From positions 586,007 through 650,006 of the forward strand of contig JAJEKB010001194.1 of NCBI GenBank assembly GCA_022393335.1: a DNA stretch of 64,000 nt. Reading direction: 5' to 3'. A program made the position numbers and the translations under genes. This stretch comes from Macrotrachela quadricornifera. Taxonomy: Eukaryota; Rotifera; Eurotatoria; Philodinida; Philodinidae. How positions within the stretch are numbered: position 1 is the first letter of the stretch; every line of letters starts with the position of its first letter. The notes under the pieces are model-generated. The model did not search any database. It saw nothing but the letters and a program-made list of their open reading frames with translations, and was not told the origin of the DNA. This document shows positions 1-64,000 of this stretch, piece by piece.

Positions 1-248
1 ATAAAATATTTATTTAATTAAATTGAAGTAAATTCATTATTTACCTTGCTTTATTGCTAAAAAATGTCCTGTATCTCGATGTTTTGCTTTATATACACAT
101 CCATATGATCTATATTATCAAAAGTATAAGAATAAATATATTAATATACAATTAATTACCCTTTTCCAATTTTGCATACAATTTCTAATACATTTTCCAT
201 ATTTTGTGCAAGATTTTCTTCTGTTAAACGTTCAAATGTTTTCGCCAT
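1..248 (-). CDS. STK3/STK4-like (hippo): Hippo/MST-type Ser/Thr kinase, 5' part only
   Basis: The start of a Ste20-family kinase. Exon 1 (248-160) begins with a short leader (MAKTFERLTEENL) and reaches the glycine-rich loop. Exon 2 (109-45) completes it as GKGSYGCVYKAKHR and ends at the AIKQ lysine strand. The intron 159-110 has GT...AG ends and keeps phase. The next intron starts at 44 and leaves the window. The LTEE..., V.E....IGKGSYG...KA.HR.TGH..AIKQ pattern matches MST1/2/Hippo, the kinase that activates LATS/Warts to restrain YAP/Yorkie. Only about 51 residues are visible, so the C-terminal SARAH domain cannot be checked and another Ste20 (GCK-II) kinase is possible. The ATG lies 38 bp after the UQCC1 stop and 10 bp after a splice acceptor. 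Confidence 0.72.
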
Positions 249-258
249 ATTTAATTAT

Positions 259-260
259 CT
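259..260 (-). other. Predicted trans-splice acceptor for the MST gene
   Basis: On the minus strand a pyrimidine-rich stretch ends in TTTTAG (the AG is here) inside the 38-bp gap between the UQCC1 stop and the kinase ATG. No upstream exon fits in so small a gap, so the AG has no cis donor of its own. This is expected for spliced-leader addition to a downstream operon gene. The site is seen; its use is inferred. Confidence 0.5.
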
Positions 261-286
261 AAAATATGAATATAAACTATATTCTA

Positions 287-1510
287 TTATTTTTGTAATG
301 CTCCTCTAGTTTTATTTTTAAAATCAAGATAATGTTGATTAACAAATTTTGTATCAACAGTATCACCATGTAATGGTAAAAAATAAACATAACCGTTTTT
401 TGTAAAATTTTCATCAGGTAATTGTTCTAAATGTTTTATATTTTTTCTTATATAGGTTACAAGTGTCACTAGACGTTCAAGTGGAGTAGGTTGAAAATGA
501 CGAAAATGTCTCCATACAGCAGCAGCTAATACTGTATCATCATCAACAAGACCTTCATCTAATGCTAACATAAATGCATTCATTTCAGAACGTAATTCTT
601 CTAATTGATTACGACGAATTTTAGTTTGACCAGGAATAATTTGTTGAGCACGTAGATCAAGATCTGTCCACATTATACGAGCTAAGTGACGACGAAGAAA
701 TATACCAGTTGGTCCTATAGAAATAAATTTAGATTAATTCTGTTTTATAAGACTATGATCGGCTAATGCGACAATATCTAGTGTAGAATTAAAACTGATA
801 GAACTTTTTTCATTGATCTAAATATTGTGAATAAATTGTATCAATTGGTATATATCTTCATTGTTATTATGAAATCAAAATTAAACACAAGGAAAGTACT
901 TATGAAAGATTCACTCTTTCTTCCTACAAAAGTCCATTAAATTCAACAAAATCTTTTTTATAAACTATTTAGTTTATCTCAATCAATTTTTCTTACAATC
1001 ACACAGATTGATTTTAGCAGAAAAATTCAAATCTCTGTCAATTTTATTGTAGATCTAATTATTCTAAATTAAAAATCTATTAAGATTTAAAAATATTCAT
1101 TCAATCATACCTAATTGAACATAACGAACAAGTAAAAACCACATATGTAGAAATATAATCCTTCCAAATGATGCAAAAACATCTGGCATATCAAGTTCAC
1201 GTTGTATTCCATCAAAATCAACTGATGAACTAATCATATAATATGATATTGCTGCAGCTTGATACAATACTCTTTGTGGTTCACGTAATTCTCCTTGTAA
1301 GCCAAGTTTCATTTTAATACGTGACATTAAACTTGGTATATATAGTACTGGAAGATTATTTGGTGATTGTGCAGTACTTAAACCTGTACCAACGGGTAAA
1401 GCAGTTGTTTGATTTGTTTTAGGTGGTGATTGTGTTGATAATAAACGTTGTAAAATAACATGACTACAGCGAATATAATTCACTCGATTATAAAAAGTAA
1501 ATCTTAACAT
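287..1510 (-). CDS. UQCC1: Ubiquinol-cytochrome c reductase complex assembly factor 1 (CBP3 family)
   Basis: Two exons (1510-1111 and 714-287) joined across a phase-1 intron give about 275 aa, close to the human length. The N-terminus is basic, hydroxylated and poor in acids, as expected for a mitochondrial presequence. The CBP3 domain follows: SRIKMKLGLQGE, then the DMPDVFASFGRIIFLHMWFL stretch, RRHLARIMWTDLDLRAQ, and DEGLVDDDTVLAAAVWRHF. The C-terminus carries the family's LVTYIRKNIKHLE segment. CBP3/UQCC1 works with UQCC2 at the mitochondrial ribosome to stabilise newly made cytochrome b for complex III. The first in-frame ATG at 1510 gives the presequence and is chosen as start. It lies head-to-tail with the MST kinase and is probably co-transcribed with it. 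Confidence 0.93.
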
Positions 1511-3234
1511 CTACAAAATTTATATCATATGATTTTTTTTTAAAAATAACTAAAGAAAATTTTATCAGCTATCCATACGATTGCATGCTTAGTACACATT
1601 ATATATACTGAAATGCAAAACTAAAACACAAAAAAATAATTCTATAAGTAACAAAGTCATCGTATATATATAGACTATCGTTTTGAATTAGTATTAATCA
1701 TTTCATTTGCTGATAAATTGGACAAACTAATTAGTAATTAGTTCTTTATTAATGATATAGTATATTGTTTAGAAAGAAACTATGCATTTCATAGCACTTT
1801 AATCCTTCATGAAATGCATAGCGTTGTAAACTAATATCCTAAAAAGAAATTTTCAATATTTGTAATGAACAATCAAATCATATCAATAAGTATCATGTTC
1901 TAATTGATAATTATTCTTAGTCTCCTTTAATTTTTATAAAAAAGAAATTTTCAAATAAATAAAATATTTTATTTCAAGACCTTTTTCTTCAGTTTATTTA
2001 TGAAATAATTGTATTCCTCGATAACTTATTCAATTATAATTATTGCATGAATCCATTTAATGTAAAAGTATTTTAATTTTTCTAAGTATTAAACATAACG
2101 TTCTTCTATTAGTTAATATATTTACATATTGTAATATCTATTCAAATAAAAGAAATCTTTGATATAAATAATAGATTTATTTAAGGAGATTTTCGCTATC
2201 TCACTCTTTTTTGACCTTGTATGATTCTTGAAGAAAGTACAGTCAATCAAACTGACACTCTTATTACGGATGGATTGTCTAAAATAACAAGACGTATATT
2301 TAATGGAAAAAAGTTTAACGAAAGTTGTAAAGAGAATTATTGAAAAAGTCTGTTTTTCTCAAATGACTGCATCTAGTTACATAATGATCCCGATGAAAAT
2401 TGGTTCGATTGCGCTAAAACCTTTTTTTGGAAGTACCTTAGGCCCGTAAATCCAGGTACACAGATCAAAAAAGAAAACGGTCGTTTTTAACACTGGAGAT
2501 CACTTTGAAGTATATGCAGTAAAAATTTCAGCTAGATTGGACAAACTTCGAAGACAGTTTCGTACTTTTGCTCAACTTGAAATCCAGTTCCTGTTCAAAC
2601 AAGAGAGAGGGAGAGGTGATTCTTTGAACTTATTTTATTTTCATATATATTTTTTTCTTGTTGAGATTATAATCACTCTTATAAATTAACTCCCTGAATA
2701 GCATCCGTAAGAATATGTTGGACAAATTCTTTCATTAAAAGTAGGTGTTCAATATAAAATTATTTTCGATCACGATCATAACCAAATTGGAAAAAATCGC
2801 AAAGTTCAACTTCATCTATGTATTCAATTATAATCAACAAAATAAAAGAATATCGATGATTTAATTAATTTTTACCAATCGTATTTCAATCAGACATTTG
2901 AAAAACAACTGAAAATTGGGCAACTACCTCTACAAATAATATCAGAAATAAAAATATAAAAATTATATTTTCAAATGCAATATACTTTTATTCGATAATT
3001 GTCTTCGATATTTACATGAATTTGTTCTAACCAAATATTAACTAAAATTTTGTTGCATTAATATATTTTTATGTTTGGATACGAAATTCATTAAAATATA
3101 TTGATCAGATATTAGTTAAAAATAAATTATCTAAAATTAAAATATTTTTTGTTATAATTTTTTTCTTTTTCTTAATTTTATCATTTTTTTTTTCGTGATT
3201 CAAAGAAAAATGTTCATAACAATTATTTTTTTAA
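1511..3234. other. Intergenic, no gene seen
   Basis: About 1.7 kb of AT-rich DNA between UQCC1 and MED28. No phase-consistent exons on either strand. A patch at about 2,200-2,640 is less AT-rich and could be an old repeat fragment, but no terminal repeats or protein signature were found. Confidence 0.5.
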
Positions 3235-3960
3235 TTATATTAAAAATGATCGTAAGGAATCTTGAGAAGAATCTGACGTTGTAGGATTTGGCAATGTTGC
3301 ATTACCAAGAAGTGCTGAAAGAGAAAACGAAAATATATTGAGAAAACCATGATAATCTCAAAAGTAACATTAATAATTCGAAAATGTATGAGATAGTTAA
3401 AGTAATTCTCTAATCACTTTTTAAAGATCAAAACATTAAATTATATATATATATATATTAAAATCAAAATTTGATTACTAACAAGGTTGTGTTGACATTG
3501 TTGTTTGAGATAAACTATCACCGAGATCTGCATTTGTAAGAGCAGATGTAGTAGTTGTACCTCGACTTAATTCATCAAGTAATCCATTAAGACTTTCTGT
3601 ATTTTCTACACTAAAATCTGCAATAGCATCATTTAAATATTGATTAAATTCTCTTAATAATGTTTCTTTTCGTTCAATATTTGTTCTTAAATCAGTAATA
3701 TTTTCAAGTATTTGTTCTTCAGGTAATGCTCGATTAACTAATGATTTTAATTGTAATAAATTACATTCAATTTCATTTGCTGATTCATACATTCGACGCA
3801 TATGTTGTTCAACAGCAGCTGAATTTTGTTCAGATGTTGAACCAGATGCTACAGCTGAACTTGAACCTGTACATGGATCTTGAAGAAGAAAGGCAATAAA
3901 TGATTTTATTGATTCTTCAAAATTATTTAATAAATCATCAGATAAATTAATTGAAGACAT
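3235..3960 (-). CDS. MED28: Mediator subunit 28
   Basis: Two exons (3960-3483 and 3314-3235) with a phase-1 intron give about 185 aa. The protein is helical: residues 5-25 (LLNNFEESIKSFIAFL) match the MED28 start VDELE.SFE.....L. The central coiled coil EIECNLLQLKSLV...PEEQILENITDLRTNI, followed by ERKETLLREFNQYL, matches the family pattern ECFFLQK...PEQ..KEDVSELRNELQRKD.L. MED28 is a head-module subunit of the Mediator complex, bridging activators and RNA polymerase II. The tail after the coiled coil is Ser/Thr-rich and divergent. Exon 1 also has an in-frame TAG just past the donor, so unspliced RNA would give a 160-aa form. It is divergent from the VAMP gene, with about 390 bp between them. 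Confidence 0.78.
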
Positions 3961-4353
3961 CTGAAAATAATAAAAAAATATTTCTTTTTTTTTGTTTTTT
4001 TTATTAAAATTGTAACAATAATTGACGAAACTATACTACTTACTTTTTCTTTCTTTTTTATGATTGGTTAATATTAGTATTGATTTCATCAAATGATTTT
4101 ATTAATAAACTGTTCTGATTGTCGCTAGTATTAAAAATCTATAAAAATCTCCTATTGTGCAGGAATATATGACAACAAGACCAATATGGCGTCGTTGTCT
4201 TTATTGGTTTTCCGGATGTTCAATTTGACGTGTTATTGTTTTTTTTTTAGATTCATCCATTTTTTTCTAATCAAGAGAAATTCAATCAAAATATGTTAGT
4301 ATTTTTATTAGATGAAAATATTTACAATTAGAAATTGTTTTTCTTATTTTTAG
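3961..4353. promoter_or_regulatory. Divergent intergenic region, MED28 / VAMP-A
   Basis: AT-rich DNA with long T runs between the MED28 ATG and the first recognised VAMP exon. It must hold the MED28 promoter and probably the small 5' coding exon of VAMP-A. ATGs at about 4,157 and 4,172 are possible starts, but no donor there is good enough to call. Confidence 0.4.
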
Positions 4354-5303
4354 GTCAGCTTCATTTGAAAATCCACCCCGTGCAACACAATATCAATCAA
4401 CAAAACGATTTGATAATCTTCAAGCTGATGTTAATCAGGTTTGTCTTTGATTCTTTTTGTTTTGTCTTTCAAAATGTTAGTTATCATTTAAAATTAGTAA
4501 AATTATCTATTTCATATAATTAGATTTTCTTTTGCTTTATGTAATGTTGTTTTATGTATGCATATCTCGTACAGGTCGTTGATGTTATGAAAGATAATCT
4601 TGATAAAGTACTTGAACGTGATGCAAAATTAAATACACTTGAAAATCGAGCTGGTAAGTTAAAAAATAAAAAAATATTAAATCGATATATAATAATTAAT
4701 ACTGCTATTTATCTTTATGCTAATTATTTGATTTTTGCTATAAAAAATATTTTTGCAGAAATTTTACAAACGGGTGCATCACAATTTACAACAAATGCTA
4801 GTAAATTAAAACGTAAATATTGGTGGAAAAATCTTAAGGTAAGTGTATTGATTTGTAATTTAATTTAAAAAAAAATATGACTACAGAAGAAGAGAAGATA
4901 AGTAATGCGAGAATTTTTGTTATTCAGACGAATTAATGTATGCATCGCAAATTTTTTCTCATACAACAAAACGTTTAAGACGTAAAATGTTTTATGAAAA
5001 TATGAAGGTAGATTTTTATGAATGCTATAGCTGCTCATTGTTAATTCAAATATAAAAGATTTGAAAATAATATTTAATACTTATTTAGATGTGGGTTATC
5101 TTGATTATTGTCATTGTAAGTAATTAATAATAATTAATTATTTTATATAAATATAATTTTATTTAGATCGTTTTAATAATTGTTATTGTTGGTAAGAAAA
5201 TAAAAACAAAATAAATATAATGAATTTATTTTAAAATTATTTTTGATATTTAGTTGCTGTTACTCAATCGGTTAAAAGCAATCAAAGCAATAGTGGAAAA
5301 TAA
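4354..5303 (+). CDS. VAMP: Synaptobrevin/VAMP R-SNARE, first tandem locus (VAMP-A)
   Basis: Exons recognised: 4354-4438, 4575-4653, then either 4759-4838 or 4928-5007, then 5089-5115, 5167-5191 and 5254-5303. They encode an R-SNARE: the motif starts at [18 protein letters not shown], has the zero-layer Arg in [10 protein letters not shown], and ends with [12 protein letters not shown] before the membrane anchor. The anchor [17 protein letters not shown] is split over two micro-exons of 27 and 25 nt. A short luminal tail ends in SNQSNSGK. R-SNAREs pair with syntaxin and SNAP-25 to fuse vesicles. The first recognised exon begins in phase 2, so a small upstream exon with the ATG is missing from this call. 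The alternative SNARE exon is described separately. Confidence 0.85.
4759..5007 (+). other. Mutually exclusive exon pair in VAMP-A
   Basis: Exon 4a (4759-4838) and exon 4b (4928-5007) are both exactly 80 nt. Both begin after a phase-1 junction and end in phase 0 at a GT donor, and both encode the C-terminal half of the SNARE motif plus the juxtamembrane segment. Exon 4a reads E.LQTGASQF...[12 protein letters not shown], the canonical form. Exon 4b reads [10 protein letters not shown]...[12 protein letters not shown], with the WW membrane-anchor pair replaced by FY. Including both would shift the frame, so only one can be used at a time. An 89-nt intron separates them. Confidence 0.75.
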
Positions 5304-5903
5304 ATTGAAAAATAGTAAGAAAATATAAATGGTCTTTTTTCTTTCTATATTAGATAAATAATCTTTCATTTTATTTTTATTTAGAATTTTTCTATTAAGG
5401 ACACTATTTTATAGTTGTGTATACTGCATGTTACGGTCTAATTAATGTATGCTTATTTTATTTATCTTCATTCCTTGAGCAACAAAACAAACTATCCATG
5501 TTTGTCTGTTACTTTTTTCTATTTCATTTTGTTTTTCTTCTTCTTTTTGTTTGTTTGATTCTATGCTTTAAAAAAAAACATTCTTCTTTCTCTATATATC
5601 TTTTATTCACATTCATTGAAATGATCTTATCTTTTATTTATTTATGCCATTTTACTTGTCTATCGTACACACAGAAATACACTTTTATGTTTTGAATTTT
5701 GTGCAAGAGTAAATCTATTTACAAGAGATAATATTGATTTTCATTATTCCATCTGCATATGTTGTCTCTTTTTTTTTTATTAAGAAATCATTTCTTTTTT
5801 AGATTTTTATATTATTATTCTATTAAATTTAATTTAATTATAATATGTAAATATTCAATATTAGTTTGGAAATTGAATGTTTTTGATTTTATTTTTCTTA
5901 TAG

Positions 5904-6792
5904 GACAACTAATGGTAGTGGTGTTCCACCAGCTGCTGGTGGTGGCGGCTCCAAACGTCTTGCTCAACAACAGGCACAAGTCGATGAAGTTGTTGATATA
6001 ATGCGACAAAATGTTGATAAAGTATTAGAACGTGATAAAAATTTGTCACTTCTTGATGATCGAGCTGGTAAATTTTTTCAATAAGTTATTTCTTCAGAAA
6101 GAAAAAAATATATATATGTAAATTTTTAAGATAAATTACAACATAATGCAGCTCAATTTGAACAGCATGCAGGCAAATTAAAACGGAAATATTGGTGGAA
6201 AAATATGAAGGTAAGAAAGCTTCTCAGACTTTGACTTGTTTATGGTAGAAAGATATATAAAAAAAAAATTTCATATACGGATTAGATGATGATTATAATG
6301 GGAGTGGTGGGCACTATTTTTGCCATTGTGGTGATAGGTAAAAATTCTCGTATTGTGGTCTTCCTTTTATTTATTGTGTTATTCAATATTCGTCCAATTG
6401 CATGTTTATCTACTGCTTTTATGATTTAGCATGAGATAATGTGTAAAGTTTGAAATGAAAATATTTTTATTATTATTTGTTTAGCATGGATTGTTTCGAA
6501 AGTTAAAGCAGTGACACCTGTTCTTCCATCCGGTGACGCAACAACAGCTATTCCATCTGTGAATAGTGCATTACCAAAAGTATCTGGTGGTTCAATGGCT
6601 ATCCCAAGTGGAAATAAACCAGCATCAAGACATCGTGGATCTAGTCGTAAGAAGATAAAATCCACGACACTAGCTCCTATTACAAGTTCAGCAGTACCAT
6701 CAGATGATGATGAACCAGCATCATCAAATGGAGAAGATGCAACAAAAGCTGCTATAAAACGAGCTATTCGTGCAATTCTCAATAGGCAATGA
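5904..6792 (+). CDS. VAMP: Synaptobrevin/VAMP R-SNARE, second tandem locus (VAMP-B)
   Basis: Exons 5904-6067, 6131-6210, 6286-6337 and 6485-6792. A Gly/Pro-rich N-terminus ([16 protein letters not shown]) leads into a canonical R-SNARE motif: [19 protein letters not shown], zero-layer Arg in [23 protein letters not shown], then [13 protein letters not shown] single 52-nt exon gives the anchor [17 protein letters not shown]. Unusually, the last exon adds a tail of about 100 residues on the luminal/extracellular side, rich in Ser, Pro and Lys with an acidic DDDE patch and a basic C-terminus. The first exon starts in phase 2, like VAMP-A, so the ATG exon is upstream. It could be a private exon or shared with VAMP-A, which would make this one gene with alternative 3' halves. 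Confidence 0.83.
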
Positions 6793-7108
6793 TTATTTTT
6801 AAAAAAAACAGAAAAAGATCTAAATCAATTTAAGATCACATTTTCTTTTTGTCATTCCGTTATTATATTGACCCTCTTACATTTATTTACTATTCTCTTT
6901 TTCTCTCTATTTTTTCCTTCCATGTTGTTTGTTTTGTTGTTTTTCTATTGTTCGTGCAACAAAAATTAATATTTACTTATTTCAACGCATTATATTTTTA
7001 GTGACTCATACTTTTCAATATTATGTAACTATATTTCTCTTGTCTTTTTATTCTTCATTATATATATATATATATATAAACATTTATAATGGCAATATTA
7101 ATAAAATT

Positions 7109-7904
7109 TCATTTTATCCCTTTTACTTCTAAATCAACAATAATCGGTGGTTGAGATGGTCTGTAACGTAGATCACATGTAGATGCATTAACAAATATAG
7201 TTGAATCGACTTCGTCACGTCCATATCCTTCATGTATATGTCCAAATACATGTAATCGTGGTTTGATTTCTTTGATTCGTGCAAGTAATTGTGCACAACC
7301 AACATGTTCACCATGAAAAGTTGTATCAAGGATATTTGCAGGTGGTCCATGTGTAATAAGTACATCAACATCATTAGGTATTTTTGACCAAACTTGCTTG
7401 ATTTCTGGACTATTAGCAGGTAAATTAAATGCCCAATCACAAAATTCAGGTTGATATGGACTAGAAAAGAATTTTTTTAACGATTTTCCTTTTTTATCAT
7501 GAATTTTACCTTCCATAAAATTTTAATCCTGTTTGTTGGTCAATAAATTCTTGTTCTTCTAAATAAATAATTCCATAATCAGTTGCTAATGATGGATCAC
7601 GTATTAAACGTCCAATTTGTTCGCAGTCTTGTTTTTTTCTAGAATGCCATCGTTGCCATGATTGTTCATAAAATTCAGGTTCAAGAGTTAAATCATGATT
7701 ACCAGCGATAATTACTTTTAAACGATACTGTGTTAAAGATTTCAGCCAATTTATATATTTTTCTATTTCAGTTTGTTCACCGGTCATGGAAAAATCACCA
7801 GCATGAACAAGTATGTCACCAGCGGGAAGAGCAAAATGATAACGTGAATGCGTATCGCTTATGCATACAATACGTGTCATATTTGTTCCGCTGTTACTAG
7901 CCAT
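7109..7904 (-). CDS. MPPED1/2-like: MPPED-type metallophosphoesterase
   Basis: Two exons (7904-7510 and 7460-7109) with a 49-nt phase-2 intron give 248 aa. All calcineurin-like phosphoesterase metal motifs are present in order: DTHSR (about residue 17), HAGDFS, AGNHD, THGPP, and GHIHEGYG near the C-terminus. The splice restores YGSPYQPEFCDWAFNLP, the hallmark of the MPPED1/MPPED2 family (human YGSPWQPWF..WGFNLP). MPPED2 has a low cyclic-nucleotide phosphodiesterase activity; the physiological substrate is unclear. The intron can also be read through with a shifted frame from an internal ATG, but only the spliced form keeps the family motif. Its 3' end converges on VAMP-B across about 320 bp. 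Confidence 0.92.
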
Positions 7905-9014
7905 ACTATATATAAAATTAAATGAAAGTAGTCTTACATCATCGATTCAATTGTTTATACACTTTATGTTTAGTTCAAACAAAAGAAAAGAGAACAACAA
8001 GAAAAAAAAAAAGGTTTTATTGCTTCTAGAATCATCTATGATAATGTCGATAGAAGCATTTTGCCTGTTCATTGCCTTTTACTGCTTATTCCTAATAAAT
8101 GATAATATAGTTATGTTCTTGTTACTTGATTGTGCAAGATTACCATAAATTATGATTCATTTCTTTTTGTTTTGTTTTTTTTTATCAATGCTGATGCAAT
8201 GTCACGGGAGTCATTTTGATAATTTCTTTTTTGAATATATTAGGTGACACGCTACAGATAATAGCTGACTCAGACTTTATTAGCAGATTATGCATTTAGT
8301 TTATGATTTCGATCCTATCAATTCTATTCTGCAGTTTAGGTATATAATCCTCTAAATTACATCGACAATCAAATGAAATACTTCCTATTGCTGACATGTT
8401 CCTGCAAACATATGTTTGAGATCGAAAAAGTTTTGGTTCTGCTGCATTCTAAACTCTTCACCAAAGTAATTATTGGAAAAATAAGAAGAATATATTACAT
8501 TATACATCATATAAAAACATTCTCGACTTCTATATTGATTCAATATTTCGTATAGATGTCGTTAGTGCAAAGTACATCTGTTAATAACTGCAACAAAGAA
8601 ATCTCTTTAAAATTTTTGACAATATACCAAGAGTGTGATAAAGATTACTTTGTCTTTGTTGTTAAAAATTCTTTTCTTAAAATCAAATGATTGTCTTTAA
8701 AAATTTATATAATACAACTGTTGCAATGAAATAAGATTTGACGGTCAAATGTGTGAAACTTTTAAAACTATTCTTGTGACAATTTTCTAATTTTTAGACG
8801 TAGAAGATGAACATTTGGCTGAGATAATGATAACTCTTTTAAAAACATTCAAAATAGTTTTTTATTAATTTAATCTTTTCTTTGAAAATTTTTCACTTTA
8901 GATGTTTTCTCAATATCTCCTCATTCATACACAATATAATTTCTAAAATTTTTATTAGAAGTACATTTTGAGGTGATGAACCCACCTATCATATCCAATC
9001 ATACCTACGTTGTG
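7905..9014. other. Intergenic, no gene seen
   Basis: About 1.1 kb upstream of the MPPED gene, AT-rich with poly-A and poly-T tracts. Short ORFs here lack codon bias and homology signals. It ends at the left arm of the inverted repeat. Confidence 0.5.
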
Positions 9015-10346
9015 ACCAAATTTTACTAAAAGTATAATTATAGCTTTACTCTATCTATATATTAAGATGCAGAAATTACCTATCTTCGATGTAGACTGTC
9101 TCTAGATCAATTCAATAGAATTTTATCGTTTTTTTTCTCAATAACTTCTAATTTCGTGTCATCCTCAAGACGTATTCAAAACTTTCACTTTATGAAATTT
9201 AATCTGACAATCATCATCATAAAATGGTACTACCTTTGTTGTAGTATAGGGGAGAGAGGATTTTGAAAGATTTTCTCACAATTAGAAAATAAAGGTCGTT
9301 GGATGTGAAACTTGCAGCATTATAGAGATTGAAGTTAATAATCATTCTTGTGAGTTTCAGCTTGCTCGATAAATCTGTCATCTTATTTTAGTGTTTCACT
9401 CGATAGATATCTTCATGATCAATAAGAATAGGAATAATGAAATATCTGATTCATTGAATTTTGACAGAGTATTCATTTGATTCAATAATTATTTCATATA
9501 TCATTCAACAAGAAATTTAATGTTGAATAAAACTATACACTGGATTTTAAGTTAAAATGAAACTCTGATTATAAAATATTTACTAATCCTTCTATCAGAC
9601 TACTAAAAATTCATATGCATCTCTTCATGTTTTGAATAATACTTCAAAAAATGTAGAATTTCATGGACTTTCATAAATTGTTTCATTATTTTAAAATGCT
9701 GTTGAACTTTACAAAAAAAAACCGGTTTTCGTCAGTTCTCTACATAATCTTCGTATATTATATACACAATGTCTGATAGAAGATTTAGTAAATATTTTAT
9801 AATCAGAGTTTGATTTTAATTTAAAATCAAGTGTATAGTTTTATTCAACACTAAATTTCTTGTTGAATGATATATGAAATAATTATTGAATCAAGTGAAT
9901 GTTCTGTCAAAATTCAATGAATCAGATATTTCATTATTCCTATTCTTATTGATCATGAAGATATCTATCGAGTGAAACACTAAAATAAGATGACAGATTT
10001 ATCGAGCAAGCTGAAACTCACAAGAATGATTACTAAATTCGATCTCTATAATGCTACAAATTTCACATCCAACAACCTTTGTTTTCTAATTGTGAGAAAA
10101 TCTTTCAAAGTCCTCTGTCCTCTATACTACAACAAAGGTAGTACCATTTTATGACGATGATTGCTAGATTAAATCTCATAAAGTGAAAGTTTTGAGTACA
10201 TTTTGAGGATAACACGAAGTTAGTAGTTATCGAGAAAAAAAACGACAAAATTCTATTAAATTGATCTGGAGAAAGTCTATATCGAAGATAGGTGATTCCT
10301 GCATCTCAATATATAGATAGAGTAAAGCTATAATAATAATTTTGGT
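9015..10346. repeat. Long inverted repeat IR1 (foldback element)
   Basis: Left arm about 9015-9601 and right arm about 9770-10346 are imperfect reverse complements for nearly 580 bp, with a spacer of about 170 bp. Matches are visible along the whole length: ATAGCTTTACTCTATCTATA (left) answers TATAGATAGAGTAAAGCTAT (right). The stretch around ATAAGAATAGGAATAATGAA (left) recurs reversed near 9,940, and AAATATTTACTAA closes the inner end. By eye the arms look around 90% identical with small indels. No ORF is present in arms or spacer. It could be a non-autonomous foldback transposon or a source of double-stranded RNA. Confidence 0.82.
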
Positions 10347-10369
10347 GAAACTTACAAGAGAACATACAA

Positions 10370-10960
10370 AGATGTCCAAGCCGTTTAGACCACATCTGTT
10401 GAGTATAAATAAATTTTAATGAGGTATGAAAAGCTTAAAAATGATTCGTTCTTCCGCGTTTTTGCTCTCCAGATATCGGATTTTTCAGAAATTTTCCTCA
10501 AAGAATCCTATATTCGTAGTAAAATCGTATTAAGAAATTTTGACTTGAGACATTGCCCATATCAACCTCTTAAGTAGGGTGAGATATACACAAAATTTCA
10601 GAATTATTTATCGTAGCTTTTAAGAGATGTGCATTTTCTAAAGTATAACGTCTTTTCTACAATATGTGTCGAAATGAACCTATATTGTGGGAAATGTATA
10701 TCTCCTAAAGGTTATGTGAAATAATTCTGAAATTTTGTGTAAAACCTATGCTATTTGAGAAGGTAATATACGGAATGTCTCAAATCAGAATTCGGTAATA
10801 TGATTTTGCTATAAATGTAAAATTCTTTGGGAATACTCCTTAAAAAATCGATATCTGGGAAACAAAAATACGAAGACGTGAATACTCATTAGGCTTTTCA
10901 TACCTGAATGGAGTTTACTTATGGCCAAAAGATGCGATCCAAACTGTTTGAACACTTCGA
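10370..10960. repeat. Second, older inverted repeat IR2
   Basis: Two arms of about 290 bp meet almost without spacer near 10,660. Clear anchors are ACACAAAATTTCAGAATTAT (about 10,577) against ATAATTCTGAAATTTTGTGT (about 10,722), TGAGGTATGAAAAGC against GCTTTTCATACCTGA, and CCAGATATCG against CGATATCTGG. Divergence is much higher than in IR1 (roughly 70% identity by eye). It sits only about 25 bp from IR1 but does not look like the same family. Confidence 0.68.
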
Positions 10961-12041
10961 TGTGTTTTCTCGTTAGTGAAGACAGTCATTGTTCATGACA
11001 CATGCTATGCCATCTATTATAAGGCACTATTATTGATTTGTATGAAATATATGATTGCATTTATAATTCTAGGATCCAATAAAGACAATAAAGATGTGGG
11101 ATTTTTATATACTAGAGATAATACTAAATGTATGGCAATATCAAATTTGAAAGCATAAGGCATCAATCAAATGAACATCGTACATCTTACGAATTAAGTG
11201 TAATTAAAAAAAATATGATGTTTAATAATTTTCGACCACAATTGATTTTGTAATCTAAAATCTAATTCTTTTTCTGTAAGAAATATTGGTTCTCAAAGAG
11301 ATGAATAATGATTTTATGCTTAATTCTAAATTAATATTAATGGTTTATTCTGTCGTATAGATGCATAATGAATAACAATCATTATTTTCACGTCAAAAAT
11401 AATAAATATAAACTTCAATCTTATGATAGTATAGTGTGATAAAAGTGTTGAAGTCATCAAATTGTCCTATTTTAGTATAATTTGAGACTATTGTGAGTTA
11501 ATGACGTTCTTTCACACTATGATGCTTGAAGCAGAATAATATATTTTTCTTGACAGCTAATTTCTTAATGTCAATCGTTAATGAGTTTAAAATGTAATTT
11601 GTGTGTAACATATACAAACAATATTTTCTTTTAGTCAATAAACCCACATACTGCAGACAGTCTGTTGGTTTCCAAATGCAATATATGTGCATGTTATTAA
11701 ATAGTTTTTGAAAAGGTTATTGAGTATACATTTGTCTGATATTATAATTATCTTCTATCTGTTAAACATAATGATCCTATGATATAAGTCTTGAACGAGA
11801 AAAATGATTTTTTCTTCTATAAATACTTTTATTAGAATACATGCTCAAGTTCAATATTTACATAATGTAGTCTAATTTGACAACTTACAACAGTTTGAAT
11901 ATGTTGATAATATTTATTAGAAAAATGATTAAGTACTTAAAAGCATTCAATATAACAAAATTGTACTTCATGCACGTTTTTCAGTATTTCTTTTTCTATT
12001 GCGTTTTTCATTCTACGTCATTTCTTTGTTTTTATAATTGA
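10961..12041. other. Intergenic, no gene seen
   Basis: AT-rich flank between IR2 and the secreted PAN-like gene. No supported exon; short ORFs at 10,976 and 11,498 look like chance. Confidence 0.5.
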
Positions 12042-13485
12042 GTGATGACGTTCTTACAAAGTATCTGTGTTGTCTTTGCGATCACCATTGGTTTTTTAAA
12101 GCCCGATATGTCATCCATTATCAATTTATACAGTGCAGGGACTGATTTTATTCCAGTAAATCCACACGAATGGCTGGGTGATTATTCATTAGAACAAACC
12201 CATTTGGGTTGTTCCTTTTTATGTCATCAAGATCCACAATGTCGCACTTTCGTAATCGATCCACCAATATGCCGTTTATATGAAGGTTCTCGTAACAGTG
12301 GACAAATTGTTTCTGCAATGTCAGCAAGCAGTAAAGTTGGTGAAATAATCTATGATAATATTAATTTAACATCAGCATACAATCAAACATGTGATCATTG
12401 CTATCCAGATAGATATCTTGTATGCAAAAATGATCGATGCCAATGTCCACCAAATACATTTTGGAATGATAAAGATCAGTGTATGAATCAGCAATTTGTT
12501 GATTCATCATTATCATGTGAAAAAGATAGCTGGTGCCGCCAAGACATCAATATAACCTGCTATTGTAAAAAATGTCAATGTCCATTAGGAAATTTCTGGG
12601 AGAATAAGATGTGCATTCCTCAATTCTTGGAAGGTGCATCTTGCAACATAAGTAATCAATGTCGAAACGATCTACAATTAGTTTGTTCAAGAATAAATAA
12701 AACATGCATAGGTATGTTTGAAAATTTTTATTAGAACTGATTTTGGTACACATGTTTTGATTGATGCATAAATTCTCTATTCAAACTAAGAGTTGGATAA
12801 GAATCCTTATTCTATCAATAGTTCATAGAATCAATATAGGTTACTTTTAATGTATCCATTGTACATTCTTTTACTATGCCACTTTTCGAAAAATTAAGTG
12901 CCGTTTTTGTCTTGAATAATAAATAGATTATGATTTTTCGTATACAGATCATTGATAAACTTTTTAAGTGATGTTTAATTTAATTTTTGCTCATTTTAAC
13001 TTTAGCAGAAGATAAGTTTTCATTTAGGTTTATCTTCACAAAGAATTAATGTTATAGATGCAATTATTCCAGTCAAATTTGCATATCTTCGTGAAACACT
13101 TGTTGCAAGTGGTGAGGAATGGTGGACAGCATTCGATGGTAATATGTATTCTGGATGGAATTCTTATATGGGTGGTGAACCTAATCTGATGTTTGTAACA
13201 TTTGATGATGAATATCTGTTGACTTCGATGCAACTTACGGTCTACGGTGATCAAGTGCATGATCCAAAAATAATTGAGCTCTATTTAGATGAAAATGCAA
13301 CATGTCTTGTGGCAAATTTTTCATTTCCTTTAGCACCTGAAACTTTTTACACCTATACAGCTTCATCCTTGTCTAATCTTAGCATGCCAATTGTAACCAA
13401 GTATCTGTTAATAAATATTCCTGAACGTCAAACAAATTGGCAAACTTATTTATGTGAATTACCATTCTATGGAATACCTTATTAA
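12042..13485 (+). CDS. Secreted cysteine-rich PAN/EB-like protein
   Basis: Two exons (12042-12711 and 13028-13485) across a 316-nt phase-1 intron give about 375 aa. A hydrophobic N-terminus (FLQSICVVFAITIGFL) is a likely signal peptide. Residues about 40-95 look like a PAN/apple module: LGCSFLCHQDPQCRTFVIDP followed by CRLYEGSRNSG. Next come three short Cys-rich EB-like repeats with the pattern C....CQCP.N.FW / CQCPLGNFWE. The second exon encodes a beta-rich domain with EEWWTAFDGNMYSGWNSYMG, NLMFVTFDDEY and aromatic turns, suggesting a discoidin/galactose-binding-like sandwich. Several N-glycosylation sites (NLT, NQT, NIT, NKT, NAT) fit an extracellular protein. Function is unknown; I infer a secreted binding protein. 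Confidence 0.8.
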
Positions 13486-15345
13486 ACAATCTTAATAATT
13501 CTCAAAATGACTGCTTTTAAAACATTCGAAATGAAACATAAAATAGTTGTTTTTAATGGCTGTCTTTATATAATCAATAAATAATTCAAATAAATGAATA
13601 ATATATTAATCAATAGTGTGTGTGACATAGTGACACGTGATCGCAAAATAATTGTAAATCAATTTGAAAATTTTACAGTAGTGATTTATTCATTAATGGG
13701 TTGAATCAAAAATGTTTCTGAAAAAATAGTTAGATTAAAGGATGTTTCAATTGGCAATCATTAGTTTGAAGCTAAGTCGTAAGAAAAAAAACCATAATTT
13801 CACTATCACTAAATAGATTAAAAAAAGTTTAGCTAGAAAAAAAATAATTTCCCAGCTTTCATTTTAATTGTTTTGTGTTACCAAAAATATAAAATTTTGT
13901 AAAAGAAATTTACATAAGACCTAATTTTTCTTATGTAGTGAGTACAATTTGCATATACAAAGCAATCAATATGAGATGCTTTCGAATTTTTCCATTCATG
14001 TCAATAGAATTCTACTAATTTCCTTGAAATACTTCAATTTCTTCATACGATTGAATTCCTCGATCTCTTACAACTCTTTGATCCTCTTAAATTTCAGGAA
14101 TTCTATAGGATTCCCCGTTTCTAGATAGTGAGTATATTTCATTCAGTTGTATTCTTTATTGCAATACTCTCGATAACAGAGCAACATTCAAAACGATGAT
14201 TAATGTTACAAGGAAGACTTTACTAAAAATAATAATACGAAGTATTAAAATATTATAACTTTGAGTCAATAGTGGCACACTTCCATAGATTTATTTAGTG
14301 CTAGATGGTATTCAAGTCTCATTTGAATATGAAATGCGGAGCGAAGCTCGATATTTCGATACACAAGCAATCGAAAAATCGTCAAATCAATGCGTTAATA
14401 ATTATATATGAAACCATCTTTTAAAGCCCACTAACGTCCAAAAAAAATTAAGTTTATTCAAATTTATTGATTTTGTCATTTATAGGACGTTAGATACAGA
14501 AAAATATTTGCTATCGAATGCAGTATAGTTTTCTGATTTTACGATGAATTTTAAGAGAGGGTTCATAAGAAAACCGACCTTTTTTCAGAAGGCTGGTACC
14601 TTTCAATTTCTTTTCTTTCTATGCTAGATCTATGGAGCATGTTATGAAACTAAGAAAGCCAAAATATCTCGTTTTAAACATGTTCTCTTGAGGAGATTCA
14701 GGTCAAACAAGTTGCACTTCTGTGGATAAATATGCATTTTTAGCTATTTGTAGTCATTTTTAGTGTTTAATCGCATTTTTTTGATTATAAGTTCGACAAA
14801 GTTGGTTTACGTACCATTCACTAGAGGAAGTGAAAGCCTACAAATAGTGTTATTTTGAACCGATTTGATACTATACTTGACTCACCAGGTTTAAAGTCTT
14901 TGAAAATGATGGAACCCTTAGTATGGCCATTTTTCAAGTATCTCGCATAATTTGACATGTTATTTTAGAGACTCTACGACGTTTTTTTTGTTTGCTATAC
15001 GCACGAATCAATTTTAAATCGAATGATATATAAAATATTAAATGATAATTATCAGAACAGGCCGAAACAGGCCTCCAAATGTGACGATGTATGATATAGA
15101 AAAAGTAACATGTTTATAAAATAGGTACAGTTTTTTGCTGGAAAGCTTTATTTTACCAAAAATATATAACAAATTCATGTTCAGCAATACAAACTGACTT
15201 GAATTTCATGTTGAAACAGAGATTCTCGGTCAAATTTAAATGTATTGATTATGAATATCTAGCATGTGTTCGTCAGATACATTCTGCAGTTTTTTGTCAC
15301 GTATTTTGATAATTTTTGCACAGGAAAATTAGAAATTGATTCAAA
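13486..15345. other. Intergenic, no gene seen
   Basis: AT-rich, no supported exons. A small palindrome with arms CTAACGTCC (about 14,432) and GGACGTTAG (about 14,486) is the only local structure noted. Confidence 0.45.
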
Positions 15346-15720
15346 ATTAATAACATATTCAGAATCAGCATAAAAGCTGAATGTATTAGTAAGTATTTTG
15401 AATTTTTTTGAGTGGTTTTGTTTTTTATCGAAAAATTTACCGTAGTCTTATTCAGAGGTTTATTGGAGGAATTGACTTTTGACAAAACTCTGTTTTTATG
15501 AGTCCGAAACCTTCTATTTTGTGTCTCAGTAGCATTTTAAAGCCTTAGAATTTTGTTTCGAGTGTTAAAATATTCTATTAAATATATTGATTTTTACTAA
15601 AAAATTCCTGAGGGGGACCACAATAAATTTTTCGATACAGAATAAAGTCGTCAAAAAAATTCAGAATACTTACTAATACACTCAGCTTTTTATGTTGATT
15701 CCGAATGTATTACTAGCATG
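15346..15720. repeat. Inverted repeat IR4
   Basis: Left arm about 15,346-15,450 and right arm about 15,610-15,720 are reverse complements with mismatches. The left arm contains CAGAATCAGCATAAAAGCTG and AGTAAGTATTTTGAATTTTT. The right arm contains AAAAATTCAGAATACTTACT and CAGCTTTTTATGTTGATTCC. The loop is about 160 bp. No coding sequence. Probably a miniature or decayed DNA transposon. Confidence 0.65.
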
Positions 15721-18046
15721 CTGGCTATTCCTATGAGAAAAACATAGTACTTGCCCTATGTCCACTTTTTATTTTCTCGTTGATTATATAATATATTATT
15801 TTACCAGTGTATTACGTTTACATATTACAAAAATAAGTTTTAAATATATCTTCAATGTTTTTTTTATGCAACATATAATTCAATTGTCTCCCTTAGATCA
15901 GGCCCTTCTTTTATTTTCATTTACATTAGTAAAGAAGAAAAGTTTGTTTTATATTGAAACGTTTTTTGTAATAAAAACATCTGAAATTGAGCACTCACTT
16001 TTTTTCTCAAATAAAAGCAAAGTGCTATGTTTTTTAGGATTTTATTATGTTTAGTGCATCATACTTTGTTCAACCTAGAATATCGTACCGATACGTTCCA
16101 AGAATTCTAACGCAGTCAGCTAGTTGCATCTAGCAAGTTCTAGCTCCAAATATCATATGATGCACTGGACAGTCAACGTGTTAATAATAGTACTGAAAAT
16201 TTTGAAAGCGTCTTTAAATTTATTACATATAGAAACGCGATAGTATTAATTTAAAAAATTTTAAAATGGATAATAATAAATTATATGTTCCACTATATAT
16301 GATGCGAAAAAAACAAAAATTGCAAGAATGACGCTTACATATTGTATACATACAAGAAAAGTAAGATTATCAAATGTAATAGACGTAAGATTTTCCAATC
16401 ATTATAACTTTTTCATATCATATCCGTAAACATTTGTATCCTTTTATTCAGGATAGTTGATATTCCGAAATGAAATCAATCTAGTTTTATTTTGTAGTCT
16501 ACATAAATAAAAATAGCTTACTGAAAATGGCTATAATTGTATCACGAACATATCATTTTGTTATAAAGTACTGTATACATTTTCAATACATTACATATTT
16601 CTATTTATTTTCTCAAACAAAGGTTTCGATATATATTCTTCACCAATACAAAACTCTCAGTAACATTTTTATTGAAACGACTTAAATGAATCTTCTAGTA
16701 TAAATCTATAGATATGAGCGCAATTCGCCATTGATTTTATTTTAAGTTACACGACTACATAATTTATATATTGATGTTCAACAGAATACAGTGTACCAGC
16801 TATCTGTAACTCATACAGATTATTACTACATTTTGAATTTTTTCTCATGTTACATAATCATTGGAATTCTGAGATTATTATAGTATATCTTTAGATTTGT
16901 ATACCTCTTTAATTAATCACATAATAGTTTTATTGAACCTTTTCGAAGGAAGGATACTTTCGATTTGAATAAATAGTGCAATGTCTATAAGATTTGCAAA
17001 AGTTACATATTTAGATAATATATTAAGCGTATTATATGAAAGAAACAATTACAATAAACAATATCATTTGTATGGTGCAGCAATAACTGATAAACATTTT
17101 TGCTCTATATTTTAAATCTTTTCAAATGCAGAGAAAAATTTAATAGAATATCACTTGTACTTTATAAAAGTTTATCTACATCAATGAATCAATATATTGA
17201 GGACATTAGAAAAATATAGTTACATTTGCATTATAGCTTGATTTTAAACTTCCTTTATATTATCTATATATTCTAATAAGGTCTAGTTAAAAAATTTCTC
17301 TTTCTGATTAATTTAAGTAAAAATCATAGAGAAATACGATATAATCGTTATCCTGTCAACATATTGTTTGAGCACTTGAATGATTAATATTCTAAAATAT
17401 ATATTAATATTGAAAGGATATCTCCATTGTCGACAGCAATTGAGATAAGATGAAAGAATAATATTAACATTTAGACTCATAATATGATAAAGAACAAAGA
17501 TTCAAAGCATAAACATATGCCACAGATAAGAATTAATCAGTATCTAACACAGCAGGAGAAGAGAAATGTAATTATAAATATTTAAAAAAATTTAATAAAT
17601 TAATTTATTTAAGGTTTTGTTGCATTCCTTATTATTCTGCAATATTTTTACATCCAAATTTTTATAATAAACGATGGTACAAATAGTAAAAAGTATTCAT
17701 TTGATACTGCTGTCAAATTTAAAAAAGAGAAACAATAAAAATATCAAAATTAAATCATCATCCAGTTACTGAAAATAAAATTGTGAAAAACTAAAATATA
17801 CATAACAAAGTAACAGGCAAACTATTGTTATTGAAAGGTAATAAAAAAAAAACAAACAAACAAAAAATTCACAAATCTCATACATATATATGTATTGTTC
17901 AAAAAGCTATACACTGGGCTTTATTGTCAATATAGTCACCGTTATCAAAAGCACATATATAAAAAAAAAAACAAGATGACTAGTGGAATGAGGAATTGTC
18001 GAAGGAGTAAATAAATAAACAAGTTTTAATATAATATAAACTAAAA
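15721..18046. other. Intergenic, no gene seen
   Basis: About 2.3 kb downstream of the GPCR gene. AT-rich with no supported exons. A 10-bp inverted pair (AGTGCATCAT at about 16,053 and ATGATGCACT at about 16,157) is present. Confidence 0.45.
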
Positions 18047-21000
18047 TCAAGAATGATTTTCATGTAATGTAATTATTGGTTTTTTTACAGTTGATAATTC
18101 AATTGGTGTATCATCTTGATCATAAAGTAATGAACTCATTTCAACAATTGTTGCTCGATTAGGAATACCATTTGATACAAGATATTCAAGTTCATTAAAT
18201 GCTTCTAATGTTGGACGTTGATTTGCTAATGTTTGCATTTCAAATGTATCAGTACTTTCGCTTTTTTTTGCTTTATGAGTCATTTTAGGTAAAACTGCAT
18301 CATAAGAAAAATAACCATTACGATTTAATTGATTTGAATATGGTGTAACACTTGCTTGTCGTGATTGTGCTTGTGGTGTAAATTTAGTATTCATTGAATA
18401 AGTAGATTTACTAATAGATGTACGAATTTTATTACCGAATAATAATGAAAAACATTTACAATTATTGTAATGAAGAATTTCAAAGAAAGCATTTCGAAAT
18501 TCTCTAAATAAATAAATAATATTACATGATAAAAATGTTCATAGAAATGAAATTGAATATTATAAGAAGATTTATGAAATTTGATAGAATTATGAAATTC
18601 TATATATAGATATGAATTTACGATATTTAGATATTTTACTAGGTCAAAGTGTTTTTATATTGCACAAATCATTATCTTATATTTCATAATTAATGTTTTT
18701 GATGAACAAAAATTGTACTGTTAAAGAAATATTTCTTTTTAAATACTATTAACTTTGTAAATATATATTATTCATTTTATTGGATGTTAAAAAAAACCGA
18801 GAAAAAAAAATTTTTTTTATAGGATAGAAAAGCTCTTGTAAACATTTTTTTTTCATTATTAGATAGTTATATTGATTGAAGAAGAAAAGAAGTTTTATTG
18901 AATTTTTTATGTCATTTCTGCCGTGAAATTTCTTTTATCGAAATACACGATCAATAATTAAATTATAAATATTAATAAGATGTTTTTTATAATCATATTG
19001 GAACAAATATCATATTGATTTATATGTGTGAATCAATTATATGATAAAACGAGAATTTTTTTTGTATATACAATTTAAATGTAAATTTTTCGAAAAATTG
19101 ATATGACATGAAGCAAAAAAAAGTCATCTAAGGATGAATTTGTTTTTCTGTTTAAGATTAATTCCGAATGTATCTTTTTGTTTTTGGTGACTATAAAGTA
19201 GAAGGGAGATTAATTCATATATTAAGCATCATTTTTTCCAATTCCCATAACACAATATGCCAAAAAGTTCAAGTTTTTGAATAATTCATATAGAAATATG
19301 ATAAAGATTCATCATGGAAATAAGTTTTTTTCTCTTTCTATGAGATTTCGAAATTGACATGAAAGACAAGAAAAACACATTCTAATGTACATATCTGCTT
19401 TAATAATAATTCAATATCTATAAATGATTATCTTAATCAAGAAAATATTTATTCTTATGATGCTTGGAAAACTAAACGTCATTCATTAATCATAACCTTT
19501 TTTTTTTCATCAAATAATTCATTATTATCATCCAACGGATGAATTGACATTTTCTTTTTTTTTCTTTGCAAAAAATCTATTTCTTATCTCGAATATTAAT
19601 TGATACGAATTTATGACATACAACAAGAAACTCCGATAAGTTTTATAGCATCGACGTCATTAAAATCTCAATGTATTAGTTATTAGCATACAATAGATTC
19701 TTCTTTCCATGTCGTATACTCTTTTCTTTTCAATTCTTTCCGAAATAAAGAACGAACGGATATATTTTCTTTCGGATAATTACTCAGTTTAATAAGAAAT
19801 AAAGTACAATAACTTACTTATTTGAAAATGCATAAATTACTGGATTACAAAACGAATTTGCATAACCTAAATACATTGATAAATATTTTTCTAAATAAAA
19901 AAAACAAAAAAAAACCTACCAATCCATGTTATATAACGTTCTAAAGATGGATTTACACATACATAATCACAATAAGCAAATCGAAGATACATAATAAAAA
20001 ACGGTAACCAACAAGCAACAAATACACCAACAACAATACCTTAAAATATAAATAATTTTATTACATTTTCTTTAATTTTTTGGTCTTGTTCGTACCCAAC
20101 GTTCTTATAGCTTTAATATTTTTTTTCCATTTAGAACTTTCTAATACAAATTTTTCATTACTATGTAAACGTTTAATAATACTTTCAAGTTTTTGTAATT
20201 CATGTGAATGTTTTCGTGCTGTTATAAATATTCGACCATAAAGAAAAAGTATTATTATAAGTGGAATATAAAATGATGTTGATGATGATATTATCGAATA
20301 AATACGATTTGGTCTCATACCACATTCAGTCGAATTAGATGAATCACCAGTAGTTTTTGATTGACTATAAACACCTAATAAAACTGGACCATAAGAAAGA
20401 AGAACACTAATCAACCATATACAACCGATTATAATAAATATTGTTCGTTTAGTCATTTTTTGTTTATATTTAAGTGGATTTTCGATAGCAACATATCGAT
20501 CAAAACTGACAGCAACTGAAATATGAGATAAGGAAATTATCTAAGTAGTCAAAATCAATTTTTCTAATAAATCAAAAAAAAAATAATTATATAAAAATTT
20601 TTTATACAACACCTACCAAGATGTAAAATAGATGCTGTACAAAACGTTATATCATTTGCTACCCAAACATTACAAAAAACTCTTCCAAATATCCATTTTT
20701 GTTTTATTTCATATATAAATCCTGGTATCATAACTGTTGTTGTAACAAGTAAATCAGCAATTGCAAGTGACATAAGTATAAAATTTGTTGGATGACGTAA
20801 ACGTTGAACACGACATATTGCCGTGACAACAATGACATTTCCAATAATACTTAATAGAATGATGATTGAATAAGTCTTTATTAGAAAAAGACGATAGGAA
20901 AAAAAATTCAATATTCAAAAATAAAAGAAAATTTTTTTTTCTTCACTTACTATAATTCCAATAATAAGTTCTCCAGTACGTGAAGTTTGGATTGTATTTG

Positions 21001-21076
21001 ATAAATTATCAATAAGAAATATATTTTGTCTAGATGTTATATTATTACTATCGTCTGTTTGATTGATATTCATCAT
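18047..21076 (-). CDS. Aminergic-type rhodopsin-family GPCR
   Basis: Six exons (21076-20951, 20875-20617, 20515-20096, 20039-19920, 19866-19818, 18503-18047) all keep phase and give about 476 aa. TM1 has GNVIVVTAI. TM2 has LAIADLLV. TM3 has NVWVANDITFCTASILHL with the amine-binding Asp, followed by FDRYVAIENPLKY (a DRY motif). TM5 carries serines before FYIPL. TM6 has VACWLPFFI. TM7 has NSFCNPVIYAFSN (NPxxY). Glycosylation sites lie in the N-terminus. These mark a biogenic-amine receptor (dopamine, octopamine/tyramine, serotonin or adrenergic type). The TM3 Asp and TM5 serines favour a catechol- or phenolamine. The ligand cannot be fixed by eye. Intracellular loop 3 is short (about 45 aa). 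The intron before the last exon is about 1.3 kb. Confidence 0.9.
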
Positions 21077-24000
21077 GAACTATAGACGAGTTTCTTACAC
21101 TATAATGTTAATTTGCAAACCGATAGATATAATCAACAACAAATAAATAAAAAAATACAATGATGGAACTAATGAATGACTCTGATAGATTTGGCTTACT
21201 TCTAATACCATCATCCACTGACAGACATGCAAACTTAGTCAAAAAAAATTATGACTTGTAAATCGAAGACAACTGATATAAGTATCTAAGAAGAGATTGT
21301 TGAATATAAAAAAGAATTCTTATTAAGAAAAAATGTTTTATGCGTGCATCAAAAAGAAAGAGAAATCAAGCATAGCGCCACATACTAATTTCCGTGTCAC
21401 ATCATGACATATAAGATAAAATATGCTCATCTATATCTTGATCAAGCTGTTCATCAAATCTCTTTTTTGAACATCTATGATATTGATAGAATAGATATTT
21501 CAATCATTATTTTAATTTTTAATGTTCTTTATTCTCTATTATTTAATATTAGAGTTTTTCGATATTTTTTACAATAAAATGAAAACAATATAATAGAACC
21601 TACCAATGAAATGGTAGAAATGAGTTTTGTGCTTATTCTTTTGGCGACATACACTAACTGCATGTAGTACAATCGAAAGAAATATGATAGAAATGCGTTC
21701 TATTTTCGAAAGAAAAAAAAAGTTTTTATGTGGTATTAATTCAAGTATGAAATGTGTCTGTTGACATGATTGATCGTTTGTCGTCTATCGAATCTAAAAT
21801 GTGTTCAAGGGAAGACTTTTAGTATGCATTCATCAGGGAAGAGATAGAGAGATTTTTTTTTTTGCTTCCTCTTTTCTTTCTTTTTTTTCTGCCAGCATCT
21901 CGATAAACTGTCGATCGGATTACAACAGTACTGTAGAGAGGAGGAGAAATAAAGAATTGATCTCGTTATCGTTGAATATACAGGTTAGGAAAAATACTAT
22001 ATCAAGTGATTTGATAGATTGAAGTACCAGAATGGTGCCAAGATTCAATTTCAGCCATAACAGTAGATAAATTTAATATAGATTTTATCACGAAATAATA
22101 TACAATTCAAACTCATGCTCATATCCAGAAACATATACAATTAAATCACGACAACTAAAGATTCTATTTTCGGTCAAAATTAATTGCTTCGTCTCTCGCT
22201 CTTTTTTTAATAAATAAACTTTATTCTATATAAATAGAATTAAAAAAGTTTAGCAACTTGTCATTTGTCTCAAGTATTTTCTTTATAATACGTACCACTG
22301 CTATTATATGAATTGTGAACGAGAAATATTGTCATGATTATTTGTAGGAAATATACATTTAAATATAGAGGTTTCAGTTGTTCACAATAATAATAATGAG
22401 ATCAATCGATTGTATATTTTATGAAAAGCAATTTCTGCAACTAATTCATCTTATTGAGTTACTCGTACTGAATTGTCATTAACAACTAGTTTACTATATA
22501 TATAGTATTGTCTCTATTTTCGCGTGTTTAATGTTGGATAAGAAGCAGAAGAGAGAGAGAGAAAGACCGAGAGAAGAAAGAATGTTGTGAATGAAGTAAC
22601 GAGCAAATGAGTAAGAAAAGCTTAGTTCGAGCGAAAATTGGCCACAAAAAAAAACAAAGAAAAAAAATAGAGAATGACGACGCAAGAAAGAACGAGCAAT
22701 GAAAAAAAATCGTCAAACGTATGCCATTCATAATTACAATATTCTTTACATATATTGAATTTTGTGTAGGAAGCCCTTACTATATATATAAAATTAACGA
22801 TTGTCTTATTGTTGTTGTACTGTTTTTATCTGTACAATTGGATATGAATCTGACGTATATATATTTAATAAACAAAAACAATTATCGATCAAAATAAAAA
22901 AAAATATACTTGTTTGTTACTATAGTATAAAAAATGATGAATATGTCTAGGAATAGTAAATCAATATGATCATGATTTGTATTTGTTTAGTTGTATGAAC
23001 TTATATCAAAGTCTATATTTAGAATTAATATAACCTTACACAAATGAAGACTATTATGTACGACTTTCTTATTTTTCTTTTTCTTGTATTTTTTGTTAAT
23101 ATATATGTTTATGTAAAAAATGTCTATTCGACATGATGTTTATCAAAATCAATCATTATTCAATTCGATCACATTTGACAAAGAGATTTTCCTTGATTTC
23201 ATTTCCATTTTTCAATATTGTGTATTGATGTCTTTGTCAAAAGAGAGAACGAAAGAAACAAAGAAAGAAAGAAAGAAAAAAAAGAATATCTATTAATAAG
23301 ATATTTTATATATGTTTCTGGTCTCACCTATGCGAATAAGTTTATCGTAAATAAAAAAGTTATATATTGAAATTAAATCTAAACAATTTAAAATCAAGTT
23401 TGAATGTGAAATTTGCGTCGAGCTAATTTCATATTTTTGAAGTATTCATAATCGTCATAAGATCGTTCTTCTTACCTTGTTTTCAATGTTATTGGTATTA
23501 CTTTATTATCATTTTTCATTTTGTTCTATTCTCTCTAATGCTTCTGTCTTTTTTTGTTACCTTAGGTTGTTTACATGAACCCATGCAATAAAGAAATGAA
23601 CAAGAGTTTTCTTTCTTCTTCCATCATTTTCTCAATATTTGACTTCTTTTCTCTTTCCTAAAAAAACCTAGTAAATGCGCTAAGACAATAGACGTTGAGA
23701 AAAAAACAAATTGGTGTTAACTGATTTTTAGTCATCATCATCATCATCTTCATCAGTATCGATGACATTAATAACAGGAAGATTTTTTTGCCTTCTCTTC
23801 TTTTTATTTCTTTATTTCTTTCTAGGCATATATTAGAAAAGCAGATTAAATAAAGAATAGATATAAACTACTTAACAGATAAAATACTAAATGATCAATA
23901 CATTAGTATCGATAAAAAGCAATCTTTATTTAAATAAATTATATATATAAAACTCGACTTATTTTTATGTATCCAATAGGGTTCAATTAATTTACCTACT

Positions 24001-27000
24001 TACTTACTTAGTTATTTTTGTACATTACATATATCTCGTCATCTCTCATCAGCATATTGCTATCATTTGCTTGCACCGCAACCTAACTGGCATATAACGC
24101 CCGCTGTGATCATTTTCCTGTACAATTGTTTATGTTCTCTTTATCGCCAATAAACCACGCAGAATCCTAACTTGTCTTGTTATATGCACTTGCATGCCGG
24201 ATCACGCGACACCTGTACAAATATCAATTCTTCGAGGCAAAATATTCAAGAGACAGAAAGAAAGAGAGTAAAAGACATCCATAGTTGTGCCAAATTGAGA
24301 ACGTCGTATGTATATATTGACACATTGACGTCGATAGACATCCAATGCCTGTTCGTTTGTCCTTCTTCTTTTTCATCAAAAAAATCAATCAATCAGTCAG
24401 ATATTATCCGCAGGGGTCAATCAAATTATAAACGATAATGTTCGTATAATCAATCAAAAACATATAAGTATAGACAAAAATATTAGTCGCCTGGAAGTCT
24501 TCTTACTAGATCTTACTTTCAACCTCTTCTAATAACTAACAAACTTTTATAGATAAATAAAAGCTAGAAAAGAAAACAATTATCACATGACATTATAATT
24601 GTTATATTTCATGATCTTTAAAGAATTTTATTAACCAAACTATATTTTAGGAGTATAAAAACGAAACTTATTTATTAGAAGACGATATTTCACATTAATC
24701 TGTGTTAGTGTATTGAAATATATAATAAATTTAAACGAAAAGATATTTAAAAAAGCGGTCAATTATCACATTTTTTTCTAGATTAAATTAGAACATCGTA
24801 GGACATCTTGATCTTTTCTGTAAAGTAATATTACAAAGTTTATTGAGAAATGTAAAAAAAAAATTATTAACATTTCCTCTTCAATGAATGCTTTGAAATC
24901 TTTTGTAAAATGATCATTCTAATGCAACCATTCGTATTCAACTATAAAAGGTTTAATTTATTTAAAAAATAGATTAATGAGTACTTTGCAATCTATAAAT
25001 GTGTCATAACAGGAAATTAGTATTCAAAGTAAAGCATTATAATAAGAACACTTTAATATAAAAATAAAATAGGCGAAAAATCTTTACAAAATGAATAGAA
25101 TATCGTTTTCAAAGTATATAATTATAAATTGAATCACAAAGAAGAAATTAGTTAAAACATTATTCTTAATAAATAAATACTTAGATCAAAATTTTCAAAT
25201 ATAAGTTAGCTTTTTTTAAGTCGCTACTATTCTATCTTTAGCAAAAAAATATTATTGATTTTGACTAGTATCAAATTATAGAGTCATATTTATAACTGTA
25301 TTTGTCGAGAATGACTATAATTACGCTCAAACTATTACTAAAACGAAATGAAAAAGAAACTTTTTCATCAAACCTTCTGATTTGCTTCATTATCATTTAA
25401 GGCATGAAAAGCGAAACAAAATTTATTCTTGACTATTTTACCTTCATTACACGTATGTTAACGTTCTTTTTTTTTCATTATTTTCTATTATCAACACTTG
25501 CGTCTGCATCACGCACATATAGTTACATTTTTTTTAATTAAAATGTTAAATCTGTTCGTTTATCTACATGGAAATAAAATAATAATGATGATATTTCAAA
25601 CTTCATGCGCCTCTTCTTCATACAAATCATTCAACATACGAATTCTCACTTTTCCTCAAGCTTGTAAAGTTGAATATTTCTTTATAAAATAAAAAGAAAA
25701 TTGATCTATTATCATTGAATACATCAGATATAAAAACAAGAAGTACTTTTAAACTTTCTATTTTTTCTTCATAGTATATGAAGGAAAACAAAAGATTCCA
25801 ATTAGATATTCATTTCCGGAAGATGTTGAAAAATAGATAACATTATTCTTTTTTTTTGTATTATATCAACGGAGGTTAAGATATTGTTATTTCAAATGAT
25901 ACTTTTTCATACTGTATTATAATAAATTATGTTTATTAATAAATGTAATACTATATCTCTGTTCAAATTTTATGACAATAATTTTTATATTTATTTCATA
26001 AGAGAAAAAAAAGAATCATGATTGTGTATTCTAGATGTGTCAATTGCATTATATAACATTTCATACTGAATATTAATTTGAAAAAGAATGAGTACAGATA
26101 CTAATTTAGTCGGTTTAATTTTTCTTAATAAAGAAGAATTTATATGTGGAATTAAAATAAACGATATATTTATTGATAATACCAACACTTTTAAGTTCTA
26201 AAAGTTTTTTTTAAATAAAATACCAATTTTTGAATTTAGAAGAAAATTATTCACTTATACTTATCATATATTTCATGTTAAGTAAGTGACTGAGAAGAAC
26301 AATTTGGAATAGTTCAAATTTATCCTATTCTCATTATATTCATACGAATTATTTAATCAGAATAATCGATATATGAATTATAATCTATTTGAAATGGTTC
26401 TCAACATACCTACGTACTGACACCATGGATCTTTACTGATCCATAAAGTTAGACAAAGGTGAAGATGACTATATCAAATTATCAAGCAATTAATGTAATA
26501 CTTATTATGATACTAAATAAATTTTAATATTTGTTTTCAGTTAAATTAGATTTCATTCAAATAAAAATTAGAAAAAAAATAAATGGAAATAATCATATTC
26601 GAATAACATCGATTGATAGACAATCATTTTTAACGTAATTTGTTTACATCACAAAGAATTCTTTAAATTTTTACATTTTCTTATTTTTATTTTCTTGTAA
26701 TTTTAATTAAAAATGAGCTTAGACGATCCTGTTTTGTTCGCTAGAATCGATTTTTATTCTATCCATTACTTCTAATCAATATTTTTTGCTGTACTTCCGT
26801 ATAAATAATTCCGCTTTATCTAAACAATGAAGATATTGATAAGCACAATAAATAATTAAATACATGAGATATATTTGTATTATCAAAATCTATTCTTTTA
26901 TTTTGTTTAAGCGGTTCTTAAATGCTATTATTCGACGTCTTAAATCTTACTAAGTACTTCTAATAATCAAAAGTAATAGTACATATAATTACACGAACAA

Positions 27001-27395
27001 TATCTCGCTAGGAAAAGAACGCTTTAGATACATATTAATTGAATTGAGAAGAAGTTTTCAGCCGCATCAATAAGTAACTGAAATATTGATCATCAGATTA
27101 TATTTATATTTAAATAGAAATATAAAAATAAATACAATTATATATAATTAAAATATCAATACATTAGGATATCAATGATGATTATTGTTAAGATTTATCA
27201 TCCGATAATTTCAAAATAGTAGCAAACATTAATTAAAAATCAATTGTTAACTATTGAAAATATATTTCATCTCATTAATCTGATGTAAAAAAATACAACA
27301 AATTTGTTAGTGTCTATTTTCAAAGACGCTATAATAATTATAATAAAAATCATTAAAATTATATGTATTCAAATATTTATGTGATAATAAACTAC
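21077..27395. other. Gene-poor region upstream of the GPCR
   Basis: About 6.3 kb with no supported exon on either strand. It has simple-sequence tracts (GAAA repeats near 23,260; ATC repeats near 23,735; poly-A and poly-T) and one less AT-rich block at about 24,040-24,430. It lies immediately 5' of the GPCR start, so promoter and 5' UTR elements are likely here, but none is recognisable. Confidence 0.4.
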
Positions 27396-27945
27396 CATAT
27401 TGGCTGAAAATGGATCATCCTGTGATGTGTCAGATGTATCTTGAAATTCTGTATAAAAATCACTCGATGTAGAAAATAGTTCATGTGTAGTATAGATATT
27501 AGATATAATAACTTAAGATAACTATTTATTATCATTTTCCAGTCGTTTAAAACGATCATCTAATATATGATAAGCATGTGATTTTATGCTAAATTTATTT
27601 ACAATAATAGTATTATGGAGATTTGTATGATAATGATTGCTTCTTTTTTTTGTTAATAATTTATAAATGATCTACTTTAATTTCTTTAGCTACAACATTT
27701 GAATTAACACTGAACGCATCATAATGATTTAATAAAAAAATTTGCAACAACATAGTATTCTTATGTACAATCGAACTGGATACATATCGAGTGAAATAAT
27801 TTAAATAAATCAAATGGAAAGCTCGCAAATTTTCAGTGATAAATACACACATATCTAAAAGAACTATTGCAGAGCAAAACCGCTCCATTAACTTCTTTTT
27901 TTTCCTAAAATTAAGCTTTTTTTCTAGTAGGATATTTTGTTTCAT
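27396..27945 (-). pseudogene. Possible decayed OTU-like gene fragment
   Basis: On the minus strand an open stretch (27945-27661) contains ITENLRAFHLIYLNYF and LLQIFLLNHYDAFSVNS. The second piece resembles the NHYD-type His motif of OTU cysteine proteases. After its stop, a +1 frame continues coding-like sequence (KSHAYHILDDRFKRLEN) to about 27,525. A third piece at about 27,500-27,396 reads SDFYTEFQDTSDTSQDD. Frame breaks between the pieces suggest a broken gene, perhaps of transposon origin. No catalytic Cys segment was found. Low confidence; it could also be unrelated chance ORFs. Confidence 0.25.
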
Positions 27946-28333
27946 CTTCTATCTTATCAATTCAAAAAAAAAGAAAACAAAAATCACATTAGTATGAGAA
28001 AGAACAAAAAAAAACAGCAATAGTCAATTATAGAACAAAAAAAAACAACAAATACAATTAATTACATAGTAATGCAGCGTAAATACACAAAAAAAAAGAG
28101 AAAAAGAAAATCAAACAAATAAGATCTTTTGCATGTAAATGAATATATATATATATATAAGACTGTTCAGTTTTTGCATTGTTTGTATCTATAAAATAGT
28201 GGAGTCCTGATATTAATATTTAGTTGAGTAGAAATAATAAACGGAGAAAAAAAACCATTGAGCATATCGTAATACACATAATATATTGAAACAAATATCT
28301 GACACAAAATAAAGAAACAAGTTTGATTATCGA
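27946..28333. other. A-rich spacer
   Basis: A-rich simple sequence with an AT dinucleotide run near 28,146, 3' of the phosphatase gene. Nothing else seen. Confidence 0.4.
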
Positions 28334-31300
28334 TTAATTATCGTCTACTTGTACTAATCCATGATCGTAGGCATATAGTACAGCTCCACATGCATATTGA
28401 TATTGACTCTAAAATAATATAAATAATAAAATAAAACAAAATCAATTCATTATATATTCATACAGCAGTTTGAATCATTCCTAAACGTTGTTCACGCATT
28501 TGTCGAACAATATCAAGTGGAAATACAGGTTGATTTGTTTCAATAAGACATAGAGCAGTTTCCATTAAAATTAAAACACCTGTTCGACCAATACCAGCAC
28601 TAAAAATAAAAAAATCATTCGATTCATTTTAAACTCAATAATACATAGAAAACATTCTTTTTTGAATAAGGAAATAAAACTTTATTTATAAGAATTATTC
28701 ATGTTATTTTATTTACCTGCAATGAACAAGAATAGGTAAATGTTTTTTTGATTTTCTTAATTCTCGAATTTCTAAAACAAATTCAACAAAAGATGCAAAA
28801 TCATTTGGTACACCATGATCAGGCCATGTTTCAGTTTGAATTTGATAAATAATTCTTTCTTCATTTAATTCTTTATGTGAAAATAAAAATTCTCGATAAA
28901 TAAGTTGATTTTCTTTTCGTTCACGTCGACATCGTATACTAAATAATCCATAATCATTTGTTTCTAATACATTTGGCCAATATTGATGACATTTTACTCG
29001 ACCACTAAAATTAAAGGAAAAATATACAATTAAATTTAATAAAAATAAAAATAATAAATAATATTATTACTTTTCATATAAAGTTGTAAGCATAATTAAT
29101 AATGTACATTGCTGTTCCCAAATCATTGTCCAAAAAGCTTCACACGTTGTTGGCAATGGTCCTTGAGTAGCTATATAACGATTAACAATATCTGTTGATA
29201 TAATTGGCATCTAATATATAAAAAAAGAAAGATTAATATTTTACAAATAAATATATTTTACATTGATAAAACTAGCATTAATATAATCACTATCTGAACT
29301 AGATTTAAGTATAACACGTGTTTGATCATAAGGTAAAACATCTTTATAACGATTGCGATAATAATTATTTTGACTAGAACTAATTTCAAATGTAAAACCA
29401 TCCTTTCGTCGTTGAAGTGTCTAAAAAGAAAAGAAAATTATTTTTTATAATTGAATAAAATTTATTAGATATATATATATATATATTTAACTTACTTCAT
29501 ACTGTTCAATAAGAAGACCTGTTTTAATATCATTACGTAATGTATCTAATGATTGTTCTAATGGATTTTTTTTATTTATATCTAATAAACCATTATCATA
29601 AGCATTTTCTGAATCTGTATCATGATTTGATGATAAATGACATTTTTTTAAAGGTCGAATTAAAAGTTCCAATTCACCAGATTGTCTCTCACGTGATTGT
29701 CGAATCATATTAACAACCTAAATATTTTTATACAAAAAAAAACACATATTCTTTTTGTTTATTAGTTGTTTTTATTATAATTTACCTCTTCATGTGAAAA
29801 ATTAAGAATATCAATAGTATTGATTGATAATATTTGATCACCTTCATGAAGTGATGCTCGACTTGCTGAAGTATTAAAAGCTACTCGTGAGACAACAATT
29901 GGTGTATGTTCATCTCCACCACCCTAGATACAGAAATATATTTATTATATAGGATGTCCCAAAAGTTGTGATCGTTTAAGAGATGCATAGGACTTTTGTA
30001 CTGATCAAAGCTAATCTAATACTTCTATTTTTATCTGATAGAGAAGAATTGTAAGTTTTCATTTTTAATAACGGAGCTCATTAATACTCTTAAAAGTACA
30101 TCACTACTATCTAAAAATAGAAAAATTGAATATTTTCCCAATAATCGAGAGCAATATATAATATTTTTCATATAATTATTCTAATTTATATCGTTATTAT
30201 AAACTCTAAATCACTATCATTTCTTCTAAATAATTTATTAATATTCGTTCTGATATATTATTGTATAAAGAAGACGATAATATCAGATCTATAGTCAGTA
30301 AAACTCATGAAATCATCCAGCATCCTCATTCCAGTAGTTATCAAAATTTTGATTGTCTGAATAGTAAATTGCTCTCTAGACATATGTCAACAGTAGGCAA
30401 TCCATCTAGAAAATATTATAGAAGGACTATAATAAAAATTCATAATAATGACATAAGTTAGAATAGTTATATGAAAAACGTTATATATTGCTCTCGATTA
30501 TTAAAAAAAATTCCAAGTTTCTCTATTACAGATAGTAGTGATTCCTTTTGAAGTGTATTTATGAATTTTGTCTTCAAGAATAAAAACGTACAATTCTTCT
30601 CTATCAGATAAAAAACAAATTATTCGATTGATCTTGATCAATAAGAAATTCTTTTGTATTTCTCCAGTGATCATGACTTTTAGGATACTCTATATATAAA
30701 ACAAAAAAGTTTAAATCATTTACTTTAACATTAAAACCATATCGACCATCTGTATCTGCTTGAAGTTTTATTATAATTGTATCTGAATTTTGTTTTAGTA
30801 TATTATTATCAATATGTAGTGTCCCATTGGATGTTTCAAGACTACAAAAAAAAAAAAAGAAAAATGTAGAAAATCATCTGTAAAATTCTATATAATTTAT
30901 TAAATTATATTTTTACCCATTTTGATAATCATTTTTTCTTGGTAATGTAGCATTTTTTGGTTTATATTCATTAGCTTCAATTAATGCATTATTATTTATT
31001 AATAAATTTTGTTGTTGAGAATTTTTTGTTGAATTAAATGGTTGTCGAGGAGGTTTTGGTGGTGGTGAACGCATATTTATAAATTTATCAGATTTTGATA
31101 TGGATACAGAAGAAGAAGAAAGAAATAAAACTGTTTTTAAATTTGAATTTCTATTTAATGATGATAAAGTATTATTTGTTGTTGATATTGGTAATGTTGA
31201 CGAACCATTTGCTGAATGAATACTTTTACGACTTGAAACTCTAAAAATAAAAAATAAAAAAATTTTATATTAAAAAGAAAAAAGTAAATCATTTACCTTT

Positions 31301-33944
31301 CAAATGTCTTTGGTTTTTTACCATTAGTTTCAATTAATAAACCATTTGGTACAATATCGTTACTAAATTACAAGAAAAAAAAACCAACAATCAATATATT
31401 TATAATTTAAATAATTAATATTTACCTATGTCGAAATTTATTAGTAAATTGAAAAAATTTTTTTGGTGATTGTGGTATTGATGTTAAACGAAAAAATGTA
31501 TGATGATCAACACATGATTTCCATAAATATTTACAACAACGATAACTACGTAATGTAAATACAATTGAATTATCATCTGATGAATTCTAAATAAAAAGAA
31601 AAAATAAAATAAAATTTTTAGTTTAATTTTATTCTTTGAAAAAAAATGAATAAATTTATTAAAACAACGAAAGACGTGCAATAACATGCTGATAAAAATG
31701 AAATAGATTTTTATTTTACCATAATATATAAAGGTGATGGTATATCATCTTCGGTCTGGAATTAATATTTACTAACTTATTGATTTTATTTTTGTATAGA
31801 AAAAATAAATACTTACAAGACTTTTAACAAGTTGAATATAAAATGTTCGACGTTTGAAAGAAATTTTTGTTATTCGATCCCTAATTTATTAAAAAAAGAC
31901 AAAAAAAATTATTTATTCTCAAATTTCAAGTTTATTAAATTGTTATTGTTTTTTTTTTACCAAGGAAATGTATTTAATTTAGTTGAATTTTGAAAAACAG
32001 ATATTCCAATAGCACAAACACCAACATATAATTCAACAATTGAATTATTTACATTATCATTTGTATTTGATACCTAATTAAATCGATCAATCAACTAAAT
32101 AAATATTTTATTACTAAATATCTCTACTTACTTTAACAGACGCCTTGTGTAATTCTACACCATACATATCTAGTGAACTAACTACATGAAGATAATTGAC
32201 TTCAGCATCAGCAGGAGATTGACCTCTATTTAGTAAATATATATAAATTAATCTTTATGAATATTTGAATTGTTTTATTATACAAAATAGAATATTTTTA
32301 AGAAAATAAATTTATGTAAAATTCTGATTATTATTTTAAAAAAAACTAGAAAATACAAAATTAATCTCATTAATTTCTCTTTTATTAAACAATATTCTGA
32401 AAGAGAAAGGCTATTCAAGATCTAATAAACAATACAAATAAATAGATTTATCGAGTAAGAATATGTAATATTGATAGCAAAATTGTACACTACGTTTAAA
32501 AAACGTCTTTTCGATTTATAATTATTTTCAAAAAAAAAATTAGCAACAAGCATTTTTATGTTTATATTATGTTGTTCTTGTAGTCCATACAACATTCTGT
32601 CTATAGACATTATATTTCTGCTTGATTAAGACATTTATGAGTTAATATAGTTGTCTGTTCTATATCATATGATTGACATTGAGAGAAAAAAATGTCTATT
32701 TTTTTAGAAAGTCAATTACTATTGAATACTAATGAGCGAGTAATGACAGTTTATAATATTACTATAAATATTAAATAGTTAAAAACCTTATAAAACAACA
32801 AAGTTTGTTACGTAATGATGTACAAATTTTCTATTATCTATCAGATTCTATAGATATTATTTCATAAATATTCTAATTTATTGGATTTTTTTTTTGTTAA
32901 AATAGTATGTAAATTAAAATCGAATAGTACTGGTTGTTTCTCTTAATAAAATAGTTGAGAAGATTTTATACAAATTAATTTTTGAAATTTCATATTGATA
33001 AAAATATGAAATTGAAATTTTCTTACCTATGTTGTTTATGGTATTGTTCAACTTCATTTTCAAAATCTGAATTTTGAAATGGTACAAAACGAAAATCTTC
33101 TAAATAACCATGTCGATGTTCATCAGCATCATAATCACCAAGTTCACCTAAATTGAGAAAAAATATATTATGTTTAACTTAATATATTATTATTTTTTTT
33201 TAAATTTACTTTGTACAATATAACTTGCTAATATAGCTGCTGTTGATCTTGGACACCACATTTTTCCACTTAATAACTCTTTTTTTATTTGTAATACATA
33301 TAAATATTTAGTAAATTCATCATCAATTTGTGTAGATGGATCCGTAAGAAAAAATCGTACTTTAAAATAAAGATGATATGGTGACATTGTTGTTGTTAAT
33401 TGTTTTTTAAGTGTTTTAGTTGAATCTAACCATCGATATGCAAAATCTTGTGTTAAATCTTCAATAAGTAAACCAAAATATTTTCTTTCAATTGATAAAT
33501 CCAAATAATCAAATACTTCATTAAGTAAATCGATTCCTTTGGAACGACGCTAAAAAAATTATGAAATTAAAAAAAAAAACTTTTTTGTTGATTTTTTTTC
33601 TTTAAACTTACATCTATATGAAATGTTCGTTCAGTATCATCGAGAAAATGTATAATACAAGGATAATGACGAAGATTTCGATCACGTGCTATTTCAAATG
33701 CACGCACATTATATGAACGACATGATGATGATGTTGATGAAACATGTGATGATAAAATTGGTGTTGATGGTTTACTACTGGATGAACGTCTTAATGAAAT
33801 CATCCGTTGAAGTAAACGTGTTTTACTAGATGAAGATGTTGTATCATCATGTAATTGAATAGATGAACAATGATTTGTTGGCATTGTTGTAGATTTTTGT
33901 CGTACTGTGTCAGATAGATGTGATGATGATGATGGTTGTGTCAT
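28334..33944 (-). CDS. PTPN4-like: FERM-PDZ protein tyrosine phosphatase (PTPN3/PTPN4 type)
   Basis: Eighteen phase-consistent exons give about 975 aa, near the human 913-926. After a Ser-rich leader, a FERM domain spans about residues 75-420 ([33 protein letters not shown]). A Pro/Ser linker ([11 protein letters not shown]) and a PDZ domain (about 575-665, RYGFNVKGGGDEH) follow. The PTP domain (about 715-970) has [12 protein letters not shown], the ETWPDHGVP loop, the catalytic [11 protein letters not shown] and the Q-loop region MIQTA. All catalytic motifs are intact, so it should be active. PTPN3/4 act at the membrane-cytoskeleton interface on receptors and adaptors. The start at 33944 is the first in-frame Met, but the frame stays open without Met to about 34,150, so an upstream exon may exist. 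One intron holds a foldback element. Confidence 0.93.
29948..30694. repeat. Foldback element IR3 inside a PTPN intron
   Basis: The ends are TATAGGATGTCCCAAAAGTT (left, about 29,948) and an inverted AACTTTTGGGACATCC-like end that has drifted to GACTTTTAGGATACTC (right, about 30,690). The subterminal block TTTTTATCTGATAGAGAAGA is repeated inverted at about 30,590. ATAATCGAGAGCAATATATA (about 30,141) is answered by TATATATTGCTCTCGATTAT (about 30,482). The arms are about 270 bp and the centre about 200 bp. It sits in the intron between the exons at 30724-30841 and 29786-29923. The end sequence and flanking TA recall Tc1/mariner-type non-autonomous elements. No transposase ORF is present. Confidence 0.75.
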
Positions 33945-35430
33945 AACTGCTGCTGTTGATGAATCGTCTGTCGATTGTGATAGAGATTGAGATGATGATA
34001 AAGATGCAGTTGTTATTGCGGTTGCTCCTGCTGTTGCTGTTGCTGCTGACGAGAGAACAAATTTTTTATTGTTCGATCTCGTTGCATTTTGTTGATGCTG
34101 TTGTTGAACGAATGGAGCCGCCAGTTTTCCTTTTTTTTTATATGTTGATCTTTACAGAAAAAATTAATTCATTTTTGTTCTTATAAGAAAAGATCTTAAA
34201 TAAGAAAATTATATTTCGGAAAGAATTAATTTAATTTAATACAATCAATTCGATCGACGATCAATATGATTAGATGAAGGAAGAAGAAAAAATAGAGGAA
34301 GACAACGCGTGATCTGGTCAAGCCAATGTCTTATTCTAATCAAGTCAATGTTTAGAATGGAGATGATCGAATAAATGAGAAAGGAAGATTTAAAGCTCAT
34401 CGACCTTTCCTTATGTACTGATTATAAGCACAATCAAAAGTAAATGAGAACGGTAAACATGAAGTAAGCAAAAAAAAAAGAAGGAAACTCCACATGTTGC
34501 CAGCTCATTATCAAGCTATAGACACATCTTTTTATAATGGTTGTTAAGATAGCTAATCTTTCCACATTTCTTACTTCAAAAAAAACTGATCAATTATACG
34601 AATTACTGTTGTCTAAAACTACTTAGTATATTGTCATCACTTTTCTTATCTTTTTTTTCTTTGCTATTGATAAAAAACAATAAACGTATATATTTCCTTT
34701 GAGAATAATTCATTGAAAACAAATATAACTTACAGTACAAGTGAAATTTGACTAAACACTAGTTTATCTAATATCTATTTGTGCATGCATACAATCAACG
34801 ATTGACATCGTTCTACTACAGTTATAAAACTTGCATAATCATAAGGATAGAGCAAGAAAAACGAAGAATGAAGGGAAAGAATAGAACTGCCATTAAGAAG
34901 CAACCGCAATCATATCGGCATCTCTTTCTATACTCTCTTTCTCTTTTTCTTACTCGTTCTTCTATGTTCGTGCGAGTGTGTATATGTGCGTGTGTGTGTG
35001 GAACAAAACAATATATATGTATAGTCTATGCTTCTTCATTCGCTCGTTTGTTCGCTCTCTCTCTCTCTCTGTGTCTTTCCTACCCTTCTCTCTTCTCTCT
35101 TTCCTCAATGTCAATGCTCACTACTGTACATACCCTACTTCGCCTTGGTGTGAGGGTCATAGAACACACACTCGTACATACGCACAACAATGACGGTCAT
35201 CACTCTGCAGTCATGATGTTTTTTTTTCTTCTTTCTCTCAATCTTTTTTTTTTTGTCGAATCTCATCGAACAATCTGACCGGCACATACATATGTGAAAA
35301 AAAAAGGCGACATAGAAAGACTTTTATCACAAAGATATGTCGACAAAAAAAAACACGTACACAAAATGAGCAAAATATGTGAAGAAATAATATAAAATCA
35401 GTATATACATCTGACTTTAAAAAGTTTATT
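33945..35430. other. Intergenic between PTPN and SETDB1-A
   Basis: Contains the open, Ala/Ser/Gln-rich possible 5' extension of PTPN (to about 34,150). A CT- and TG-rich simple-sequence block follows at about 34,900-35,260, where a 165-codon plus-strand ORF occurs. That ORF is low-complexity and looks like a by-product of the CT tract. Probable promoter of PTPN and 3' flank of SETDB1-A. Confidence 0.45.
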
Positions 35431-38400
35431 TTATAAAAGTCGTCCACGACAATTTTTTGAACCACAAAAACATTTCACTTCACGATCAGGTAACAATTCA
35501 CAATTATAATGCCAAGTGAGTTCTAAAATAATCATAAAAAAAAAATACTAAGTCTTCATCATATTTAACAGTTTATGTAATCGGAAAACCAATAAGTAAT
35601 ATGAGAATTTTTTTTAAATATTATTTCATATAATTGAAAAATTGAATTAGGTGTCAAAATCTTAAAAGATTTTTATTAAAAGTATTCCTTTAATTTTACC
35701 TTCTCCTGCTTTAACACGAGTACGAGTAAATAAAGATAAATGTGGAAAATGTAAATCATGAGATTCAATAAAAACATTTTGAATATACATATTTGGATCA
35801 CATGAATGATTGAAATATCTTCCTAAATTGCTATATAAACTTCCATCAATTACGTATGGTTCAATATCATCATCGTCATCATCATCATCAATATCGTCAT
35901 CATGATTAATTTCATAATGAATTTGTTTAACTAAATCAAGACTTGTTTGATATCTATCATCCATAGTTTGAACACGTTCATGTCCTTGATCTGATGTAAT
36001 TAATTCTCCAATATATTGACAAATAAATGTTCCACGTGGTAAATCATGTAATGTACGTAAACCCCAACCTTTATTTTTATCTTTAAATAATTGTAATTGA
36101 ACAAATAAACCTTGTTGTACAAGACGATTTGAACAATGTTTTGAATGACATGAACATTTTGAATTACATTCATATATACCACTTGATACAGGATTAAGTA
36201 AACGTTTTCTTTGATAACCTAAATTTTTAATAATATGTGAAAGTGTATTACGATTTTTTTGTTTTTCAATAACGAATGGATCATGATTAAGTAAAGCTTG
36301 ATCCAATGTCTTACGAAAGCAAGCACATTTCATTCGATCACTACAACTTAAATAAAATTTCTTTTTACATATATTAGAAAATTTTTTATCTTTTTACTTA
36401 CTTATCAATACAATTACAACATGATGTCATATTTGTATCATTAAATGCAGCATAAATTCGATTATCATATGGACGAATTTGAGTAATATAAGTAAAATTA
36501 TCTGGTTTATCATTATTTATATCATTATATACAGATATATGAATATTTTCTTGACCATTAGAAAGATCATTAATAATAATAAAGTTTTTATTAAATTTTT
36601 CTATAGCTGGTGTAAAACGAGTTGAAAGATCATCAACAAAAAATTTTATTGATAATTTTGATTCAGTTCGATAAAGATATTTTTCAATATCATCAAGTGA
36701 ATAAAATATACAATGACATGGTGTACGATAACCACGTGGTTTACCATCAACAATTGACCATTGACATTCAAATGGAAGTAAAAATGGATTTACACGTATT
36801 TGATTATTAATAAATTTTTCTTCAGCTAATAAAATACATTGTTGACTACATTTATGTGCAATAAATGATAAACTATTAAGTATTCGAAATTTTGGTAAAA
36901 GAATATCAGTATAATAAGCTGTAAGCATATTAGCACGTGATGCTGATGGAGTTTCATCACTTGATGATGAAGATTGTCGTTGTGAAATTTGTAATTGTTT
37001 AGTATTAGATTGATCACGAAGTTTTTTTCTACCTAAATTTCAATAAATATTATTTATGACAAAGTAAAGTCGTCACGAAATGTTATCTGCTCAATTTTTT
37101 TTTGTTCACTCTTATAAAATTGTCTGGAGAATTATATGAAAAAAAAATTAATTATCGCTATTATGTTGACAAATGGAAAACAAGGTCAGATCACATAAAA
37201 AAAATCACTCATAATGATCACTTCTCTATGATACAATCGATGATTATACAAACGTGTTTATTTAAGTAGTATAATATATTCTTTATATCAAAAACATATT
37301 GTAATCAAGAGAATCTATAAATCATTTTTCTTTTTCGAAATACTTTGAAATACTTCCTATAATTGTCAGAACGTATTTTACTCTTAATTAATCACGTCCT
37401 TGGTTGATTTTTCCGTTCTTTTGATAAGTGCGTTTTTCATGTCCAACAGGCAATCAATTGTTCTACTTCATCATTTATTCTCTTCACACGCGATACTTCA
37501 TCATTTTCAATAGCAATACCTTCATTTATATTATTGACATTTGTCTTCCGTTTACGTAAACGTGACAAATTTGAATTTGATATGATCATATCTTTTGCTG
37601 GATTGTGAAATTTTGAAGATAATGATGAAGAAATTTTTAATGTTTTTGTTAAACATAATTCTGAACATGGTTCAATAATCGATGAATTTGAATAAATCCA
37701 CATTTGTGTTTGAGATTTTCGTTCAAAAAAGCATATTTTTATAATTGAACAATCTTTATCAATTATACGTACATTATGATATTGTGTACCAAATTTTTTA
37801 ACACGAATTATTGTACCTATAGAAAAATTTGATTGTTTCAATAGATTAGATGTTCGAAATGCATGTTGATAATATAATCGTAATTCTGTATAATCAATAT
37901 TTAATATATGTTTTTGAAAATCTTGACAAAGACAAAGATGAAAATCTGTTTGTAAATGATAAGAAGCTGTAAAATCATCATAAATAATAAGATATCGATT
38001 GAAATTTTTTATTGAACATGGTTTTTCAAGTATAAAACCAAGACGAGATGATGAACGATGAAAAACACGAGTTCGAATTGGTATAGGTAATGTTGGATTA
38101 GGTCTACTTATATATAACTGTCGTTTAGCTACACATTCAGATGATGACATTAGAGAATGATGAACCTATGAAACAAAAACAAAAGCAGTCATTTATTTTC
38201 ATATAAGAATATACTATATATTTACTAAAATAATATGAGTTTCTGGAAGATTTAAATAACAGAAACTTGTTGCACATATTTGAAATGGTAAATTTGGTTT
38301 AACATGAATTAATTCAGTATCTATATCAAGTTTTGGAATTAAATTTTTCAATATAGTATAATCGTCTTTTTCATGTGTATTTGTATTTGATATTTCATTG

Positions 38401-38589
38401 ATTTCAATATCACTATTATCGTCATCGATAATAATTACAGTACCTTGTTCAGTTTGTTTTTTTCCCTAACAGATGCCGATTTGGTAACGATGTGTTCTTT
38501 TGTTTTTGTCAGACTTACGGGCAGTATAGATGATGTACTCGAACAAGGTTTGTCGAATATTGATGATGAATTTTTGTCATGGTCGAGAT
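35431..38589 (-). CDS. SETDB1: SETDB1-type H3K9 methyltransferase, copy A
   Basis: Six exons found (38589-38519, 38465-38226, 38165-37520, 37032-36402, 36346-35700, 35522-35431), about 774 aa, with the 5' exon carrying the ATG not found. Order: a possible SUMO-interacting motif (TVIIIDDDNSDIE), tandem Tudor region (RVKKFGTQYHNVRIIDKD), MBD-like domain (NPFLLPFECQWSIVDGKPRG, YRTPCHCIFYSLDDIEKYL), pre-SET with its Cys set (CCNCID, KCACF, YECNSKCSCHSKHCSNRLVQ), SET ([23 protein letters not shown], split by a short acidic insert, then GRYFNHSCDPN), and post-SET (CFCGSKNCRGRLL). SETDB1 methylates H3K9 to silence transposons. The C-terminal SET core reads ELTWHYNCE instead of the usual ELTWDYNYE. 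The donor at 37519 is one of several choices, picked by phase. Confidence 0.9.
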
Positions 38590-39924
38590 CTAGTAAAAGA
38601 AATAACAGAAAAAAAATAAAATAAATATAATTTTCATTTAAATAGCGCTTTAATTGATTAAAATAATGTTCAAAAATATTATATTATTAGATTAATTATA
38701 GAATGTGTTAGACGTTTTTAATATTCATCATTTTTGTATACAATATGAGTATAGCTTCTGAATATTTTCTTAATCATTCAAATGAAATGTTACATAGTTT
38801 TAATTAAATGAAGTACTATGATCTATTAAAATTTCAAAAGCTTTACTTCTATTGTACATATAAATGATAGATTTTTAAATAATTTCAAAATTTTAATATA
38901 TTTTTCAAATAAAAGTTTTCAAACTACAATTATTCTTAGTAAGCTTATCATCAATATAAATAACAAGACAGAATCGTTAGTTATCATGCAATTAGATCGT
39001 GCAGCGAATATTTTATAATATAAAATATAATAATAATAATCAAATTATTTATAAAAATTATATTAAAATCTTGTATTTTCAAACGTGCAAAATTAATAAT
39101 AATTATTATCATTTGTTTTTTTGATAATAATTAATAGCATTGTATTCTATTTCTCATAGCATTTGCACAAATTGATTTTACTTGTAAGTGCCATGCTCGC
39201 TTACGAAAGATGTTGATAGAAGAGAGTTTAATAATAAATCGAAAATAAAGAACATATGTTTTTTTAATTGTTTATTAAAAGCAAATTTAGAGAATTTTTG
39301 CAGCAAACTAGAATTTGCTGTATTACCTTGTGAAAATAACTATAACAATTTCTTTTATCTCTCTATTTGTTTTTAATGAACAACTCTAACCTTTGATACT
39401 TTTAACCATTTTATCGAGTAAATTACTGTTTTCTTTGTTTTGCTATAATATAAAATATACATTATATAAATAATATCAAAAATTAGCTAGAACAAAAATC
39501 ATATACTTGTTCGAAGAACATATTCATGTTCTTAAACAACATATAACAAAGATAACACCAATTTAAAGTAGTACTTTTGTATCTAAAAAAAGTATTTAAT
39601 ATTATGTTGAATATTTTTGTAAGAAAAGAAAGAATATTTATATAATTTAATTTGTATCCTTTCTTTTTCATTTTAATAATAAACAACAAAATGTTTTATG
39701 AAAGAAATATGGATAACTAACAAACAAAAAGAAAAAAAAAGGAAAATGTTCATTAAATACAAAAAAAGAAAAAAAAAAGGAAAAAGTTTAGATACTCTTG
39801 ACAAAATGAGAAAAATCTATCACGATTAATAACTTGAACAAATAAAATATCTGAGAATTGTTCTATTAAACAAAGAGAAAATTTTTCTAATTATATCCGA
39901 ACAAAAAAAAAACATCAACTTCAA
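38590..39924. other. Spacer between the two SETDB1 copies
   Basis: About 1.3 kb of AT-rich DNA. It should contain the missing 5' exon and promoter of copy A, since the first exon found for A starts mid-codon at an acceptor. No convincing ATG exon was identified. Confidence 0.4.
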
Positions 39925-42900
39925 TCACAATAAACGACCACGACAATCTGGTGCCAGACATTGACAATCAATTCGAACACCAGGCATACAGCCTACTGTA
40001 TAATTGTAATCCCAACAAATTTCTATATATATATAGAAATGATGAGAATTAATTTTTAAAAATAAAAAATAAAAAGAATTTACCTTCACCAGCTCGAATA
40101 TTTCGACATGCAAAAAGTGCAATAACAGGAAATCGAGGATCATGTGAATTAATAAATACCTATCAAAACGGGAAAAAAAAAGTTTATTACATTTTGATAT
40201 AATAAAAATTATAAAAGAAAACTTAATCATAATTACATTTTGAATATGCACATTTGGTTTACATGAATGATTATAAAATCGACTAATTGAACCATAATGT
40301 TTAGCATCAAGAATAAAACATGAATCATCATCTTCTTCATCATTATCATCATCTTCATATTCAGTTTGACTATCAGTGGATAAACGAACACAACATTTTA
40401 CTGGCACTCGATTGTTTTCTAGAATTTAATATGTAAAAAATTCAATTTTTATTTGTTATTATTAATTAAAAAAATTCATAAATGAGATTTTGTTGATTTC
40501 GAAGAGAAAAACAAGGATTAAATGAAAAAATAATTCCTTCTTGAAATTTGAGAAAAGTACATTTTTCATATCTTTCCTTTTATCGTATTTGCTATGTCAA
40601 AAATGTTAAAATAGATAAATTGTTATATTACAGATATTTTTCAAAGTAGACATGTAGAATATAAGGAATTTCCTATCTTTTCTTTCTTCATTCTAGGCAA
40701 GAGTAACTTTCATAGTTTCCAATTAAGCAGTAACTTGTACGCTAATGCTTAATAAGTAAGATGATTATAGACTAAAGAGAAAAGTGAAGTAGTAACATCT
40801 TACTGAACGATATACCTATAATATTGGAATATTAACATGTGCTGTAAGATGTTAAAAAAAAAGAAGTCGACAAGAACTTTGTAATTCATGATCATCATCA
40901 TAGTCACGACGATAGCCATAATGATAACTGAGATTTAACCATAAAGATTCACGATCACTAACATGGCCATGCATCGTATGTTCTTTCTACTTTACATTTT
41001 GTTTCTAGGACTTAACAGAAGCTTGTTATTGGATATTAATTCGTTCTTTGATAATATTTTATAATTTTATAATTGAACTGTTCATTAGTAATCTGATCAA
41101 ATAGATTTTATTATAAAGTACAAAAATATCTATCTTCTAATCTTTTATTCTTCCGAATATTCTTGTCATTTTTATCCATAAAATCGATCTACGTAACCTT
41201 CATCGATAATACACGTAATTTATGAAAAGCGATCATGATAAACGTAAATAATTTTTTGTGATTCATCATTACGTCTGTGACCTTGAGCAAAAGCTTTAGT
41301 CAGTTTGAACACTAACTGAAAATACTATCGATGTACTAACCTTATTGTTATAGGTACATTGTACTAAAAGAAGAAGGATTTCGCTTATATCATTCTTTCT
41401 TTAATTAACTTCTAATTTACAGAAAAAAACGCATAAATCTATCTGTAATATATCCAATAAAAATTATTATTACTATAAATAAAATAACATAATGAGCATT
41501 CTTACCATCTAATATTTTAACATTGTTAGAACTATTTTTCATTGCTTGTTTGTGTTTTCTATTATCGACTGTACATAAATGACTTTTATGGTCCAATATA
41601 GCCAAATATTTAAAATCACGTTTAGTTGCCATTTCTTCCGTTATTAATTCTCCAACATAAGCATTAATAAAACTTTCAAAAAAAGTAAAAAGATAGATGT
41701 TTTATATATTTTTTTGTTTTTTTTTATTTATACAATCTTCTTATTTGTTTACCTTCCATATGGTATATCATGAAGACAACGTAATGCCCAACCTTTTGTA
41801 TTCGTATGAAATAATTGTAATTGTTGATATAAACTATTTTGTACAAGACGATTTGTACACTGTTTTGTATGACATAAACATTTTGAATTACATTCATATA
41901 TTCCACTCCATACTGGTACTTTTAAACGTTGATAAATATATCCAAAACGTGAAATCATTTGTTCATCAGAAAAATTTTGTCGTTGCCATTGTAATATTTG
42001 TTCATTTTCATTTAATTTTGCTTGTTCAAATGTTTTAAGCCAACATGGACATTTTATTCGATCACGACAACTTTAAAAAAAATAAAAAAATAAAAATACA
42101 CAATTTTAATTAATATTAAAACTTACTTATCTGTACATGAACAACATGTCATTGTTGTTGTATCATTTATAAATATTAATTTTGAACGAGTTTCTGTTCC
42201 ATAGATAAATGATTCAGGAAGATTATAATTATTTTCATTATAAACAGATATTTTAACATATTCTTTTCCTTGTGCAATATCTTCATCAAGAATATATTTT
42301 AAATTATATTTGATACATGATTTAAGATGTGTTAAACGATCATCATTAAAAAATTTTATTGTTAATTTAGAATTTGTTTCTAATAAATATTTTTCAATTT
42401 CATCTAATGTTAAAAATGATCGACCACATGGTGAACGATATAAATACTTTGCACGAGATGATATTGTTTTATGTGTAGATGGTTTTTTAATAAATCGACC
42501 GCTTGCATGACGATTAATATGAAAATATTTCCAACCACATCTGATATATATATATATACTAAAGTCTATAAAAATAAATAAATTTAAAAATTACATACAA
42601 AAATGGTAATGTATATGGATTTTGTGTGATGCAATTTGGATTAAAACTCTCTTCAACAGTTACAACACATTGTGATGAACATTGATGAGAATTATAAGAA
42701 GTGGAGTAATGAGATGAACGTAATAATGATGGTGATGATGAGCGAGAAGCTAAAATATAAATATCTATTATTATATATATTCAAATTATGAATCGTTATT
42801 AAGAGATGATATTATTCAATTCAAATTTATTTTATAAATATTTTACTTTTCTCACTAATATAGATTAGTCAGATAATTCTAATAGCGATTTATATTATAA

Positions 42901-44257
42901 AACAAATTGTGATTTTATTTGATGATTATTTATATTTAAAGATATAAATCAATGAACTTTAATAATTTAAACAAGATACTAAACTATAATGAATATAGTT
43001 CAGTGCTTCGAATTTTTCTTAGCTTATTATTATATGACATTGCGGAATGTATTTTATAATACTATAACAGAAACATATTTAACGATCTAAGAATTTCAAA
43101 AAAAAAAGAAATATGTATACTAATCTCAATATATCATTAATCATAAAATTAACATAACAATATTAGATTCTTTCAATTTGAATAATAATAATTCTAAACA
43201 TACTTGTTGATATTTCGTCATGTTTTCGTTTATTTTGTAAAATAATAGGACTTGCTAGTTCTATTGGTGACATAATTATTTCATCAATAAATACCGATTG
43301 TTGATGCATCCATATTTCTGTTTGAGCTTGTCTTTCATAAAATTTTAATTTTATTATTGAAAAATCCATATCAATTATTTGTGCATTATGATATTTATTA
43401 TCAAATTTTTTGACTCGAACATAATTATGAATTTGATATTGTTTTTGATTAAGATTTTTTTTAAAAAGTAATTCTTCAAAATTTTCTCGAATTAATTTTG
43501 ATTCAATTGAACGAGAATTTTGTTCAAAATCTTGACAAAGACATGGATATATACGATCATTTATTGTTGTATAAATAGCAGTACCATCATCAAATAAAAT
43601 TAAATGACGTAAATTATTATTTATCGAAGGAATTTCACATATAAAACCTAATAAAAATTTTGTTGTTGGTGATGATATATACATAATTCGACTTTGTTGT
43701 GGAATTATTGTTTCTTGAAGATTACAAGGATTTGATAAATATAAATGTCGTTTTGGTATTGAATATAAATAATTTAAATGTGAAATCTAATCAAGAAAGA
43801 TAAAATTTTTTCAGAACAAGAAAAAATATATTAAATAGAATTTTACAGTAATACGTTGTTGTTTTTCAAGATTAATAACAGGTGTAAGAAGATGAACATT
43901 TATTGTTCGATTTTCATAAATCAATAAAAGATTTGTTTGTTTTGGTAAACTATTTGGTAATATACTCATGAATGGTATACAAATAATTGACTAAGATAGA
44001 AAAACATGAATAAATATATTTGTAGTTTTTTGTATTACTAACATTGTTAAGTGTTGATGTTGAGATATCTGATTCAACGATTAAACAATCACTATGTGAA
44101 CTTTCTGCATCATCATCATCATCATCAGTTTGTTTTCTTGAAACAAATTCCAAATTTTCTTTATTGTGCTTAATGAAAAATACAAAGATTTCGTTATATT
44201 GCTTTTTATACGTATACATACTTCATTATGTCCGAAAGTTGCTATCGTTGGAAGCAT
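39925..44257 (-). CDS. SETDB1: SETDB1-type H3K9 methyltransferase, copy B
   Basis: Eleven phase-consistent exons (44257-44222, 44168-44043, 43990-43847, 43786-43204, 42749-42599, 42540-42127, 42070-41753, 41672-41506, 40418-40237, 40159-40084, 40022-39925) give about 764 aa. Same order as copy A: acidic stretch and SIM-like SDCLIVESDIS, Tudor region (RVKKFDNKYHNAQIIDMDFS), MBD-like domain (YLYRSPCGRSFLTLDEIEKYL), pre-SET (CCSCTD, KCPCW, YECNSKCLCHTKQCTNRLVQ), SET (GWALRCLHDIPYGSFINAYVGELI, acidic insert, SRFYNHSCKPN), EICWDYNYT and post-SET CQCLAPDCRGRLL. All catalytic and zinc residues look intact. The intron inside the SET insert (40419-41505) is about 1.1 kb. The ATG at 44257 lies 25 bp behind an acceptor AG. 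Confidence 0.93.
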
Positions 44258-44281
44258 ATCTATCGACGAAATAAACGTTAT

Positions 44282-44283
44282 CT
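44282..44283 (-). other. Predicted trans-splice acceptor for SETDB1-B
   Basis: CATCACAG on the minus strand, 25 nt before the chosen ATG, with no recognisable coding exon in the 385 bp up to the neighbouring CCCH gene. A spliced-leader site, or the end of a 5' UTR intron. Confidence 0.35.
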
Positions 44284-44667
44284 GTGATGAAAATGAGTTA
44301 AAAATAAAGAAAATGAAAAAAAAAATTGATTATATGATGATAAATCAAAAGGATAAAAGTAATATATGATTCATTTTGATATAAAATATGGATATCTATC
44401 TTGGCCTTCTTTTCACATATATTCTTTAAGCTTTGTGTTTTCGTTCTCTTTCGTCTAAGAGAAAAAAATAAACGCTCACGTTTTTTATTTTAGAATTAGT
44501 AGTGAATGAGCTAATCAACTTGGACAATATAGAGTATATATATAATACATAATGACGATAAATACGAAAATGTATGCAAAAGAATTTGATAACAAAAATG
44601 TTTATTGAATATGAACATATTGAAATTAAATTCAACACAATTAGAAAATGAAAATTAGAATAAGTTC

Positions 44668-45930
44668 TTACAACCGTCGTTCCCATTCACGAGCTGATCG
44701 AATACATGCTTCTGAAATAGAACAGAATAAATTGTAACAAAACAAAAAAGAAACTAAATATCTTTACATACCATCATGTAAATATGAACATTTATCACCA
44801 AGACGGCAAGTACCTCGAACAGCATATTTACATGGAATAATGCGTGTTTGAATATTATTGTTTGTTATTGATAGTTGCTGTTTATTCAAATTAATAATTG
44901 TTGGAATAGGAGGTGATGGATATTCAGTATAAATTCGTGCACTATCATAGCATGAAACACTATCAAAATTTTCATTAGCCATATCATTTTCAACCGGTAT
45001 CTTTGTAACATCAATATCATTGTTAACCATTGACTAATATAGCAAAAAAGTATAAATATATAAAAAAAGATTCTAATAATTAGTACGTACAGGATCGAAA
45101 AGATAAGAAGAAGGAGTAGATGCTTCAGTCAAAGATGATTTCGAACGACGTTTATTCATTAACTAAAATAAATAGAATGAATATAGATTAATTATTATCA
45201 TAAGATTTTGATGCCATTTAATTAGTTTAAAATAGACATATCTAAATGTATTGTTGCCGTAATAGAATAAATAATTAGAAGTTATCTCAATGATAATTGA
45301 ATTTCTAATATTCATCTATCTAATAAGCTAAATATTTTAGACAACTAACTCGTTTCATACTTGATTGAGAAGATCACAACTATGATTGAGTGTACCAACT
45401 AAATCTATATATAAACAAAGAATGAATAGACCATTTTTGTCTTACATTAAACACAACAGACTTCGAATTTTATCAATATCTTTTGCTACATTATGAAGTT
45501 TTCCAGCTGTCAAATGCAGATTATCTAAGAGATGATGTTTCTATATATAGATTTTCATGGTTTTATTTTTATAAAATATATATATATATATTATTTTACC
45601 TGAGATTGAAGAGATTTGCTAATAATTCGAAATCGATAAAGCTGTTCATTATTTTCCATGAGATTAAATATTTGTGTATTATCATCGACTGAACAATATT
45701 CATTTAATGTTTTATCATACATTTGTAATGTATATGTAGAGTTCTGATCGATTTTAATACCAAAATGATTATTGATTAAATGAAGAATTGTCGAAATTGA
45801 TATTTGACGATCAGTTAATTTAAATTGTTGACGTCGTGCACCAAATTCAATAATAATCCGTTTTGTTTCATTCTGAATGAAGAAATAATAAAAATAATAT
45901 CGAGAAAATAGAACATCAAAAATATACCAT
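44668..45930 (-). CDS. Beta-grasp-like plus CCCH zinc-finger protein, copy 2
   Basis: Seven exons (45930-45928, 45872-45600, 45540-45453, 45404-45361, 45162-45091, 45033-44772, 44711-44668), all phase-consistent, give about 261 aa. The first coding exon holds only the ATG. Residues about 5-85 alternate beta-like and helical segments (KRIIIEFGARRQQFKL, TILHLINNHFGIKI, STYTLQMYDKTLNEY) and suggest a ubiquitin/beta-grasp fold. A helical segment (AGKLHNVAKDIDKIRS) and a Ser/Pro linker follow. The C-terminal finger CKYAVRGTCRLGDKCSYLH fits C-X7-C-X5-C-X3-H, an RNA-binding CCCH type. I do not recognise the family. It lies 411 bp upstream of SETDB1-B on the same strand and is a clear paralogue of the next gene. 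Confidence 0.72.
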
Positions 45931-47340
45931 AATTTTAATCTGAAATAAGACAGTTTTCGAATGAGAGATATTTATGGGTCAATAAATGGCAATATTCAAG
46001 TTATTGAATCAACATTAGAATATATAAATTTCACACTATTTATTTATCTTTGATGTGTTTGGAATATTCTACTATATTTCCTAATAGAATAAGGATATTC
46101 ATATGCTTAAACAAGCATATCTAATAAGATTATTTTCGGAGAATAATTGTTTACACTTATAAGAATTTAAATTAAAAGATAACAATGTAATAAAAAAAAA
46201 AGCTTCTATTTATGCTCTACTAAAAAAAATATCTATACTCAAAAGAATTATGCGTTAAAAAATAGTCTGCGATTCAGTCATAAAAATTTCATTGTAAATA
46301 TTATTCAATATCAGTAAATACATCAAGTGTGCTATATACATTCATTGAATAATAAAAAATATACTAAATAAATAGAGCAAAAGTCATAATCAATATCGAT
46401 ATATTTGAAATATGGATCAATTTTCATATGTCGATACTAATTGAGAAATGTTTTGAGACGATGTCATAGCTTTATTAAAATCTATAAATAAAGTATAATG
46501 AATATATGTCTAAATCATCTTAGTTTGTTAAACAATATAATCGGCAACTAGTTTAACATCTAAAAATATACTTAGCAAAAGTTATTAACAAATATAAAAA
46601 TTTTTCTTCGAAGGATTTTATTAAATATTAACATTAACTACCATTAAGAGTTTAACAGAGCATTTTTTTTACAAGGCAATAACATAAATTTTATGTTAAT
46701 TTTAGAAAAGTTTTGTAAGAACATCTTATATTAGTTTCATATAAAACTGTAGCAATCTCAAAAATAAAACTAATTTCAAAAGTGTGATGCATAGCCTTAA
46801 AAATATATTTAACAACACGATTTTAATTTTGAAGACAATTCATAAGTTTCATACTAGCTTGAATATTCCTATAATGATTATGATTCGATATTTGATTAGA
46901 CATGTTAAAATATTCTACAGTTATGGTGATATTCTTCAGAAATATTATTTATCAAAATTTTCTAAAACTAATCTAAATTGAGACAAACATATTACAATAA
47001 TAACCAGAACTTTTTTATTCAAGGTAAAAAGAAAAAAAATTTCGTTTCCGTTCTATCAACATACATAGTTCAATTGAAAGTAAAAAAAAAAGCGGGACCA
47101 GTAACATTAGCATCGATACTAATAAACAGAAACAGTACAAGCCATACTTCAAATATAGAAAGCATAACTGCACATGCAATAGACATTTATAAAAAAAAAA
47201 AAGAATGTGCCGAATCAAACTAACACGCACAAATGATGGATATACAATTAGTAGTAGACAAGATAAGAGCATATAATAAAAGAATTAAATAAAAAAAGAC
47301 GGTTAAACAACATGAATAAATCGACATTGACTTCCTAAAT
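45931..47340. other. Spacer between the CCCH paralogues
   Basis: About 1.4 kb of AT-rich DNA. A minus ORF at 47,015-47,272 is Leu/Phe/Cys-rich and has no finger pattern with the right spacing. No supported exon. Confidence 0.4.
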
Positions 47341-48707
47341 TTAAAATAGACAACAATACTTAATGATTAGTTTTATTTTTAATGATTTACCTCGTCTAAA
47401 AACAAATGAAAAAAAAAACTTATCAGTAAGAGTTATTTATAGTTTATTTTTGATACACTTACTTGCAATTTCCACCAGCAGCATATTTGCATGGAACTAA
47501 AATTAATCAAGAGAATTATAAATGATAAATTTAAAATATTCTGAACATACTATTCTTTTTCTTTTCTGGTGGTAATGGTGCTTTATTTGGATTAATAGAT
47601 TTTTTTAAACGAGGTTTGTCATTAAATTGATCTTTATTATAATTTAATTGATATTTGACTTTATTACTATTCCAATAAGGACGAGAACAAGATGAATGAT
47701 TATGCCAATCAAGTTTGGTATTGCTATTAATTACTATTGGTTTTGGTTCATTAATAATTGTTACATCTTCACGACATTCAAGATAAATACTTTCATTTTC
47801 ATAATCACTATGAGCAGATTCAAATATTGATACGCTTCCAACATCATGATCAATGCCTTCATCAGTACTTTGAGAATCTCGTGGAGATGTATTTAATTGT
47901 TTTTGATTAATTATTAATTGATGATTTGATAAAGGTGTAAAACCAGGTGGAACAATTAAATTTTGATTAGAATGATGTATACGATTTTCATTTAATAAAA
48001 CATTTGATGAATCTCTTAATGATTTATGCAAATAGATTGAATGATTATCTTCATTAATAAGTGTCTTAAATTAATAAAAAAAAATAAATAAACAATGAAA
48101 AGAGATATTTTCATTTTTAATTGTCAAGTTTTTTTAAATCTAAAAAGCCTACTTTGATAAGAACTTGATAGTTTTTATGAATAGAATTGATTAAAACTAT
48201 AAAGAAAGTTAAATAATTAAAATTAATTCAATAAAACAAAAGCACTAACAAGCAATTTTCATTATGTCAGTTGAAGCTGCATTCAATCGTAATTTTAATG
48301 AAGTCTAAAAAACGACATTAGTTTCATATTATTACAAATATTTATTTTACTATTTCATCGTCATTATTGATCATAGACGAACAAGATGAACCAAATTGTT
48401 TACTTATGGAATTACTATTTAATTGTATCTTAAAGCGTTGATAATTATCCAACTGAGAAAAATCAAGTTCTGCTGTAGAATCAAGCTGCTTATTTAATAA
48501 TAAAATTTCATATTTTTTCAAATTAAATAAAATTTGAAATGTCTGTGAGAATAATTCTAATAATTCATTTATAGTAAAATAGAATTGTTTTAATTTAAGA
48601 CGTTGTCGTTGTTGACCAAATTCTACAATGATTATCGGTAAATCCTAATTTACAATAAAACTACATGTAAAAAAAACATAAAATAATCTTCTAAACTATC
48701 ATACCAT
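47341..48707 (-). CDS. Beta-grasp-like protein with incomplete CCCH finger, copy 1
   Basis: Seven exons (48707-48705, 48644-48351, 48304-48250, 48196-48153, 48064-47551, 47496-47463, 47395-47341) give about 332 aa. As in copy 2 the first exon is only ATG, the second encodes the beta-grasp-like domain (IIIVEFGQQRQRLKLKQF), and the fourth is exactly 44 nt with the same phase. A longer, polar linker (VPPGFTPLSNHQLIINQKQL, then PNKAPLPPEKKKN) precedes the finger. The finger starts well (IPCKYAAGGNCKRG) but then runs into KSLKIKLIIKYCCLF and a stop, so the third Cys and the His are missing in this model. A 5-nt micro-exon leading to another 3' exon cannot be excluded. Function unknown. Confidence 0.65.
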
Positions 48708-49004
48708 ATCGTTGTCTTTACATAGACATCGTTCTCATCTAAAAAGTATATGTATATATATATATATATATGCATATATAAATATCCAATGATTGATGAA
48801 CTATTTGTTTCGTTTTTTTTCGTTCATCGAAAAGCCTTTTTCGTTACGGTAGCAATGATTGAAATATTTCAAACAGCCAATCAATATTTGGCGATATATA
48901 ATATATTAGAAACAACAACAAAAATAATAATAAATACATCAATCGCGAACAAATTACAACGATTTACAATTAAGATGCTTATCGCCAAAGAAAAAAATTC
49001 TTTA

Positions 49005-49455
49005 TTATTTCTGTCGATTTCTTCCTTTTGACATATGTACAGAGGTCGCCATTGGCATAGATTTATAAAGACGAGATGATCTTTGAAAAGTTGATTGAGG
49101 TTTTTCTATTACTTTTGTCGTTTCTGTCGATAATGAAGATGTGATTGCAAGAAGACTTTTAAGCATTGATCTTTCAAATTCAAGACGTTTAGGATCATTT
49201 GAAGGTACATTAAGTGAATCAAATTGTCGTGATCGATGTTCATAAACTAAACGTAGTAAAAGTAAACGGTGATCACCTTGTGATACATTTGATTGATTAA
49301 GTAACTTTTCAATCTGTTGAGATAATGTTAGTTCACTTTTCTAATAAATTTAAAAATTAAATTAAAATAAAATAAAAAAAACAGAAAAGAGAAATGTATT
49401 TACTTACATGTGGCTTACGTCGAAAACTTGCTCGTAATTTATCGAATAGATGCAT
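49005..49455 (-). CDS. Small uncharacterised helical protein
   Basis: Two exons (49455-49408 and 49340-49005), phase 0, give 127 aa. It starts MHLFDKLRASFRRKPH, a basic amphipathic segment. A mainly helical region follows (LSQQIEKLLNQSNVSQGDHR, LLLLRLVYEHRSRQFD, RLEFERSMLKSLLAITSS). The tail is basic and Ser-rich, ending KGRNRQK. Codon use and splice sites support a real gene, but I do not recognise the family. It lies 298 bp upstream of the CCCH copy 1 start on the same strand. A TTTCGTCAG acceptor-like site sits about 30 nt before the ATG. Confidence 0.6.
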
Positions 49456-50080
49456 ATTCAAATAAAAGAAATATATAATGACTGACGAAAGATGAAGAAA
49501 AGAAAAAAAGAAAAGATATACAAATGTCTATGTTGTTATTGTCAACCGATAGTATATGTGTATAAGTATGTCATCCCTGGCTAATTGCTACTGATAGATA
49601 TAGAGCTTTTTAACTCAATTTATCTAATCGATGAAACAAACAAGCTCATTTTGATGAAAAGAATTATTCATTAGAATGAAAATATGTGCGAATTCTCTCA
49701 TTATATTGAGAATATAGAATTCATTTATATTATTTCTCATAAATTTTTAAACGTCAAAGCGAATAAATTTATATATGTATAAATACATATATACGATTTA
49801 AATCAATGATGGAACTAAAATTAATCCAATTTTTTATAGTAACTTATAGACAAGATTATTACTTTTTTTTAAAATTTATATCCAATTGAAAAATATACTT
49901 ACCAATGAAAGTATTTTTCATTAATGAATTATTTCGTACATTCATTTTTAATATTTTTAGAAGTACTATTTTATATTGATTATTTTCATATATTTGCTAA
50001 TATAAGATTTTCTAAATTTCAAAAGATTACAAGTTTATCTATCTACAGTAATTATGAGAAATAGAATTTAAAAAAAATAA
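49456..50080. other. Intergenic, no gene seen
   Basis: AT-rich spacer between the small helical gene and LHFPL on the same strand; no supported exon. Confidence 0.45.
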
Positions 50081-50824
50081 TTAGCGTCGTTGTGTGGTTG
50101 TCGTCGGTATAGTTTGTTCAGATAATGTTCGATCATCAAATGTTTCATTAAGTTCACCATATTTCGATATAACATGATGCGGATTTGTAACTTCTTTCAT
50201 TGTTTCAGTTTTTGGTTGTTTTAAACCAAGAAAAAATCCTAACAATGCAAGTATTGATATATTAAAAAATGCAATTATAGTTAATATATATGCCCATCGA
50301 ATTTGACATGTATCAAGATAAAAAACATTAACATTAGAACCACACACTGTTCGAATTGTATCATTATTAAAACCGGATGGATAAACAACGAGAGCAATAA
50401 GTAAGCAGATTGAACAAATAATTTGTATAAGTGCACAAATAAAATAAACTAAACGTGCACGTAAAAATAAGAATAGTATAAATAATGCAAGACATATAAG
50501 AATAAGTAGAGCGGAGAAACCAACAAAAAATGTTGCAACAATAAAAGGTACATTAAGAATTGTTCCAAAATTTGTCCATGTTCCTTGACAATCAAATTCA
50601 TTATCAGTTGCTAAACTTACACAATATGAATATAGACCAAAATGTCCAGCACGTGGACTTGATAGAGTATCACCAATCCATTGTGGTTGTACAAATACAA
50701 ATATATTAAGAATAGCAAAACAACCTGTAAGAAATATCCAAACAAGACTAATAATTCTGGATACCCATTTAAATGATGCAGTTTGTTTTGCTTGTGTAGT
50801 CTTCATCATATCAAATAGAAACAA
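50081..50824 (-). CDS. LHFPL3/4-like: LHFPL tetraspan subfamily protein
   Basis: A single exon of 247 aa. Four membrane segments: about 23-45 (ISLVWIFLTGCFAILNIFVF), about 92-118 (VPFIVATFFVGFSALLILIC), about 122-148 (LVYFICALIQIICSICLLIA) and about 178-205 (WAYILTIIAFFNISILALLG). Family marks: FVQPQWIGDTLSSPRAGHFG followed by LYSYC, a first extracellular loop with paired Cys and DFGT-like TWTNFGTI, and RTVCG...YLDTCQIRWAYIL in the second loop. LHFPL3/4/5 are auxiliary subunits, for example LHFPL4 for synaptic GABA-A receptors and LHFPL5 for hair-cell mechanotransduction. The cytosolic tail is Thr-rich. A second Met (residue 6 or 7) could also start the protein. No introns, unlike most neighbours. 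Confidence 0.9.
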   Translation of the reverse strand: MFLFDMMKTTQAKQTASFKWVSRIISLVWIFLTGCFAILNIFVFVQPQWIGDTLSSPRAGHFGLYSYCVSLATDNEFDCQGTWTNFGTILNVPFIVATFFVGFSALLILICLALFILFLFLRARLVYFICALIQIICSICLLIALVVYPSGFNNDTIRTVCGSNVNVFYLDTCQIRWAYILTIIAFFNISILALLGFFLGLKQPKTETMKEVTNPHHVISKYGELNETFDDRTLSEQTIPTTTTQRR

Positions 50825-53800
50825 TCAATATGTAAACTGTTTTTCTTTTGTTCGTTGTTTTACTATGTAGTTACTATGCAATTTGTCTTTGTTAATCCTT
50901 ACTTCTTCCTTCTGATTCATTGTCCTTCGCATCTCAATTTGCACATGCGTAGAATATCTGTATTTAAAGTTCGTCGTGTAACAAATAGAACAAATGACAA
51001 AGAGAATAACATAAATTTAATTCTCTTTTATTTGTTGTTTAGTAGATAATGACATTTTTAAAAATTCTTGAGTCGAAAAGTTCAAGGTTTTTTTTTGTAT
51101 TTTACTATTGAATTTAGAAAATAGAACGTAAGATAAAGGTTGAACATATTCATATTATTTGTTTGTTAATGATGACAAAACAAGTATAAGATATTCACTA
51201 AACTATTATTTTGTTTTATCTATGTAATTATATGTAAGGCTTAAATGTTCGTCAGAAAAATATTTGAACATAGTAAGAGTATTAAGTTTTACTTAATCTA
51301 TTTATATTATGTCTTTACATTCTAATTTTAATGTCAAATGAATGTTTTACCAATTCGTTTTTATTCAAAATACATCAGCACAGAACATATTTCTAATTTC
51401 ACGGAAATTTTTGACTAAATTAACAAATTGTTTCGTTTAAGTATGTTAATTGAATGCATGAACTTGGCCAAATATGAATGAAATAATAAAATGGTCCTTT
51501 CAGCATTGAATTATTATCATCAATAAGATATTTTTTTGTCAAAATGAAAAAAGCAGTGTAATTTAATTATAATATCATTGAATAATATTCACTTTTCCCA
51601 ACATTAAAATAATAAGTTCACTTCTATTTTTACAATATAAAATCCAAAATAAAGCTTCTCTTTAAAATATCTACTATCGTGCCAATTCATTGTGAAAAAT
51701 CTTATTTTTTATTTCTTGTATGTGATCGGTCAACACAACCCATTATATAAGAAAACAAGACTAATAAAAATAGTACTAACTCTAAAGCAAAACGTTTATA
51801 AAAAGAAGTGCTCCTCTTATCAGATTGTGCATATATCAGTCCAACTGAGGAATATAAGAGCGTTGCTAATCAGATAGCTGATTAGCAAGCACCTTATATA
51901 ATGCAATTGAAGAGGCGTAGTCATGACATGATAATTGAAGCATCTTTACTTATTCTATGAGCAATATCAAGGTAAAAGCAGGTTGACATGATGCAATTAC
52001 GCTGATATTATCTGAAGAATCGTCACATGTCAGAGTCGAAGTCAATCTTAAGTTTATTAATTTTATTTCGAAAAGAAAACTGTGTCCATAACGTTTCTGA
52101 TAAAGATATATACCATTTAAAGAATGTAATGTTCAACTCAAACAGTATATATTTATCTACCAAGTATAATAAATTTGCTGTGAACGCTTTTATTATCAAT
52201 GGAGCTTATCCAGATTAATAAAGCAGGGTAATAAAATATTTGATCATTGTATATAACTAAAAAAATATTCATTATTAAGAAAATGCATTTATATAATAAA
52301 TTAATTATGATAGCATATGTCAAATGTTTTCAATATGGTAATGATAATTAATTATGCAGTTTCTAATTGTAATGATCCAGTACACTATCACCATTTATTC
52401 TTTGTTGACAATTCTGATGATTACTTTGATTTGAGTAGTACGTAGGCTTATGTTTAAACAGAAGAAAGAGAGAGAATGAGTAAGAGATAAAGAATATAAA
52501 GATAACATATTAGTATGGTTCGAGAGAGAATAAATGACCATTACATATCAATATTCAGTTAAATATATTATAAAATATAACAAAAATGAAAAGCTTTACA
52601 TTACACTATATGAAGAAAATTAAGAAAATTTTGTTTTAAACATTAGTTGAGAGAAAGAATGTATTATCTATGATATTTTTTACCTTTATAATGTCTGTAA
52701 GAATCTATTACTGTTGTCGAAATAGGGACCAATATTATTTCTCCCAAATTCTATGAACCAAGAAACTAATTATCTCGCAAATGAATATCATCGATTATTA
52801 ATACTAAGAATATATTTAATTTATTTCATATCTTAAAATTTGTAGCAACTAATCATAGTCAAACAACGAATACATCAAGCATGTAGATATTTGAACGATA
52901 CTGATACTAGCAAATTTAAATCAGTCATAAAATATCCATGATATATTATAGATGAATGGCATTATGTTCAATATAGATTGAATTTTAAGATATTTTTTCT
53001 TTGATAGTAGTTTAACAATTACAGTAGTATGTGTTAAATTTGTTTCATCATAACATTGTCTCACAATACTCTGAATGTAGATAAATCGCTCACATATATT
53101 TGATATACATCATTCATATACAGATGAGCTAGAAGTATCTCAAAAATAAATTATATACTATAAAGATATATTGTATTATTCATCATAATAATTTTTTTCT
53201 AGATAAATTTCGTATTATTTTTTTAAAATAAATTCTTCTGTACAATACATAATGTCTTACTAATTTTACCTTTATTTTGTACAACATTCAAATTTCCAAT
53301 AATTTTTTCAAGTGTAATAATATTTTTTTTTAAGGATCACTTGTAAAAGTAAAAATTGAATCTTCTCAGTGTATGTCTATTATATTATAAGATATTATTT
53401 TTGAAAATTGATTTATATATAACCTATTTTCTTAATGTATGATGTCTTCAATCAATATTCCTCGATTTTAATTCATATAGACTAATCTAATACATATTGC
53501 TATTGTAATAATGATTCATCATTAGTTTGTTAACTTTTTATTATTATAAAAATATAAGAAATAGAAATGAATTGTCTTGCATACATTAATGGCTAATATA
53601 TCATTGAAATAATTTTTCATGTACAGTTCATTGAATCACATAGAGTCTGTCTAAACACTTTTTGATGCAATTTTCACTTTTTATTTGAAAAAATAAAAGT
53701 GAAGTGTTTCTTTTTCAGACAATTTCTCAATTGATGTTAAGTGATGTTTTATTAAAGAGGAAAAACAAGATATATATTCAAGTGATAGAAGCATGAAGGA

Positions 53801-54634
53801 ATAAACGTTTCAAATTGATGTTAGCTATAACTAATTAAAACATAATGTTACATTTCTATAATATGTAGAATAATGAGTTTATAGGAAATCTTAACGAATA
53901 TTTACTATAATAGTCATTTTTCTCATAGACTATTTTTTTTCTACTCCCTAATTAACTCGTTCTTAAAATCCAATACATATCTAAATACAAACAAAGTTTA
54001 GAAAATTGTTTTCTAGCTGTTATGCCAATTACATGGAACAATTTCAATATTTAAATTCATGCATCTCTATTTCATTTTAAAAAAATAGTTTTAAACTGTG
54101 AATTGTATAGAATATTATATTGTATTTAAATTTCATCATTATAATATATGAATTTTCTTTTACATTATTACAGCGACTTCTCCTATTCAGTTGAAACTTT
54201 GTTAGAATTTCAATTTTGCAAATTTTTTAATAGAATTGAAAAAGAAGAAACATGTAATAAAGTTTGATAGAGTTATATGACAATAGATTGTATTAAATAT
54301 ATGTATATTTACATATAAAACAAATAAACATAACAACTTATATTTCTTCTCTCTTTTCCGAATGATGCTGTGCAGTATTTGGTAACTAATAAACATACCT
54401 GCATTTGCATACAGATGCTGGTTGATTTTGCAGTAGTCGGCCACAAATTGTCTTTCCTTTCTTTTTCTCTCGCTCGTGCACTGTTTGCAGCTAGATGAAT
54501 TGAAATAAAATCTTATCCACACATCACAATAGCAAGTAGCCAGTTCTCTTTTAACAACAAGACACACACGCGTGTGTGCATAGTGACAAAAATATTTACG
54601 TATACAAAAGTGAAAGACCAACAGTCATTAACAA
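50825..54634. other. Long intergenic region
   Basis: About 3.8 kb of AT-rich DNA between LHFPL and the next plus-strand gene. No supported exon. A 139-codon minus ORF at 54,202-54,621 is Cys/Phe-rich without coding bias and is probably chance. A stable hairpin at about 51,842-51,909 is listed separately. Confidence 0.45.
51842..51909. repeat. Hairpin with an 11-bp perfect core
   Basis: TTGCTAATCAG (51863-51873) and CTGATTAGCAA (51878-51888) are perfect reverse complements around a 4-nt loop. The stem goes on imperfectly outward: ATATAAG on the left pairs with CTTATAT on the right, and CAA.TG with CA.TTG. The total stem is about 32 bp with internal mismatches. It could be a microRNA-like precursor or a tiny palindromic element. 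Confidence 0.5.
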
Positions 54635-55349
54635 ATGGCCGACTTAAATTCTATAAGAGCAATGCTCTATTCAAAAAATATTGATTCAAACAATATCAAG
54701 CCGTATACTGGTCTTCATATCAATCCAACTGGTAAGAAAAACAATAATTTCTATTTATTTTCTTCTCATTAACTTTTATTAAATAATCAGACAATCAAAT
54801 AAAATCTTTTCTTTCCTAGTTTTTATGAGTAAAATTAGATAACAATAATTTAATTTATGTCTGTTTAAAGGTGATTTGATTTTATCGACCCCATCACTTG
54901 AATCTTATCGAGTTAATAACGATCCACTATATCGATACGACGGAACTATGTCTGCTCGTCTTCCACAAGAAGTTGATTATCGTATTTTATCTTATGATTC
55001 ACTTGAAAATCGTCGTTATCAATCGCTTAGAATGAAACAACCAGTACCACGCTATGTAACACGTATTTTTCAAGAACGATGTAAAAACAAATATTATTTT
55101 ACTTCAATATATATATATGTATAGATATATATCGTTTTCCTTTTAGTTGGCTCTGTTGCTTCACCTCGTTCTGAACCTTCAAGAACAGTTCGTGTTCAAA
55201 CAGCACCTGGTTATCGATTACTCGTAGATCAAATTCCTAATCAAGATCAAACAATGGTTCCACAACGTTTCAATAAATTGAGTCCATTTGTTACAGATCA
55301 TGGAACTAATCCAAATGCTGATCCTGTCCTTCGACAATCTATGGCTTGA
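54635..55349 (+). CDS. Small uncharacterised protein
   Basis: Three phase-consistent exons (54635-54731, 54871-55080, 55147-55349) give 169 aa. The sequence is polar, with many Tyr, Arg and Pro residues and no signal peptide or membrane segment: MADLNSIRAMLYSKNI, KPYTGLHINPTGDLILSTP, LEYR-like VDYRILSYDSLENRRYQSLR, PVPRYVTRIFQERFGS, and a C-terminal VPQRFNKLSPFVTDHGTNP. The Pro/Tyr-rich extended style resembles small microtubule-associated or ciliary proteins, but I recognise no family and do not assign one. An ATATAT microsatellite lies in the second intron. Confidence 0.65.
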
Positions 55350-56109
55350 ATTCATTTTTTTGATGTTGCTATACATATATAAATATATAAATAAATCAGT
55401 AGACTTCTTTAAAGATTTGATGAAATTTTATTAAAATTCTTTTTTATTTTTAAATAAATAATGAGTTCTCTGGTATTTTTCTGAATTATCAACAGATGAC
55501 TATCAAAAGTAAATGTGATAGAATTGATTTAGAAACATTTTAGGCATGTATTAATATCAAATAGATGTATAGTCATACGAAGAATATCTCATAGATCTTT
55601 TATATATATCAGTTACTTATGGAATATAATAATAAAAGATATTTGTTATTGAGAATAAATATTTAATCATTGAATCTTTTAATAAGAGTTATTTGGACAT
55701 GAAAGCAATAAAAATTTCTCTACAAAAAATATGTTCCACCTTTAAATCTAAATTTTTTTTTTCATATTTTTATAACATCTATTCTTAAGTATCCTTTTAT
55801 TTCTCTTTAATTTGTTGGATTAGATAAATATTATCAATTTTGTTAAAGCTAAGTAAATATGACAAAGATCATATTGCACATTCTTTTATAACCTTAAGAA
55901 AAAGAATCTATTAAATGGAACAATACAACACCACATAATTATTTTTATTGTCATTAATAAAGGAGACTAAACTACCCTAGCGGAATAAATAAGAGAAAAG
56001 AAAAAAAGAATAACAATCATTGCACATATCGTTGACAGATAACATTCTCAACGAACTGTTTCATCATCATCATTCATAACAACACAAAAGTAAATGTAGA
56101 GAAAATCAT
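55350..56109. other. Convergent intergenic region
   Basis: 3' flanks of the small unknown gene (+) and PRDX4 (-). AT-rich with AATAAA-like polyadenylation signals on both strands. No gene. Confidence 0.45.
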
Positions 56110-57232
56110 TTAATTCTTTTTCGTTTCGTAATTTTTACTGAAATATTTCAGTTTTTCTTCTGGATTTGGAATAATAGTATCTGCTCCTGGACGCCAGCCA
56201 GCAGGACAAACTAAAATAAAAAATTTATTACAACTTAATACATGAAAATTCTTTACATCGCATTAATATTTACCTTCTCCATGTTTCTCAGTATATTGAA
56301 ATGCTTGAAGAAGTCGAAGTGTTTCATCAGTTGATCGACCAACTGGAAGATCATTCATTGTTATTTGACGAAGAATACCATGACCATCAATAATAAACAA
56401 TCCTCTAATTAACAAAATAAATAAATTAATAGAACAAAATGTTTTTTTTTGTTTCATTTAATACCTCAATGCATGACCTACATCTTGTAAATATACACCA
56501 TAATCTTTGGAAATTTGGTGTGTCAGATCTGATAAAAGTGGGATTTGAATCTTGCCCAAACCACCTTGTTCACGAGGTGTATTTATCCATGCTATTAGAA
56601 AAAGAACAAAAAATAATCTAAGAAATTTAAATCAACAAAAAAAAAATTAATTATACCTAAATGAGTAAATTGAGAATCGACAGAGATTGCAACAACTAAT
56701 AATGTAGAAAATATTATTTTACTATTAAAGAAAAAAAACACATGGATATACCTTCAGTATTAATATTTTTGAATTCTTGAATACGATCAGAAAAAGCAAT
56801 AATTTCAGTTGGACATACAAATGTGCTAAAATAGATAAAGTAACAATAGATAATGATAAATTGATTTTATCTATTTATTAAACTTACAAATCTAATGGAT
56901 AGAAGAGAAGTACAAGATATTTATTTTTAAAATCATTCAAACTAATTTCTTTAAATTCTCCATTGATAACAGAAATACCGTCGAAAAATGGTGCTGGTTT
57001 ACTGACTAAATAAAAGATACAAATGAATAGTATTGATCATCAAATAAACAAAAAAAAACTAACTTTGAGCTTTACTATATTGTAAACTAAGTGGTTCTCT
57101 AGTTGGACGGCTTTCACATGGATAAGCTCCATTGCTATCCAAGTGTTGAACACATACTGCTTCTTCCTTTTTACATAAAATTAATGGGCTCCAAAAAAAC
57201 AATAAAAATATAACCAAAATAGATGCCATCAT
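56110..57232 (-). CDS. PRDX4: Typical 2-Cys peroxiredoxin with signal peptide (PRDX4 type)
   Basis: Seven small exons (57232-57064, 57005-56888, 56825-56752, 56695-56657, 56591-56465, 56404-56274, 56210-56110), all in phase, give 252 aa. The N-terminus [20 protein letters not shown] is a signal peptide, and an extension with paired Cys ([10 protein letters not shown]...PCESRP) is as in PRDX4. The peroxidatic Cys is in FTFVCPTE and the resolving Cys in [24 protein letters not shown] and the YF motif (LKYFSK) make it a sensitive, hyperoxidisable type. PRDX4 reduces hydrogen peroxide in the ER and passes disulfides to protein disulfide isomerases. A TTTATTTCAG acceptor lies about 45 nt before the ATG, so the transcript may be trans-spliced or have a 5' UTR intron. 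Confidence 0.96.
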
Positions 57233-58490
57233 TCGGTGGTTTTAGTTAAAATAATAATATTTTTTTAAATATGAATCTGAAATAAAACAAAAGACTTAAT
57301 ATGAATCAGTAGAAAATCATCTTTCTGTAATCTGTTTCATAAAATATTATAGTAGAATATCTACCAAATATATGTACATCATTTAAAACTGAAGTCCATG
57401 AATAATTATAAGATTTTATTTTGACATATTATTTATATCAACAGGGATAGAATGATTTCCTCTATGAATAAATCGACATTTATTCTATTGAAAATCAGTT
57501 ACCCATGAATTAGATGCATATAACTATGCTCAAAATATTTTAAAAATAATTCATAATTTATATAATCTTGCTTCACATATAACTCATTTGGTTTGTAAAA
57601 GATTTATGTAATATAAAAAACTGCATAAAATAATTCTTTTCTTATTGCGAAGCATTGTATATATTAAAGACGATATTTGCAAAAAAAAGACATTTTTTAC
57701 AAAAAACTTGCTGTAAAATTTTTAAGAAGTTTCGAAATCCTAATGATCTATAAAGAATATTGAAGAGCTTTATTATCCTATTAATATCTCAATTAACTTT
57801 TAATACAAACATTTGAAATACATTCCAGCAGGTTTGTTGTATCACTTGATATGAAAAAAAAGTATATTTCATTCAACAAAAAAATGTTTTCCTCTACCTT
57901 TAGAATACTACATAACCCATTTATAATTGATGAGATTTCCAATAATTTCAAAAGGAATATTTTTTAATGTTGTTATCAGTGAAATTTTGTCGTAGCTTGT
58001 TTTTCAATATTTATGAATTTATTGTCTTAGTTTATACTATTTTAAACATGCCGTTATGGAGCAAATCTTTTTCGAAAAAGATTCAAGTTTGAGTAATAAA
58101 TAGTGACCGAGATGCAAAAAAAAACAAAACATGGAACCCTCCACTTTCTATGATCAAGTCGTTATCTATAGGCTAAAATGAAAAATTTTAACTGCTTAAA
58201 TTTTTCTTTCGAAGTATAATTTTTTCAGTAATCAGATACTTCCAATGTAGCTTTGTCAATTTCTAGTTGGTTAATTCAAAGAAACCATTTAGAAAGAAGG
58301 AAGAAATTTTATTTTCCGGTTTGATCTACATGACCAATCATCATCTAGCGCCACAATTCGTCAATAAAAGACGTTGAGAGTAGTTGTTCTATCCTATAAA
58401 TATCTCTTTCTCATTTTTTTCCGTCAAATATATATTGATGCTCTTTCTTTCTTACATAAGTGTTACGAATATTTTTTTTCTTACCTATTT
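57233..58490. other. Divergent intergenic region, PRDX4 / DRAP1
   Basis: About 1.26 kb of AT-rich DNA separating two divergent genes; must hold the promoters of PRDX4 and of the DRAP1-SYF2 run. No gene seen. Confidence 0.4.
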
Positions 58491-58492
58491 TC

Positions 58493-58494
58493 AG
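58493..58494 (+). other. Predicted trans-splice acceptor for DRAP1
   Basis: TACCTATTTTCAG ends 9 nt before the DRAP1 ATG; no upstream coding exon is visible. It may be a spliced-leader site or the end of a 5' UTR intron. Confidence 0.45.
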
Positions 58495-58503
58495 ATCTGA
58501 TCC

Positions 58504-59167
58504 ATGCCAAATCGTAAAAAGCCGAATACATTATTTTTGCCTGCTCGAATCAAGCGGCTAATGCAAAAGGATGAAGAAGTATGATATTTATTTCGAAATT
58601 TCTTTTTTAATGTAGAAATTTATTTTCATTTTTTAGGTAGGTAAACTTTCTGCAACAGTTCCGGTGATTGCAGCTCGTGCATTAGAACAATTTCTTGAAG
58701 AACTTATTACAAAAACAGCATCAATAACAATATCACTTCAAGCAAAAACTTTAACACCTGAACATATTCGACAACATATATGTGCTGATTCACGTCTTTC
58801 ATTTCTTCATGATTTAGCTAATCGAATGGCAACTGGACCAAATAATAGTGGTCGAACACTTTCAACATCTTCAACAATATCAACACCATCAACAACAGCA
58901 AATCGTCCATCATTTCAACAACAATTAAGTATACCGTATCAAGATCCATTACCATTACCATCAACAACATCGTCAAATCAAACAAATTTACTCTATATTA
59001 ATCAACAATTAAGTCGTACTTATTCAAATCAATATTATACAAAAGTAAAAACAAATAAACGAAGTTTTGATCTTGTCGATGAAGAACAACAAGATGAAGA
59101 AGAAGATGTTGATGATGATGATGATGATGAAGATGAAACATTCATGCCTAATCATACAGCCACATGA
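58504..59167 (+). CDS. DRAP1: Negative cofactor 2 alpha (DR1-associated protein 1)
   Basis: Two exons (58504-58578 and 58637-59167) give 201 aa. The N-terminal histone fold (about residues 10-90) matches NC2-alpha closely: FLPARIKRLMQKDEEVGKLS, VPVIAARALEQFLEELITK, AKTLTPEHIRQHI, FLHDLANRM. A Ser/Thr/Gln-rich linker follows, then a long acidic run of Asp/Glu near residues 180-195. NC2-alpha pairs with DR1 (NC2-beta) through histone folds, binds TBP on DNA and blocks TFIIA/TFIIB entry. It is the first gene of a plus-strand run with NUDCD1, INTS15 and SYF2, all nuclear or RNA-related. Confidence 0.93.
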
Positions 59168-59336
59168 ACAATTATAAAATAAAAATCTTTATTGTATAGC
59201 TTTTTTTCTTATTCTCTTCTCGTTGTTTGTGTTTTTTGTATTAGACCTTATTGTTTCATTTTTCGGTTCCTATGTGACGATAAGATACAATGTTACTCCG
59301 TCCAGGAAACTAAATTGATTTGTTCTTGACTTATTT

Positions 59337-59339
59337 CAG
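59337..59339 (+). other. Predicted trans-splice acceptor for NUDCD1
   Basis: GACTTATTTCAG, 36 nt before the NUDCD1 ATG, inside the 208-bp gap after DRAP1. No local donor or exon is apparent. Confidence 0.45.
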
Positions 59340-59375
59340 ATAATTCTACTTAGTAAAAAAGAAAAGAACAAAATC

Positions 59376-61170
59376 ATGTCGGAATGGCGTGAATTTCGTC
59401 CACAACAAAAATTACTTAATTCAAATTTTGATGGTTATCGTTTAACACTTGAACCACTTGCTCAATATACACTCAAATTTGATGATAATATTCATGTACA
59501 AAAAGATTTTGAACTTGATAATGATTTATATACATATAATGGTATTAAAGGATTTAAATCCTTAAATCAACTCTACATAAATTCATGGAAAAATAATAAT
59601 GATTTATATTTTTTTGATCAAATGCATTCAATACAACAAATAAATCTATCATTAAATGAATCTCTTTCACATTTACAACAACCAATATGTGTTTATCAAT
59701 TACCTAAAAATACTTTAAATGGATCAATGATTTTTATAACTGATTCACTTGTTTTATTGTGTGATGGTCGTTCAAAATTATTTATTTTAAATACTAATAC
59801 TTCAAAATGGAAATTGTTACATGACGAAGATTTAGATGAATTTTTAACATCACCTATACGATTATTACATTCTATTAGTCATGAAGGATATATACATGCA
59901 GTAATTGGTTTTATTGAAGCAGAATGTCAATTACTTTGGATTACATTTTCAATAGGATCATCTAACGAAATTAAATTGACAAGAAGACGAATATTAAATG
60001 GAAAAAAATGGCCAGATTTTGTAGCAATTGAATCGAATGGACAAGGAATATATATTGCTGCTGAAGGATTATATAAATTTAAATTTGATTCACTTATAGA
60101 AGTAAATAGTAAAAATTAAAGATTTAAACAATTTTAAAATAAGTTTTTTTTTATAGGTTAAACCAGAAGAAATTCCAAAACAATCGATAGTTGAAAAGAT
60201 AGAATCACCTCTACATTATATTTGGTCACAAACACATGGCACTATTGAAATAGAGATTGATACTAAGTCAACTGAATTTCAACAATGGTCAGTTAATATT
60301 GAATCAGATCATCTTAAATGTTCGATCAATGATATTGTATTAATTAATGCTAAACTTTTTGATAATGTCGATCCAAAAGAAAGTTCATATACAATTACAA
60401 AAGATAAAAGCAATCAATTAACAATAACTTTACATAAAACTAATATTGGATTATTTTGGAATGAAGTATTTCAAGAAGGACAAGCAATATCAGGTGAAAT
60501 TAAAATGATAAATATGCCTGAAACGATTAATACTGAAGATGATGATGATATTAAACAACCATATAATAGTCAACAACTTGAAGAATGTGATCAATATTCA
60601 AATGATAATGATGCATTTTTATTACGATTTGATGGTGATACACATCATATAACACATCAAGCATTAATTCATAATCAAATATTATTTACAAAATTAAATC
60701 CACCAATATTATGTATTCGACATGATGTAAGTAATTGATTCAAAATATTTTTTTAAAGTTATATATAATTAAGTTAATATTCTTAATTTCAGGTGGATGG
60801 ACTTATTTGGCAAATAAATTCTATATCATCTAATGATCAAGCACCATGGACTCATGAAGCAACATTAAATGCTTTTGGTTATGTTCAAGCATCTAAACAA
60901 AATCGTAAATTTATTTCTACTCCAAGTGATTATTCATATGCATTAATATCTGATATAAGTACACATTTATATCTTTATAAACAAAATTCTCCAACATCAA
61001 ATCTTCCCGGTTCGTCATTACGTAATCGAAAGACCGGTAAACTTGTTGAAACTATTGCAAAACAACATATGATATCATTTGAAAATCATGATGAAATTCT
61101 TGGTGTTATTACAACAAATGAACGAACATATATTTTGACTGATAATCATTTATTTATTATTACGATTTAA
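59376..61170 (+). CDS. NUDCD1: NudC domain-containing protein 1
   Basis: Three exons (59376-60101, 60157-60726, 60793-61170) give 557 aa, near the human 583. An N-terminal region rich in beta strands (MSEWREFRPQQKLLNSNFDG, SLVLLCDGRSKLFILNT) precedes a central CS/p23-like domain (about residues 255-345) with YIWSQTHGTIEIEID, INAKLFDNVD and ITLHKTNIGLFWNEVF. A C-terminal beta-rich part (LLRFDGDTHHITHQALIHN, IWQINSISS, ERTYILTDNHLFII) completes the family architecture. NUDCD1 is an HSP90 co-chaperone-like adaptor linked to DHX15 and the splicing machinery. The stop lies 56 bp before the INTS15 ATG. Confidence 0.92.
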
Positions 61171-61210
61171 AATATTTTGTTATTATTATCTTTTTGTTTT
61201 TTTTTTGTTT

Positions 61211-61213
61211 TAG
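61211..61213 (+). other. Predicted trans-splice acceptor for INTS15
   Basis: A T-rich tract ends in GTTTTAG 13 nt before the INTS15 ATG. The whole gap after the NUDCD1 stop is 56 bp, too short for a promoter and an upstream exon. Confidence 0.6.
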
Positions 61214-61226
61214 ATATTCTTTAATC

Positions 61227-63392
61227 ATGGAAAGTGGACAATTAACTATTGAAAAAGTTACACAATTATTACATCAACGTACATTTCCAGCATCTGTTGA
61301 TGCAGCACTTATTACTATACGTGAATGCCCAATGTTTACACGTAAAGATTTATCTATGTTAGCAAATCGTTTTATATTTTGTCATTCATTATCAACATCA
61401 AATACAAATCCAACTCAATCTATATGGATAAAAACATTGAATAATCTTCAAGAACTTCATACACTTGATATTTTAAGACAATTTTTAGAAAATCAATCTG
61501 ATTTAACAATCTCAGCACGTGTTTTTGATATTATATTTCTTGATATACTTTCTGATCAAGATCATCCATTATTTACACTTTATTATAATTTAATATTAAA
61601 ATTTCTTTCACTTGTTATATCATTTGAATCTAAATTAATATTAACAATAATTGCACGATGGTTTTTAACATTATCAAAAACAACTGATTCATTAATAACA
61701 AAAATTATTGAATATATTATATATGATCATATAGCATTAGCAATAACAAAATCAATTAATAATCTTTGTACAATATCACCATTATTTACATTATGTTTCA
61801 TCAATCAAACATGTATATTATTAGATAAAGAAAATCTTGTAATTAATATAAAAATAATTCAAACACTTATTGAATTACTTACATATGGTTTAACTAATTC
61901 TACTAACTTATTACTTCTTACCTTACAACAAGAATTCATCGCAGAAAGTAAAGTGATTGCGTTTATTTTAATTCACAGTAATGAGTCCTTATATTTTAAA
62001 TATACGCTTTATTTGTTTCGTCTTTGAGTACTTGCTAGCATTAGTTCTTCTCTAAACATATCATTCTCTTCCTAAACAATTCGATTTCTTGTATTTTTAT
62101 AGATTATAAATCGTTCATATCGTAAATTTTTGTTTAAAGATATTGGCTTTGATATATCAGTATAGAATAAATATCTAACACAGTTAAATTGAGGGTCTAT
62201 GAGATCTGTAAGATTAATTAACAATTCGGATTTTTGTCACTACCAGGTGAAAGAAATACCAATAAAACATTACTACGAGAATTGAATAATTAGTTTAACT
62301 AGGAATGTAGAATCTACCCGTAGGCTCCAGAATTGTTTCTGGAGAAAACTCGAGATATTCTAACAGATACATATTCGAAATCTAGAAAATTTCTTTTCAA
62401 TTCGTACGTCGTATTGCCGAGAAGTTCCGATAGGTTTTGCATTTCTGTGTTTGACACTTATTAGATTACAAGAAATTGAAACAAGTATATATTTTATTAA
62501 AATATTATAACTGAATGAAACATTTATGAGAATTATTTGTTTATATAACGACTGAGCGATTGTAGTATTATCACAATTATTACGTAAAACTCTTTTTTTC
62601 CAATGTAACAGTGGATTTTTTATGCCCTGTAAACTTGATTATCATCTTATATATTTTAACTAGATAAATATTAATATAGAAGTCGTACAATTTGGATTTA
62701 TTCATATTGTAAAAAAAATTTCCTATTTTATTTCTTTTATTTTTAATTGCTTCATTTTATAAATATCGTTTGTCAATTATTCGAATTTTATACTTTTTGA
62801 GAAATTATTTGAATTTCTTTCATCTATAATTCTGTTTAAACAGTTGATTATACTGCTTTCAATATCATATTTTGACCTACAGAACAAAAACAAATCGATA
62901 TTTGTAATCAGATTCAATTAACTTCTTTTTTTTTTATTTTAAATAGGTAATTCATCTTTATTCAATTTTGTTCCCTCAATTATTCGTCTAAATGTTCTAT
63001 TTCCTCTTCGTTCATTTGAATCATTATCATTACGTTTACATTTTGATCATTTTCATACATCAATTCTTTCATTTTTATTTTCAATTGTCATGAATAATCC
63101 ACATCAACTTGATCAAAATCATATTCTTCAAAAAAATCTTTTTCTAGTGAATTATTTTGAACAATTACCTATTATTATTCAAGATTCTATTGAACGAGAA
63201 AAACCTAATGAAAAATGTATTGATGAATGTATACAACGTTATTTACAAATCTTATCCATCTGTAAAACTCCATCATTACCATTAACTCAACTACGTATTT
63301 CTGATCTAGGAAAACATTTTCCTTTATTTACAAGTCATAAATTATTTGATGTACTTAAATATAAAGAAGAAGAGGAAACAAAAAAAATATAA
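61227..63392 (+). CDS. INTS15: Integrator complex subunit 15 (C7orf26 family)
   Basis: Two exons (61227-61977 and 62947-63392) joined in phase 1 over a 969-nt intron give 398 aa (human 449). It is almost all helical. The segment LNNLQELHTLDILRQFLENQ matches the human LNSLQELQLLEIMCNYFQEQ. IARWFLTLS, IIYDHIALAITKSINNLCTI and SPLFTLCFINQTCILLD match the ASWLQ, LVDDYCCLVP..VQTL and SPRFCCQFIT blocks. In exon 2, LSLRLHFDHFHTSILSFLF matches the H..L....LH family block. INTS15 links the Integrator tail module (INTS10/13/14) that supports snRNA 3' processing and transcription attenuation. The start at 61227 lies behind a splice acceptor; an ATG at 61194 would fall in the T-rich acceptor tract. Confidence 0.82.
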
Positions 63393-63430
63393 TATTTCTA
63401 AGTAGAATAGATTATTATATGAATTTTGTG

Positions 63431-63436
63431 TTTCAG
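63431..63436 (+). other. Predicted trans-splice acceptor for SYF2
   Basis: TTTCAG touches the SYF2 ATG directly; the gap after the INTS15 stop is 44 bp. This is the clearest operon-type junction in the window. Confidence 0.6.
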
Positions 63437-64000
63437 ATGAATAAAGAAAAATCTACAAGTGATACAGATAATAAACGTGTCGAACGATTGGCACGATTGA
63501 AAGAACTTCATTTTCGACGAGTATATATTAAAAAATTGTTTTATTTTCTTTTTTGACAATATTCTTTTGTAATTTATAGAATGAAGCTCGAAAATTAAAT
63601 CATGCCGAAGTTATTGAAGAAGATCATCGAAAAAGTCTACCAACAAATTATGAACGTCGCTGTGAACGTGTTAAAAAACAAGAAGAACAAGTAAAACGAC
63701 GACGTGAAGCTACAGATGCTGGCCTTGATTATGAACGTGTTGAACAATTAGATTGGACAGCTGAAGAGTGTGATAAATGGGAGAAAAAACGCAAGAAAAA
63801 AAATCCTGATGTTGGATTTGACAGTATGTTAAATGTTCTCGACTAGATATTTTTTAAGTTCTATTGACAGAAGGCTATAATAAAAAAAAATAATGTTACA
63901 ATTAAACGAGCAGACGGATAGAAGAAAAAAGTGACGCATGGAAATTTATATTTGTCTATAAAATAAAAAAGAATATTCTGAAATATATCTGATTGGTTAC
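63437..64000 (+). CDS. SYF2: Pre-mRNA splicing factor SYF2, 5' part
   Basis: Exons 63437-63520 and 63580-63823 are present; the donor at 63824 opens an intron that leaves the window. About 109 residues are visible: a charged start, then RLARLKELHFRRNEARKLNH, AEVIEEDHRKSLPTNYERRC, ERVKKQEEQVKRRREATDAG, LDYERVEQLDWTAEECDKWE and KKRKKKNPDVGFD. These match the human SYF2 blocks RNEARKLNHQEVVEEDKR.KLPANWE and WERKKKRKNPDLGF. SYF2 belongs to the NineTeen/XAB2 complex of the activated spliceosome. A read-through ORF continues a few codons into the intron to a TAG at 63,844, but the donor and the family sequence show that it is not the true end. Confidence 0.94.

Follow-up and report, generated by a model that had tools for sequence, protein, structure and literature searches.

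The window that we analysed, a stretch of 64,000 nucleotides of Macrotrachela quadricornifera DNA, lies on contig C785 of a 450-Mb assembly and contains two synaptobrevin genes in tandem, gene 1 followed by gene 2. Gene 1 has two consecutive versions of its fourth exon, designated 4a and 4b, and judged by its sequence the second of these is a genuine alternative SNARE half. Our preferred explanation, which we consider probable, is that 4b is an old alternative exon 4 of this synaptobrevin that is used instead of 4a, so that the two exons would form a mutually exclusive pair.

Both genes are encoded on the plus strand, gene 1 at about 4251-5303 and gene 2 at about 5803-6792, the latter with a single version of exon 4 at 6131-6210. 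The best named protein matches to a query with isoform b of gene 1 come from Adineta and Rotaria. In gene 1, exon 2 (4354..4438, 85 nt) follows an intron at 4295-4353 that splits the start codon as AT|G, and exon 3 (4575..4653, 79 nt) encodes the N-terminal half of the SNARE motif with the sequence LERD and ends on the first position of a codon. It is followed by exon 4a (4759..4838) with the canonical C-terminal SNARE half and a strong donor, AAG|GTAAGT, and by exon 4b (4928..5007) with the alternative C-terminal half and a weak donor, AAG|GTAGAT. Common to both versions, exon 5 (5089..5115, 27 nt) holds the first part of the membrane anchor; exon 6 (5167..5191, 25 nt) holds its second part and exon 7 (5254..5303, 50 nt) the C-terminal tail and the stop codon. 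Gene 2 carries an additional C-terminal tail of approximately 100 amino acids past the anchor (6485-6792) that gene 1 does not have.

The sequence-only reading had proposed that two consecutive exons of 80 nt at 4759-4838 and 4928-5007 encode alternative C-terminal SNARE halves, and rechecking of the coordinates confirmed both positions and lengths, with CAG before and GT after each exon. It had further described the two as phase-locked such that joint use breaks the frame, and this holds as well: exon 3 joined to either 4a or 4b and continued from exon 5 on gives an open frame of 115 amino acids in both cases, but translation continuing from 4a enters 4b in a frame with an early stop, and joint inclusion therefore terminates two codons into 4b, for a total of 84 amino acids without a membrane anchor. 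If both exons are skipped, the frame shifts, a stop is reached at 79 amino acids and the anchor is again lost. An anchored v-SNARE would thus be obtained by single inclusion only. The arrangement has the features of a mutually exclusive pair, neighbouring homologous exons of equal length and phase whose joint use or joint omission breaks the frame, and usable splice sites on both exons, with the 4b donor near the low end of the reference range. We infer that 4b is used in splicing and that 4a and 4b exclude each other. The early stop of the joint product would also suit a poison exon, whose main task is to be included along with 4a and thereby to turn the transcript off. Such an exon requires no SNARE-like frame, however, and 4b has one, in precisely the phase that is used when 4a is skipped, so that we hold this role to be improbable.

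Splice sites were scored against a reference of 19 hand-collected introns, for which the leave-one-out donor scores ranged from 4.0 to 11.6. The two acceptors are nearly equal, with 7.6 for 4b and 7.4 for 4a, whereas the donors differ clearly, with 5.3 for 4b versus 11.3 for 4a. Of the reference donors, only two score below that of 4b, whereas in the window as a whole 6.0% of the GT dinucleotides score equally well or better. A strong default exon 4a next to a weak, regulated exon 4b would be the natural reading of these scores, the rival reading being a donor that weakens on a dying exon. Pairing of intron segments, considered as a device for the splice choice, gave only AT-rich, imperfect candidate arms, and an Rfam scan of the window returned zero matches.

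The match of 4b to the synaptobrevin family is in exact register. Against the Pfam family PF00957 (Synaptobrevin), the complete proteins reach 103.4 bits for isoform a and 92.8 bits for isoform b, both above the family cut-off of 26.4. Scored as single exons, 4a and 4b align to the identical profile columns, 40-67, with 30.1 bits for the former and 19.6 bits for the latter (E 7.9e-4 over 24,736 Pfam models); note that 4b on its own falls under the 26.4 bits that apply to whole proteins. The 4b exon of the other allele reaches 21.2 bits on the same profile. For a residue-by-column test we used 134 proteins from the protein searches that yielded 124 comparable segments, 68 of them distinct; some of these proteins had been found by queries with isoform b, which introduces a slight bias toward b. 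In 4b, 21 of 27 residues occur at their respective column in the 68 distinct segments. The background of 22,982 stop-free 80-mers of the window shows a mean of 7.5 matching residues with a standard deviation of 2.2, and only three of these 80-mers reach at least 21 of 27, namely 4a, exon 4 of gene 2 and 4b itself. Among 20,000 shuffles of 4b the maximum was 19 residues and none attained 21. With the protein P0017 omitted from the set, 4b retains 20 matches versus a shuffle maximum of 16, and with six b-like rows omitted it retains 16 versus a maximum of 15. The mean in-register BLOSUM62 score of 4b is 45.0, compared to -18.2 for the shuffles (standard deviation 8.7, maximum 19.0). The outcome is less clear with a simpler profile, by which 4b ranks 4th among the 22,982 80-mers and 3rd among the 66 that have AG and GT ends.

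One might suspect that a stretch of just 27 codons is open by chance in intron sequence rich in A and T, and a genome-wide Pfam search at E <= 0.001 produced 28 matches that do not include 4b. The profile match in exact register and the number of residues at their columns, which exceeds every shuffled version, nevertheless lead us to reject chance as an explanation with next to no probability. The same three lines of evidence, Pfam columns, residue-by-column test and shuffles, bear out the earlier proposal of an alternative C-terminal SNARE half; 4b represents such a half of an R-SNARE and not a random frame. A concentration of the conservation on the heptad layers of 4b did not attain significance (P 0.08). 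Among solved structures the 4b peptide of the window allele found no match; that of the other allele gave two insignificant ones, to VAMP8 at E 1.1 and to the yeast synaptobrevin homolog 1 at E 0.52.

Although similar in register, the two versions are far apart in sequence, as 4a and 4b share only 7 of 27 residues and differ in the remaining 20. The zero-layer arginine is provided by the LERD motif of exon 3, and the heptad layers are present, with 4b in SNARE heptad register. At the positions that we take to be layers +4 to +8, 4b has L, S, F, T and L versus L, A, F, A and L in 4a. The serine and threonine of 4b are rare at these places in the 124 homologous segments, with serine in four at +5, and with serine in five and threonine in none at +7. 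While 4b retains basic residues, its juxtamembrane region has Phe-Tyr instead of Trp-Trp. The tryptophan pair is found in 118 of the 124 segments, and a single one is devoid of tryptophan at either place; it is a common but not a strictly defining feature of synaptobrevins, and it is absent from 4b. In addition, the lysine that comes next after this pair is replaced by glutamate in 4b, a residue seen there in four of the 124 segments. For VAMP2, a review describes Trp89 and Trp90 as necessary against premature assembly and states that alanine at these positions raises spontaneous fusion (PMC9816800). By analogy, the Phe-Tyr of 4b leads to the prediction that this version would shift the balance between spontaneous and triggered fusion.

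The degree of divergence also bears on the age of 4b. At the nucleotide level 4a and 4b agree in 37 of 81 bases, versus 72 of 81 for 4a and the 4a-type exon of its paralogue on contig C252, and 4b should therefore be either old or fast-evolving. A recent duplication of 4a was rejected on the grounds of the same 37/81 identity. If 4b arose as a tandem copy of 4a, it would predate the split from the C252 paralogue or else would have evolved fast. In a neutral simulation that started from 4a and proceeded to 37/81 identity, the reading frame and both splice dinucleotides survived in 0.4% of the runs before indels were considered; survival without any indel was about 2e-4 under an assumed rate of 0.1 indels per substitution. 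As neutral survival is this rare even before indels, 4b was likely under constraint for most of its history. Non-synonymous and synonymous differences separate 4a from 4b in nearly the same proportion (pN 0.54, pS 0.57), as is expected under saturation and under relaxed selection alike, and being saturated these values add nothing further on constraint.

The introns that flank 4a and 4b show no similarity that would be a trace of tandem duplication (P 0.47, 0.81 and 0.20). As an alternative to duplication of 4a, the exon may have been captured from a different R-SNARE gene, an origin that would be compatible with exclusive use of the two exons. With 4a, 4b has 7 of 27 residues in common, and other R-SNAREs are no more distant from it: 4b shares 9 residues with gene 2, 9 with the paralogue on C580, and 11 each with the genes on C2188 and C4772 and with P0017. 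The C2188 and C4772 sequences, however, are as near to 4a (11 and 12 of 27 residues) as they are to 4b, their corresponding stretch runs on from the first SNARE half with no intron in between, and no donor copy came up when the 4b peptide was searched against the genome. Capture thus appears unlikely, though by no means far-fetched. We note that C2188 and C4772 represent a separate R-SNARE gene with TTKQLRRKYWWKN that is intronless at the 3/4 boundary. C580 and C581 carry a third, strongly diverged synaptobrevin paralogue of the gene-1 type that has the same exon phases and adjoins stretches reading N.

The paralogous pair on C252 and C253 has an intron of 56 nt without a 4b exon at this place, and a test for remnants against shuffles was negative (P 0.96 for B1 and 0.84 for B2). 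By eye, no 4b was seen in the C581 paralogue either. Four ORFs of the window found no match in bases 1-18000 of C252, and the label 'ohnologue' for this contig is therefore not proven. In the search of the genome, the 4b peptide had a close copy on each of C785 and C786; the only other match, a weak one at E 7.85, lies in the R-SNARE gene on C4772. C786 is 98.1% identical to C785 over positions 4200-6800 and was taken as the allele; with 4b present once on each of these two contigs at that level of identity, a duplicate created by the assembly was rejected.

The main rival of mutually exclusive use is that 4b was used for a long time but has recently died in this lineage, too recently for its decay to show. 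In each of the two alleles, 4b has its frame and splice dinucleotides preserved. The alleles differ in 2 of its 80 bases, with one synonymous change and one non-synonymous change from isoleucine to asparagine, and in 1 of 346 bases in the remaining coding exons of gene 1 (Fisher P 0.09 versus 4b). In the three introns adjoining 4a and 4b, 7 of 275 bases are changed, in all seven introns of gene 1 11 of 583, and in the intron at 4439-4574 none of 136. Allelic change in 4b is thus approximately at the intron rate, based on very small numbers. The overall divergence of the alleles is 33 substitutions in 2601 bases, and in the absence of selection frame, length and splice dinucleotides would survive with a probability of 0.64, 0.39, 0.15 and 0.025 at 0.025, 0.05, 0.1 and 0.2 substitutions per site, respectively. 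As survival only declines from 0.64 to 0.15 between 0.025 and 0.1, a loss of function within the time span of the alleles would be invisible, and the weak donor of 4b and its lack in the paralogous loci would likewise fit an exon that is no longer used. Against this, 4b is intact in both alleles, neutral survival being down to 0.025 once 0.2 substitutions per site are reached, and the allelic evidence consists of two changes, one of them silent. We therefore assign to a recently dead exon an appreciable chance, but one well short of even.

None of the 27 proteins found in a protein search with isoform b carries 4b; 25 of them could be aligned and 15 cover the region of exon 4, where 14 are of the 4a type and the other, P0017, belongs to a different gene. 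A protein search that used the reading frame of 4b alone found nothing, and no 4b isoform of gene 1 was among the best 120 of 179 protein matches. In a tree of rotifer gene-1 proteins, only two of 12 inner branches were well supported; by path length the nearest proteins in it were P0001 of Adineta ricciae and P0002 of Rotaria sp. Silwood2. In searches for DNA of other rotifers, a single weak match was to a bacterial MAG among the GTDB contigs, and viral contigs gave no match.

Returning to mutually exclusive use as the preferred explanation, exon 3 would be joined to either 4a or 4b and then to exon 5, and single inclusion would yield an anchored v-SNARE. Version 4a would presumably be the default, since its donor is strong and that of 4b is weak, and 4b would be picked in a certain cell type or condition with the aid of a splicing factor. 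Products of double inclusion or of double skipping would be cleared by nonsense-mediated decay or remain as dead products. The 4b protein would keep the anchor and the N-terminal zippering, with an altered last zippering step and an altered coupling to the membrane in the juxtamembrane region. In our best reading the pair would work like exons 5a and 5b of SNAP-25 or like syntaxin-3A and 3B, but in an R-SNARE. It is possible, and we propose it tentatively, that the pair is a functional exclusive switch in which the C-terminal SNARE half with its Trp-Trp clamp is traded for a Phe-Tyr version on the same anchor, such that one locus would provide two v-SNAREs of different fusion behavior, and that this switch predates the split of the C252/C253 paralogues.

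The sequence-only reading had also claimed that no VAMP switch of this kind is described. This stands insofar as none, and no exclusive exon pair in any synaptobrevin, was met in open-licence literature represented mostly by titles and the beginnings of abstracts, but it needs to be qualified by related switches in SNAP-25 and syntaxin-3 and by other splice changes in VAMP7, VAMP1 and n-syb. Q-SNAREs, namely SNAP-25 (PMC2581893) and syntaxin-3 (PMC11476516), do have exclusive switching of exons within a SNARE half, and SNAP-25 exon 5 and syntaxin 3A/3B are the closest known switches in kind. Like the proposed pair of 4a and 4b, exons 5a and 5b of SNAP-25 are described as a tandem duplicated, mutually exclusive pair in a neuronal SNARE gene (PMC2581893). 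SNAP-25, however, is a vertebrate Q-SNARE for which the switch is proven by transcripts and mouse mutants (PMC2581893), whereas the putative rotifer pair resides in an R-SNARE; unlike SNAP-25, it would swap the C-terminal SNARE half along with the juxtamembrane region, in versions that differ at 20 of 27 residues. Syntaxin 3A/3B, again a Q-SNARE, is reported to swap exons 9-10 including the transmembrane part (PMC11476516), whereas the rotifer R-SNARE would swap one exon and has the anchor in common.

Among R-SNAREs, VAMP7b, produced by skipping of SYBL1 exon 6, resembles 4b in being a splice form with a changed C-terminal SNARE half, but as outlined in the source it arises by a skip with a frameshift and has an unrelated tail in place of SNARE half and anchor (PMC3123573), whereas 4b is another SNARE half in frame. 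Variant J of Drosophila n-syb (PMC6025963) and the C-terminal variants of VAMP1 (PMC3123573) are further examples of alternative splicing in synaptobrevin-type genes as is proposed for the rotifer gene, but the changes described lie at the C-terminus, in VAMP1 at its extreme end, and do not concern exclusive exons for a SNARE half. If an exclusive switch does exist in a synaptobrevin, it would be a natural counterpart of laboratory mutants, with the same anchor and N-terminal half but other final turns of zippering and no tryptophan pair, and it would offer a ready means to test what the region of a v-SNARE next to the membrane contributes to setting release.

Finally, the two tandem genes are similar at their 5' ends. 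In both, the start codon is split as AT|G by a short intron (4295-4353 and 5847-5903), and this split is also kept in the paralogous pair on C252/C253, which has the same layout. By eye, a poly-T stretch with AG is located upstream of each 5' exon (4237-4251 and 5790-5803) and is kept in the paralogues, and no obvious donor was seen upstream of these sites in gene 1 or gene 2. They may be candidate spliced-leader acceptors, and the tandem synaptobrevin pair may therefore be an operon.
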